Positions 1 to 44,937 of a stretch of 44,937 nt of DNA are shown here, one piece after another (position 1 is the stretch's first letter; each line of letters opens with the position of its first letter). Below the pieces are notes generated by a model that saw only the letters and a list, made by a program, of their open reading frames with translations, did not search any database and was not told the origin of the DNA. The stretch comes from Planctomycetota bacterium (lineage in GTDB: Bacteria > Planctomycetota > Phycisphaerae > SM23-33): positions 1 to 44,937 of the forward strand of contig JAKPKY010000205.1 of the NCBI GenBank assembly GCA_029553505.1, written 5' to 3'. Position numbers and translations under genes: made by a program.

Positions 1-1279
1 GTTCGGGTTTCGGTTCCGGCGCGGGTTCTTCCTTGGGCTCCGCCGGTTCCAAACGGTGCGTCGGGCGGTACGGTTTGACCACCGGCTTGGGCGCGCCGGG
101 CAGCGCGGCGCCCTCGCTCAGGACGACGACCTGCTCGGCCTGCACCACGTACAGCCCGAGGCGCTTGTCGTACTTGGACCCGCCGAAGAGTCCGACGTTC
201 TTCCCGACGTAGTTCTCCAGGTCGAACGCGGGCGAGGCCGACTGCGTGTAGGCCACGATCCGGAACGTCTCCGGATCGCGGACGAGGTAGCGCTGCGGCG
301 TGTCGCTGTCGCCGGTGAAGACCTCGCTGCGGGCCAGCACGCCCTGTGCGGCGTAGCGTGCCGGCTGGCTCGTGGCGGCCTGCACTTCGAGCTTGGCCCG
401 TTCCAGTTCGAGGCGGCGCTGCTCTTCCTCGGCGGACTTGACCAGCCCGCTGACGGCCTCGACGCTCTTGCGCCGCGCGACGGCTTCGGCGAGGAACGCC
501 ACGCGGGCGTCGGTGTATTTCTTCAGGTCCGGCGTCTTGGCGCCGAGGGCCTTGTATTTGCCGATGAGCGTGTCGTAATCGCGCTGGGCGGCGGGCTTCT
601 TGTACTCGGCGAGAAGGTCCTTCTCGAGCGCCTGGAAGTCGGCGACGGCCTTGGCCACCACATCGGACGTGTCGGGCACGGCGCGGCGGGCCGGGGCGGT
701 CGTCACGGTCCGCGCGGGGCGCGTGGTCGTCGCGGCGACGGGGGGTGTTTCGGCGGGCGTCGCGCCGGCGCCGGTTGGCGTGGCGGCCGCGCCGCCCGAC
801 AGCGGCGACACGAAGTCGGAGTGCACGTAGTAGTACGCGCCGCGCGGGGAGGCGATCTTGTAGAAATTGCCCACCTCGCCGGTCACGCGGACGCGCACGC
901 CTTTCTTCAGCGAGCCCTGCGCCGTCCAGAAGTCGCTCGCCCGCAGGTCGCCCGCGGCGTAGACGCGCACCTTGTCCTGGGTGACGGTGCCCGCGGCGCC
1001 GTCCGGATCGACGGTGAGGTATTCCTTCGCGATCACGCTGAAGGCGCCGGGCGGCGGGAGAATCTTCAGCCAGTCGCCCACCTTCCCGACCACCGTCACC
1101 TGCGCGGGGGCGGACAGTTTCGTGCACGGATAGGCGGCGCCGGTGATGGCCGGCCCGCAACGCACGTGGACGTTGTCCCCCTTGATCACGCCGATGTATT
1201 GCCCGCCGGTGTCGCTCTGGGCGAAGCACGGCAACGAGAGCCCAAGCACGCACAGCAGGAGAATCGCCCGTCTTTCCAT
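1..1279 (-). CDS. Secreted SH3-like domain protein (3' end outside window)
   Basis: The frame is open from the ATG at 1279 to the window edge, giving about 426 residues without a stop. Residues 1-21 look like a signal peptide (MERRAILLLCVLGLSLPCFA), so export is expected. Two bacterial SH3-like modules follow, at about 28-85 and 90-150. The first starts IKGDNVHVRCGP and contains VGDWLKI; the second contains GNFYKIASPRG. Next come a Thr/Ala/Pro-rich linker, a charged helical stretch (about 190-300) and a third beta-rich region with LVRDPETFRI. Such SH3 modules usually bind cell-wall or protein ligands; the role here is unknown. An AAGGAG ribosome binding site precedes the ATG by 8 bases. Confidence 0.8.
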   Translation of the reverse strand, partial: MERRAILLLCVLGLSLPCFAQSDTGGQYIGVIKGDNVHVRCGPAITGAAYPCTKLSAPAQVTVVGKVGDWLKILPPPGAFSVIAKEYLTVDPDGAAGTVTQDKVRVYAAGDLRASDFWTAQGSLKKGVRVRVTGEVGNFYKIASPRGAYYYVHSDFVSPLSGGAAATPTGAGATPAETPPVAATTTRPARTVTTAPARRAVPDTSDVVAKAVADFQALEKDLLAEYKKPAAQRDYDTLIGKYKALGAKTPDLKKYTDARVAFLAEAVARRKSVEAVSGLVKSAEEEQRRLELERAKLEVQAATSQPARYAAQGVLARSEVFTGDSDTPQRYLVRDPETFRIVAYTQSASPAFDLENYVGKNVGLFGGSKYDKRLGLYVVQAEQVVVLSEGAALPGAPKPVVKPYRPTHRLEPAEPKEEPAPEPKPE

Positions 1280-1330
1280 GACAAAACTCCTTCTATTGAA
1301 GGGTTGGGATTGCCTGCAAACCTGACAGGG

Positions 1331-1359
1331 ACGTTAGCATGTTGCGCCGGGCGTGTCAA
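1331..1359 (-). promoter_or_regulatory. Sigma70-like promoter of the SH3 protein gene
   Basis: On the minus strand TTGACA (1359-1354) is followed after exactly 17 bases by TAACGT (1336-1331). The predicted transcript starts near 1324, about 45 bases before the ATG at 1279. Confidence 0.6.
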
Positions 1360-1381
1360 TAATCCCGCGGAGGAGTGAAAA

Positions 1382-1455
1382 ACCGGAGACCGGGAATCAA
1401 GAACCGGGGACCGAAGGCGGGAGTCCGGGTTCCCGCTTCCTGGTTCCTTCTTCGG
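1382..1455. repeat. Degenerate heptamer array 1
   Basis: The spacer after the histidine kinase gene divides into consecutive 7-mers in one phase: ACCGGAG, ACCGGGA, ATCAAGA, ACCGGGG, ACCGAAG, GCGGGAG, TCCGGGT, TCCCGCT, TCCTGGT, TCCTTCT. Most units begin ACC or TCC. The array stops at the kinase stop codon. Similar arrays occur at 4436, 5058 and 6012. Confidence 0.7.
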
Positions 1456-2223
1456 TCAGCAGGGCAGGCGGACGGTGAAGGCCGCGCCTTCGCCCAGCGT
1501 GCTTTCCAGGTGAATCTGCCCGCCCAGTTCCGTGACGATCTCGCGGCAGATGGCCAGGCCCAGGCCGTGACCGGCGGTTTCGCTCTCGGACGACGGACGG
1601 GTCGTGAAGAACGGCTCGAACACGCGCTGGAGATTCTCCGGCGCGATGCCTACCCCCGTGTCGCGGACGCTCAGCACCAGATGGGCCGCGCCGCGCCGCG
1701 CCGAAACGCTGATCTTGCGAGGCGACGGTTTTTCCAGCACGGCCGACCGCGCGTTGATCAGCAGGTTCAGCAGCACCTGCTGGAATTCCACCGGGCGCAG
1801 GCGGACGACCAACTCGGGCGCGACGTCGAGTTCCAGTTCGATGCCGTCCTTGGCGGGCTCGCGCGCCATGGCCGCCAGCGTCTCGGAAACCAGCTCGCGC
1901 ACGTTCACGTCGCGCGCCGCCGACGCGCCTCCGGCCGCCAGGCCCAGGATCGCCCGGCAGATGTGCTGGCACTTGCTTCCGCCCTCGTCGGCGCGGGCGA
2001 TCGCCTTGCCCACCAGCGCGGGGTTGCTCCGCGCCAGGCGCGCGTAGTTGATGATGGGCGTCAGGAGATTGTTGAACTCGTGGGCGACCATGGCGGTCAT
2101 GGTTCCGACGGCCGCAAGACGCTGCGCCTGCCGCAACTGCCCGCGCAGGGCGTCCACCTCGCGGCGGAGCTGCTCGAGCTGGTCAGTGTGCGTCTGCCTG
2201 GTCTGGGTAGCCAGCGATGTCAT
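1456..2223 (-). CDS. Soluble sensor histidine kinase (NtrB/HisKA type)
   Basis: This 255-residue cytoplasmic histidine kinase has no membrane segment and no recognisable sensory domain. A coiled coil (TDQLEQLRREVDALRGQLRQ) leads into the HisKA helix with the phospho-acceptor His in VAHEFNNLLTPI. The ATPase domain shows the N box (LLNLLINARSAV), G1 box (VRDTGVGI), F box (FEPFFTT) and G2 box (GHGLGLAI). The start at 2223 is chosen because GGAGG lies about 10 bases upstream; an in-frame ATG at 2283 would add 20 residues. Without its own sensor it probably reads signals through a partner. No response regulator is adjacent. Its gene is separated from the SH3 gene downstream by the heptamer array and a separate promoter. 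Confidence 0.88.
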   Translation of the reverse strand: MTSLATQTRQTHTDQLEQLRREVDALRGQLRQAQRLAAVGTMTAMVAHEFNNLLTPIINYARLARSNPALVGKAIARADEGGSKCQHICRAILGLAAGGASAARDVNVRELVSETLAAMAREPAKDGIELELDVAPELVVRLRPVEFQQVLLNLLINARSAVLEKPSPRKISVSARRGAAHLVLSVRDTGVGIAPENLQRVFEPFFTTRPSSESETAGHGLGLAICREIVTELGGQIHLESTLGEGAAFTVRLPC

Positions 2224-2374
2224 CGTCGTGGTGCCTCCGGCGCCGGCCCCGTCCGGCGAAAAGACAGAAATTGCCGTTTCCATCTGTTACATCGGAAAAA
2301 CCCCCACCGAACTTGAAAGCGTTTGCCTGACGGGGCGATTGTCCCCAGCGCTGGCGTGGCGGCGGGTCGGCGCG

Positions 2375-2380
2375 TATAAT
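2375..2380 (+). promoter_or_regulatory. -10 box upstream of the UPF0104-type gene
   Basis: A perfect TATAAT lies 28 bases before the ATG at 2409. No good -35 hexamer is visible at 16-18 bases. AAGGGA (2391-2396) may be the ribosome binding site, though its spacing of 12 is long. Confidence 0.45.
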
Positions 2381-2408
2381 CCCGCCCGGAAAGGGATTGG
2401 AATCTCCG

Positions 2409-3626
2409 ATGCGCAGGAAGCTTCGAAAAACGCTGCTGCTGGTCGTCAAGATCGCCGTGGGCGTCGTGCTGCTTGGGTGGGTGTTGAACAAGGCCAACTG
2501 GCACGATTACGTCATCACCGCCGACCAGACGCGCACCTGCCGCTACCTCGGGTCCGTCCAGGACCGGCCGGACCTGCTCCGTGTCGACGTCGGCACGTTC
2601 TGGAGCCCCCGCGAGGAAACCCGTCCCGCGGACCAGTTCAAGCGCGACGGTGACGAAATCATCCATCCCGGTTTCGCCACGAGCATCCGCAACATCAATC
2701 GCCCGTTGCTGGCCTGCGCGGTGGCGGGGTTCCTCGTGTCGGTGCTGCTGGCCGCGTTCCGCTGGTGGTACCTGCTGCGGATCCAGCGCATCCGCATCCG
2801 CTGGTGGGAATCACTCCGCCTGACCGTCCTGGGGCAGTTCTTCAACACCGTCGTCCCCGGAACGGTCGGAGGCGACGTCATCAAGGCGTACTACGTCGCC
2901 AAGCACACCGACCGGAAGGCGGCCGTCCTCATCAGCATCTTCGTCGATCGCGTGATGGGCATGGCCGAGTTGACGCTGCTGGCGGCCGTCATGATCGCCG
3001 TCGTCTTTGTCGGCGGGTTGCCCGGCGCCGAGCAACTCCGCGACCCCGCCGTGTCCGTCGCCGTCGTCATTCTCGTCGTCCTGGTCACGCTGGCGCTGCT
3101 GCTGAGCCGCCGCCTGCGCAAGGCGCTGCACCTCCAGAAGCTCTACCAGCGCCTGCCGATCGCGCACCACTTCGCCGCCGCCGGCGACGCGGCCGCCCTC
3201 TACCGCAAGCGCTACAAGGCCCTCCTCCAGGCGCTGCTGATCACCTTCGGGGCGCACGTCTGCTGGGTGGGCTCCATCGCGCTGCTGGGCATGAGCCTGG
3301 ACATCCAGACGCTGTGGTACAAGTACTTCGTCTACATCCCGCTGATCTACATCATCGGGGCCATCCCCATCAGCGTCGGCGGGCTCGGATGGGTCGAGGG
3401 GCTCTACGTCTACTACTTCGCCGGGGCCAACGCCAGCAAGGTCTTCGCCCTGGCGCTGCTGGCGAGGCTGATTCCCATCTTCTGGTCGCTACCGGGCATT
3501 CTCGTCGCCGTCACCGGGCCCAAGCTGCCCAAGACCGAGCAGATGCGCTCCGAACTCGGAATGGACGACGCCCCGACCGACGGCGGCAACGCTCAAGTCC
3601 AGCCGAAAAACTGCCGAAGTGAATAA
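2409..3626 (+). CDS. UPF0104 / lysylphosphatidylglycerol-synthase TM-region family membrane protein
   Basis: This is a polytopic inner-membrane protein of 405 residues. The pattern is typical of the flippase-like UPF0104 family (the AglD/MprF transmembrane region): a first TM helix (LLLVVKIAVGVVLLGWVL), FFNTVVPGTVGGDVIKAYYVAK, VDRVMGMAELTLL, and late helices containing IPISVGGLGWVEGLYVYYF. Known members act in lipid-linked sugar or aminoacyl-lipid handling; the substrate here cannot be told. An extra polar segment of about 60 residues sits between TM1 and TM2. The ATG at 2409 is preferred over an in-frame TTG at 2397, which would directly abut the AAGGGA. The PilZ gene follows with a 53-base gap, probably in the same operon. 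Confidence 0.85.
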   Translation: MRRKLRKTLLLVVKIAVGVVLLGWVLNKANWHDYVITADQTRTCRYLGSVQDRPDLLRVDVGTFWSPREETRPADQFKRDGDEIIHPGFATSIRNINRPLLACAVAGFLVSVLLAAFRWWYLLRIQRIRIRWWESLRLTVLGQFFNTVVPGTVGGDVIKAYYVAKHTDRKAAVLISIFVDRVMGMAELTLLAAVMIAVVFVGGLPGAEQLRDPAVSVAVVILVVLVTLALLLSRRLRKALHLQKLYQRLPIAHHFAAAGDAAALYRKRYKALLQALLITFGAHVCWVGSIALLGMSLDIQTLWYKYFVYIPLIYIIGAIPISVGGLGWVEGLYVYYFAGANASKVFALALLARLIPIFWSLPGILVAVTGPKLPKTEQMRSELGMDDAPTDGGNAQVQPKNCRSE

Positions 3627-3679
3627 TGACGCGCGACTTGTGTTTTCGCGCGCCGTTGCGAGCCAGTAAGGATTTCGCC

Positions 3680-4435
3680 ATGTTGCGCACACTGGACAAT
3701 CGGCAGACGCGAGAGACGCTGCGGCAGGCCGTGGATCGTCACGTCCCGGCGACACTCACTTTCCGCCAGGAAAACCACTGGGCCACCCTCCACAGCCGCG
3801 TCCTGGCCATGACTGAAACCTGCCTGCTGCTGGAACTGCCTGCCCCCGAAGCCGGCGTCGTCCTGCCCAGACCTCGCGTGGGCGACGACCTCGGCGTGAG
3901 TTTCAAGCTCAAGCATTACAAGCACATGTTCGCCTCGCCCGTCCGCTCGATCGAGCAGATGAATTACGAGGGCGTGCAGATCGAGGCGGTCTACGCCGCC
4001 TGCCCGGGCTCCCTCCAGCGGCTCCAACGCCGCGCTTACAACCGCGTGAACGTGCCCGAGGGGCGGATCGTCCGGGCGGCGTTCTGGCTGGGAAGCAAGG
4101 AGGACGAGCCCTCCGGAACCAGCCCGGAAAATCCGGTCTGGTCGGGGCGGATCGTGGACCTCAGCGCCGGCGGATTCCAGGCGCGGATCGAGGGCGACGC
4201 CTCCTCCAGCCTCGAGGAAGGCGCCCTGGTGGGCGTGCGGCTGGCCTTCGGGCCCGCGCGGGAAACCGTCTACGTCGACGCCCAGTTCCGCCACGTCCAG
4301 ATCGAGGGCGAAAACGCCATCATGGGCTTCCAGTTCGTCGGGCTCGCCTACGGGCCGGAAGGACGACACGCCATCGACCTCATCGCCGCCAAGGTGGCTG
4401 AGTTCCAGTCCCTCACCGGGCAGGAAGCGTCGTGA
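3680..4435 (+). CDS. PilZ-domain protein (YcgR-like layout)
   Basis: The protein has 251 residues. The N-terminal half (about 20-105) is a beta-rich domain like the YcgR-N/PilZN module. The C-terminal half is PilZ, with both c-di-GMP-binding motifs intact: RxxxR at R118-R122 (RRAYNRVNV) and DxSxxG at D160-G165 (DLSAGG). It should therefore bind c-di-GMP; the output is unknown. The ATG at 3680 is chosen because TAAGGA lies 8 bases upstream. The frame is open back to 3626, but that stretch has no ribosome binding site. Co-transcription with the UPF0104-type gene would link c-di-GMP to envelope functions. Confidence 0.88.
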   Translation: MLRTLDNRQTRETLRQAVDRHVPATLTFRQENHWATLHSRVLAMTETCLLLELPAPEAGVVLPRPRVGDDLGVSFKLKHYKHMFASPVRSIEQMNYEGVQIEAVYAACPGSLQRLQRRAYNRVNVPEGRIVRAAFWLGSKEDEPSGTSPENPVWSGRIVDLSAGGFQARIEGDASSSLEEGALVGVRLAFGPARETVYVDAQFRHVQIEGENAIMGFQFVGLAYGPEGRHAIDLIAAKVAEFQSLTGQEAS

Positions 4436-4498
4436 CCGGTAACCAGTAGCCGGTAGCCAGTAGCCGGCAATCCCCGCCTCACGGTCCTCGGTCCTTCT
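4436..4498. repeat. Degenerate heptamer array 2
   Basis: Directly after the PilZ stop codon come nine in-phase 7-mers: CCGGTAA, CCAGTAG, CCGGTAG, CCAGTAG, CCGGCAA, TCCCCGC, CTCACGG, TCCTCGG, TCCTTCT. The first five share the CCxGTAG pattern of array 4; the last ones resemble units of arrays 1 and 3. Confidence 0.75.
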
Positions 4499-4505
4499 TG
4501 CCGCA

Positions 4506-4534
4506 TTGCATCGGGCAGCCGGGGCGGGTAGCAT
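4506..4534 (+). promoter_or_regulatory. Promoter of the alkyltransferase gene, near-leaderless
   Basis: TTGCAT (4506-4511), 17 bases, TAGCAT (4529-4534). A start site about 7 bases after the -10 would fall at 4541, two bases before the ATG at 4543. No ribosome binding site is present. Confidence 0.5.
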
Positions 4535-4542
4535 CCTTCCCC

Positions 4543-5073
4543 ATGTCCACCCGGAACGAGAAACTGGCGTATGCCGCCTGGCCGACGGCATGGGGACCGA
4601 TGGGCGGCGTGTGGGGGCCCAAGGGCCTGCGGCGGGTCGTCCTGCCGCATTACCAGATGGACCAGCTCCTGGAGCTTCTTTCGTGGGAGCACGCCGGCGC
4701 CGTCCGCGACGAGACGCCGTTCGAGCAATTTATCGCCGCCAGCCGCGAATACTTCAACGCCCGCCGCGTGGATTTCTCAGACATCGAGTGCGACCTGCCC
4801 GGCGAGCAGACCTTCGCGGGCAAGGTGCTCCATGCCTGCCGGCGGATCGCCTACGCCCAGACGCGCAGCTACTCCAGCCTGGCGATGGAAATCGGGCGCG
4901 AGGACGCCGCCCGCGCCGTCGCGACCGCCCTGGGCAAAAACCCCATCCCCCTGGTCGTTCCCTGCCATCGCGTGACCTACGCCGACGGAAATCCCGGCGG
5001 TTTCTCCGCGGCCGGCGGCGTGGCCCTCAAACAGCGAATGCTCGACCTGGAGCGGAAGACCGGGAACCGGTGA
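4543..5073 (+). CDS. ogt: Methylated-DNA--protein-cysteine S-methyltransferase
   Basis: This 176-residue protein removes alkyl groups from O6-alkylguanine in DNA by irreversible transfer to a cysteine. The signature PCHRV with the acceptor Cys at about residue 141 is intact, preceded by ALGKNPIPLVV and followed by NPGGFSAAGGVALKQRML. The DNA-binding region contains ARRIAYAQTRSYSSLA-like sequence (ACRRIAYAQTRSYSSLAMEI). An N-terminal domain of about 70 residues is present, as in Ogt/MGMT proteins, so this is not an ATL-type short form. The ATG at 4543 is supported by the promoter two bases upstream of it. Its last codons and stop run into heptamer array 3. Confidence 0.93.
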   Translation: MSTRNEKLAYAAWPTAWGPMGGVWGPKGLRRVVLPHYQMDQLLELLSWEHAGAVRDETPFEQFIAASREYFNARRVDFSDIECDLPGEQTFAGKVLHACRRIAYAQTRSYSSLAMEIGREDAARAVATALGKNPIPLVVPCHRVTYADGNPGGFSAAGGVALKQRMLDLERKTGNR

Positions 5074-5244
5074 CCGATTTTTGTATCCGGGAACTGGGGA
5101 ACACGGAACCCGAAATCCCGGCGCGCCGGGCTTCTGTCTTTCCTGGTTCCTTGTTCCTTTGTTCCGGGATACTACGTTTCCGGGACTCGGGACCAGGGTC
5201 TTGGGACTCGGTTTCCCTCAGTCCTCACGCCTCAGTCCTCGGTC
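5058..5244. repeat. Degenerate heptamer array 3 (longest)
   Basis: About 26 consecutive 7-mers fill the gap between the convergent alkyltransferase and esterase genes and include the alkyltransferase stop. Readable blocks are GAACCGG, TGACCGA; ATCCGGG, AACTGGG, GAACACG, GAACCCG; TCCTGGT, TCCTTGT, TCCTTTG, TTCCGGG; GGACTCG, GGACCAG, GGTCTTG, GGACTCG; and TCAGTCC, TCACGCC, TCAGTCC, TCGGTCT. Unit sequence drifts along the array but the 7-base phase is kept. Confidence 0.75.
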
Positions 5245-5994
5245 TCACGGTTTCTTCATCGCCTTCCTCACGAACGCCAGCGTCTCGCGGATGTGGATGT
5301 CCCAGTAATCCCAACTGTGTCCGCCGGGGTGCTCGGCGTATTCGTGGGCGAGGCCCAGCTTGTCCAGGTGGGTGTGGAAGGCGCGGTTGCTCGCCAGCAG
5401 CCAGTCGTCCAGCCCGCAGTCGAACCGCAGGGCGGGCCTGCGGCGCCGGGTCTTGCAGGCAGCCGCCAGTCGGAACACGTCGTAGTCCTTCGGGCGGACG
5501 GCCTGGTTGAGGAACGTCACGTCCTCCTTGCCCTGGACCCACTGGCGTTTCTCGTGGGCGAAGAGGAACGCCCCCGAATGCGCCGCGCCCGCGCAGAAAA
5601 GGTCCGGATGTTTCAGGGCGAGCATCATCGCGCCGTATCCGCCCATGCTGAGGCCTGCGACGGCCCGGCCTCGCGCCGCGGCGATCGTCGGGAACACGCG
5701 ATCGACGAACCCGACGACGTCCTTGACGATGTGGTCCTCGTACGCCCGCCCGCCGGGGCGCGGGTCGTTGACGTAGAAGCTCCGCCCGCCGTCGGGCATG
5801 ACGACGATCAGCGGAAGGTCCTCCACGTACCGCTCGATGCTCGTCTGGCGTCGCCAGCGGGTGCAGTCGTCGCTCAGGCCGTGCAGCAGGTACAGCACCG
5901 GAAACGGTCCGGACCCGCTGTTGGGAACGATCACGTCCATCGACGTGTGCTTGCCGATCGACTGCCCGGAGAACTTCACCTCGCAAAAGGCCAT
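5245..5994 (-). CDS. Esterase D / S-formylglutathione-hydrolase-like alpha/beta hydrolase
   Basis: This 249-residue alpha/beta hydrolase is of the putative-esterase family (EstA/FrmB-like). The nucleophile elbow GLSMGGYGAMM places the Ser at residue 116. The acid is in CGLDDWLL (about D196) and the His in PGGHSWDYW (H226), so the triad is complete. YLLHGLSDD supplies the oxyanion-hole region. No signal peptide is seen, so it is probably cytoplasmic. Family members hydrolyse acetyl esters or S-formylglutathione; the substrate is not deducible. The ATG at 5994 has AAGGAG five bases upstream. The gene stands alone, flanked on both sides by heptamer arrays. Confidence 0.9.
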   Translation of the reverse strand: MAFCEVKFSGQSIGKHTSMDVIVPNSGSGPFPVLYLLHGLSDDCTRWRRQTSIERYVEDLPLIVVMPDGGRSFYVNDPRPGGRAYEDHIVKDVVGFVDRVFPTIAAARGRAVAGLSMGGYGAMMLALKHPDLFCAGAAHSGAFLFAHEKRQWVQGKEDVTFLNQAVRPKDYDVFRLAAACKTRRRRPALRFDCGLDDWLLASNRAFHTHLDKLGLAHEYAEHPGGHSWDYWDIHIRETLAFVRKAMKKP

Positions 5995-6011
5995 GGGAAC
6001 TCCTTGGATTG

Positions 6012-6074
6012 GTAGTCAGTAACCAGTAGCCAGTAGCCAGTAGCCAGTAGTCAGTAGCCAGTAGTCAGTAACCG
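6012..6074. repeat. Heptamer array 4 (most regular)
   Basis: Nine tandem 7-mers of consensus GTAGCCA: GTAGTCA, GTAACCA, GTAGCCA three times, GTAGTCA, GTAGCCA, GTAGTCA, GTAACCG. It lies 17 bases upstream of the esterase start codon, inside its expected leader or promoter region. Confidence 0.9.
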
Positions 6075-6100
6075 ATGCTGTCTGATAATTGCTTTTCTAA

Positions 6101-6186
6101 GCCCGAAGGGCGTTTGATGAATAGCCACGGGCGCGAGCCCGTGGAAGACGGCATATTACACGCGGAGTCCCGAAGGGACGATTGAA
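6101..6186. repeat. REP-like composite: two CCGAAGGG hairpins flanking a GCGA-loop hairpin
   Basis: GCCCGAAGGGC (6101-6111) followed by GTTTGA, and GTCCCGAAGGGAC (6167-6179) followed by GATTGA, form related short hairpins in direct orientation. Between them CCACGGGC (6125-6132) pairs perfectly with GCCCGTGG (6137-6144) across a GCGA tetraloop. A 13-base copy of the outer hairpin (GTCCC/GGGAC) recurs in the palindrome at 39393-39495. Confidence 0.65.
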
Positions 6187-6188
6187 AT

Positions 6189-6210
6189 CCTTCGACAAGC
6201 TCAGGGCAAC
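6189..6210. repeat. Copy of the widespread CTTCGACAAGCTCAGG motif
   Basis: The sequence CTTCGACAAGCTCAGG followed by GCAAC abuts the REP-like composite. This motif is familiar as a dispersed intergenic repeat in many environmental genomes. Its function is unknown to me. Confidence 0.5.
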
Positions 6211-6218
6211 GACGAGAT

Positions 6219-6247
6219 TTGCCCCCGGCGGGGCGGTCTGGTATGCT
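6219..6247 (+). promoter_or_regulatory. Sigma70-like promoter of the aconitase gene
   Basis: TTGCCC (6219-6224), 17 bases, TATGCT (6242-6247). Transcription would start near 6254, giving a 5' leader of about 90 bases that includes the hairpin at 6272-6291. Confidence 0.5.
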
Positions 6248-6271
6248 GAGCGAACTGATGCATTCAACAAG

Positions 6272-6291
6272 CCCCCGCTGTCAAGCGGGGG
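6272..6291 (+). promoter_or_regulatory. Strong hairpin in the aconitase mRNA leader
   Basis: CCCCCGCT pairs perfectly with AGCGGGGG across the loop GTCA (8 bp, nearly all G-C). It is either another REP-type insertion or a structure that affects expression. No U-tract follows, so it is not an obvious terminator. Confidence 0.55.
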
Positions 6292-6343
6292 TGGGAAGGC
6301 AATGAGGCGCCTTGCGTTCGGGCGCCAGACTGAAGGAACCACC

Positions 6344-8434
6344 ATGGGCGAGACGCTGACGTACAAGATTCTTCGCGAGCACCTGGTCGAGGGCGACCTG
6401 AAGGCCGGCAGCGAGATCGGAATTCGCATCGACCAGACGCTCACGCAGGACGCGACGGGCACGACGGCTTTCCTGCTGCTGGAGGCGATGGGCATTCCGC
6501 GTGTGCGGACCGAGGTGTCGGTCAGCTACGTCGATCACAATATGAGCCAGTTCGGCCCGGAGAACCACAACGATCACCTGTACCTCCAGAGCATCGCCAC
6601 GAAGTTCGGGGCGTACCACAGCCGGCCGGGCAACGGAATCTGCCACCAGGTTCACCTGGAGCGTTTCGGCCGGCCGGGGCGGACGCTCCTCGGCTCCGAC
6701 AGCCACACGCCCACCGGCGGGGGCATCGGCATGATCGCCATCGGCGCGGGCGGCCTGGACGTGGCCGTCGCCATGGGCGGCGGGGCGTTCTACACCACCT
6801 GCCCGCGCGTCCTCGGCGTGGAGCTGCGCGGCAAGCTGCGCCCGTGGGTGGCCGCCAAGGACATCATCCTGCGCCTGCTGAGCGTGCTGACGACGCGCGG
6901 GAACGTCGGATGCGTGGTCGAATACTTCGGGCCGGGCGTGCGGAGTCTGCCCGTGCCCGCCCGCGCCACCTGCACCAACATGGGCGCGGAACTGGGCGTC
7001 ACGACGAGCATTTTCCCGTCCGACGCGAAGACGCGGGAATTCCTCGTCGCGCAGGGGCGCGGCGGGCAGTTCGCGGCCCTGGCGGCCGACGACGACGCGA
7101 AGTACGACCGCATCGTCAAGAAGCTCCACGCGGAAAACGACGCCGCCGTCATCGCCAACATCCGCCGCTGGTGCGCCGACGTGACGGTGGGGGCCCCCGA
7201 TTCGGCCGGCATGGCGGAAGTGTCCTTCGGACGCATCGTCATCGACCTGGACAAGCTCGAGCCGCTGGCGGCGGCGCCGTCCAGCCCCGATCAAATCGTG
7301 CCCGTGGCCGCCCAGAAGGGCATGAAGGTGGATCAGGTGCTCATCGGCTCGTGCACCAACTCCAGCTACCAGGACCTGATGCTCTGCGCGCGGGTGCTCA
7401 AGGGGCGGCACGTGCATCCGGGCGTCGAGCTGGGCATCGCGCCGGGCAGCCGGCAGGTGCTGGCCATGCTCGCCGAAAACGGCGCGCTGGCGGACTTCGT
7501 CCGCGCCGGGGCGCGGATCATCGAGAGCGCCTGCGGGCCGTGCATCGGGCAGGGATTCTCGCCCGCCGACGGCGCGGTGACCCTGCGGACGTTCAACCGC
7601 AACTTCGCCGGGCGCACGGGCACCAAGGGCGACCGCTGCTACCTGGTCTCGCCGGAGACTGCCGTCGCCGCGGCGCTCACCGGGCAGTTCACCGACCCGC
7701 GCCGCCTGACGAAGAAATTCGGCATCGCCTGCCCGCGCGTCGCCATGCCGAAGAAGTTCCTCCTCGACGACGAGATGCTCCAGCCGCCGTTGCCGCCGAA
7801 GAAGGCGCTCGGCGCGGAGATCGTCCGCGGGGCGACCATCGTCAAGCCGCCCAGCGGAGAGAAACTGCCCGCGACGCTGCGCGGGCGCGTGATCCTCAAG
7901 GTGGGCGACAAGATCACCACCGATCACATCATGCCCGCCGGCACGTTCCTGAAGCACCGCTCCAACGTGCCGGTCTACGCGAAATACGTTTTCCACTGCT
8001 TCAACGAGGAAGGCGCGCCGACGTTCGCCGAACGGGCGCTGGCGGTTAAGGCGGCGGGGCAGGCGGGCGTCATCGTCGCCGGAGACAGCTACGGGCAGGG
8101 CAGCTCGCGCGAGCACGCCGCCCTCTGCCCGATGTATCTGGGCGTCCGCGCGGTGCTCGCCCGGACGATCGAGCGCATCCACCAGGCGAACCTCGTGAAC
8201 TTCGCCATCTGCCCGCTGACGTTCGCGGACCCGGCCGACTACGCCCGCGTGGACGCCGACGACGAACTTCTCGTCGAAGGACTCGGCGCGGCGATCAGCT
8301 CGGCCGAGACCGTCGTCGTCCGCGATGTGACCAAGGGCTTCGAGTTTCCGTGCCGCCTCCAACTGGCGCCGCGCCAGCGGAAGATCCTCGCCGCGGGCGG
8401 GCTGCTGAACTACACCCGCGACGGCGGACGGTAG
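6344..8434 (+). CDS. Aconitate hydratase
   Basis: This 696-residue enzyme interconverts citrate and isocitrate in the TCA cycle through a [4Fe-4S] cluster. The cluster cysteines are visible: C337 in GSCTNSS, and C397 and C400 in ESACGPCIGQG. Other family blocks are DQTLTQDATGT near the N-terminus, LLGSDSHTPTGGG, and in the swivel domain DKITTDHIMPAG and GDSYGQGSSREHAAL. At under 700 residues it is shorter than AcnA (about 890) and resembles the compact mitochondrial or archaeal-like forms. The ATG at 6344 follows GAAGGAA by 5 bases; an earlier in-frame ATG at 6302 lacks such a site. A homoaconitase or other family member is possible, but aconitase is most likely. Confidence 0.92.
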   Translation: MGETLTYKILREHLVEGDLKAGSEIGIRIDQTLTQDATGTTAFLLLEAMGIPRVRTEVSVSYVDHNMSQFGPENHNDHLYLQSIATKFGAYHSRPGNGICHQVHLERFGRPGRTLLGSDSHTPTGGGIGMIAIGAGGLDVAVAMGGGAFYTTCPRVLGVELRGKLRPWVAAKDIILRLLSVLTTRGNVGCVVEYFGPGVRSLPVPARATCTNMGAELGVTTSIFPSDAKTREFLVAQGRGGQFAALAADDDAKYDRIVKKLHAENDAAVIANIRRWCADVTVGAPDSAGMAEVSFGRIVIDLDKLEPLAAAPSSPDQIVPVAAQKGMKVDQVLIGSCTNSSYQDLMLCARVLKGRHVHPGVELGIAPGSRQVLAMLAENGALADFVRAGARIIESACGPCIGQGFSPADGAVTLRTFNRNFAGRTGTKGDRCYLVSPETAVAAALTGQFTDPRRLTKKFGIACPRVAMPKKFLLDDEMLQPPLPPKKALGAEIVRGATIVKPPSGEKLPATLRGRVILKVGDKITTDHIMPAGTFLKHRSNVPVYAKYVFHCFNEEGAPTFAERALAVKAAGQAGVIVAGDSYGQGSSREHAALCPMYLGVRAVLARTIERIHQANLVNFAICPLTFADPADYARVDADDELLVEGLGAAISSAETVVVRDVTKGFEFPCRLQLAPRQRKILAAGGLLNYTRDGGR

Positions 8435-8487
8435 GAAAGATTCGCCTCCCGGCCCGCGGCGGCGCTGGATTCGCGCCCGCCCGGCGG

Positions 8488-8493
8488 TACAAT
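8488..8493 (+). promoter_or_regulatory. -10-like box before the lipoprotein gene
   Basis: TACAAT lies 15 bases upstream of the ATG at 8509. No ribosome binding site and no clear -35 hexamer are visible. A start site near 8500 would give a leader of under 10 bases. Confidence 0.35.
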
Positions 8494-8508
8494 GTCCGGC
8501 AGAGCCTG

Positions 8509-9531
8509 ATGACGCCAATGCGAAGCACAATCCGTCCGGTCGCCTGGGTGACGCTGGCGCTGCTGCTGGCCGGCGGCGCCGGCTGCGCCGAGATGACCGC
8601 CCGCTTCCGCGCGTGGTGGCGCCAGTACGACGAGCCGCCGCCGACCGTCGCCGAGGCGACGACCGAGCCCGCCGCCCACTCGCCGCAGGAGATCGAGAGC
8701 GTCCTGCTGGACCGCCCGCCCGTACCGCTGACCGACGCGCAGGGCGCCCGCCCGCCCGCGGCAAAAAAACTCCTGCCGCGCGAGGGAACCATCCTCATCG
8801 ACGCGCCCTGCCGCATGACCGTCGAACCGGTCAGCGGATGGCCCGTCCTGACGTTCGACCGCGAACCCGGCGAGAAGATTCACCTGCCGCGCCGCGTGCT
8901 GCCCTGCCTGCTCCGCGAGGAGATGGAAAACCTGCTGGCGGACGACCCGAAGCTGACCTTCCGCGTCACCGGCGAGACGACCGTTTGCGACGCCCAGGCG
9001 TACTTCCTGCTGCGTCGCGTGACGGTGCTGCACCCGCAGGCGTCTCCGCTGCCGGGCGCGGCGCGACCGGTTTCGTCGCCCGCGACGGGCCCCGCGCGGC
9101 CGGCGAACGGGCCGCTGTCCAGCGAGGAAATCCGTCGCATGTTGCTGGAGGACCGTCCCGGCGCGCCGGTGGTCACGGTCCGCCCGCGCGCGACGGGCGA
9201 AGGCGACGAGCCCGGCGTGGCCCCGGGGCGGCGCGGCTCGCCGCTGGCGCCCGGACGGGGCGGGCTGGTGGTGGACCGCCTGGTGAACATTGATCCGCCG
9301 GCCGACCAACAGGGGTGGTGGGTGGCGAGTTTCGCCGGCGACAACACGCTCCGCGAGCCGCCCATCCGCCTGCTGCCGTCGGGGCTGCTGGAACGCACGC
9401 AGAAGGCCATCCTCGACCGCCCGCGCGACCTGTTTGAGTTCCGCTTGTCCGGGGAGATCACCGAGTATCGCGGCTACCGCTACCTGCTCATCCGCAAGTG
9501 CATCCCCGAACGCGAAATGGGGCAGTTCTAG
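8509..9531 (+). CDS. Putative lipoprotein of unknown function
   Basis: The protein has 340 residues and no recognised domain. Residues 1-26 form a signal peptide ending in AGGAGC, so the Cys is a likely lipid anchor; the same GAGC ending occurs in the HtrA-type protein at 15173-16663. Two similar halves are suggested. Each has an acidic start (QEIESVLLDRPPVP; SEEIRRMLLEDRPGAP) and a later FRVTGETTVCDAQAYFLLRR or FRLSGEITEYRGYRYLLIRK block, so it looks like an internal duplication joined by a Pro/Ala-rich linker. It probably sits in the outer membrane or periplasm. The start could also be the ATG at 8518. Confidence 0.75.
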   Translation: MTPMRSTIRPVAWVTLALLLAGGAGCAEMTARFRAWWRQYDEPPPTVAEATTEPAAHSPQEIESVLLDRPPVPLTDAQGARPPAAKKLLPREGTILIDAPCRMTVEPVSGWPVLTFDREPGEKIHLPRRVLPCLLREEMENLLADDPKLTFRVTGETTVCDAQAYFLLRRVTVLHPQASPLPGAARPVSSPATGPARPANGPLSSEEIRRMLLEDRPGAPVVTVRPRATGEGDEPGVAPGRRGSPLAPGRGGLVVDRLVNIDPPADQQGWWVASFAGDNTLREPPIRLLPSGLLERTQKAILDRPRDLFEFRLSGEITEYRGYRYLLIRKCIPEREMGQF

Positions 9532-9547
9532 AATTTCAGATTTAAGA

Positions 9548-9680
9548 TTGCTCTGTTGAAAACAATGCAAAACGGGGTGGCACGGCTTGCTTGCAAGCCG
9601 TGTTCTGGGCAAATTCGGCAACACGCTTTGCAAGCAAAGCGTGCCACCCATCCAGTGGACGGATGTTTTCAACGGAGCAA
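9548..9680. repeat. Nested palindrome with REP-like doublet (element A)
   Basis: Three levels of symmetry occur. The outer 17-base arms TTGCTCTGTTGAAAACA (9548-9564) and 9664-9680 pair with one mismatch. The middle arms GGGTGGCACG (9575-9584) and CGTGCCACCC (9640-9649) pair perfectly. Two inner hairpins are CACGGCTTG/CAAGCCGTG around CTTG (9581-9602) and CACGCTTTG/CAAAGCGTG around CAAG (9622-9643). It fills the gap between the lipoprotein and BatA-like genes. The remaining spacer bases show nothing else. Confidence 0.8.
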
Positions 9681-9765
9681 TTTGAGATTTGAAATTTGAG
9701 ATTCGCCTCGGTGGCTCCGGCCGGACGGTTGCAAATCCCGCTTCCCCAATCGAAAATTACGAACG

Positions 9766-11460
9766 ATGATCCTCCTGCACTGGCCGCTGGCGCTGTTGGG
9801 GTTGCCGGCCGTGGCTGCCGTCGCGGCCTGGGCATTGTATCGCCCCGACCGGCAGGTGACGATCGTCGGCAGCCTGTCGCTTTGGCGTCAGGCGATTCAA
9901 TCGCTGGGCCGGTCCGCCCACCGGGCGCGGCGTGTCTCGACGGCGTGGGTTCTCCTGCTGGCCGGCGCGTTGCTCGCGGTGCTTGCCGGCGCCGGGCCCG
10001 TCTGGCTGTCGCATCGGCCGGCGCGGCAGGTGACGATCGCCGTCTATCCCTCGGCGGAGCTTGACGCCAGCCGGCTCCGCGCCGCCGCCGAGGACCTGCT
10101 GGACCGACTGGACGAGTCCGATCGTGTCGAGTTGCTTCTGCCGGAACTGCTGGGGGGCGGAACGTTTCGCTGGTTGTCGCCTGCCGAAGCGCGACAGCGT
10201 CTTTCCCACCTTCCACGGCTGCCGGCGAGGGCGGCGGAGCTGCGCCTGCCCGAGCCCTCGCCCGTCAGCCGGCATGTCTACCGCCTGTCCGTCGCCGGCG
10301 CGGACTTCGCGCCCGGGCCGAACGTCACGAACATCGAGATGCCCGCCTTGTTCCCGCGCGAGCGAATCGAGACCGTCGCGGCCGAGGCGCTGCCCGGCGG
10401 CAAGGCGCAGGTGCTGGCGGCAGTCCGGATGCCCGACGGCGGCGCGGCGCAAGTGACGGTCGAGAGCCTCAGCGCCGACGGCACGCCGCTCGCAACGGTG
10501 TCGCCTGCCCTCGCGGGCACCGACGCGGGGAGGCGGGCGATCTTCGTCGCGACGGTCGACGCGCCGGATGCCTTCTGCATCCGCCTGGGCACGGGTGACG
10601 GCATCGGCCGGTCGGCCTACCTCGCGCGCAAGACGGTTTCGTCCTGCTCGGTCGCCTTCGTCGGGCGCGACGATCCGCTGTTGCGACGCTACGTGCGGAT
10701 CAACCCGGCGCTGCGCCTGGCGACCGACGCAAAGGGCGCGGATCTGGTGATCGCCAACGGCGCCGACGCGCCGGCCGGTGTGGCCGCGCTGGTCTTCGAT
10801 CCACCGTCGCAGCCCGCGCCCTGGCGTCGGGGCGAGACCCTCGGCCCGCTCTCGCTGGGCGACGCCGACCGCGCCGCCGATGATCCGCTGCTGCGGTACG
10901 TGGACTTGCGCCACGTCGCCGTCCGCCGCGCCACGCCGTGGGTGTCGGCCGGCGCGACGGGGCTGCGGCGGGTCGTCTCCTGGCGGTCCGACGCGCTGGT
11001 GCTGGCTGACGGCGGGGGCCTGGGCCGACCGCGACGCGTCTACGTGGCGTTCGATCCGGCCGAGGAGAACACCACCTTCGCCCGCAGCGAAGCGTTCGTC
11101 ATCTTCCTGTCCAACGTGGTGGAATTCCTCGCTGGCGCGCGCCCGGGCGAAATCCGCTACGAATGCGCCGCGCCGCTGGCGACGCCTACAAGCCCGGGCT
11201 GGAGGACCGTCGTGGGCGGCGAGGGACCGCCCGGACCCTTGCCCTGGCCGGGGCTCCATCGCGACGGCGACGGCGTTTTGCACGCCGTCTCCCTTCCGCC
11301 GCTGCACGCGGACACGCCGGTCGTCGCGCCCGCACAAGCCATCGCCGCGGCCCCGCTGCCGGAACCCGAGCCGATCGGCGCGACGGCGGCGCTCTGGCCG
11401 GCCTTGCTGGCGGCGGCCGGGCTGCTCTGGATCGCCGGGTGGGCGGCACGTCTGCGATAG
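9766..11460 (+). CDS. BatA-like N-terminal domain membrane protein without a VWA domain
   Basis: This 564-residue protein starts with the pattern of aerotolerance-regulator N-terminal (BatA) proteins. A first hydrophobic helix (LALLGLPAVAAVAAWALY) is followed by a short basic loop with SLSLWRQ and a second helix (VLLLAGALLAVLAGAGPVWL). A large extracytoplasmic region comes next, and a final TM helix (ALWPALLAAAGLLWIAGWAA) ends near the basic C-terminus. No MIDAS motif (DxSxS) is seen, so it lacks the metal-binding VWA domain of true BatA/BatB. No MoxR ATPase or DUF58 partner lies nearby. The start has no ribosome binding site. Function unknown. Confidence 0.7.
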   Translation: MILLHWPLALLGLPAVAAVAAWALYRPDRQVTIVGSLSLWRQAIQSLGRSAHRARRVSTAWVLLLAGALLAVLAGAGPVWLSHRPARQVTIAVYPSAELDASRLRAAAEDLLDRLDESDRVELLLPELLGGGTFRWLSPAEARQRLSHLPRLPARAAELRLPEPSPVSRHVYRLSVAGADFAPGPNVTNIEMPALFPRERIETVAAEALPGGKAQVLAAVRMPDGGAAQVTVESLSADGTPLATVSPALAGTDAGRRAIFVATVDAPDAFCIRLGTGDGIGRSAYLARKTVSSCSVAFVGRDDPLLRRYVRINPALRLATDAKGADLVIANGADAPAGVAALVFDPPSQPAPWRRGETLGPLSLGDADRAADDPLLRYVDLRHVAVRRATPWVSAGATGLRRVVSWRSDALVLADGGGLGRPRRVYVAFDPAEENTTFARSEAFVIFLSNVVEFLAGARPGEIRYECAAPLATPTSPGWRTVVGGEGPPGPLPWPGLHRDGDGVLHAVSLPPLHADTPVVAPAQAIAAAPLPEPEPIGATAALWPALLAAAGLLWIAGWAARLR

Positions 11461-11483
11461 CTACAATACACAGGGAGGCGACC

Positions 11484-12506
11484 ATGGCCCAGGCGAAGGA
11501 AGCGATGCTCTACGAGAAGCTCGACGGGCGCAAGGTCCGCTGCCGACTGTGCGGCCACCAGTGCGTCATCGAGGCCGGAAAGTACGGCGTCTGCCGCGTC
11601 CGACGCAACGACGATGGCGTGCTCCGCTCCCTCAACTACGGCGCGATCGTCGCCGTCAACGCCGATCCCATCGAGAAAAAACCGCTCTTCCACTTCCTGC
11701 CCGGCTCGCGAAGCCTGTCGGTCGCCTGCGCGGGGTGCAATTTCCAGTGCGACTTCTGCCAGAACTGGCAGATTTCCCAGTCGCCCCGCGGCGGAGTGGT
11801 GGAAGGGGGCAAGGCCGTCAGTCCGGAGCAGCTCGTGACGGCCGCAATCAATTATGACTGCGCGTCGGTCAGCTACACCTATACCGAGCCGACGGTCTTT
11901 TTCGAACTGGCGTGGGAGACGTCCCGCCTGGCCCGCGCGCGGGGACTGAAGAACTGTTTCGTGTCCAACGGGTTCCTGACCCCGCTGGCGGTGGAGACCA
12001 TCGCGCCGTACCTGGACGCGATCAACGTGGACCTCAAGGCGTTCCGCGACGAGACGTATCGCAAGGTCATGAAGGCGTGCTTGGAGCCGGTGCTCACGTG
12101 CCTCCAGGCGCTGGTGCGAGCGGGAATCTGGGTGGAGGTCACCACGCTGGTCGTGCCGGGGATGAACGACTCGCGCGACGAGCTGGCGGACATCGCGGAG
12201 TTCATCGCCGGCGAGTTGTCGCCCGACGTTCCATGGCACGTCAGCCGGTTCCACGGCGACTACAGGATGACCTCGACGCCCTCGACGCCGATCGAGACGC
12301 TGGAGGCCGCTTGCCGGATCGGCCGGGAAGCGGGCCTGCGCTACATCTACTGCGGAAACGTTCCCGGCCACGCCGACGAGCGGACCCGCTGCCCCGGCTG
12401 CGACGAACTGCTGATCGATCGCGTGGGATTTTCCGTGCGATCCGTCGCTCTACGGGACGGCGCGTGCCCGAAATGCGGTCTGGCGGTTCCCGGCGTCTGG
12501 AAGTAA
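11484..12506 (+). CDS. amrS: AmrS-type radical SAM enzyme (AmmeMemoRadiSam system)
   Basis: The protein has 340 residues. The radical SAM cluster motif CxxxCxxC is CNFQCDFC, inside the family-typical VACAGCNFQCDFCQNWQIS. The N-terminus has a zinc-like CRLCGHQC, and CRVRRNDDG follows. Downstream blocks SYTYTEPTVFFE, VSNGFLTP and INVDLKAFRDETY are characteristic of the PflA-like AmrS family. The C-terminus carries a second metal-binding pair (CPGCDELL and CPKCG). In other genomes this enzyme is grouped with Memo and AMMECR1 proteins, but neither is in this window. GGAGG lies 5 bases before the ATG. TACAAT at 11462-11467 may be its -10 box. Confidence 0.9.
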   Translation: MAQAKEAMLYEKLDGRKVRCRLCGHQCVIEAGKYGVCRVRRNDDGVLRSLNYGAIVAVNADPIEKKPLFHFLPGSRSLSVACAGCNFQCDFCQNWQISQSPRGGVVEGGKAVSPEQLVTAAINYDCASVSYTYTEPTVFFELAWETSRLARARGLKNCFVSNGFLTPLAVETIAPYLDAINVDLKAFRDETYRKVMKACLEPVLTCLQALVRAGIWVEVTTLVVPGMNDSRDELADIAEFIAGELSPDVPWHVSRFHGDYRMTSTPSTPIETLEAACRIGREAGLRYIYCGNVPGHADERTRCPGCDELLIDRVGFSVRSVALRDGACPKCGLAVPGVWK

Positions 12507-12585
12507 GCCCGACGGGCGCAAGACGAGGGCGCGACGTACCCCGCGGCCCGCCGCGCCCGTATGCCTTTGCGATAAATCCGCCGCG

Positions 12586-12663
12586 CTACCGCTTCTTGCG
12601 ACGGTTCCGCCGCTCGCGGCGCTTCTTCGATCCGACCTTCCGGCGTCGTCTTGGCTTGCTCAT
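12586..12663 (-). CDS. 25-residue very basic protein (AURKAIP1/COX24-like)
   Basis: The ATG at 12663 opens a frame of 25 codons and a TAG. The product begins MSKPRRRRKVGSKKRRERR and ends NRRKKR, so over half of it is Arg or Lys. Length, composition and the KVGSKKRR-type core resemble the small bacterial AURKAIP1/COX24-domain proteins, which are thought to be ribosome-associated. GAGGTGG precedes the ATG by 5-9 bases, which argues that it is translated. It lies between the convergent amrS gene and the REP-like element B. Confidence 0.65.
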   Translation of the reverse strand: MSKPRRRRKVGSKKRRERRNRRKKR

Positions 12664-12797
12664 CCAATCCACCTCGTGCGCGATTCTGAAAATCCGGTCC
12701 ATACCCGCCGCGTCGTTTCGCGGCCTGACAAGTCCGGCATCCTACACCATTTCCCGCCGACAGTCACGAAATTCCCGGCCCGACCGCTCCGTTTTGG

Positions 12798-12877
12798 GGG
12801 GGCAGGGGCTGCAAGCAGCCCGTGTTCCGTCTTTGGCAAATAAATCAACACGGTTTGCAAGCAAACCATGCCACCCC
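12798..12877. repeat. REP-like doublet (element B)
   Basis: Two perfect 6-bp hairpins, GGGCTG/CAGCCC (12806-12821) and GGTTTG/CAAACC (12852-12867), both have the loop CAAG. They are enclosed by GGGGGGCA and TGCCACCCC. The linker shares GTGTTC, GGCAAAT and CAACACG with element A at 9548-9680, so both belong to one family. It ends 17 bases before the stop codon of the pseudo-protease gene. Confidence 0.75.
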
Positions 12878-12893
12878 GCCGTCCGTTTCGCCG

Positions 12894-15170
12894 TCACTCC
12901 TCCCCCTCGTCGAGTCCTTCGTCGTCGCGGGGGTCGTACGCGGCGACGGGAAGGTCGGCGAACCGCGTCTTGCCCAGGCGGAGGACCGTCAGGCGCACCT
13001 TGTCCTTCCCCGCCTGCCGGGCCGCCGCCACCAGCTCGCGCATCCGCGCGGCGCTGGTCAGCGGCGCGTCGTCCAGGCGGGTGAGAACCTCGTTGGCGAA
13101 AATCCGCGCCACCTGCATCGGCGAACCGTCCTCCACCTTGGCCACCACCACGCCCGCGTCCGAATCGCGCAGGTTCAGCCCGTGCCGCACCTCGTATGTC
13201 ATGTCCTTGACGGTCAGGCCCAGGCTGCGGTTCTGCCACTTTCCGGCCGAGTCCTGGTCCACCGGCGCCTGCTCGATGCGGTACTTCAACTCCTTCGCGG
13301 CGGCCGCGTCCGTCCCGTCGGGGCGGACGTACCAGATCGACACTTCCTTGCCGATCCCCACGGCGTCCAGCGCCTCGGTGAGCGTGTTCTTCCGGTTCCG
13401 CCAGGTCGGTTCCGGCTCGCCCAGCCATTCCTCGCTCTCGCTTTCGGCGTAGGCGGCGCTGCGGCGGCGGGAATCGTACTCCTCGTCGCGGGCCCGCGCG
13501 GGCAGAAGCTCGATGGGGTAGGCCATGGTCTCGCTCTTGAGGCGAAGGAGAATATCGCCCACGCGGATGCCCACCTTCTCGGCAGGGCTGCCCGCGTAGA
13601 CCGCGCTGACCACGAACCCCACCTGCCCGTCCTGCGTCGGTTTGGAGACCTTGAACGCTTCGGCCAGGTCGCGGTTGATGCGGGAGTATTCCACGCCGAA
13701 CCACGCGCGGCGGCGCGACTCGCTGGCGGTCTTGACGACGATCCGCGGGTCCATGTGCTCGCCGGGGCGCGCCAAGGCGTCGCGCAGCTCGGAGATGGGG
13801 TAAATTCGCTGCGCGGGTTCGTCCTTCCGCAGGTACTGGCGGGTGGCCTCGTCCTCCGGGCGCTGTGGGACATACAGCCCGACCAACTGCCCCTGGAAGT
13901 TCACCAGGAACGCCCCGCTGGGAAGCTCTGGCGACGCCCGCCAGGAATAGGCGCCCGCGTAGCCGCGCTGCTTCCCGACGAGCCTGGCCGTGCCGAGGTC
14001 CACGTACTTGCGCCCGAACCGCTCGCGGCAGGTGGCCGCCCAGAACGGTTTCATCCGCTGCGGGTCGTCCCTGCCCAGTTCGACGTGCGCGGGCAGCTTG
14101 CCTTCGCGCAGGCGGAGGAGCACCGCGTCGAATCCCTTGTACGCCCCCACGAAGTCCGCGCGGCGCTGGGCGGCGGGCGGTTCCTTCAGGAAGATGCGGC
14201 GGATCTGCGCGGCGGATTGGCGGGTGATGCCCTCGGGGATCAGCAGTTCCGTCGGGCTGACGGCCAGCGCGTAGGTGGTGTATTCGTGCCCGGCCTTTCC
14301 GAACTGGAAGACCACCTGGTGGACGCAGTCGATCAGGGCGGCGCGGGCCTTGTCCTCGGCGGCACGGACGAGTTTCCAGTCGAGGCTCGCCGACGGCGCG
14401 AGCAGGTCGGCGCCCTTCCACGCGCAGAGTTTCTGGGCCATGTCGAATTCGCCGGACAGGTCCACGCCGACGGGCCGGCCGGTCTCGTCGGCAATGAGTT
14501 CCGGATCGGCGTCGTGCGGATCGTTGCGCGATCCATCGCCGAAGTGGACGTTCTTCGCCTTCCCCGGCGCGAAGGGGACCGCCGCCGGCAGCGAGGCCGC
14601 GTCGATCCGCCACTGGTCGTCGGACTGGAACAGGCGAGCCGACAGCAGCAGCGTGTTGACGCCGCGGTCCTCCACCGGAACGAACGCCAGGGGATGGAGC
14701 GCCTCGCGGCGCTTCTTCGGCGGCGCGAGGCGCAGCAACACCCCCGGCGCGTCGGTCAGCAGACGCTCGCGCGTCGCCTCGTGGCGGCGCCCGCGGACGT
14801 CGCGCACCACGATCTTCTCCAGGAACCGGTCCTCGATCGCGCTGTCGGCCACCAGCACGAGCCCGTCGTCCACGACCAGGCCCGCCCGCTCTTCCGGACG
14901 CTTCTGGTCCACGAAGTCCGAGTACAGACGGCGGGTCCGCCAGTCCTTGTGATCGGCCTTGGCCGCGTCGGACAGGTCTTTTTTGTACCAGAACTCGACG
15001 ATGACGAAGCTCTCTCTCGCGGCCCGAAGCAGCGCCTCGGGAACGATCTCATCGACGGCGGGTTCATCTTCCGCCGCGGGCGACGTCGCCGGGGCGGTCG
15101 CCGTCATGGGTTGGGCCCACGCGACGGATCCAGCCGTCAGAAGAAGCAGGGCGGTCAGAAACGCTCTCAT
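12894..15170 (-). CDS. Secreted PDZ protein with degenerate trypsin-like domains
   Basis: This exported protein has 758 residues, with a signal peptide of about 20 (MRAFLTALLLLTAGSVAWAQ). Two stretches look like decayed trypsin-fold domains. At 60-170 AGLVVDDGLVLVAD matches the HtrA block before the catalytic His but lacks it. At about 290-480 AVSPTELLIPEGI replaces the TNHHV region, FDAVLLRL keeps the Asp, and LPSGAFLVN replaces GNSGGPLVN. Two PDZ-like domains follow (about 500-590, containing SPAEKVGIRVGDILLRL, and 650-745, containing DGSPMQVARIFANEVLTRLDD). With the His missing it is probably inactive as a protease. It lies 2 bases downstream of the active HtrA gene, so the pair is co-transcribed and may form mixed oligomers. 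Confidence 0.82.
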   Translation of the reverse strand: MRAFLTALLLLTAGSVAWAQPMTATAPATSPAAEDEPAVDEIVPEALLRAARESFVIVEFWYKKDLSDAAKADHKDWRTRRLYSDFVDQKRPEERAGLVVDDGLVLVADSAIEDRFLEKIVVRDVRGRRHEATRERLLTDAPGVLLRLAPPKKRREALHPLAFVPVEDRGVNTLLLSARLFQSDDQWRIDAASLPAAVPFAPGKAKNVHFGDGSRNDPHDADPELIADETGRPVGVDLSGEFDMAQKLCAWKGADLLAPSASLDWKLVRAAEDKARAALIDCVHQVVFQFGKAGHEYTTYALAVSPTELLIPEGITRQSAAQIRRIFLKEPPAAQRRADFVGAYKGFDAVLLRLREGKLPAHVELGRDDPQRMKPFWAATCRERFGRKYVDLGTARLVGKQRGYAGAYSWRASPELPSGAFLVNFQGQLVGLYVPQRPEDEATRQYLRKDEPAQRIYPISELRDALARPGEHMDPRIVVKTASESRRRAWFGVEYSRINRDLAEAFKVSKPTQDGQVGFVVSAVYAGSPAEKVGIRVGDILLRLKSETMAYPIELLPARARDEEYDSRRRSAAYAESESEEWLGEPEPTWRNRKNTLTEALDAVGIGKEVSIWYVRPDGTDAAAAKELKYRIEQAPVDQDSAGKWQNRSLGLTVKDMTYEVRHGLNLRDSDAGVVVAKVEDGSPMQVARIFANEVLTRLDDAPLTSAARMRELVAAARQAGKDKVRLTVLRLGKTRFADLPVAAYDPRDDEGLDEGEE

Positions 15171-15172
15171 CG

Positions 15173-16663
15173 CTACTCCTCTTTCAGGTAGTCGGTGGTC
15201 CAGTTGAGCATGATCCAGTCGAGGAACGCCCCGCGCCGAATGGTGATGAGGACCTTCTTTTCGGGGAGCTTGTCGTTTCCGACGAGCGTCTCGTAGGCCT
15301 TGCGGGCGTCGGCGAGGGTGCGCACGGGCGTCTCGCCGATCTTGAGAATGATGTCATTGGGTTGCAGCCCGGCGAAGGACGCGTTGCCCGGCTCGCGGAC
15401 GCCCTGGACGAAGACGCCCCCGCCCGGCTGGAGGAAGTGCAGGCGCGGGTTGGAATACTTGGTGATCTCCTTGAGCGTCAGGTTCCACCGCTTGCAGTCG
15501 AGGTCTTCGCCCTCGAACTTTCCGCGCGTGATGGGGGCGACGGTCAGTTCGAAGATGCGCCGCCCGCCCACGAGTTCGGAAGGGAAGACAGTCCCGGCCG
15601 TCAGTTCGGCGCTCGCGACGGTCACGGCGTCCGACGGCTCGCCGTTCCGCCGCGCCAGCAGGAACTTCGCCGGCCGGTCGGTCGGCAGGTCGGCCAGCAT
15701 CCGCCGGATGGCGGGCAAGTCCTCGACGTACGTGCCGTCCACGCGGGCCTCGCGCGTCAGCACGCCCGGGCCGCCGTCGGCCGCGACGGCCAGCAGGATG
15801 TCCCCGTCGCGCACGCCCGCCTGCTCGGCCGGGGAATCTTGGTCCACGCTCTGGACGAGCACGCCCGCCCGGCTGTCGGTGAACGAGTTGGTGTTGAAGT
15901 CCTTCAACGCCTGGAGCTGGAGGCCCACGTACGCCCGCTGCACCTTCACCGGCCAGGCGTCGCGCCCGCTCCGCCCGGCGGCGTCCAGCAGGCGCGAGAC
16001 CACGTCGCGCACGACGTTCGACGGAATGGCGAACCCCACGCCCTCGGCCCAGGTGCCCAGCGTGTTGATTCCGATGACCTCCCCGCGGACGTTGACCAGC
16101 GGGCCGCCCGAGTTGCCGGGATTGATGGCGGCGTCGGTCTGCAACCAGAGGTTGTACTGGTACTGCGTGGTGAACCCGATGTAGCGTTTCGTGTTCGAGA
16201 TGATCCCCTGCGAGATGCTCCGCGTGAATCCGAACGGCGAGCCCAGCGCCAAAACGGGCTGGCCGGGCTCCACGGCGTCGCTGTCGCCGAAGCGCGCCAC
16301 CGTCAGCGGGGGATGCCCCGGCGGGAGGTTCAGCTTCAGCAGCGCCAAGTCGGTTTCCGGGTCCAGCCCGACGACCGTCGCGGGGACCTGCTCCCGGTCG
16401 CCCAGGACGCAGTTGACCTCGATGGCCTTTTCCGCGACGTGATGGTTGGTCACCACCAGCCCGTCGGCGCTGATGATGACGCCCGAACCGAAGACCTCCG
16501 CCCGCTGGCGCTCGCCGGCCTCGAACGTCTCCCGGATCGGCTTGACGAACACCAGCGCGGGGTAGACCTTGTTCTTGGCGACCTCGATCATCGGTTCGGC
16601 GCAACCCGCACCGCCCAGCAGCAGCGCCGTCGGCAGAAGCATCCTTGCGACCCAGCGTGTCAT
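15173..16663 (-). CDS. HtrA/Deg-type serine protease lipoprotein with PDZ domains
   Basis: The protein has 496 residues. The signal peptide ends in LLLGGAGC, so Cys21 is a likely lipid anchor facing the periplasm. The catalytic triad is complete: H75 (VTNHHVAEKA), D105 (DPETDLALLKL) and S185 (NPGNSGGPLV). A first PDZ domain follows (about 255-345, with DQDSPAEQAGVRDGDILLAV) and a second near the C-terminus (about 405-480, with ASFAGLQPNDIILKIGETPV). DegP/DegQ homologues degrade or chaperone misfolded envelope proteins. The ATG at 16663 has AAGGAG 6 bases upstream; the frame extends further back without support. It is first in the operon with the pseudo-protease. Confidence 0.92.
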   Translation of the reverse strand: MTRWVARMLLPTALLLGGAGCAEPMIEVAKNKVYPALVFVKPIRETFEAGERQRAEVFGSGVIISADGLVVTNHHVAEKAIEVNCVLGDREQVPATVVGLDPETDLALLKLNLPPGHPPLTVARFGDSDAVEPGQPVLALGSPFGFTRSISQGIISNTKRYIGFTTQYQYNLWLQTDAAINPGNSGGPLVNVRGEVIGINTLGTWAEGVGFAIPSNVVRDVVSRLLDAAGRSGRDAWPVKVQRAYVGLQLQALKDFNTNSFTDSRAGVLVQSVDQDSPAEQAGVRDGDILLAVAADGGPGVLTREARVDGTYVEDLPAIRRMLADLPTDRPAKFLLARRNGEPSDAVTVASAELTAGTVFPSELVGGRRIFELTVAPITRGKFEGEDLDCKRWNLTLKEITKYSNPRLHFLQPGGGVFVQGVREPGNASFAGLQPNDIILKIGETPVRTLADARKAYETLVGNDKLPEKKVLITIRRGAFLDWIMLNWTTDYLKEE

Positions 16664-16716
16664 GAAACGCTCCTTGCGGCAGGGATTCCGGGCAAGATTG
16701 CCCCCTGCAAACTGCG

Positions 16717-16745
16717 ATTGTACCTGCCGGCGCGGACGGGTGCAA
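16717..16745 (-). promoter_or_regulatory. Promoter of the htrA-like operon
   Basis: On the minus strand TTGCAC (16745-16740), 17 bases, TACAAT (16722-16717). Transcription would start near 16710, about 47 bases before the ATG. Confidence 0.55.
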
Positions 16746-16773
16746 CGCACGCGGAATCGGCGGCGCGAAGGCG

Positions 16774-16802
16774 TGGACGCTGCGCGGGCCGGCGGGTATA
16801 GT
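16774..16802 (+). promoter_or_regulatory. Promoter of dprA
   Basis: TGGACG (16774-16779), 17 bases, TATAGT (16797-16802), about 40 bases before the ATG at 16843. It is back-to-back with the htrA-like promoter, 28 bases apart. Confidence 0.5.
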
Positions 16803-16842
16803 CGGGGCGAGCCATTGGCCTGTCGGAACCGGGGAGAGAGAC

Positions 16843-17961
16843 ATGGAAGCGTCGGAGACATTGCGGGCGGCGTTGCGGCTGCACCTGGCCGAGGGCGTGG
16901 GCGCGGTGACGTACCGGAGGCTCGTCGAGGCGTTCGGCGGCCCGGCCGAGACGTTGGCGGCAGGAGCGGGGCAGTGGCGCCGCGTCGAGGGCGTCGGGGA
17001 AAAGACGTCCGCCGCCATCGCAGCCGTGACCGACGAGCAGGTGGACGAGGAACTTGCCGAGGCCCAGCGCCATGGCGCGAGGATTTACTGCCAGTCGGAC
17101 GCGGACTTCCCCGCGGCGCTGCGGACGATCTACGATTGCCCGGCCGTGCTGTACGTCCTGGGCGAGCTGCGCCCGTCGGACGCGGTGGCGGTGGGGGTGG
17201 TCGGCTCGCGCCGCTGCACCCACTACGGGCAGGAGCAGTCGGCGCGGTTCGGGCAGCTCCTGGGCCGCGCGGGGTTCACGGTGGTCTCGGGCGGGGCGCG
17301 GGGCATCGACGCCGCCGCCCACCGCGGCGCCCTGGACGCCGGCGGGCGGACCGTCGCCGTCATGGGCTGCGGGCTCGCCGCGCTCTACCCGCCGGAGAAC
17401 GCCGCACTGTTCGGGCGAATTCTCGACGAGGGGCGCGGGGCGATCGTCTCGGAACTGCCGATGCGCACGGCCGTGCTGGGCGGGAACTTCCCCACGCGGA
17501 ATCGGATCCTCTCCGGGCTGTCGCTGGGCGTGCTGGTGATCGAGGCCGCCCGGCGGAGCGGATCGCTCCACACCGCGCGCGAGTCGGCCGAGCAGGGGCG
17601 CGTGGTCTTCGCGCTGCCCGGGCGCGTCGATTCGCCCCTGAGCCAGGGGACCAACGATCTGATCCGCAACGGCGCGATCCTCGTGCAGAACCTCGACGAT
17701 CTGCTGGAGCACCTGGGCGAGGTGGGCGAGAAGATGACGGTCGACGAGTCCGCCGCCGTCGCGCCGCGCGGCATGGACGACGTCGAGCGCAAGCTCTACG
17801 CCGCGTTGGAGGAGGGTTCGCTGGGGTTGGACGAACTGGTCCGCCGGACGGGCATCGCCAGCGGGCAGGCGGCGTCGGCCATGACCATGCTCGTGCTCAA
17901 GGGCGCGGTGGTGCAGCGGGCGGGGAACGTCTTCGCGCGGCAGGGCGGGGCGAGGACGTAG
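16843..17961 (+). CDS. dprA: DNA processing protein DprA
   Basis: This 372-residue cytoplasmic protein protects incoming single-stranded DNA and loads RecA during natural transformation. An N-terminal SAM/HhH-like region (about 1-65, GVGAVTYRRLVEAFGG; RVEGVGEKT) is followed by the Rossmann-like core. The core has VGSRRCTHYGQ, SGGARGIDAAAHRGAL, GCGLAALYPPEN, FPTRNRILSGLS and VIEAARRSGSLHTA. A C-terminal winged-helix domain (about 305-365) completes the usual layout. GGGGAG lies 5 bases before the ATG. The gene is convergent with the TPM-domain gene, 7 bases apart. Other competence genes are not visible here. Confidence 0.95.
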   Translation: MEASETLRAALRLHLAEGVGAVTYRRLVEAFGGPAETLAAGAGQWRRVEGVGEKTSAAIAAVTDEQVDEELAEAQRHGARIYCQSDADFPAALRTIYDCPAVLYVLGELRPSDAVAVGVVGSRRCTHYGQEQSARFGQLLGRAGFTVVSGGARGIDAAAHRGALDAGGRTVAVMGCGLAALYPPENAALFGRILDEGRGAIVSELPMRTAVLGGNFPTRNRILSGLSLGVLVIEAARRSGSLHTARESAEQGRVVFALPGRVDSPLSQGTNDLIRNGAILVQNLDDLLEHLGEVGEKMTVDESAAVAPRGMDDVERKLYAALEEGSLGLDELVRRTGIASGQAASAMTMLVLKGAVVQRAGNVFARQGGART

Positions 17962-17968
17962 CGGCCTG

Positions 17969-18661
17969 TCAGCCGATGACGCGCAGGCAGGTGGACTGGT
18001 GGGGCGCCTCGGCCGGCGCGAGGTCTCGATTGGTCTCGGCCGCGGGCAGCGCCTCGGCGATTCGTGAGACGGCGTCGCAGAGCCCGTCGGCGGGTCGGTT
18101 CTCGCGGACCCCAGGGAAGATCAGCCCGTCCAGCGAGCCCGCGAGGTTGGCGAAGCGGCTTTCCAGCGACGCGTCGCAGGCGATCTCGGCATGCTTCTCG
18201 TAAAGGCTCACGTACAGCACGATCAGGGCGCGATGCGGCTCGTTGGCCCAGTAGACGGTCGATTCCTGGAAGATCTGCTGGGCAGACTGGCGGACGGATT
18301 CGGCGAATTTCCGCCGCGAGACGAACAACCTGCGAAGAAAACTCACCTGCGTCGCCAGCAGCGCCCCCACGACGAATCCGCAGACGACGACGACCAGGAT
18401 CGGAAGCAGTCCCAGCGTGTAAACCTTGCCCTCGTTGGCCCACTCGCGCCCGACGGGGGCGACGAGCAGGAAGGCCCAGGTCAGCGCCAGCCCGACCGCG
18501 GCCGCCCAGAGTCCCACCATGTCCTCGGCCCATTCGTACCGTCCGGAGACGGTGGCGAGTACGGGAACAATCCGGGCGCCGGTGCGGGCCTCGGCCTGTG
18601 CAACCGCCTGGTTGACCCGCTCCATTTCCCTGTCGGTCAGTAGCTTGCTTGCAGATCGCAT
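17969..18661 (-). CDS. TPM-domain (YgcG/TLP18.3-like) membrane protein
   Basis: The protein has 230 residues. An N-terminal amphipathic start (LTDREMERVNQAVAQAEARTGARIVPVLA) is typical of TPM domains. Two TM helices (about 50-70 and 85-105) interrupt it, and the rest of the domain continues with QEFSTVYW-like sequence (IFQESTVYWANEPHRALIVLYVSLYEKHAEIACD). TPM domains occur in the plant thylakoid phosphatase TLP18.3 and in bacterial membrane proteins of unclear function; activity here is unproven. The C-terminal 40 residues are variable. It appears monocistronic. Confidence 0.75.
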   Translation of the reverse strand: MRSASKLLTDREMERVNQAVAQAEARTGARIVPVLATVSGRYEWAEDMVGLWAAAVGLALTWAFLLVAPVGREWANEGKVYTLGLLPILVVVVCGFVVGALLATQVSFLRRLFVSRRKFAESVRQSAQQIFQESTVYWANEPHRALIVLYVSLYEKHAEIACDASLESRFANLAGSLDGLIFPGVRENRPADGLCDAVSRIAEALPAAETNRDLAPAEAPHQSTCLRVIG

Positions 18662-18874
18662 GGGGTCGGTTCCTGCGTCCTATTTACCTATCGGGCGTTT
18701 TTGGGGGCGGGTTTCGCAGGAATGCATTTCGAATTCCCAAAAGGAGTAATCGAAAACGGAAAACGAAGGCGGGCAAAGGGCAAGGGGAATATGAACCACG
18801 GCTAGGGTGGTTTTGACAAGGCTCCGATATCGTCGAACTTCACAATTCGGAGGAAGTCCGCCCCCGCGGCGCGA

Positions 18875-19507
18875 TCAACGTTGCAGGAGTCCCTTGCAGT
18901 CGGCCATGACATCGCGCCCGGCGCGGACAGCCTGAACATAAGCGTCGAGAAGAAAGCGATGCGGATTCACGGATTTGCGGGCTTCAGTCCAGCGGAATAA
19001 TGCCGATCCATTTTGCATCTTCAGCTCGAAATAGCCGTTGGTGCATTTCAACTTCCTGATGTCGTCCTTCGGGAAGAAAAAAAGCTGTTCCGCCTGGTCG
19101 ATCTGGGCAGACAGGTCGCCGATATCTCCCCAACCGAACGAAGCTCTTTCCCGACGCCCTTTTTCCACAAGAGAGTCGAAAACGGCCCCTGCGAGCCCGA
19201 ACAATGCGGCGCCCTCTTGAGCCTTCTTATATTCGCCATGCTGGGCGAAAATCACGCCCTTATCCGTAAGCAGGAGCGCCCCCGTGTAACGGCGGTGATT
19301 GGAGGGATAGTCCAGATCGCGGCTGACGACCGGCGCGGAAAAAATCATTCGAGGTGCGGGGGCGACTAAAATGCTTTGTTTTGTTCTCTCGCGGCGCTGT
19401 GCCATTACATTCGGGACGCACTGAAGGCAATGCTTTGCCCAATCGAGTTTTCGCCATTTCCGGCCGAACAACCCGATCCATTTCCCGCAGGTAGCACAAC
19501 GTCCCAT
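18875..19507 (-). CDS. Hypothetical protein with N-terminal zinc-ribbon-like motif
   Basis: The protein has 210 residues. The N-terminus carries CATCGKW and, about 30 residues later, CLQC, a four-cysteine arrangement that could bind zinc. The central and C-terminal parts alternate strands (TGALLLTDKGVIFAQ; FFFPKDDIRKLKCTNGYFELKM), reminiscent of PH/GRAM-like folds that follow zinc ribbons in some bacterial proteins; this is inference only. The ATG at 19507 has AAGGAG 8 bases upstream; the frame runs back to 19543 without support. GC content is visibly lower than in neighbouring genes. I do not recognise a function. Confidence 0.7.
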   Translation of the reverse strand: MGRCATCGKWIGLFGRKWRKLDWAKHCLQCVPNVMAQRRERTKQSILVAPAPRMIFSAPVVSRDLDYPSNHRRYTGALLLTDKGVIFAQHGEYKKAQEGAALFGLAGAVFDSLVEKGRRERASFGWGDIGDLSAQIDQAEQLFFFPKDDIRKLKCTNGYFELKMQNGSALFRWTEARKSVNPHRFLLDAYVQAVRAGRDVMADCKGLLQR

Positions 19508-19611
19508 GGTCACGCTCCTTTGCCATATCCGCCCGGTAGTCACGCCGGGAATGACTAGGGTTCCACCGTGCCGTCGATGCTGGAAAATCTGCGAAACCGA
19601 CGCAAGCGCGT

Positions 19612-20004
19612 CTAAATCTTGTCCAGATTCGCGCCCAGCAATCCGACTTGGATGCCGTATTTCTTCAGCACCGCGGTCGCCTTCCCATTCACACTCAGCA
19701 GAACGAACAGCCCGATCAGCGGAATCAGGGTCAGGATTCCCAGCACGACGCCGCTGCCCGTGCCGTAAAGTTTGATCGCGAGCATGAAGACGAAAATGGA
19801 AGCGACAATCCCCGTCGTCAGTGCGATCCCCGCCGGGATCAGTTGCAAAGGCGGCTGGAGAGCAAAGCGGAAGCCCAAAGCCATCAGGTAAACCAGGATG
19901 CAGACGAGAATTCCCTTTTGACGCGAGGCGATATAGCGGAGTTCCTGGCGGCTGACGGCGGCTTGCGGAAGGGGCGGCAACGGCGGTTGGCGAATCTGGC
20001 TCAT
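19612..20004 (-). CDS. Small multi-pass membrane protein, unknown function
   Basis: The protein has 130 residues. After a Pro/Gln-rich start (QIRQPPLPPLPQ) there are three or four hydrophobic stretches: ILVCILVYLMALGFRFAL, LIPAGIALTTGIVASIFVFMLA, VVLGILTLIPLIGLFVLLSV. A short C-terminal tail with AVLKKYGIQVGLLG follows. The tail pattern (loss of TM, then a G-rich end) resembles many small planctomycete membrane proteins, but no family is recognised. Only a weak GGGGA lies upstream. It occupies the place where pheT would be expected after pheS, and its GC content is lower than that of the operon. Confidence 0.65.
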   Translation of the reverse strand: MSQIRQPPLPPLPQAAVSRQELRYIASRQKGILVCILVYLMALGFRFALQPPLQLIPAGIALTTGIVASIFVFMLAIKLYGTGSGVVLGILTLIPLIGLFVLLSVNGKATAVLKKYGIQVGLLGANLDKI

Positions 20005-20075
20005 ATTCGTGTCCCCAGGCAACGATTGGTGAAAAAACGCCCAGCGATCCCCGCGCCCCGCATCGCGAAATGCTT

Positions 20076-21077
20076 TCAGAACTGGCGCAGGAACCGCACG
20101 TCCGAATCGAAGAACAGGCGGATGTCCGTCACGCCGTACTTGCGCATGGTCATCCGCTCGATCCCCAGGCCGAACGCGAAGCCGGTGTATTTTTCGCTGT
20201 CGTACCCGACGGCCTGAAGGACGTTCGGGTCCACCATTCCGCATCCGCCCAGCTCGATCCACCGGGTCGTGCCGTCGGGATTGTGGAAGAGGATATCCAC
20301 CTCGGCCGACGGTTCGGTGAAGGGGAAGAAGCTCGGGCGGAACCGCGTGGCGACGTCCTGCCCGAAGTACGCCTTGCAGAACTGGTCGACGCAGGTCTTC
20401 AGGTCGGCCATGCTCACGCCCTCGTCCACGTAAAGCCCCTCGATCTGCTGGAACATGAAGCAGTGGGTGGCGTCGACGGTGTCGGGGCGGTAAACGCGCC
20501 CCGGCGCGATGATCCGCACGGGCGGGCGGCGCGACTCCATGACGCGAATCTGCACCGTCGAGGTCTGCGAGCGGAGCATGGCGGATTCGTCGAGGTAGAA
20601 ATTGTCCAGCGGGTCGCGCGCGGGGTGCGACGGCGGGATGTTCAGGTCGTCGAAATTGTGCTGCTCGTCCTCGACCTCCGGGCCGTAGGCGACCTCGAAG
20701 CCCATGCGGGCGAAGATGTCGCAGATCTCGTTGGTGGTCTGGGTCAGGACGTGCTCGTGCCCGAGGCGGGGGCGTTTCCCGGGCAGGGTGATGTCCACGG
20801 CCGGGCCCCGGGCGCGGCGCGGGCGACCGGCGGAGACCGTGGCCGACTTCGCGTCGAACATCGCCTGGAGGGCGTTCTTCAGGTCGTTGGCGGCCTTGCC
20901 CGCCGCGGGCTTCTCGTCGCGGGGGACGTCCTTGAGGCGCTGCATCGCCTGCTTGACGGCGCCCTTGGCACCGAGGTAGCGGACCCGCCAGGCCTCCAGC
21001 GCGTCGGGGGAATCGGCGCCGGCGAGTTCTTCGCCCGCCTGCGCCTCGATCTGCTTGAGTTCCTGCGTCAGCGACAT
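20076..21077 (-). CDS. pheS: Phenylalanine--tRNA ligase alpha subunit
   Basis: The 333-residue alpha subunit of the heterotetrameric PheRS carries the catalytic class II domain. An N-terminal coiled coil (about 1-85) binds tRNA. Class II motifs are visible in PARDPLDNFYL, FRPSFFPFTEPSAEVDI and GIERMTMRKYGVTDIR near the C-terminus; FMFQQIEGLYVDEG is also characteristic. The start MSLTQELKQIEAQ at 21077 is chosen over an upstream in-frame extension because it matches the family. It is the last gene of the thrS operon. The beta-subunit gene pheT, which usually follows, is absent, so it must be elsewhere in the genome. Confidence 0.95.
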   Translation of the reverse strand: MSLTQELKQIEAQAGEELAGADSPDALEAWRVRYLGAKGAVKQAMQRLKDVPRDEKPAAGKAANDLKNALQAMFDAKSATVSAGRPRRARGPAVDITLPGKRPRLGHEHVLTQTTNEICDIFARMGFEVAYGPEVEDEQHNFDDLNIPPSHPARDPLDNFYLDESAMLRSQTSTVQIRVMESRRPPVRIIAPGRVYRPDTVDATHCFMFQQIEGLYVDEGVSMADLKTCVDQFCKAYFGQDVATRFRPSFFPFTEPSAEVDILFHNPDGTTRWIELGGCGMVDPNVLQAVGYDSEKYTGFAFGLGIERMTMRKYGVTDIRLFFDSDVRFLRQF

Positions 21078-21135
21078 GGTGCGGTTCCCGTCGCTCCCGG
21101 CCGGGACGCCTCGACGCTTCGCCGGCCTGGTCGTG

Positions 21136-21495
21136 CTATTTCCCGAGCTTGCCTTTGACCGTCTCGACAATTGCGTCAAACGCGGCGGGGTCCGCCACGG
21201 CGATCTCGCTGAGCATCTTGCGGTTCAGCGTCACGCCGGACTCGCCCAGGGCGTACATGAACCGGCTGTAGAGGATCCCGCGCTGCTCGCAGGCGGCGGA
21301 GATGCGCGTGATCCACAGGCTGCGGAAGTCGCGCTTGCGGAGCTTGCGGTCGCGGGTGGCGTAGACGCCCGAATGCCAGAGGGTCTCCTTGGCGAGGCGA
21401 TATCGCCGGCTGCGGGACCCGTAATAGCCCCGTGCGGCCTTGAGAACTCGATTGTGCGCTTTGCGCCGGGCGGCGCCTTTGCGTACGCGTGGCAT
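21136..21495 (-). CDS. rplT: 50S ribosomal protein L20
   Basis: This 119-residue 23S-rRNA-binding protein is needed early in 50S assembly. The family sequence is clear: MPRVRKGAARRKAHNRVLK, ARGYYGSRSRRYRLAKE, RDFRSLWITRISAACEQRG, FMYALGESGVTLNRKMLSE. In other bacteria L20 represses its own operon by binding the mRNA upstream of rpmI or rplT. The region immediately upstream of its start (CGCACCATG preceded by GGAAC) is identical to that of pheS. A 270-base spacer separates it from rpmI. Confidence 0.97.
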   Translation of the reverse strand: MPRVRKGAARRKAHNRVLKAARGYYGSRSRRYRLAKETLWHSGVYATRDRKLRKRDFRSLWITRISAACEQRGILYSRFMYALGESGVTLNRKMLSEIAVADPAAFDAIVETVKGKLGK

Positions 21496-21765
21496 GGTGC
21501 GGTTCCTTTCTTCCGGCCGGTGGACTCTCGCGCGTCACGAGATGTTCCGTTCGTCCGCGGACCTTCCGGGACGATCGTCCCCGCAGGGACTCCCACCTGG
21601 GCCAATGTTCCTGTTCCGTTAAGGCGGTTAGTAGTTTTCCAACGCTAATACTGTGAAACGAACAGATGAGCAGGAGAGCAGTAGACCGCAGGCTCGATCG
21701 CGTCTTTCACCTGTTCCACTGATCAACTGCTCGCCTGCTCCAGCAGCCCGTTTTTCAACGGGCTG
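21496..21765 (-). promoter_or_regulatory. Long structured rpmI-rplT spacer
   Basis: The 270-base gap is unusually long for rpmI-rplT. It holds an inverted repeat of about 18 bases with two or three mismatches: GAGCAGGAGAGCAGTAGA (21669-21686) against TCAACTGCTCGCCTGCTC (21723-21740), separated by about 36 bases. This could be an L20-type autoregulatory structure or an internal regulatory site. No gene is seen. Confidence 0.45.
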
Positions 21766-21767
21766 CT
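21742..21767 (-). promoter_or_regulatory. 11-bp GAAA-tetraloop hairpin at the rpmI stop codon
   Basis: Read as minus-strand RNA, AGCAGCCCGUU pairs perfectly with AACGGGCUGCU across a GAAA loop. The 5' arm begins inside the rpmI UAG stop codon (21768-21766). No U-tract follows, so it is not a typical intrinsic terminator. A role in mRNA stability, attenuation or L20 binding is possible. Confidence 0.6.
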
Positions 21768-21960
21768 AGGCGCCCAACATCGTGCGAAGCTGCTTCGAGA
21801 AGCACTTGGAGATCGCGTGTTCCTTGCGATAGCTGCGAAGCTGCGAAGGGCTCTTTCGGCTCTTGAGATGCCCAGCGCCGGTCTTGTGGGCCAGGAGCTT
21901 CCCGCGAGCGCTGACCTTGATCCGCTTCGCAGCGGCCTTGTTCGTCTTCATCTTCGGCAT
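21766..21960 (-). CDS. rpmI: 50S ribosomal protein L35
   Basis: This 64-residue basic ribosomal protein has the family start MPKMKTNKAAAKRIKVSARG and the block HLKSRKSPSQLRSYRKEHAI. It sits in its usual place between infC and rplT. GAGGTATCGCACC precedes the ATG, the same CGCACCATG context as in rplT and pheS. The stop codon forms part of a stable hairpin. Confidence 0.96.
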   Translation of the reverse strand: MPKMKTNKAAAKRIKVSARGKLLAHKTGAGHLKSRKSPSQLRSYRKEHAISKCFSKQLRTMLGA

Positions 21961-22075
21961 GGTGCGATACCTCGTATCCGTAACCGCCCGTCCTGGGCGA
22001 GTCGGGTATTGTAGCAATGTCCGCGGGGCTGTAAAGCCCCTTCGGCGGAAAACTTTTCGTCGCGGACCGCGGACC

Positions 22076-22693
22076 TCAGGAGGCGCTGGGCGTCTGGGCC
22101 GCCGGGGACTCCGCCGGTTCGGCGGTGGGCGTCTTGGGGGCGGCTTCCTTGGCGGGTTCGGACTTGGCCTTCGGGGCTGGGGTTCCGCCCGGCGCCAACG
22201 TCATGGTGATCCGCCGTCCTTCGCGCCGGTAGCCCTGGTCGACCTTGCTGACTTCGGAAAGATCCTGCTGGATCTTCGCGAAGACTTTCTGCCCCTCGTC
22301 CACGTGGGCCAGTTCGCGCCCTCGGAACCGCAGGGTGAACTGCACGCGGTCGCCGCGAGCGAGGAATTCCCGGGCGTGCTTGATCTTGATCTCCAGGTCG
22401 TGGTCGCCGATCTTCGGCGTCTTGATCCGGATCTCCTTGAGCTCGGTCTCGTGGCGTTTCGCCTTGGAATGCTGCTCTTTTTTCCGCTGGGCGTACTTCC
22501 ACTTGCCGTAGTCCATGATCCGGCAGACGGGAGGGCGCGACTGCGGCGCGACCTCGACGAGGTCGAACCCCGCTTCCCGCGCCTGGAGGATCGCTTCCCG
22601 GGTCTCCACAATCCCGATCTGCTGATCGTTCTCGTCGATCAGGCGGATGGGGGAAATCCGGATCTGCTCGTTGCAACGAAGGTCTTTACTGAT
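22076..22693 (-). CDS. infC: Translation initiation factor IF-3, AUC start codon
   Basis: IF-3 keeps ribosomal subunits apart and rejects non-AUG start codons. The frame gives 205 residues beginning (after the start) SKDLRCNEQIRISPIRLIDE, the conserved N-domain of IF-3. The C-domain contains IKTPKIGDHDLEIKIKHAREFL and RFRGRELAH. A Pro/Ala/Thr/Lys-rich tail of about 40 residues follows. No ATG, GTG or TTG is in frame between the upstream TGA and RCNEQIR. ATC at 22693-22691 lies 8 bases after AGGAG (22706-22702), so it is the likely start. The GTG at 22609 would delete 28 conserved residues. A rare start matches IF-3 autoregulation known in E. coli (AUU). Confidence 0.92.
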   Translation of the reverse strand: MSKDLRCNEQIRISPIRLIDENDQQIGIVETREAILQAREAGFDLVEVAPQSRPPVCRIMDYGKWKYAQRKKEQHSKAKRHETELKEIRIKTPKIGDHDLEIKIKHAREFLARGDRVQFTLRFRGRELAHVDEGQKVFAKIQQDLSEVSKVDQGYRREGRRITMTLAPGGTPAPKAKSEPAKEAAPKTPTAEPAESPAAQTPSAS

Positions 22694-22772
22694 GGCATCA
22701 TCTCCTGTTCAAAACCGCCCGTCGTCACCGCGGGCCCTCGCTGCGAAGGCCCCGCCCGGCGCCGGCGGGATG

Positions 22773-24800
<2,028 letters not shown>

Positions 24801-24990
24801 GGTTTCATATTTCCCGATCTGGCCCGCGGGTCCGAGCGGCAGACGTGGGTCACCAAAAGAAAACCGGCACACGACAGCTCGGCAGGCCCACGACGCGCCT
24901 CGTGCCCGGAATGTGCGGGCGGAGGCATCAGCATGTCGTCGTAGTCGTGTTCTGCCGCATCGGTCGTGTACCGGTTTCTTGAAGTTTCCT
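24801..24990 (-). promoter_or_regulatory. Structured leader of the thrS operon with a possible upstream ORF
   Basis: Between the predicted start site and the thrS ATG lie about 190 bases. A long-range stem joins GAAACCGGTACACGAC (minus strand, 24978-24963) with its near-perfect complement at 24875-24859, closing a loop of about 87 bases. UUUU follows soon after. A 45-codon frame starts at ATG 24934 and ends in a TGA (24799-24797) that overlaps the thrS ATG as ATGA; it has no ribosome binding site. No T-box consensus (AGGGTGG...) is found. Control by the ThrS protein or by attenuation is possible but unproven. Confidence 0.5.
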
Positions 24991-24998
24991 TATCCCAT

Positions 24999-25026
24999 AG
25001 ACTAACGCAGACCAGCCCGCTGTCAA
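24999..25026 (-). promoter_or_regulatory. Promoter of the thrS-infC-rpmI-rplT-pheS operon
   Basis: On the minus strand TTGACA (25026-25021), 16 bases, TAGTCT (25004-24999). The perfect -35 and acceptable -10 make this the best promoter for the translation operon. Confidence 0.55.
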
Positions 25027-25068
25027 ACAGAATTTGCGTCGCGCCCGTCGTAGGTTATGAAACCAGTT

Positions 25069-27633
25069 CTAGGCCCAGCGGATCATGCCCAGGGCGATCG
25101 GCTCGCCCAAGTCCGCGTGGCGGGGCAGCACGCGCACCGTGTAACCCATCATCCCGCTGCGGGGGCAGGGCATGTGGGCGGTATACTTCATCCGCCCGTC
25201 GCCGTCGGGCCCGACCTGCTCCATTGCGGCGGGGCGACCGTCGCTGAGCTGCCCGTCCTGGTCCAGCGGACCGTAATACAACTCCACTTGGATATCCTCG
25301 GGCGCCAGTCCGGCCAGGTTCACCACCGCCTGCACGTTCAAGTCTTTCCCGACGCGAGCGCCGCCGGAGGCGTCCACATCGTCGCTGACGGTCTCGATCC
25401 GCACGTTGGGGAACTGCCGGCGGACCTTCTGTTTCCAGGTGTTGAGCTGTTTGGCCCGTGTCATCTCGTCCGCGGTCAGGGCGTCCCAGGCCTTGGCGCA
25501 CGGGGCGTAGAACATCTCCGCGTACTGGCGCACCATCCGGTTGGTGTTGAACATCGGCGCCAGTTCGCACAGGGTCGCCTTCATTTTGGTCAGCCAGCCG
25601 CGGGGCAGCTTGTCCGGACCCCGGTCGTAGAACAGGGGGACCACTTCCTTCTCGAGCAAGTCGTACAGGGCCTGCGATTCGACAGCGTTCTGGTACTCCA
25701 GGTCGTCGTAGGTCTCGCCCGAACCGATCGCCCACCCGACGCGCGGGTTGTATCCCTCGGCCCACCAGCCATCGAGGATCGAAACGTTCAACCCGCCGTT
25801 GGCGGCGACCTTCATTCCGCTGGTGCCCGACGCCTCCATCGGGCGCAGCGGCGTGTTCAACCAGACGTCCACGCCCTGCACCAGGTAACGCGCCACATTC
25901 ATGTCGTAGTCTTCCAGGAAGAGCATCGACTGGGCGAACGGTTCCTTGCGGCAGGTATGGATGATCTGGCGGACCAGGTCCTTGCCCGGGTTGTCGCGCG
26001 GGTGCGCCTTTCCGGCGAAGATGATCTGGACGCGCCGCTCCTTGTTCCCCAGCAGCCTGGCTAGGCGTTCCAGGTCGGCCAGGATCAGGTTCGCCCGCTT
26101 GTAGGTGGCGAACCGCCGCGCGAACCCGATGGTCAGAGCCTCGGGGTCGAGGACTTCCTCGGCGGCCGCCAGTTCCGCGACGCCCGCGCCGCGCTTGGCG
26201 AGTTGCTGCTTGAGGCGCCGCCTCGCGAAAGCCACCAGGCGCTCGCGGCGGCGCTCGTGGGTCCGCCACAGTTCCGTGTCGGGGATGTGCTGCGCCGACT
26301 TCCAGACCGTCTCGTCGGTGGGCTTCTCGTACCAGCCCGGGCCCAGGTAGCGGTCGTAGAGCTCCGCCAGGTCGTGACTGATCCAACTCGGCGCGTGGAC
26401 GCCGTTGGTGATCGACGTGACGGGCACTTCGTTGGTGGGCACGCCGTCCCAGACGGCCGCCCAAAGCTTCTGACTGACGGTTCCGTGCAGCTTGCTGACG
26501 CCGTTTCGGGCGCCGCTAAGGTGCAGCGCGAGGACCGTCAAGCTGGTGGGTTCGTCGCCGTGGCTGGGGTCCTGTCGCCCGAGGGCGAGGAACTGGTCCC
26601 GGTTGAGCCCGAGTTGTCCCCAGTAGTGCGAGAAATACTTGTCGATCAACCAGGGTTCAAACGCGTCGTTGCCCGCCGGCACGGGCGTGTGCGTGGTGAA
26701 GACGTTGGAGGCCGCCACCACCTCCCGTGCCTCGTCGAACGAGACGCCTTTCTCCGCCATCAACTGGCGGATACGTTCCAGGCCCAGGAAGGCCGAGTGC
26801 CCCTCGTTCATGTGGAAGACCTTCGGGCTGATGCCCAGCGCCTTGAGCATCCTGACCCCTCCGATTCCCAGCACCACCTCCTGGCGGATGCGCATCTCCT
26901 GGTCGCCCCCGTACAGCTGGGCGGTGATATGCCGGTCCTCGGGAGTATTTTCCGGAACGTTCGTGTCCAGCATGTACAGCGACACCCGCCCGACCATCGC
27001 CTTCCAGATCTGCGCCCTGGCGTTCCGACCGGGCATCTCCACCTCGATTACGACGGGAGTGTTGCTCTCGTCGCGGATCAACTGCACGGGCATGTTGTGA
27101 AAATCGTTGCGGGGGAACAGTTCGAGCTGCCAGCCGTCGGCATTAAGACGCTGGCGGAAGTACCCCTGCTGGTAGAGCAGCCCGACGGCGACCAGCGGGA
27201 TGTCCAGCTCCGAGGCGCTCTTGAGGTGGTCGCCCGCGAGAACGCCCAGGCCGCCGGAGTAAATGGGCAGGCACTCGCTGATGCCGAACTCCGCGCAGAA
27301 ATACGCCACCTGCGGCTGGCGATCGGTGCTGCCGTACGTCCGAGCCCACCAGCCGGGCTTCTGGAGGTATTGCGTCATCGTGCCGTGGACGCGCTGCACG
27401 TGGGCGATGAATCCCTCGTCCTTGGCCAATTCGCCGAGCCGCCGCTGGTCGATCTTGCCCAACTGGGCGACCGGGTTGTGGTAGCAGTCTTCCCACAACT
27501 GAGGGTCAAGACGGCGGAACAAGTCCAAGGCATCCCCGTGCCAGCACCACCAGAGATTCCGCGCGATCTCCAGGAGGGGCGCAAGTTCGGGTGGCAGGGA
27601 AGGCTGAATCGTGAAGGTTCGAAGAGGTCGCAT
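25069..27633 (-). CDS. glgP: Alpha-glucan phosphorylase (glycogen phosphorylase family)
   Basis: This 854-residue enzyme releases glucose 1-phosphate from alpha-1,4-glucans (glycogen or maltodextrin). The layout is that of the bacterial and archaeal alpha-glucan phosphorylases with an N-terminal DUF3417-type domain (about 1-110, LEIARNLWWCWHGDALDLFRR). The catalytic core starts VAYFCAEFGISECLPIYSGG; the PLP-binding Lys is K608 in EASGTSGMKVAANGG. VFHMNEGHSAFL, NVFTTHTPVPAG and RFATYKRANLIL are family blocks. The ATG at 27633 is preferred over the TTG at 27654, because related proteins start MRPxRTF. The gene is alone, with a promoter about 100 bases upstream. It implies storage-glucan use. 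Confidence 0.94.
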   Translation of the reverse strand: MRPLRTFTIQPSLPPELAPLLEIARNLWWCWHGDALDLFRRLDPQLWEDCYHNPVAQLGKIDQRRLGELAKDEGFIAHVQRVHGTMTQYLQKPGWWARTYGSTDRQPQVAYFCAEFGISECLPIYSGGLGVLAGDHLKSASELDIPLVAVGLLYQQGYFRQRLNADGWQLELFPRNDFHNMPVQLIRDESNTPVVIEVEMPGRNARAQIWKAMVGRVSLYMLDTNVPENTPEDRHITAQLYGGDQEMRIRQEVVLGIGGVRMLKALGISPKVFHMNEGHSAFLGLERIRQLMAEKGVSFDEAREVVAASNVFTTHTPVPAGNDAFEPWLIDKYFSHYWGQLGLNRDQFLALGRQDPSHGDEPTSLTVLALHLSGARNGVSKLHGTVSQKLWAAVWDGVPTNEVPVTSITNGVHAPSWISHDLAELYDRYLGPGWYEKPTDETVWKSAQHIPDTELWRTHERRRERLVAFARRRLKQQLAKRGAGVAELAAAEEVLDPEALTIGFARRFATYKRANLILADLERLARLLGNKERRVQIIFAGKAHPRDNPGKDLVRQIIHTCRKEPFAQSMLFLEDYDMNVARYLVQGVDVWLNTPLRPMEASGTSGMKVAANGGLNVSILDGWWAEGYNPRVGWAIGSGETYDDLEYQNAVESQALYDLLEKEVVPLFYDRGPDKLPRGWLTKMKATLCELAPMFNTNRMVRQYAEMFYAPCAKAWDALTADEMTRAKQLNTWKQKVRRQFPNVRIETVSDDVDASGGARVGKDLNVQAVVNLAGLAPEDIQVELYYGPLDQDGQLSDGRPAAMEQVGPDGDGRMKYTAHMPCPRSGMMGYTVRVLPRHADLGEPIALGMIRWA

Positions 27634-27740
27634 AAGTCCGCCGAAATTTTCCAACAGGTTGTCGGGTTACGGTCACAACGCCGCCGCGCCGTTCCGTCGG
27701 CTTTCGCCGGCGTGTCGAACTCCGCGCAGCAGCATCTCAT

Positions 27741-27769
27741 ATTATCCGTCTGGCGTATATCATCGGCAA
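27741..27769 (-). promoter_or_regulatory. Probable glgP promoter
   Basis: On the minus strand TTGCCG (27769-27764), 17 bases, GATAAT (27746-27741), about 100 bases before the glgP ATG. This sits in the 416-base gap between glgP and the divergent small basic gene. The gap otherwise holds the dyad at 27879 and no gene. Confidence 0.4.
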
Positions 27770-27878
27770 TCATTGTCGGGCGGATTACTTCAATTCCTTC
27801 CGCCACAGGGAGTAGGAGAACGGATTTCCTGAAAACCCGGCTGTCCGATACCCTTTTTCCCGTGGTTTTGCCCGCCAG

Positions 27879-27916
27879 CGGACGAACGGATTTCGGTTCG
27901 TCCGAAGGCCTACAAT
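27879..27916 (+). promoter_or_regulatory. 9-bp dyad overlapping a candidate promoter
   Basis: CGGACGAAC (27879-27887) and GTTCGTCCG (27896-27904) pair perfectly across 8 bases. TACAAT (27911-27916) follows, so the dyad would cover the -35 region of a rightward promoter. It could be an operator for the 28050-29898 gene pair, or a terminator-like structure; no U-tract is present. Confidence 0.4.
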
Positions 27917-28049
27917 GAATCAGGGCGCCGAGTTTTGCCGATGAGAACAGTAACCGTCGCGACCGTCGGAACAGGCCGTTGCGGATCGGCGAAGTGAAGG
28001 GAACTTCTCTCGGCATCGGAACGTCTAAAAAGTGTGTAGGAGGCAGGTT

Positions 28050-28229
28050 ATGTCCCTGAGACGTAAATATCGCATTGCCAGCAAAGTCCGACGTGCCCGA
28101 CCCAAGCCTCGGCGGAGCGTAATTCCCCGACGTTCGGGCTGGCGAGAGGAGTTGGACAGCAGTAAACTTTACGGGCGCAGCCGGTATTTGCACGAACTGG
28201 AAAAGACCGACACCCGCGGGAACGTCTGA
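28050..28229 (+). CDS. Small basic protein of unknown function
   Basis: The protein has 59 residues. It begins MSLRRKYRIASKVRRARPKP and is strongly basic through residue 32, then becomes polar with RSRYLHELEKTD. A strong ribosome binding site, GTAGGAGG, lies 6 bases before the ATG, which supports translation; an upstream in-frame start at 28032 lacks this. Composition suggests nucleic-acid or ribosome binding, but no family is recognised. The stop is 34 bases before the secreted TPR-like gene, so the two are likely co-transcribed. Confidence 0.6.
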   Translation: MSLRRKYRIASKVRRARPKPRRSVIPRRSGWREELDSSKLYGRSRYLHELEKTDTRGNV

Positions 28230-28263
28230 GATCCGCACAGCCGGTCAAGGTGAGATTCGCGTG

Positions 28264-29898
28264 ATGAACTTCGCGGGCCGTGGGATTTTGGCAATTGCCG
28301 CCGTGGGGGCAGTTCTTGTTTCCGCCCCCGCCTGGGGGCAGGTCCATCAACAGGACACGGGCAACGTTCTGGACGCCAACCCCCTGGTCGGAAGCGGCGG
28401 GGCGAACGTCCCCGTCGGCGGACAGCGGATCAACAGCCAACTCTACGTGACCGGGCAGGTCAGCGGTCTGGGGAGCTTTCGCGGGTCGGTGGGCTATTAT
28501 GCCCCGGACCAGCTCAACATCAATCTGCCCAGCAGTCAACTCAGCACGTTCCGTCGTCAATCGGTGGGATTGCAGGATCTTTCGATGCCGACGTATCTTG
28601 CCCAGCCCTACCTGGACGCCAGCCAGACCGCACTGGGCGCCTACTCGATCAGTCGCGGCGCGACGATGCCCGGGACGAACATTCCGTTGACACCTTACGT
28701 CGATGCGGCGGTGGGGCGCACGCTCTACACCGCGCCGGCGGAGGCGTACAAGAGTCTCATGGTCCCCGAGGGCGGGGCTCTGGGATCGCCGTTGTCGGCG
28801 CCGCTGATTGCGCCGGAGGTTTCGCTGGCCGCCCCGGGCGCCGCGCCCGCCAGCGGAAACGCCCCCTCGCTGTTCGGCATCCTGCGTCCGAAAGACCGCG
28901 AAGAACTGGCCAAAGACCTGTATGAGTTTGGCGCCCAGGACACCCGGTTGAAAGAAGTGCTGGACACGAGGACGGACTCGGAGATTACCGGCCCGCGCGA
29001 AACCCCCGAGCAGACGGCCGAGAAACTGGAGACGATCCAGGGACGTACCCCCGAAAAAGGAGAAAAGACCGGCGCCCCGACGCCCAATCAGGACGCATTC
29101 CTGGACCTGCTGGTGCAATTGGGACGCCGGGAAAGCGGCGAACTGGTGTCGACGGAACAGCCCGAGCTGACTCCTCCGGACCTGGAAACGCTTGAAACCG
29201 TTCAACCACCCCAACCCCCGAAGCCGGAAAAGAAGCCGACGGAAACCCCGTCGGAGGACAATGAGACGGAAGCTGCCGCGAAGCCGAGGCAAACTCCGTC
29301 GGCGATGACCACGCCCCCCCTCGTTTCTGTCGATGCCAACCGTCAGGTGGTGATCCTCGCCCTGGCCGGACGCGGACGCGACCTGTTCAACCGCTACATG
29401 CGATCCGGGGAGAGCCTGCTGAAGCGAGGGCGGTATTACCAGGCGGCGGAGGAGTTTCGTCAGGCCGGCGCGATCGACCCGAAGAACCCCTTGCCGCTGT
29501 TGGGGCGGGGAACCGCCTTGTTGATTGCGGGTGAGCCCATCAGCGCCGCCTTCAACCTCCGCAGGGGGATGGAGGTGTATCCGCCGGTGATGGAGGCCCG
29601 CCCGGAGTTCCTCTCGAAGGCGCCCCAGGAAGATGTCCAGCGGGCGATTTCCCGCCTGGACGGACGACTGGCCGCGGACCCCGCCCGTCACCGCGTCGAG
29701 ATGCTCCTTCTGGCGGCCTTCGCCCACCACGGCATGGGCCAGCGGGACCAGGCGGCGCAGTGCGCCCGGCAACTTCGCGATGTGGCGGGAACCGACAAAC
29801 TCGCCGCTGCGTATGCCGAGTTTCTCCTGACGGGTCGGCGCCCCGACACTCGCGCCCCGACCACCCAGCCGAGCGGCGTAACCACCCGGGCCAAGTGA
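28264..29898 (+). CDS. Secreted TPR-like protein
   Basis: The protein has 544 residues. A signal peptide (MNFAGRGILAIAAVGAVLVS, cut near APAWGQ) directs export. Residues 30-170 are Gly/Asn/Gln-rich with many short repeats (RINSQLYVTGQVSGLGSFRG). Residues 180-370 are a Pro/Glu/Thr-rich low-complexity region. The C-terminus (about 375-520) holds TPR-like helices: GESLLKRGRYYQAAEEFRQA, NPLPLLGRGTALLIAGEP and MLLLAAFAHHGMGQRDQAAQ. Such proteins act as envelope scaffolds; no specific role is recognised. The start is GTG ATG; the ATG is chosen, and AAGGTGA lies about 12 bases upstream. It follows the small basic gene in a probable operon. Confidence 0.75.
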   Translation: MNFAGRGILAIAAVGAVLVSAPAWGQVHQQDTGNVLDANPLVGSGGANVPVGGQRINSQLYVTGQVSGLGSFRGSVGYYAPDQLNINLPSSQLSTFRRQSVGLQDLSMPTYLAQPYLDASQTALGAYSISRGATMPGTNIPLTPYVDAAVGRTLYTAPAEAYKSLMVPEGGALGSPLSAPLIAPEVSLAAPGAAPASGNAPSLFGILRPKDREELAKDLYEFGAQDTRLKEVLDTRTDSEITGPRETPEQTAEKLETIQGRTPEKGEKTGAPTPNQDAFLDLLVQLGRRESGELVSTEQPELTPPDLETLETVQPPQPPKPEKKPTETPSEDNETEAAAKPRQTPSAMTTPPLVSVDANRQVVILALAGRGRDLFNRYMRSGESLLKRGRYYQAAEEFRQAGAIDPKNPLPLLGRGTALLIAGEPISAAFNLRRGMEVYPPVMEARPEFLSKAPQEDVQRAISRLDGRLAADPARHRVEMLLLAAFAHHGMGQRDQAAQCARQLRDVAGTDKLAAAYAEFLLTGRRPDTRAPTTQPSGVTTRAK

Positions 29899-29910
29899 CG
29901 TTCCCTCAAC

Positions 29911-31875
29911 TCACGAACCCACGCGTGGGGAATTGCCTTTCCGCGACGCGCCTTCAACCTGAAGGTTGAAGTGCCGGATCATCGCGCGAAGCTGGCTCAG
30001 CGACCATGCAATGTAGGCCTCGCCGTGCGAGGGCTTTCCGCGGCGTTCCGTCATGAGCCCCGCGTGGATGTTGCCCAGGAACTCCTCCACCTCCTCGTCG
30101 GGGATCGCGGTGGGGCAACGGCCCCATTCGAGCAGGGCGTCGAAGAGCTTGCGATGCCGCCGGCTGGCCTCGTACTGCGCGGGCGTCAGGAAGCTTCCCG
30201 GGCGCAGGTGAATCTGGAGGCCCTTGAGCGCCATCGCCACCGGTTCGTAGTTCAGCTCGGGCGAGAGGCGCAGGAAGCGGAACTGCTGCACGTACAATCC
30301 GCGCGAGTGGGGATCCCCGGCGACGTCGTAGGTGTCGGAAATTTCCCGGCTGCGCCGTTTGGAGATGTCGGAAAACAGAAGGTGGTGGTTGCCCGGTTCC
30401 GTGGAGGAAATCTCGCCGGAGGTCAGGCGCGTGACCTGGAACTTTCCGCCGTTTCGCTCCGCGCCGCCGGCGAGGGCGAACAGGCACTTCAGGATCGGCA
30501 ACGGCAGCAGGCGGTCGCGCACGGGGCGGTGCTGGCTGCGAAGCTGGAGCGAGATGTGCACGCTGTGGGGACGGACGGCGTAGAAACGGCAGGCCTCGTG
30601 GATGAACTGGTTCAGCAGCCAGGGGTCGTCCGTGATCGGTTTGGACAGGTTCGCCTGGAGCGAGACGTTCCCCAGGGCGACCTCGAAGAACCCGCGCCGC
30701 TGTCGGGGCGAGACCTTCTCGCGGTGGTCGTCCACGTGCCCGCCGAGTTTCCAGGTCAGCGCGTCCAGGGCGAAGTCGCTGAAATACAGGAATCCGTCGT
30801 AGACGCGGTCGCGCAGGGACTGCCCCTGCGGGTCGCGGATCACCGCGTGCCCGATGTTGGAGAACTCCAGTTCCGTGCCCAGCGGAATGTGCCCGCGACC
30901 CATGTGCGACCGGAGGAACTGGAGGTGCTGCTTGGCGGACTGCTGACTGTAAATGGCGTCGGACGCGCGGACCGCCCACGAGACGTAATCCACCAGCGGG
31001 TCGCGCCCGAATTTCAGGTCTGTCATGCAGTCGCCCACCAGGATGTCCAGCAGGGGGGCGTTCTCGTTGAGCATCCGCAGCGCCGCCAGCGAACTGACCG
31101 TCCGCTCGTAATACTGCTCACCGAGGTCCATGTGGTCGATCTCGTAGCGGAACTCGCGACGGATGTTTTCCTCGAACTCGTTGAAGAGGACCTGGCGGAC
31201 GACCATGGCCAGGTAGTTCGGCGCGAGGGTTTGCGCCTCGGCATCGCGGCTGAGCGGACCGAAGTCGCGCAGCGGATGCTCCTTGAGGGTGCGGCGGATG
31301 GCGTAATCGCTGATGCCCCCGGCGTCGAAATGCCGGCGGACCAGGTCGCGGATCGTCGCGCCGTGCAGTTCGCCCATGGCGCGGCGGGCGACGGCCTGGT
31401 CGGTCTTGAGCTGTTCCAGCTCGCTTTCCCGCAGCGCCGCCTCGATCTTCTCGCGGAGCAGGATCTCCTGCTTCAGCGGGTCGCGGAAGGCGTATCCGAA
31501 CGAGTGCTCAAGCTGCTTGAGCTTCCCGACGAAGGCGTAGCACGTCTCGGTGGTCGAGGCGGTCTGCACCGTGACCTTCTTGCGCGAGTAGTTCCGCCCC
31601 TCGTATTTTCTCAGCGCGCTCATGCAGACGGCGGGCAGCGGCCCGATGACGTACCCGCGGATGCGCCCGTGGCGTTCCGGCACGGCATACAGGTACGTGT
31701 GGTCGGGGCTGATCTTCTTGTACCCATCGAGCACCGCATCGCGCGCGAGGAACGCCTCCACGCCGTCGGCGTCGGCCGCCTGCGTCACCAGGCGCTTGCC
31801 CAGCACCGCCCGGAACACCGAGGGATCCATCAGCGTTCCATACACGAACAGGTTGAAAGGTTCGTTGTTCGCCAT
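29911..31875 (-). CDS. GGCT-like domain fused to a putative GS-fold amidoligase
   Basis: The protein has 654 residues and no signal peptide. Residues 8-118 match the gamma-glutamylcyclotransferase/AIG2 fold: FVYGTLM (10-16) and KYEGRNYSRKKVTV with the expected catalytic Glu at E92. A charged helical linker spans about 125-320. From 326 the sequence GRGHIPLGTELEFSNIG (GxExEF type, E335 and E337), then VHISLQL (439-445) and QFRFLRLSPE (531-540) resemble glutamine-synthetase-fold amidoligases. Published genomic surveys report such ligases linked to GGCT domains in peptide or amine-glutamylation pathways. The two activities could add and remove a glutamyl group. GGAG lies 5 bases before the ATG. 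Divergent from the radical SAM gene. The ligase assignment rests on short motifs. Confidence 0.6.
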   Translation of the reverse strand: MANNEPFNLFVYGTLMDPSVFRAVLGKRLVTQAADADGVEAFLARDAVLDGYKKISPDHTYLYAVPERHGRIRGYVIGPLPAVCMSALRKYEGRNYSRKKVTVQTASTTETCYAFVGKLKQLEHSFGYAFRDPLKQEILLREKIEAALRESELEQLKTDQAVARRAMGELHGATIRDLVRRHFDAGGISDYAIRRTLKEHPLRDFGPLSRDAEAQTLAPNYLAMVVRQVLFNEFEENIRREFRYEIDHMDLGEQYYERTVSSLAALRMLNENAPLLDILVGDCMTDLKFGRDPLVDYVSWAVRASDAIYSQQSAKQHLQFLRSHMGRGHIPLGTELEFSNIGHAVIRDPQGQSLRDRVYDGFLYFSDFALDALTWKLGGHVDDHREKVSPRQRRGFFEVALGNVSLQANLSKPITDDPWLLNQFIHEACRFYAVRPHSVHISLQLRSQHRPVRDRLLPLPILKCLFALAGGAERNGGKFQVTRLTSGEISSTEPGNHHLLFSDISKRRSREISDTYDVAGDPHSRGLYVQQFRFLRLSPELNYEPVAMALKGLQIHLRPGSFLTPAQYEASRRHRKLFDALLEWGRCPTAIPDEEVEEFLGNIHAGLMTERRGKPSHGEAYIAWSLSQLRAMIRHFNLQVEGASRKGNSPRVGS

Positions 31876-31896
31876 CGTCGCTCCGAATGTCGCCGT

Positions 31897-31925
31897 ATTG
31901 TATCGCTTGGCGGCGGGGGCTCAAA
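31897..31925 (-). promoter_or_regulatory. Promoter of the GGCT-amidoligase gene
   Basis: On the minus strand TTTGAG (31925-31920), 17 bases, TACAAT (31902-31897). It overlaps the opposing radical SAM promoter. Confidence 0.45.
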
Positions 31926-31934
31926 GCGTACAAT
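31907..31934 (+). promoter_or_regulatory. Promoter of the radical SAM gene, leaderless
   Basis: TTGGCG (31907-31912), 16 bases, TACAAT (31929-31934). Six bases separate the -10 from ATG 31941, so the transcript would start at or next to the start codon. Confidence 0.5.
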
Positions 31935-31940
31935 GGCGGC

Positions 31941-32957
31941 ATGAACGGCCGGCGTCCCCTTCAACGGGGCGAAAAGATGCCCGTGAAACACTGGTCCTTC
32001 GCGGGGTTGGTGCTCACCTACTGGTGCAACGCGCGCTGCGCGTCGTGCTATCTGCGGTGCGCGCCGGAGCGCGGCGAGCCGATGTCCGCCGATTCCGCCA
32101 TCGAACTATGGCGCCAGCTTATCGAGGCGTCGCCGCACGGTTGCCGGATCCACCTCGGTGGGGGCGAGCCGTTCGGCGATTGGCCGACGCTGCTGGAAAT
32201 CTGCCGGCGGGCGAAGACTGCGGGCCTCGCGCCGCTGGAGAAGATCGAGACCAACGCCTTCTGGGCCTGCGACGAACCGACCGTGCGCGACCGTTTGCGG
32301 GCGCTGGACGATGCCGGCATGGGCAAGCTCTGCATCTCGGCCGACCCGTACCACCAGCAGTTCGTGCCGATCGACCGCTGCCGCCTGGCGGCGCGGGTGG
32401 CGAGCGAACTGCTCGGCGCGGATCGTGTGCAGGTTCGCTGGCGGGACTGGCTGGCCGCGGGATTCGATACGGCCGAAATGGACGACGCGGTGCGGGGGCG
32501 GCTTTTTGGTCGATACGCCGAATCCGGGCGCGACCGGTTGAACGGGCGGGCGGCGGAATGCCTCGCGCCGCGGTTGCAACGAAAGAATCCCGCTCATTTC
32601 GCCGATACCTCCTGTGCGGAGGCGATCTTACGTTCCCGCCACGTCCATGTGGACGCTGCGGGGCGGGTCATGCCCGGCACCTGTGCGGGCATCCTGCTGG
32701 GTCGCCTGAGCGACCGAACAAGTGTCCGCCAGATATGGGAATCGCTTGCGGCGGACCACGCGGTTCGGCCGATCGTCGGAACCTTGGCCCGCGCCGGACC
32801 GGTGGGATTGATGCAACTGGCGAAGCCGGCTGGGTTTGTTCCGTCCCCGCAGGGCTATGCCGGCAAGTGCCACCTGTGCTGGGAAATCCGGCGTCGCCTG
32901 GTGGAAGTCGGCGAGTTTCCGGACGAATTAGGCCCGGTTTGGATGTATGAAAAGTGA
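31941..32957 (+). CDS. Radical SAM protein of unknown substrate
   Basis: The protein has 338 residues. The [4Fe-4S] motif CxxxCxxC is C29, C33 and C36 (YWCNARCASCYLRC). The SAM-binding GGE-type motif is HLGGGEPFGDW and the strand motif KIETNAFWA follows. Extra cysteines near the C-terminus (GTCAGILLGRL; GKCHLCWEIRRRLV) suggest an auxiliary cluster as in SPASM/Twitch proteins. The start at 31941 is supported by the -10 box 6 bases upstream; an ATG at 31977 would shorten it by 12 residues. It shares a 65-base divergent intergenic region with the amidoligase fusion, suggesting a joint pathway, possibly a peptide or cofactor modification. No precursor-peptide gene is evident. Confidence 0.82.
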   Translation: MNGRRPLQRGEKMPVKHWSFAGLVLTYWCNARCASCYLRCAPERGEPMSADSAIELWRQLIEASPHGCRIHLGGGEPFGDWPTLLEICRRAKTAGLAPLEKIETNAFWACDEPTVRDRLRALDDAGMGKLCISADPYHQQFVPIDRCRLAARVASELLGADRVQVRWRDWLAAGFDTAEMDDAVRGRLFGRYAESGRDRLNGRAAECLAPRLQRKNPAHFADTSCAEAILRSRHVHVDAAGRVMPGTCAGILLGRLSDRTSVRQIWESLAADHAVRPIVGTLARAGPVGLMQLAKPAGFVPSPQGYAGKCHLCWEIRRRLVEVGEFPDELGPVWMYEK

Positions 32958-33052
32958 CGGACGTTTTGCAGGGAATTGAAACCCCCGTCCGTTTGCGCCG
33001 TACAATAAGAAAACAGAGGACTTGGGAACCAGCAAGGCGTTCCGATTGCCTG

Positions 33053-33081
33053 TTGACGGGCGAAACAGGCAAGAGTATGGT
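33053..33081 (+). promoter_or_regulatory. Promoter of the Ser/Thr kinase gene
   Basis: TTGACG (33053-33058), 17 bases, TATGGT (33076-33081). The stem GCCTGTT/AACAGGC (33048-33070) overlaps the -35 and spacer and might be an operator. The 216-base gap after the radical SAM gene also holds TACAAT at 33001 and no gene. Confidence 0.5.
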
Positions 33082-33173
33082 ACCCCGATTCTTGCGGGAA
33101 AGGATGCCCGTATGCAAGTCAGTCGAATTCTACGTCGTGCCTTGGGTGCAACCCCGGACCGGCACGTTGGAAA

Positions 33174-34481
33174 ATGCTTATGATGGCCGATGGCGACAAG
33201 TCTTCATCGGGCAGATCGGAAGCTCCGGCGGGGAATTCCTCCGCAGCCGGAAAATCCGCGGCGTTTCGCAAGGCGAACTCCTCGATGGACAGCGAACTGG
33301 GACGGCAGGTGCTGGACCAGGGACTGGCCACGCGAGAGGAAGTCGAGCAGTGTCTCCAGCAGGCGTCCGCCGACAGCCAGAAAAGCCTCGCCGACGTACT
33401 CATCGGAAACGGCGTCGTCACCCAGCGCCAGATCGACCGCATCAAGCAGGGAATCGAGGAGACCCGCAAGGGGCAACAGATTCCCGGGTACCAGATTCTC
33501 TCGAAGTTGGGCGCCGGCGCGATGGCGACGGTGTTCAAAGCGCGGCAACTGAGCCTGGACCGGGTCGTGGCGATCAAGGTTCTTCCGCGACGGTTCAGTG
33601 AGAATCCTGAATACGTGGATCGGTTCTACAAGGAAGGCAAGGCCGCCGCCAAGCTGAACCACGCGAACATCGTTCAGGCCATCGACGTCGGGGAGGCGGG
33701 GGGCTATCACTACTTCGTGATGGAATTCGTGGAAGGTCGGACCGTCTACGACGACATCGCCGAAGGAAAAGCCTACACCGAGGCCGAGGCGCTGCGCATC
33801 ATCCTCCAGATCACCCGGGCGCTGAAGCACGCGCACGCGGTCGGGCTGATCCACCGCGACGTGAAGCCCAAGAACATCATGCTCACGCCCGAGGGAGTGG
33901 CCAAGCTGGCGGACATGGGCCTGGCGCGCGGCGCGGAAGACGTGGAGGCCGCCAAGGCCGAGGCGGGACGCGCCTTCGGAACCCCGTACTACATCAGCCC
34001 CGAGCAGATTCGCGGCGAGGTGGACATCGACTTCCGCGCGGACATCTACTCCCTCGGCGCGACGCTCTACCACATGGTGACCGGTCGCGTTCCGTTCGAG
34101 GCGCCGACGCCCGCCGCCGTCATGCATAAGCATCTCAAGGAGCCGTTGATCCCGCCCGACCACGTGAACACCAGCCTGTCCAGCGGGCTGGGCGAGGTGG
34201 TCGAGGTCATGATGGCCAAGGATCGCAACCGCCGGTACCGTTCGACCGCCGATCTGCTGCTGGACCTCGAGGCGATCGCGGCGGGCCAGCCGCCGCTCCA
34301 GGCGCGAAAGCAGATTGACGCGCAGATTCTGACCGGCTTGGCGGGCGAGGCCCAGCCTGACGCGGAAGCGTCCGGACCGCCCGTCCCCGCGCCGTGCGGC
34401 GTCCTGAAGGTCGCGGTCATCATTCTCGCGGCCGTGCTGGCAGCGAGCCTCATCCTCAACCTCGTCCAGGCGCTGTCCTGA
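33174..34481 (+). CDS. Membrane-anchored Ser/Thr protein kinase
   Basis: This 435-residue Hanks-type kinase has all key residues: GAGAMATVFKA (P-loop), K135 in VAIKVL, D229 in HRDVKPKNIML, and DMG (D247) in place of DFG, followed by FGTPYYISPEQ. The N-terminus (about 38-92, GLATREEVEQCLQQ; GVVTQRQIDRIKQG) resembles the GspE/MshEN-like modules seen at the front of planctomycete kinases. A single TM helix (about 411-432, VIILAAVLAASLILNLVQAL) ends the protein, so the kinase domain is cytoplasmic and there is no extracellular sensor. The start is uncertain (33174, 33180 or 33285). It precedes two STAS proteins and an RsbW-like protein, which it might control. Confidence 0.92.
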   Translation: MLMMADGDKSSSGRSEAPAGNSSAAGKSAAFRKANSSMDSELGRQVLDQGLATREEVEQCLQQASADSQKSLADVLIGNGVVTQRQIDRIKQGIEETRKGQQIPGYQILSKLGAGAMATVFKARQLSLDRVVAIKVLPRRFSENPEYVDRFYKEGKAAAKLNHANIVQAIDVGEAGGYHYFVMEFVEGRTVYDDIAEGKAYTEAEALRIILQITRALKHAHAVGLIHRDVKPKNIMLTPEGVAKLADMGLARGAEDVEAAKAEAGRAFGTPYYISPEQIRGEVDIDFRADIYSLGATLYHMVTGRVPFEAPTPAAVMHKHLKEPLIPPDHVNTSLSSGLGEVVEVMMAKDRNRRYRSTADLLLDLEAIAAGQPPLQARKQIDAQILTGLAGEAQPDAEASGPPVPAPCGVLKVAVIILAAVLAASLILNLVQALS

Positions 34482-34503
34482 GAGGGGCCAGGGCGGAGCC
34501 GAC

Positions 34504-34532
34504 TTGACACGATGGACAGGCAACCCTAGTAT
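34504..34532 (+). promoter_or_regulatory. Promoter of the STAS/RsbW-like module
   Basis: TTGACA (34504-34509), 17 bases, TAGTAT (34527-34532), the cleanest promoter in the window. It lies 74 bases before the first STAS gene, so the module can be expressed apart from the kinase. Confidence 0.65.
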
Positions 34533-34605
34533 CCCACAAGACGCCATGGACCCTGCGCCGCGGAAATGAGTCGGCGGCCGCAAGAGGACAACAGGAGACC
34601 GACCC

Positions 34606-34965
34606 ATGCGAGAGCAGACGCCGCGAGTCAAAGTTTCTGTCGAGAACGGGGTCACCGTCGTGACCCTGACCGACCGGAAAATCCTGGATGAAATCAGCAT
34701 CACGCAGATCGGGGAGCAGCTCTACGCCCTGGTGGCCGAGGCAAAAGTGCCCAAACTCGTGCTGGACTTCCAGAGCGTTTCGCACATGTCGTCCAGCGCC
34801 CTGGGGATGCTGATCACCCTGCACAAGCGGGTGCGCGAGAAGAAGGGGGAAATGCGGATGTGCAACATTCAGCCGGCCATCTACGAGGTGTTCGTCATCA
34901 CCCGACTGAACGAGATTTTCCAGATCAGCGAGTCCAAGCAGGACGCCGTCAAGAGCCTGACGTGA
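34606..34965 (+). CDS. STAS-domain anti-sigma-factor antagonist
   Basis: This 119-residue single STAS domain has the SpoIIAA/RsbV pattern: a beta start (VENGVTVVTLTDRKILDE), LVLDFQSVSHMSSSALGML with the expected phosphorylatable Ser, and a C-terminal helix. Such proteins bind an anti-sigma kinase when unphosphorylated, releasing a sigma factor. AGGAG lies 7-9 bases before the ATG. It is the first gene of a three-gene module with an RsbW-like protein and a second STAS protein. Confidence 0.9.
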   Translation: MREQTPRVKVSVENGVTVVTLTDRKILDEISITQIGEQLYALVAEAKVPKLVLDFQSVSHMSSSALGMLITLHKRVREKKGEMRMCNIQPAIYEVFVITRLNEIFQISESKQDAVKSLT

Positions 34966-34978
34966 ACCGTCCGGACGC

Positions 34979-35395
34979 ATGCGCGATCCGAAAACAACGC
35001 GGGATTCCATGGTAATACCTTCGGAACTCAATGCCGCGAGGGCGTTCGAGGAACGGGTCCTTCGCGAGGTCGCCCGGCATGGCTACAGCGAGGCCGCCAT
35101 GTTCGCGATCCGCCTTGCGCTGGAGGAAGGGCTCAACAACGCCATCAAGCACGGCAACCGCGGGGATCCGAAAAAGAAGATCACGGTCGACTGCGACGTC
35201 GACGCCGACCGCGCGACGATCACGATTTGCGACGAGGGCACGGGATTCGATCCCACGCGGGTGCCCGACCCGACCGCCGACGAGAACCTCGAGAAGCCCA
35301 GCGGGCGGGGACTGATGCTCATGAGGGCGTACATGGATGAAGTACGCTACAATGACCGTGGAAACCAGGTCTTTCTGATGAAGCGCAACACGTAA
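34979..35395 (+). CDS. RsbW-like anti-sigma factor ATPase/kinase
   Basis: This 138-residue GHKL-type protein has ALEEGLNNAIKHGN (N box), ICDEGTGFDP (G1) and SGRGLMLMRAYMDEV (G2). Family members bind a sigma factor or phosphorylate a STAS partner. The ATG at 34979 is 13 bases after the preceding stop; a later in-frame ATG at 35009 is possible. No sigma-factor gene is adjacent, so the target is either elsewhere or not a sigma factor. Its position between two STAS genes suggests it switches between them. Confidence 0.9.
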   Translation: MRDPKTTRDSMVIPSELNAARAFEERVLREVARHGYSEAAMFAIRLALEEGLNNAIKHGNRGDPKKKITVDCDVDADRATITICDEGTGFDPTRVPDPTADENLEKPSGRGLMLMRAYMDEVRYNDRGNQVFLMKRNT

Positions 35396-35406
35396 GGACG
35401 CCTGTC

Positions 35407-35763
35407 ATGGCCGAGATGTCGTCCAGAAATCCGCTTGCGATGGACGTTCGGCAGATCGGGGGCGCAACGGTGGTGACGGTGAACGGTTCCGCCGGCATGA
35501 GCGAGGCCGAGCGAATGCGCGCCGCGCTGGAAGGGCTCGCTGCCGATCGGACACCGGTGATCGTGCTCGATCTCAGCCGGATGGATTTCATCTGCTCGAC
35601 GGGGTTGGGCGCGATCATCGCCGGGCATCTCAAGTGCCGCCACCACGCCGGGCAGATCCGGCTGGTGAATCCCCAGCCGGCCGTCAAGAAGCTGCTCGAA
35701 ACCACCCGCCTGACGAAGCTGTTCCCGATCTATCGCACCGTGGAGCAGGCCGTACAAAGCTGA
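35407..35763 (+). CDS. Second STAS-domain protein
   Basis: The protein has 118 residues: VRQIGGATVVTVNGSAGMSE, IVLDLSRMDFICSTGLGAII with the candidate Ser in CSTGLG, and a C-terminal helix (VKKLLETTRLTKLF). It is not a close copy of the first STAS protein, so the two probably have different partners or signals. It lies 11 bases downstream of the RsbW-like gene, and the next gene (pta) converges on it. Confidence 0.88.
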   Translation: MAEMSSRNPLAMDVRQIGGATVVTVNGSAGMSEAERMRAALEGLAADRTPVIVLDLSRMDFICSTGLGAIIAGHLKCRHHAGQIRLVNPQPAVKKLLETTRLTKLFPIYRTVEQAVQS

Positions 35764-35811
35764 CGCCGACGGAGCGTTTTCCGCCGTCCGCCGCCCGCGT
35801 CGCGTCCGCCC

Positions 35812-36810
35812 TCAGACGCTTTGCAGCGCGGTGATGGCCGTGATCAGCACGATGTCCTCCACGCTGCACCCGCGCGACAGGTCGTTGACCGGGCGGGCGA
35901 GTCCCATCAGCAGCGGGCCCAGCGCGGTGGCCTTTCCGAGGCGCTCGGCCAGCTTGTACCCGATGTTCCCGCAGGACAGGTCGGGGAAGACCAGCACGTT
36001 GGCGCGCCCCGCGACGGGCGAGCCCTTGGCCTTGCGATCCGCCACGGACGGAACGATCGCCGCGTCCAGTTGCAACTCGCCGTCGATCTTCAGGTCCGGG
36101 CGCCGCTGCTGGGCGAGCTTGGTGGCGTCGATGACCTTCTGCACGGCCGGACTGTGCGCCGAGCCCTTCGTCGAGAAGCTCAGCATCGCCACGTAGGGCT
36201 CGACGCCGAGCAGCTGCCTGCACGCCCCAGCGGCCGCGATCGCGATGTCCGCCAACTGGTCGGTCGTCGGCTCGGGCACCACGCCCGTGTCGGCGAAGAT
36301 CACCGACCCGTCCACGCCGATTTCCGGGATGATGGTGTTCATCACGCTGCACGCGCTGACGGTCTTGTTTCCCTCGGTCAATCCCACGCCGAACAACCCG
36401 CTGCGGACCGTGTCGCGGGTGGGGCAGATGCTCCCGACGACCATCCCGTCCACCCGTTTGTCGCCGACCATCATGCCGCCGTAATAGACGGTGCGTTTCA
36501 GCAGTTCGTCGGCGTCCAGGCGGCTCATTCCCTTCTGCCGGCGGCGCTGGTGGAGCAGTTCCACGTACTGCGCGCGGTGTTCGTCGGCCATGTGATCGAC
36601 GATCTCCACGCCGGACAGGTCGTACCCCGCGTTTTTGGCCTTGGCGCCGATCGCGTCGGGGTTGCCCAGCAGCGTCACGCGGGCGTACTTGCGCCGGGTG
36701 ATTTCCTGCGCCGCCTCCAGGACGCGCACGTCGTCCGACTCTGGAAGCACGATTTTCTTGTTCAGGGCGATGGCCCGTTCGGTGATTCTCCGCACGACGC
36801 TGTTGCTCAT
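35812..36810 (-). CDS. pta: Phosphate acetyltransferase
   Basis: This 332-residue enzyme interconverts acetyl-CoA and acetyl phosphate. The length matches the short, single-domain Pta type without the N-terminal DRTGG region. Blocks seen are IVLPESDDVRVLEAA at the N-terminus, GMVVGSICPTRDTVRSGLFGVG-type sequence (GMVVGSICPTRDTVRS), IFADTGVVPEPTTDQLADIA, MLSFSTKGSA, DGELQLDAAIVP and PDLSCGNIGYKLAERLG. The ATG at 36810 matches the family, and AGAGG and AAAGG lie upstream. An acetate kinase gene is not nearby. A close relative is phosphate butyryltransferase, which is less likely. Confidence 0.92.
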   Translation of the reverse strand: MSNSVVRRITERAIALNKKIVLPESDDVRVLEAAQEITRRKYARVTLLGNPDAIGAKAKNAGYDLSGVEIVDHMADEHRAQYVELLHQRRRQKGMSRLDADELLKRTVYYGGMMVGDKRVDGMVVGSICPTRDTVRSGLFGVGLTEGNKTVSACSVMNTIIPEIGVDGSVIFADTGVVPEPTTDQLADIAIAAAGACRQLLGVEPYVAMLSFSTKGSAHSPAVQKVIDATKLAQQRRPDLKIDGELQLDAAIVPSVADRKAKGSPVAGRANVLVFPDLSCGNIGYKLAERLGKATALGPLLMGLARPVNDLSRGCSVEDIVLITAITALQSV

Positions 36811-36870
36811 ATCGTTGCCTTTGCCTCTCAGGATGGTTAGGATGTCCGCCTGCGATGGACGGATGGGCAC

Positions 36871-36899
36871 AGCGTATCGAATCACACAGGGCTTGTCGA
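36871..36899 (-). promoter_or_regulatory. Promoter of pta
   Basis: On the minus strand TCGACA (36899-36894), 17 bases, TACGCT (36876-36871), about 60 bases before the ATG. It ends 8 bases from the divergent membrane-protein gene. Confidence 0.45.
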
Positions 36900-36906
36900 G
36901 AGTTCA

Positions 36907-37926
36907 ATGGACCATAGCAGGTTTCACTGGCTGGAAAAGTTGCAGGTGCAGTTGGCGACCGCCGCGGCGCTGGTCGTGGTGTATTTCGCGTTCTGGCCTC
37001 TCGTCCGCCCGTGGGATCCGCACGGTCCGGTGACGTTCCTGGCCGGCGGGGGGTACGCGCAGCTGGCGGCGTTTGCGGCCGTGGTCTGGGCACTGGCGGT
37101 CGCCTGTGCGATGCTGACCACGCGGGCCCGGCCGGAAGGCTCGCTGCTGGCCGCCATCGTCGGGGCCGGGGGAATCAGCCTGCGGTCCCCCCAGGTCCGC
37201 TCGCTGCTCTGGCGGGAGGGCGACCACCTTCGTGCGCTGTTCGCCCAGTTCCTCGTCGAAGTGCTCCTGCTGGCGGTGGTGCTGGTCGGGGCGATCGTGA
37301 TCGTTTCGGTGGTGCGGATCGTGGTGGCGCGGGTGCGTCCGCAATGGATGTGGCGAAGCCCGCTGTCGCGCCGCAAGGCCGACCGTGGCGCGAGCCCCGG
37401 ACAGAGCCTCCTCGACGCGTTCCCCGTGCTGCGCCTGTTCCTGGTGGCACCGACCCTTCGCGAGGGCCCGAAGGATGCCGGCGGCGCCCTCCCTCGCGGC
37501 GGGCGCGACCGTCGGGCACTGAACCTGCCGCGCCTCGCCTTGACGCTCTTGGTCAACGAGGTGCTCGCCGTCGCGCTGATCCTCATGCTGCTGCGGTCCG
37601 GGGAGCGCGGGCAGATTCTCTTTGCCCTGTTCGCGGCCTTCGCGATCTCGGCCTTCGCCGCCCAGCAGCTTTACCCGACGCGCCTGGGAATCGCCGTCTG
37701 GGCCTGCCCGATGCTGACGGCGCTGCTGTTCTACGCCTACGGGGCCTTGACCAGCATTGACTCGTCGCCCAACGCCTGGTCGGAGGTGCCGTTTTTCCTG
37801 CGGGCGCTTCCGGTGGATTGGTTGACGGCGGGGGTGGGCGGCGCGCTGGCTGGGTCGTGGGGGAGCGTCCGCGTGCACGAGTTCCGCCACATCTCCGGGC
37901 AGGACGCCCTGGAATCGCAAGACTGA
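36907..37926 (+). CDS. Polytopic membrane protein, unknown function
   Basis: The protein has 339 residues and about seven hydrophobic helices, including ATAAALVVVYFAFWPLV, YAQLAAFAAVVWALAVACAML, VEVLLLAVVLVGAIVIVSVV, ALTLLVNEVLAVALILMLL and QILFALFAAFAISAFAAQQLY. A basic cytoplasmic loop (RRKADRGASPGQ) is central. No conserved catalytic motif is seen and the family is not recognised. No ribosome binding site precedes the ATG. It converges on plsC with a 19-base gap. Confidence 0.75.
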   Translation: MDHSRFHWLEKLQVQLATAAALVVVYFAFWPLVRPWDPHGPVTFLAGGGYAQLAAFAAVVWALAVACAMLTTRARPEGSLLAAIVGAGGISLRSPQVRSLLWREGDHLRALFAQFLVEVLLLAVVLVGAIVIVSVVRIVVARVRPQWMWRSPLSRRKADRGASPGQSLLDAFPVLRLFLVAPTLREGPKDAGGALPRGGRDRRALNLPRLALTLLVNEVLAVALILMLLRSGERGQILFALFAAFAISAFAAQQLYPTRLGIAVWACPMLTALLFYAYGALTSIDSSPNAWSEVPFFLRALPVDWLTAGVGGALAGSWGSVRVHEFRHISGQDALESQD

Positions 37927-37945
37927 TCCGCTCCGCGCTGGGTCG

Positions 37946-38653
37946 TCAATCGTAGCGCAACGCCGGTCGACCGGCCTGTCGGCGAACGTCCGTTTGCATC
38001 TCGATGAGCGTCCTGCGAACCGTGTCCATGAGTTGCTCGGGCGTCATGGCGCGGGCCTGCTCGCGGGACAGCGGCGGGGCATACCGCACGACGATGCTCC
38101 CCGGAGAGGGCAGCGCCTGGGTTCTCGGCCAGGCCTCGAACGCCCCGTCGATCAGCACGGGGACCGTCCACTCGGCCGCCCGCTGGGCGAGCATGGCCAC
38201 GCCCGGAAGCATCGGCCCGATGCGCCCGTCGCGCGTGCGCGTGCCCTCGGCGAAGACGACCACCTGCCCTCCGCCCTTGAGGCGTCGCAAGGCCTCCTTG
38301 AGCGCTCCGGTGTCGGCCGTCGCGCGGCGCACGGGGAACGCGTTGAGCGCCTGGATGACCCGCCCGAAGAGCGGGAAGCGGAACAGCGAGTCGCGGGCCA
38401 TGTAGCTCATCGGGCGGCGCAGCGCGAAGCTCATCAGGATCGGGTCCATGAAGCTCTGGTGGTTGCAGATGTAGACCGCGCCGCCGCGCGCCGGCTCGTG
38501 GAAGCGCTGGAACACGCGCACCTTCCAGAACGCGGTGACGAACACCTGAAAGAGGCGTCGCATGAGACGGTAGAGGACGTTCGGACGCGCCTCGCCGGCG
38601 TGGAACCACCGCCCGCGCAGCGCGGGGTTGGGATGGCTGCTCTGCGCCCTCAC
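37946..38653 (-). CDS. plsC: 1-acyl-sn-glycerol-3-phosphate acyltransferase (PlsC family)
   Basis: The protein has 235 residues. It transfers an acyl group to lysophosphatidic acid at the inner membrane. The acyltransferase motifs are present: NHQSFMDP with H65 and D70 (Hx4D), FPVRRATADTGALKEA, FAEGTRTRDG with E136, and VPVLIDGAFEAWP. The start is a GTG at 38653 that overlaps the cmk stop codon (GTGA), so the two are translationally coupled. A cmk-plsC pair is a common arrangement. Confidence 0.9.
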   Translation of the reverse strand: MRAQSSHPNPALRGRWFHAGEARPNVLYRLMRRLFQVFVTAFWKVRVFQRFHEPARGGAVYICNHQSFMDPILMSFALRRPMSYMARDSLFRFPLFGRVIQALNAFPVRRATADTGALKEALRRLKGGGQVVVFAEGTRTRDGRIGPMLPGVAMLAQRAAEWTVPVLIDGAFEAWPRTQALPSPGSIVVRYAPPLSREQARAMTPEQLMDTVRRTLIEMQTDVRRQAGRPALRYD

Positions 38654-39312
38654 GTGGTCTGCTCCACCAGTCGGCGCAGCTCGCGGACGACCTCCTCGAT
38701 GGACATCTCGGAGGTGTCGAGGGCGTAGGCGTCGTCGGGGCAGATCAGGGGGGCGACGGCCCGCGTGCGATCGCGTCCGTCGCGCTCGATGATTCCCTGG
38801 AGGGTCGAAAGATAGTTGGCGTCCTGTCCGTCTTCCATCATCTCGTGGTAGCGGCGAAGGGCGCGAACCTCGGCGGTGGCGTCGAGGTAGAACTTGAAGT
38901 CCGCCTCGGGAAAGACCACCGAGCCCTGGTCGCGTCCTTCCGTCACGAAGCTTCCCAACTCCCGCCCCAGGCGGCGCTGGAGCTCCACCAGCACTTCGCG
39001 CACGCGCGAGGAACGGGCGAGGTAGTGCGCGTTGTCCGACACCTCGGGCGAGCGGATTTCGCGGCTGACGTCCTGCCCGTCCAGGGAGACGCGCACGCCG
39101 TCGGGCAGGGGGGTCAGGCGGATGTCGGCCTGTCGGACCAGCGAGGCCAGCGCGGACTCGTCGGTCAGTTCCACGCCTTCGCGCAGGGCCTTGAGCGTCG
39201 CGGCGCGGTAGGTCGCGCCGGTGTCCAGGTAGGCGAGTCCCAGTTCGTTGGCCAGCCGGCGGGCGGCAGTGCTCTTGCCGGAACCCGCGGGTCCGTCGAT
39301 GGTGATAATCAT
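38650..39312 (-). CDS. cmk: Cytidylate kinase
   Basis: This 220-residue enzyme phosphorylates CMP and dCMP. The P-loop is DGPAGSGKST at residues 6-15. YLDTGATYRAATLKA is the CMP-binding signature; DQGSVVFPEADFKFYLDA and EIRSPEVSDNAHYLA are typical. TACACT (39325-39320) lies 7 bases before the ATG, suggesting a leaderless transcript. It is the first gene of an operon with plsC, overlapping it by 4 bases. Confidence 0.95.
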   Translation of the reverse strand: MIITIDGPAGSGKSTAARRLANELGLAYLDTGATYRAATLKALREGVELTDESALASLVRQADIRLTPLPDGVRVSLDGQDVSREIRSPEVSDNAHYLARSSRVREVLVELQRRLGRELGSFVTEGRDQGSVVFPEADFKFYLDATAEVRALRRYHEMMEDGQDANYLSTLQGIIERDGRDRTRAVAPLICPDDAYALDTSEMSIEEVVRELRRLVEQTT

Positions 39313-39392
39313 GCCCGACAGTGTAGTCGAAATCCGTCCCGCGTGGTAGGGGGCGCGGCGGAATCCTCATTGCGGGCAACAAACGTGGCTGT

Positions 39393-39495
39393 GGTGGGTG
39401 CCGTGGTTTGCGAAGCGAAGCGGAGCAACCACGTAGTCGGGGAAAAAACGTGGTTGCTTCGTCCCTTCGGGACTTCGCAAACCACGGCACCCACC
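39393..39495. repeat. Nested palindrome (element C)
   Basis: A perfect 23-base inverted repeat (39393-39415 and 39473-39495, starting GGTGGGTGCCGTGG) encloses a second one of 9-12 bases, GCAACCACG (39425-39433) and CGTGGTTGC (39449-39457). It also encloses a small hairpin GTCCC/GGGAC (39461-39473). The last matches the GTCCCGAAGGGAC element at 6167-6179 on the other strand. It fills the gap between cmk and the DHOD-like gene. No gene lies in the gap. Confidence 0.8.
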
Positions 39496-39517
39496 AGGAT
39501 TCATTCGGTTGACGGGT

Positions 39518-40525
39518 TTATTCGAACGTCGCCGTTTTCCCGAACTCGCTCAGGGCGCGGAGGTAGTTTCCCCGCTCGAAGGCCGCCGGCTCCGGGCAGG
39601 ACTGCTGGCTGAGCACGCCCTTCATCTGCTCCAGCGAGTCGTATCCCTTGGTTTCGAGGATTTGCGTCAGGCCTTTCCGCAGCGTCGCCAGATGCTCGAT
39701 ACCGTGCTTCAGCAGGCACGAGCAGACCTGCGTAACGTCAGCGCCGGCCAGCACCATCTTCGCGACGTCCTCGGGCGTGTGGATGCCGGTGCTGGCCGCC
39801 AGCGAGGCGCGGACCTTCCCGCGCAGGATCGCGATCCATCGCAGGGGCAGGCGGTTCTCGTCGGAATCGCTCAGGACCAGGCGGGGGCGGACCTCGAGTT
39901 CCTTGACGTCGATGTCCGGCTGGTAGAAGCGGTTGAACAGCACCAGCCCGTCGGCGCCGGCTTCGGACAGGCGGCGGACCATGCTCCCCATCGACGAGAA
40001 GAATGGCGAGAGCTTCATGGCGACGGAAATCGACACGCTCGATTTGACCGTGTCCAGCACGCTCAGATAGACCTTTTCCACGTGCTCGCCGGGCAGGTCC
40101 GGGTCGGTGGGGATGTAGTAGACGTTGACCTCCAGCGCGTCGGCGCCGGCCTGCTGGATGCGCGTCGCGTAGTCGATCCACCCGGCAGAGGAGACCCCGT
40201 TGAGCGACGCGATGACGGGCACGTCCACGGCGCGCTTCACGCGGGCGATGTGCTCCAGGTACTCGTCGGGCCCGAGGCGGAACTCCGCCGCCTGCGGGAA
40301 ATAGCTGAGCGATTCGGCGAACCGCTCCGCGCCGTACTGGTAGTAGTGCTCCAGCTCGCGGGCCTCGTGCTCGATCTGCTCCTCGAACAGCGACCAGAGC
40401 ACGATGGCCGACGCCCCGCAGTCCTCCATTCGCCGGACGCTGTCCAGGTCCTTCGGCAGCGGCGAGGCGGCGGGGACCAGCGGGCTGGAAAGTTTCATTC
40501 CCATATATTCGGTGGAAAGGTTCAT
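39518..40525 (-). CDS. Dihydroorotate dehydrogenase-like FMN protein
   Basis: This 335-residue TIM-barrel protein is of the DHOD class 1-like group. Blocks include LSSPLVPAASPLPKDLDSVR, VPVIASLNGVSSAGW, GADALEVNVYYIP, AMKLSPFFSSMG, LVLFNRFYQPDID, RGKVRASLAASTGIHTPEDV and LAGADVTQVCSCLLKHG. The group is annotated as dihydroorotate dehydrogenase-like and often sits beside pyruvate:ferredoxin oxidoreductase, but no such gene is here. The usual active-site Cys or Ser of true DHODs is not clearly seen, so a role in pyrimidine synthesis is uncertain. GGGAG lies about 8 bases before the ATG. Confidence 0.85.
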   Translation of the reverse strand: MNLSTEYMGMKLSSPLVPAASPLPKDLDSVRRMEDCGASAIVLWSLFEEQIEHEARELEHYYQYGAERFAESLSYFPQAAEFRLGPDEYLEHIARVKRAVDVPVIASLNGVSSAGWIDYATRIQQAGADALEVNVYYIPTDPDLPGEHVEKVYLSVLDTVKSSVSISVAMKLSPFFSSMGSMVRRLSEAGADGLVLFNRFYQPDIDVKELEVRPRLVLSDSDENRLPLRWIAILRGKVRASLAASTGIHTPEDVAKMVLAGADVTQVCSCLLKHGIEHLATLRKGLTQILETKGYDSLEQMKGVLSQQSCPEPAAFERGNYLRALSEFGKTATFE

Positions 40526-40542
40526 GGCGGTCTCCCATTCAT

Positions 40543-40562
40543 GGACTCGTCAGTCCATTGTA
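40543..40562 (-). promoter_or_regulatory. -10 box with a dyad at the start site of the DHOD-like gene
   Basis: On the minus strand TACAAT (40562-40557) is followed by TGGACT GACG AGTCCA, a perfect 6-bp dyad (40558-40543) where transcription would begin. The position suits an operator. No strong -35 is seen. Confidence 0.4.
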
Positions 40563-40635
40563 GACGCGGCGGGGCCATCCTAACCGTCCGAGGCGCCTGG
40601 GGGGAAAGAAGTTTTCTTGCCGCAGCCTTGCGGGC

Positions 40636-40663
40636 TTGACATTTCCTCCCACGTTGCTACATT
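40636..40663 (+). promoter_or_regulatory. Promoter of the tRNA-Leu gene
   Basis: TTGACA (40636-40641), 16 bases, TACATT (40658-40663). The transcript would start near 40670, about 10 bases before the tRNA. Confidence 0.65.
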
Positions 40664-40679
40664 GGCGAATGTTGCTTCC

Positions 40680-40764
40680 GCGGCCGTGGCGGAATTGGCA
40701 GACGCGCAAGGTTCAGGTCCTTGTTCCCGATCAGGGAGTGAAGGTTCAAATCCTTTCGGCCGCA
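40680..40764 (+). tRNA. tRNA-Leu (anticodon CAG)
   Basis: The acceptor stem GCGGCCG (40680-40686) pairs with CGGCCGC (40757-40763), with discriminator A40764. The anticodon stem CAAGG/CCTTG encloses the loop TTCAGGT, anticodon CAG, which reads the leucine codon CUG. A long variable arm (TTCCCGATCAGGGA) and T-loop TTCAAAT are as expected for a class II tRNA. The length is 85 bases. CCA is not encoded; a T-run and a small CGCAT/ATGCG hairpin follow. Confidence 0.95.
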
Positions 40765-40825
40765 TTTTTCATGCGCCCAGGTTTCGGGCGAGGGCGGAAC
40801 GGCGCGGATTCTTGGCGGCGGGGGC

Positions 40826-40854
40826 TGGACAGGGGGTATTAGCATCTCTAAGAT
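40826..40854 (+). promoter_or_regulatory. Promoter of the LysR-type regulator
   Basis: TGGACA (40826-40831), 17 bases, TAAGAT (40849-40854). CATCT CTA AGATG (40843-40855) is a small dyad across the -10, which could be an autoregulatory site. Confidence 0.45.
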
Positions 40855-40906
40855 GTGACCTTCCGGGATAAGAGATCGCAATCGGCCCCTCGGCGAGACG
40901 GCAGCC

Positions 40907-41851
40907 ATGAACATCGACGTCCTACGCACCTTCTGCGACTTGGTGGACACCGGCAGCTTTTCCAAGGCGGCCGAGGCGAACTACATCTCGCAGTCCGCCG
41001 TCTCGCAGCAGTTGGCGAAACTGGAGCGGGACCTGTCGGTGCAACTCATCAGCCGGGGCGGGGGAATGGTCGCGCCGACCGAGGCGGGCAAGGCGTTCTA
41101 CGAGGGCGCCCGCGAGATCCTCCGCCGCTTCGAGCAGATGCAGGGCGAGGTCCGCAGCGCCGCCGACTCGATCCGCGGGGTGCTCCGCGTGGGGACCATC
41201 TACTCGGTGGGCTTCTACCTGCTGGACCCGTACGTCCGCCGCTTCCTCAAGGCGCACCCCGAGGTGAGCCTGCATGTGGAATACACCGGCTGGAACCGCA
41301 TCTACACCGAGGTGGTCGGCGGGGAGATGGACCTGGGGGTGGTGGCCTGCCCGGAGAAGCACCGGTCGATCGAGATCATCCCGCTGGCCAGCGAGGAACT
41401 GGTGGCCGTCTTCGCGCCGGACCATCCGCTGGCGGGCAGGAAGAAGATTCGCGCCGCGGACCTGGACGGGCAGGACTTCGTGGCGTTCCAGGCGAACATC
41501 CCGACGCGACGGCACATTGAGCGCCTGCTGCGGAACGATCACGTCGAGGTGAACGTCACGATGGAGTTCGACAACATCGAATTGCTGAAACGGGCCGTCA
41601 TGATCGGCGCGGGCGCGACGATCCTTCCTCGCGACAATATCGAGCGCGAGGCGCAGTACGGCGACCTGTCCTACGCGACGCTGGACAACCCGCGCCAGTG
41701 GCGCCGCCCGGTGGGCATCCTGCGCCGCCGGGGGCGCGCCGCCAGCCCCGCCGAGCGGATGTTCCTCGCCCTGCTCCGCACGCCGCAGGAGGATATCGCC
41801 CCGAGCGCCGGGGCGGTCAGATCTTCACCTCGAACCGCTGGCCCTTCTTGA
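40907..41851 (+). CDS. LysR-family transcriptional regulator
   Basis: This 314-residue protein has an N-terminal winged helix (1-60, IDVLRTFCDLVDTGSFSKAA and SQSAVSQQLAKLE) and a substrate-binding domain of the type-2 periplasmic fold (about 88-300, VLRVGTIYSVGFYLL; GGEMDLGVVA; LVAVFAPDHPLAG). The ligand is unknown. The last 35 bases overlap the convergent M42 peptidase gene, so both mRNAs share an antisense 3' end. No divergent target gene lies next to it; the tRNA is immediately upstream. Confidence 0.92.
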   Translation: MNIDVLRTFCDLVDTGSFSKAAEANYISQSAVSQQLAKLERDLSVQLISRGGGMVAPTEAGKAFYEGAREILRRFEQMQGEVRSAADSIRGVLRVGTIYSVGFYLLDPYVRRFLKAHPEVSLHVEYTGWNRIYTEVVGGEMDLGVVACPEKHRSIEIIPLASEELVAVFAPDHPLAGRKKIRAADLDGQDFVAFQANIPTRRHIERLLRNDHVEVNVTMEFDNIELLKRAVMIGAGATILPRDNIEREAQYGDLSYATLDNPRQWRRPVGILRRRGRAASPAERMFLALLRTPQEDIAPSAGAVRSSPRTAGPS

Positions 41852-42887
41852 GGTCCAGCAGGAACTCGGCCAGCAGCTTCGCAGCCGCCTCCAGGTCCCG
41901 CAGGTCGAGCATCTCGACCGTGGTGTGCATGTAGCGGTTGGGGATGCTGACCAGCCCCGACGGCACGCCGCCGTTCTTGTTGTGGATGACCATCGCGTCG
42001 GTTCCGCCGGTGAGGCTGAACGCCTCGATCTGGACGGGGATTTTCTTTTTCCTGGCGGCCGCCCGCAGGCGCTCGACCACGACCGGGTGATGCTCGCGCC
42101 CGATGGTGATGGCCGGGCCCTTGCCCATCTTGATCTCGCCGTGCTCCTTGGCGTCCACGCCCGGGGTGTCGGTCGCGTGGGTGACGTCCACGGCGACGGC
42201 GGCGTCGGGCTTGAGGTTGAAGACGTTCATCGCCGCGCCGGCGCCGCCGACTTCCTCCTGCACCGAACTGCACGCGTAGATGCCGCACTGGAGGCTGCCC
42301 CGGGACTCCGCCGCCAGGCGCAGCGCCTCAATGACCGTCCACGTGCCCACGCGGTTGTCGAACGCCCGCGCCACGCCGATGTTCTTGTCCAGCATCTCGA
42401 AATCGTCCACGAACGTCGCCGGGTCGCCGACGGCCACCCGCTTGCGGGCTTCCTTGCCGTCCTTGGCGCCGATGTCGATCCAGCACTCGTGGAACTTCGG
42501 CACCTTCGGGTCCTTGCCTCGCTCCTGGAGGTGGATGGCCGTGGCGCCGATGACCCCGCGGACGACCCCCTTGGCCGTGTAAATGTTCACGCGCTTTCCG
42601 CGCACCAGGGCGGGGTCCACTCCGCCGATCCTCTGGAAGTAGACGAACCCCTTGTCGTCCACGTGCTTGACCATCAGGCCCAATTCGTCGGCGTGCCCGT
42701 CGAGCATGATCTTCGGGTCGCCTTTTCCGTGGAGGATCGCGACGGCGTTTCCGTAACTGTCGGTGCGGACCTCGTCGGCGTATTTCCGGGCGTATTCGCA
42801 CCAGACCTTCTGTCCGGGCGATTCGAACCCGCTGGGGGAGGGGGTCGTCAGCAGCGTCTTGAGGAACTCGAAGGATTCAGCTCGCAT
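41817..42887 (-). CDS. M42-family metallopeptidase
   Basis: This 356-residue co-catalytic metal aminopeptidase resembles FrvX, YsdC and PepA-like TET enzymes. Metal and catalytic residues can be seen: MLDGHADELG (His-Asp and Glu nearby), ARAFDNRVG (bridging Asp), VQEEVGGAGA (catalytic and metal Glu), VAVDVTHATD (Asp) and RYMHTTVEMLDL (His). These enzymes trim peptides from the N-terminus in the cytoplasm and often form large oligomers. The ATG at 42887 has AAGGAG 8 bases upstream. The frame stays open far upstream as an antisense of the sensor kinase gene, but that part is not coding. Confidence 0.93.
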   Translation of the reverse strand: MRAESFEFLKTLLTTPSPSGFESPGQKVWCEYARKYADEVRTDSYGNAVAILHGKGDPKIMLDGHADELGLMVKHVDDKGFVYFQRIGGVDPALVRGKRVNIYTAKGVVRGVIGATAIHLQERGKDPKVPKFHECWIDIGAKDGKEARKRVAVGDPATFVDDFEMLDKNIGVARAFDNRVGTWTVIEALRLAAESRGSLQCGIYACSSVQEEVGGAGAAMNVFNLKPDAAVAVDVTHATDTPGVDAKEHGEIKMGKGPAITIGREHHPVVVERLRAAARKKKIPVQIEAFSLTGGTDAMVIHNKNGGVPSGLVSIPNRYMHTTVEMLDLRDLEAAAKLLAEFLLDLKKGQRFEVKI

Positions 42888-43061
42888 CGCAATGGCTCCT
42901 TGTGGCAATGATTTCGGCGTCAAGAGTAGCCCAATCGCCCGTTTCATGCAAGAGGGCCCCGATTGCCCCCAAGGCGCGGGGGGCACTTTGCCGATGTAGA
43001 ATACCAGCGGTGAAACCCTGCGCCCGCGCCGACCCCGCGGGTTTGCGAAGGCGGTTGACGC

Positions 43062-44937
43062 ATGTTGAGCATCCGCACGAAACTGATCTCGCTGCTGACG
43101 GCCGTCGCGCTGCTGCCCCTGCTCGGCGCGCTGGCCATCATCATCCTCAGCGGAACCCGCCTCCGCCACGAGACGTTCGGGCAGGCCATCCAGTCCGTCG
43201 CCGCCTCCGACGTCGGGCAACTCCAGGTGATCCTCGTCAAGGACATCGAAAAGGTGCTTTCCGTCTCGCACGAGCAGGCGGTGATCGAGGCGCTGCTGCC
43301 CGCGCCGAGCCGCCTGGGCCTGCGGCGGCTGGAAGAGCTCGATGCCGCCTGGCCGTTCATTCCCCTCACCGATCCGCGCATGGAGGCGGTGCTGAAGCAC
43401 CCCATCGCCGCCGAACTCAAGCTCGTCCAGCGGGTGGACCCGCGCCTGCGGGAACTGTTCGTCACCGACCGCCACGGGCAACTGGTCGCCGCGACGGGGC
43501 GCACGACGGACTTCTACCAGGCCGACGAAAGCTGGTGGCAGGGCGCCTACCACGACGGGAAGGGACGGGTCTACGTTCCGCCGGTGGCGTTTGACGAAAG
43601 CTCCGGCGTCTGGAGCGTGGATCTGTGCGTCCCGATTTCGCACGAGGGGCAGGTGATCGGGGTGGTCAAGGCCGTGCTCGACGTGACCAGCTGGGTGGGC
43701 GCCGCCCGGCGGAGCGTGGAGGACATGACGGCCTCGCTCATGCTCGTGCAGCGCGACGGGAAGATTCTCTACGGCGAGAAGACCGCCCCCCTGGAGCAGC
43801 TGGCCGAGGAGTGGTACGGTCCGATCGCCGAAGGACAGCGCCCCGGGTGGCGCGTCACCGGCGCGGGGATCATCCAGGGGTTCGCCCCGATCGAGCTTCC
43901 TCGCACCGTCTGGGAATACGAATTGAACGCCCCGCCGTGGTCGGTGGTGCTCTGCGTTCCGCGGGGCGAGGCGATGGAGGAAATCTACCGCCTCAGCGCG
44001 CAGGTGCTGACGATCGGACTGGGGCTGATCGGCACGCTGTTCGTGGCGGGCCTGGCGTTCGCCGAGCGGAGCGTGGTGGGGCGCATCCGCCGACTGGAAC
44101 GCGCCGCGCAGCGCGTGGCGCGCGGCGAGCTGTCGTACCGCATCGAGCCGGGCTTCGGGCGGCGGCTGCGCCTCGGGCACGACGAGCTGGACGAGCTGGC
44201 CGCCGGGTTCAACAACATGGTCCAGCAGGTGGAACAGTCGCACCGCGCGCTGAGCCTGGCCAACGAGATGAAGATGAACTTCCTGCGGGTGGCGGGGCAC
44301 GAACTGCGGACGCCCGTGGCCTACATCGTGGGGAGGGCGGACCTGCTGAAGGGCTCCCGCGACGCCGACAGGCTGCTGGCGTCGATGACCGCCATCGGCG
44401 ACCGCGCCCGGCGCCTCAGCGACATCATCCAGGCGATGTTCAAGCTCCTCGCCGAGCAGCGCGGCGGGCGGCAGATGACCTACACGCGAATCTCCCTCGG
44501 AAAGCTGCTGGAGGAAGTTTACACCGCGTGTAGCCCGTTCGTGGAGAAACGCCGCCAGCGCCTCATCGTGGAGGTCTCGCACAGCGTTCCGGACATCCAC
44601 GGCGACTGGGCGAAGCTGGCCGACTGCGTCGAGAACCTCGTGCTCAACGCCATCAAGTTCACCCCCGACGGCGGCGTGGTCAAGATTCGCGCCGAGAACG
44701 AACTGGGCGGATACGTGGCCGTCTCCGTGCAGGACCAGGGCCCGGGAATTCCCGAGGCGGACCTGCCGCACATCTTCGACCCGTTCTTCAGCGGGCAGAA
44801 CGTCCTCCAGCACTCCACGGGGACCATCGAATACGGAAAGCAGGGCATGGGCCTGGGCCTGACGATCGTGCGGCACTTCGTCGAGATGCACGGCGGGCGC
44901 GTGCGCGTCAACACCGGCCCGCACGGAAGCACGTTCA
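43062..44937 (+). CDS. Membrane sensor histidine kinase with Cache-like domain (3' end outside window)
   Basis: The frame is open from ATG 43062 to the edge, 625 residues so far. Layout: TM1 (about 7-30, LISLLTAVALLPLLGALAIII), an extracytoplasmic Cache-type sensor (about 35-300, LFVTDRHGQLVAATGRT and VDLCVPISHEGQVIGVVKAV), TM2 (about 318-342, VLTIGLGLIGTLFVAGLAF), HAMP (RIRRLERAAQRVARGELSYRI), HisKA with H in VAGHELRTPVAYIVGRA, then the ATPase domain (N box ENLVLNAIKFTP, G1 VQDQGPGI, F FDPFF, G2 GMGLGLTIV). All catalytic boxes are intact. The response-regulator partner would be expected beyond the window. The gene is divergent from the M42 peptidase. Confidence 0.92.
   Translation, partial: MLSIRTKLISLLTAVALLPLLGALAIIILSGTRLRHETFGQAIQSVAASDVGQLQVILVKDIEKVLSVSHEQAVIEALLPAPSRLGLRRLEELDAAWPFIPLTDPRMEAVLKHPIAAELKLVQRVDPRLRELFVTDRHGQLVAATGRTTDFYQADESWWQGAYHDGKGRVYVPPVAFDESSGVWSVDLCVPISHEGQVIGVVKAVLDVTSWVGAARRSVEDMTASLMLVQRDGKILYGEKTAPLEQLAEEWYGPIAEGQRPGWRVTGAGIIQGFAPIELPRTVWEYELNAPPWSVVLCVPRGEAMEEIYRLSAQVLTIGLGLIGTLFVAGLAFAERSVVGRIRRLERAAQRVARGELSYRIEPGFGRRLRLGHDELDELAAGFNNMVQQVEQSHRALSLANEMKMNFLRVAGHELRTPVAYIVGRADLLKGSRDADRLLASMTAIGDRARRLSDIIQAMFKLLAEQRGGRQMTYTRISLGKLLEEVYTACSPFVEKRRQRLIVEVSHSVPDIHGDWAKLADCVENLVLNAIKFTPDGGVVKIRAENELGGYVAVSVQDQGPGIPEADLPHIFDPFFSGQNVLQHSTGTIEYGKQGMGLGLTIVRHFVEMHGGRVRVNTGPHGSTF

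Follow-up and report, generated by a model that had tools for sequence, protein, structure and literature searches.

A Phycisphaerae protein joining a GGACT-type cyclotransferase domain to a predicted GS-fold ligase-like domain, and its probably independent radical SAM neighbour

The window, a 44,937-nucleotide stretch of DNA from a Planctomycetota bacterium of the class Phycisphaerae (contig JAKPKY010000205.1), contains a gene (29911..31875, minus strand) for a 654-residue protein in which a GGACT domain, a helical domain and a predicted GS-fold ligase-like domain are joined. This fusion is probably a bifunctional enzyme that makes and breaks glutamyl bonds, and the divergent radical SAM gene beside it (31887..32957, plus strand) would be separate from it and belong with the neighbouring kinase gene. 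The 654-residue ORF and the motifs quoted for it in the initial annotation (FVYGTLM, E92, GTELEF at 333-338, VHISLQL and RFLRLSPE) are all present. Whole-genome searches detected homologues at 36-96% identity, nearly all of them full-length, in 73 of 298 Phycisphaerae genomes, most of which keep the length of the protein end to end. Given these full-length homologues, the fusion frame is the gene and the long antisense ORF is not. Wider sampling of Planctomycetota found homologues confined to Phycisphaerae, and most of the named relatives in the collection of genomes are MAGs of Phycisphaerae and Sedimentisphaerales. The records of a few relatives are titled Actinomycetota or Actinomycetes; those among the whole-genome searches belong to the same class, Phycisphaerae. 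A phage or plasmid origin was rejected, with zero relatives among viral contigs, phages and plasmids. The AF2 model of the whole 654-residue protein has a pLDDT of 87 and a pTM of 0.88.

The N-terminal part of the protein is an AIG2/GGACT gamma-glutamyl cyclotransferase domain (residues 8-116; 31528..31854, minus strand). The Pfam family GGACT (PF06094) matched the fusion with an E value of 2.4e-9 and 38.2 bits, against a curated cut-off of 22.8, and was matched in 20 of 20 homologues. A profile search against the PDB matched the domain to 2g0q/2jqv, and Foldseek with the full-length model returned GGCT/GGACT structures at a probability of 1.0. Alignment of the homologues revealed that F10, Y12, G13 and E92 are invariant, and both the YG[ST]L loop and the conserved Glu are present. 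E92 lines up with the EG of 2g0q/2jqv, and its equivalent is what we take to be the catalytic residue of the AIG2/GGACT family. The domain thus shares its fold, YGTL loop and catalytic-type glutamate with GGACT, the gamma-glutamylamine cyclotransferase, but the latter is free-standing, whereas here it is joined to a ligase-like domain.

The region that follows, previously described as a long unassigned linker, is not disordered. Residues ~130-325 (30901..31488, minus strand) are predicted by AF2, with high confidence, to form an all-helical domain of no known family, and no Pfam match was found there in either the window copy or 20 homologues.

Predicted structure and motif order support the assignment of the C-terminal half (residues 326-646; 29938..30900, minus strand) as a GS-fold carboxylate-amine ligase-like domain. 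Residues 310-646 were modelled in isolation and searched with Foldseek. The top matches were PafA, Dop, glutamine synthetase, GshF and GshA, and the first 28 places were occupied by GS-fold proteins throughout. PafA was matched with an E value of 7e-5 and Dop with 2e-4, both at a probability of 1.00; the full-length model matched PafA at 0.99. TM values on GS-fold structures were modest (~0.3-0.44). A structure search of BFVD showed that phage amidoligases also match the fusion. No model covering the C-terminal domain was found in Pfam or NCBIfam for the window copy, or in Pfam for 20 homologues, and the GS fold therefore rests on structure prediction together with motif order. The proposal that a GGCT-type domain is joined to a GS-fold amidoligase-like domain is thus supported by Pfam, the AF2 model and Foldseek; of the checks suggested with it, structure prediction returned the GS fold, whereas sequence profiles gave no match beyond GGACT. 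Among 392 Planctomycetota genomes, every C-terminal domain detected came with a GGACT domain.

The signature of GS-fold carboxylate-amine ligases, including the GhExE motif, has been defined previously (PMC2588565). It appears to be largely present in the C-terminal domain, with two deviating positions. GTELE (333-337; 30865..30879, minus strand) corresponds to the GhExE-type metal/ATP motif: G333, E335 and E337 (GhExE / Ex[EH]) are invariant, and strand 332-338 is strand 1 of the predicted domain. The acidic residues D382 and E398 are invariant and lie on strands 379-382 and 396-399 of the model. At the [HDQ]x[NH] site of strand 4, S438xH440 is invariant, with the second position fitting and the first being Ser; the adjacent H437 is also invariant. 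At the Ex[RK]x2D / [QH]x4D site of strand 6, Q531x[RK]x2R536 is conserved, with Q531 invariant and the last position Arg instead of Asp. R483 and R507 are invariant and fall in the region of strand 5 and its preceding loop, placed by region and not by residue-level superposition. The catalytic-type residues of the domain are invariant among 20 homologues with identity down to ~37%.

Two known GS-fold groups were considered for this domain. Compared by eye, Amidoligase_2 (PF12224) shares its motif order (ExE, acidic residues, His motif and late basic motif), and phage members turn up in the structure search with the fusion. Direct profile comparison, however, was not significant: hhalign gave a probability of 0.2% and aligned the ExE stretch alone, and there was no Pfam match, so the domain was left outside this family. 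PafA and Dop are the closest solved structures and share the GhExE motif and, on the cycle proposed for the fusion, a chemistry in which an isopeptide bond is made and broken. They differ in having no recognisable sequence similarity to the fusion, in that the Pup-ligase family is unmatched across 21 relatives, and in that the opposing step in the fusion would come from the cyclotransferase domain. Pupylation itself was rejected, as Pup_ligase (PF03136) was unmatched in the bacterium's own genome and in 20 relatives.

These features are consistent with the following cycle. The C-terminal domain would hold ATP and metal via GTELE, D382/H384 and E398, and would phosphorylate a carboxylate and then join it to an amine; the likeliest such carboxylate is the gamma-carboxyl of glutamate or of a glutamyl group. 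The N-terminal domain would use E92 to cleave gamma-glutamyl amides, yielding 5-oxoproline together with the free amine. With one ligase-like half and one cyclotransferase half, we infer that a single polypeptide could make and unmake the same class of bond, and such a cycle may serve on/off control, editing or recycling for a small amine, amino sugar or peptide.

A related pairing has been reported in Firmicutes, where genes for uncharacterised GS-fold ligases adjoin genes for AIG2-family cyclotransferases; that report favours peptide or metabolite synthesis over protein tagging for these pairs (PMC2588565, 2008). The likeness lies in the functional linkage of the same two kinds of enzyme with no gene for a Pup-like small protein. 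The Firmicutes enzymes, however, are encoded by separate neighbouring genes, whereas in Phycisphaerae a single polypeptide carries both, along with an additional helical domain. Because the Firmicutes adjacency is already published, the fusion represents a known pairing of enzymes in a new architecture, and what is new here is that both are joined in one protein, with a helical domain between them. The fusion is not described among the papers listed by the literature searches, a scope that does not include the 2009 amidoligase survey, and an earlier report is possible. A deep-sea phage of Planctomycetes that has an amidoligase and a GGCT gene (PMC10945688) was set aside, as the two genes are listed separately there and are reported to have probably come from Pseudomonas. 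Since fusion of enzymes acting on the same kind of bond often marks a functional link, the protein is stronger evidence than the published gene adjacency for a tie between GS-fold ligases and AIG2 cyclotransferases. It also offers a single construct for testing make-and-break glutamyl chemistry and adds a GS-fold family missed by sequence profile libraries.

The radical SAM gene (31887..32957) is an intact ORF, and the CxxxCxxC motif and extra C-terminal cysteines claimed for its product hold up in an orthologue alignment: C47, C51 and C54, together with the later C243, C266, C328 and C331, are invariant in 44 orthologues, as are GGE and ETN. The four additional cysteines could hold an auxiliary cluster. 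For Pfam Radical_SAM, the window copy scores 29.3 bits, just under the cut-off of 29.5, and one orthologue scores above the cut-off. The listed ATG lies just 11 bp from that of the fusion. The alignment of most orthologues begins only at about residues 13-34, and the true start is therefore probably near 31941 or 31977. With orthologue-grade matches defined by an E value of at most ~1e-50, the gene was detected in 96 of 298 Phycisphaerae genomes, 36 of which have no fusion. Conversely, 13 fusion genomes have no orthologue-grade match, with fragmentary matches in several, and several near-complete genomes contain the fusion with the radical SAM orthologue absent. In L055 (UBA12270), the nearest relative, whose fusion is intact and 96% identical, the radical SAM frame is in two pieces, reflecting either real decay or an assembly error. 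In family f107 (L159-L168), the radical SAM gene follows a gene that reads by eye like MnmG/GidA.

Downstream of the radical SAM gene lies a Ser/Thr protein kinase gene (33174..34481, plus strand; Pfam Pkinase, 2e-50). A Ser/Thr kinase directly downstream and on the same strand was found at 28 of 45 radical SAM loci, spread over many families, some of them fusion-less. As most of these loci were chosen for a non-adjacent fusion, this count gauges the link to the kinase and not that to the fusion. The radical SAM protein is thus probably a separate enzyme whose gene normally travels with the kinase. No description of such a pairing was found in the literature, and its recurrence in Phycisphaerae families is a lead in its own right. 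The kinase paired with the radical SAM gene (31887-34481) bears an extra N-terminal region. It is followed by STAS, RsbW-like ATPase (by eye) and STAS genes (34606..35763, plus strand; Pfam STAS for the two outer genes), an order conserved in the window's family, and this set looks like a partner-switching regulatory module.

The initial annotation had proposed that the fusion could work with the radical SAM enzyme to make a modified peptide, amine or cofactor. In keeping with this, the two genes are adjacent, and always divergent, in 10 genomes including that of the window, and are separated by one intervening gene in 2 more; their co-occurrence is above expectation, with an odds ratio of 24 uncorrected for phylogeny. 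The radical SAM core is also weakly similar to the peptide epimerase YydG, but the corresponding NCBIfam equivalog was matched by the N-terminal part only and at 51.9 bits against a cut-off of 300. Against these points, the survey of neighbouring genes, named beforehand as the refuting test, shows that all 12 adjacent or near-adjacent cases fall within one subclade of the window's family. At least 7 further members of this family lack the adjacency, as do the sister subclade and every other family, and in a single-contig genome the two genes lie 448 kb apart. A non-exhaustive search of the radical SAM-kinase gaps, mostly 0-200 bp, for the peptide gene that such a pathway might use noticed no conserved small ORF. 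In family f108 (L220-L225), the fusion has been lost and the radical SAM gene is kept elsewhere in the genome. Because adjacency is limited to one subclade, the radical SAM gene tracks the kinase and f108 lost only the fusion, a joint pathway is very improbable, and it was rejected on gene-order history and on the genomes with one gene only. This removes a tempting but weak link, and the adjacency in the window would be a lineage-specific accident of gene order.

Another alternative is that the GS-fold half is a hydrolase or phosphatase like Dop, in which case both halves of the fusion would break bonds. Dop does stand beside PafA among the top structural matches, and two motif positions deviate, but ligases make up the majority of GS-fold relatives and the metal/ATP motif residues are invariant, which makes this reading quite unlikely. 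The make-and-break enzyme that we favour can be narrowed by the genes around the fusion in Sedimentisphaerales. At ~45 loci there, the fusion is the last gene of a tight same-strand operon, with gaps typically of ~20-60 bp, that runs from an aminotransferase through a large membrane protein, a GT2 glycosyltransferase and, with or without it, an alanine racemase (neighbours identified by Pfam). The operon is a better pointer to the role of the fusion, in the cell envelope, than the radical SAM neighbour is, although only a hint. It suggests that the fusion might act together with the glycosyltransferase and membrane protein to modify an envelope component, such as a glycan-linked or cell-wall amine. 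This narrower form is possible but on balance doubtful: the fusion protein has no membrane segment by hydropathy, the window's family lacks the operon linkage, and none of the six f1 genomes searched yielded the membrane protein. The block in f108 also survives without the fusion, comprising aminotransferase, membrane protein, GT2, mostly alanine racemase, NUDIX and glycosyltransferase-9 genes. As the operon and the radical SAM gene both persist in f108, neither strictly needs the fusion, and this natural loss is useful for comparison. More speculatively, the fusion could by itself both attach and remove gamma-glutamyl tags in Phycisphaerae, so that an amine of the envelope or of a protein is marked reversibly in a Pup-like cycle without Pup, the two arms of which share one polypeptide; we regard this as unlikely. 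On the other side of the fusion in the window, a TPR protein gene (28261-29898) is convergent with it and is kept at that spot in ~8 relatives.
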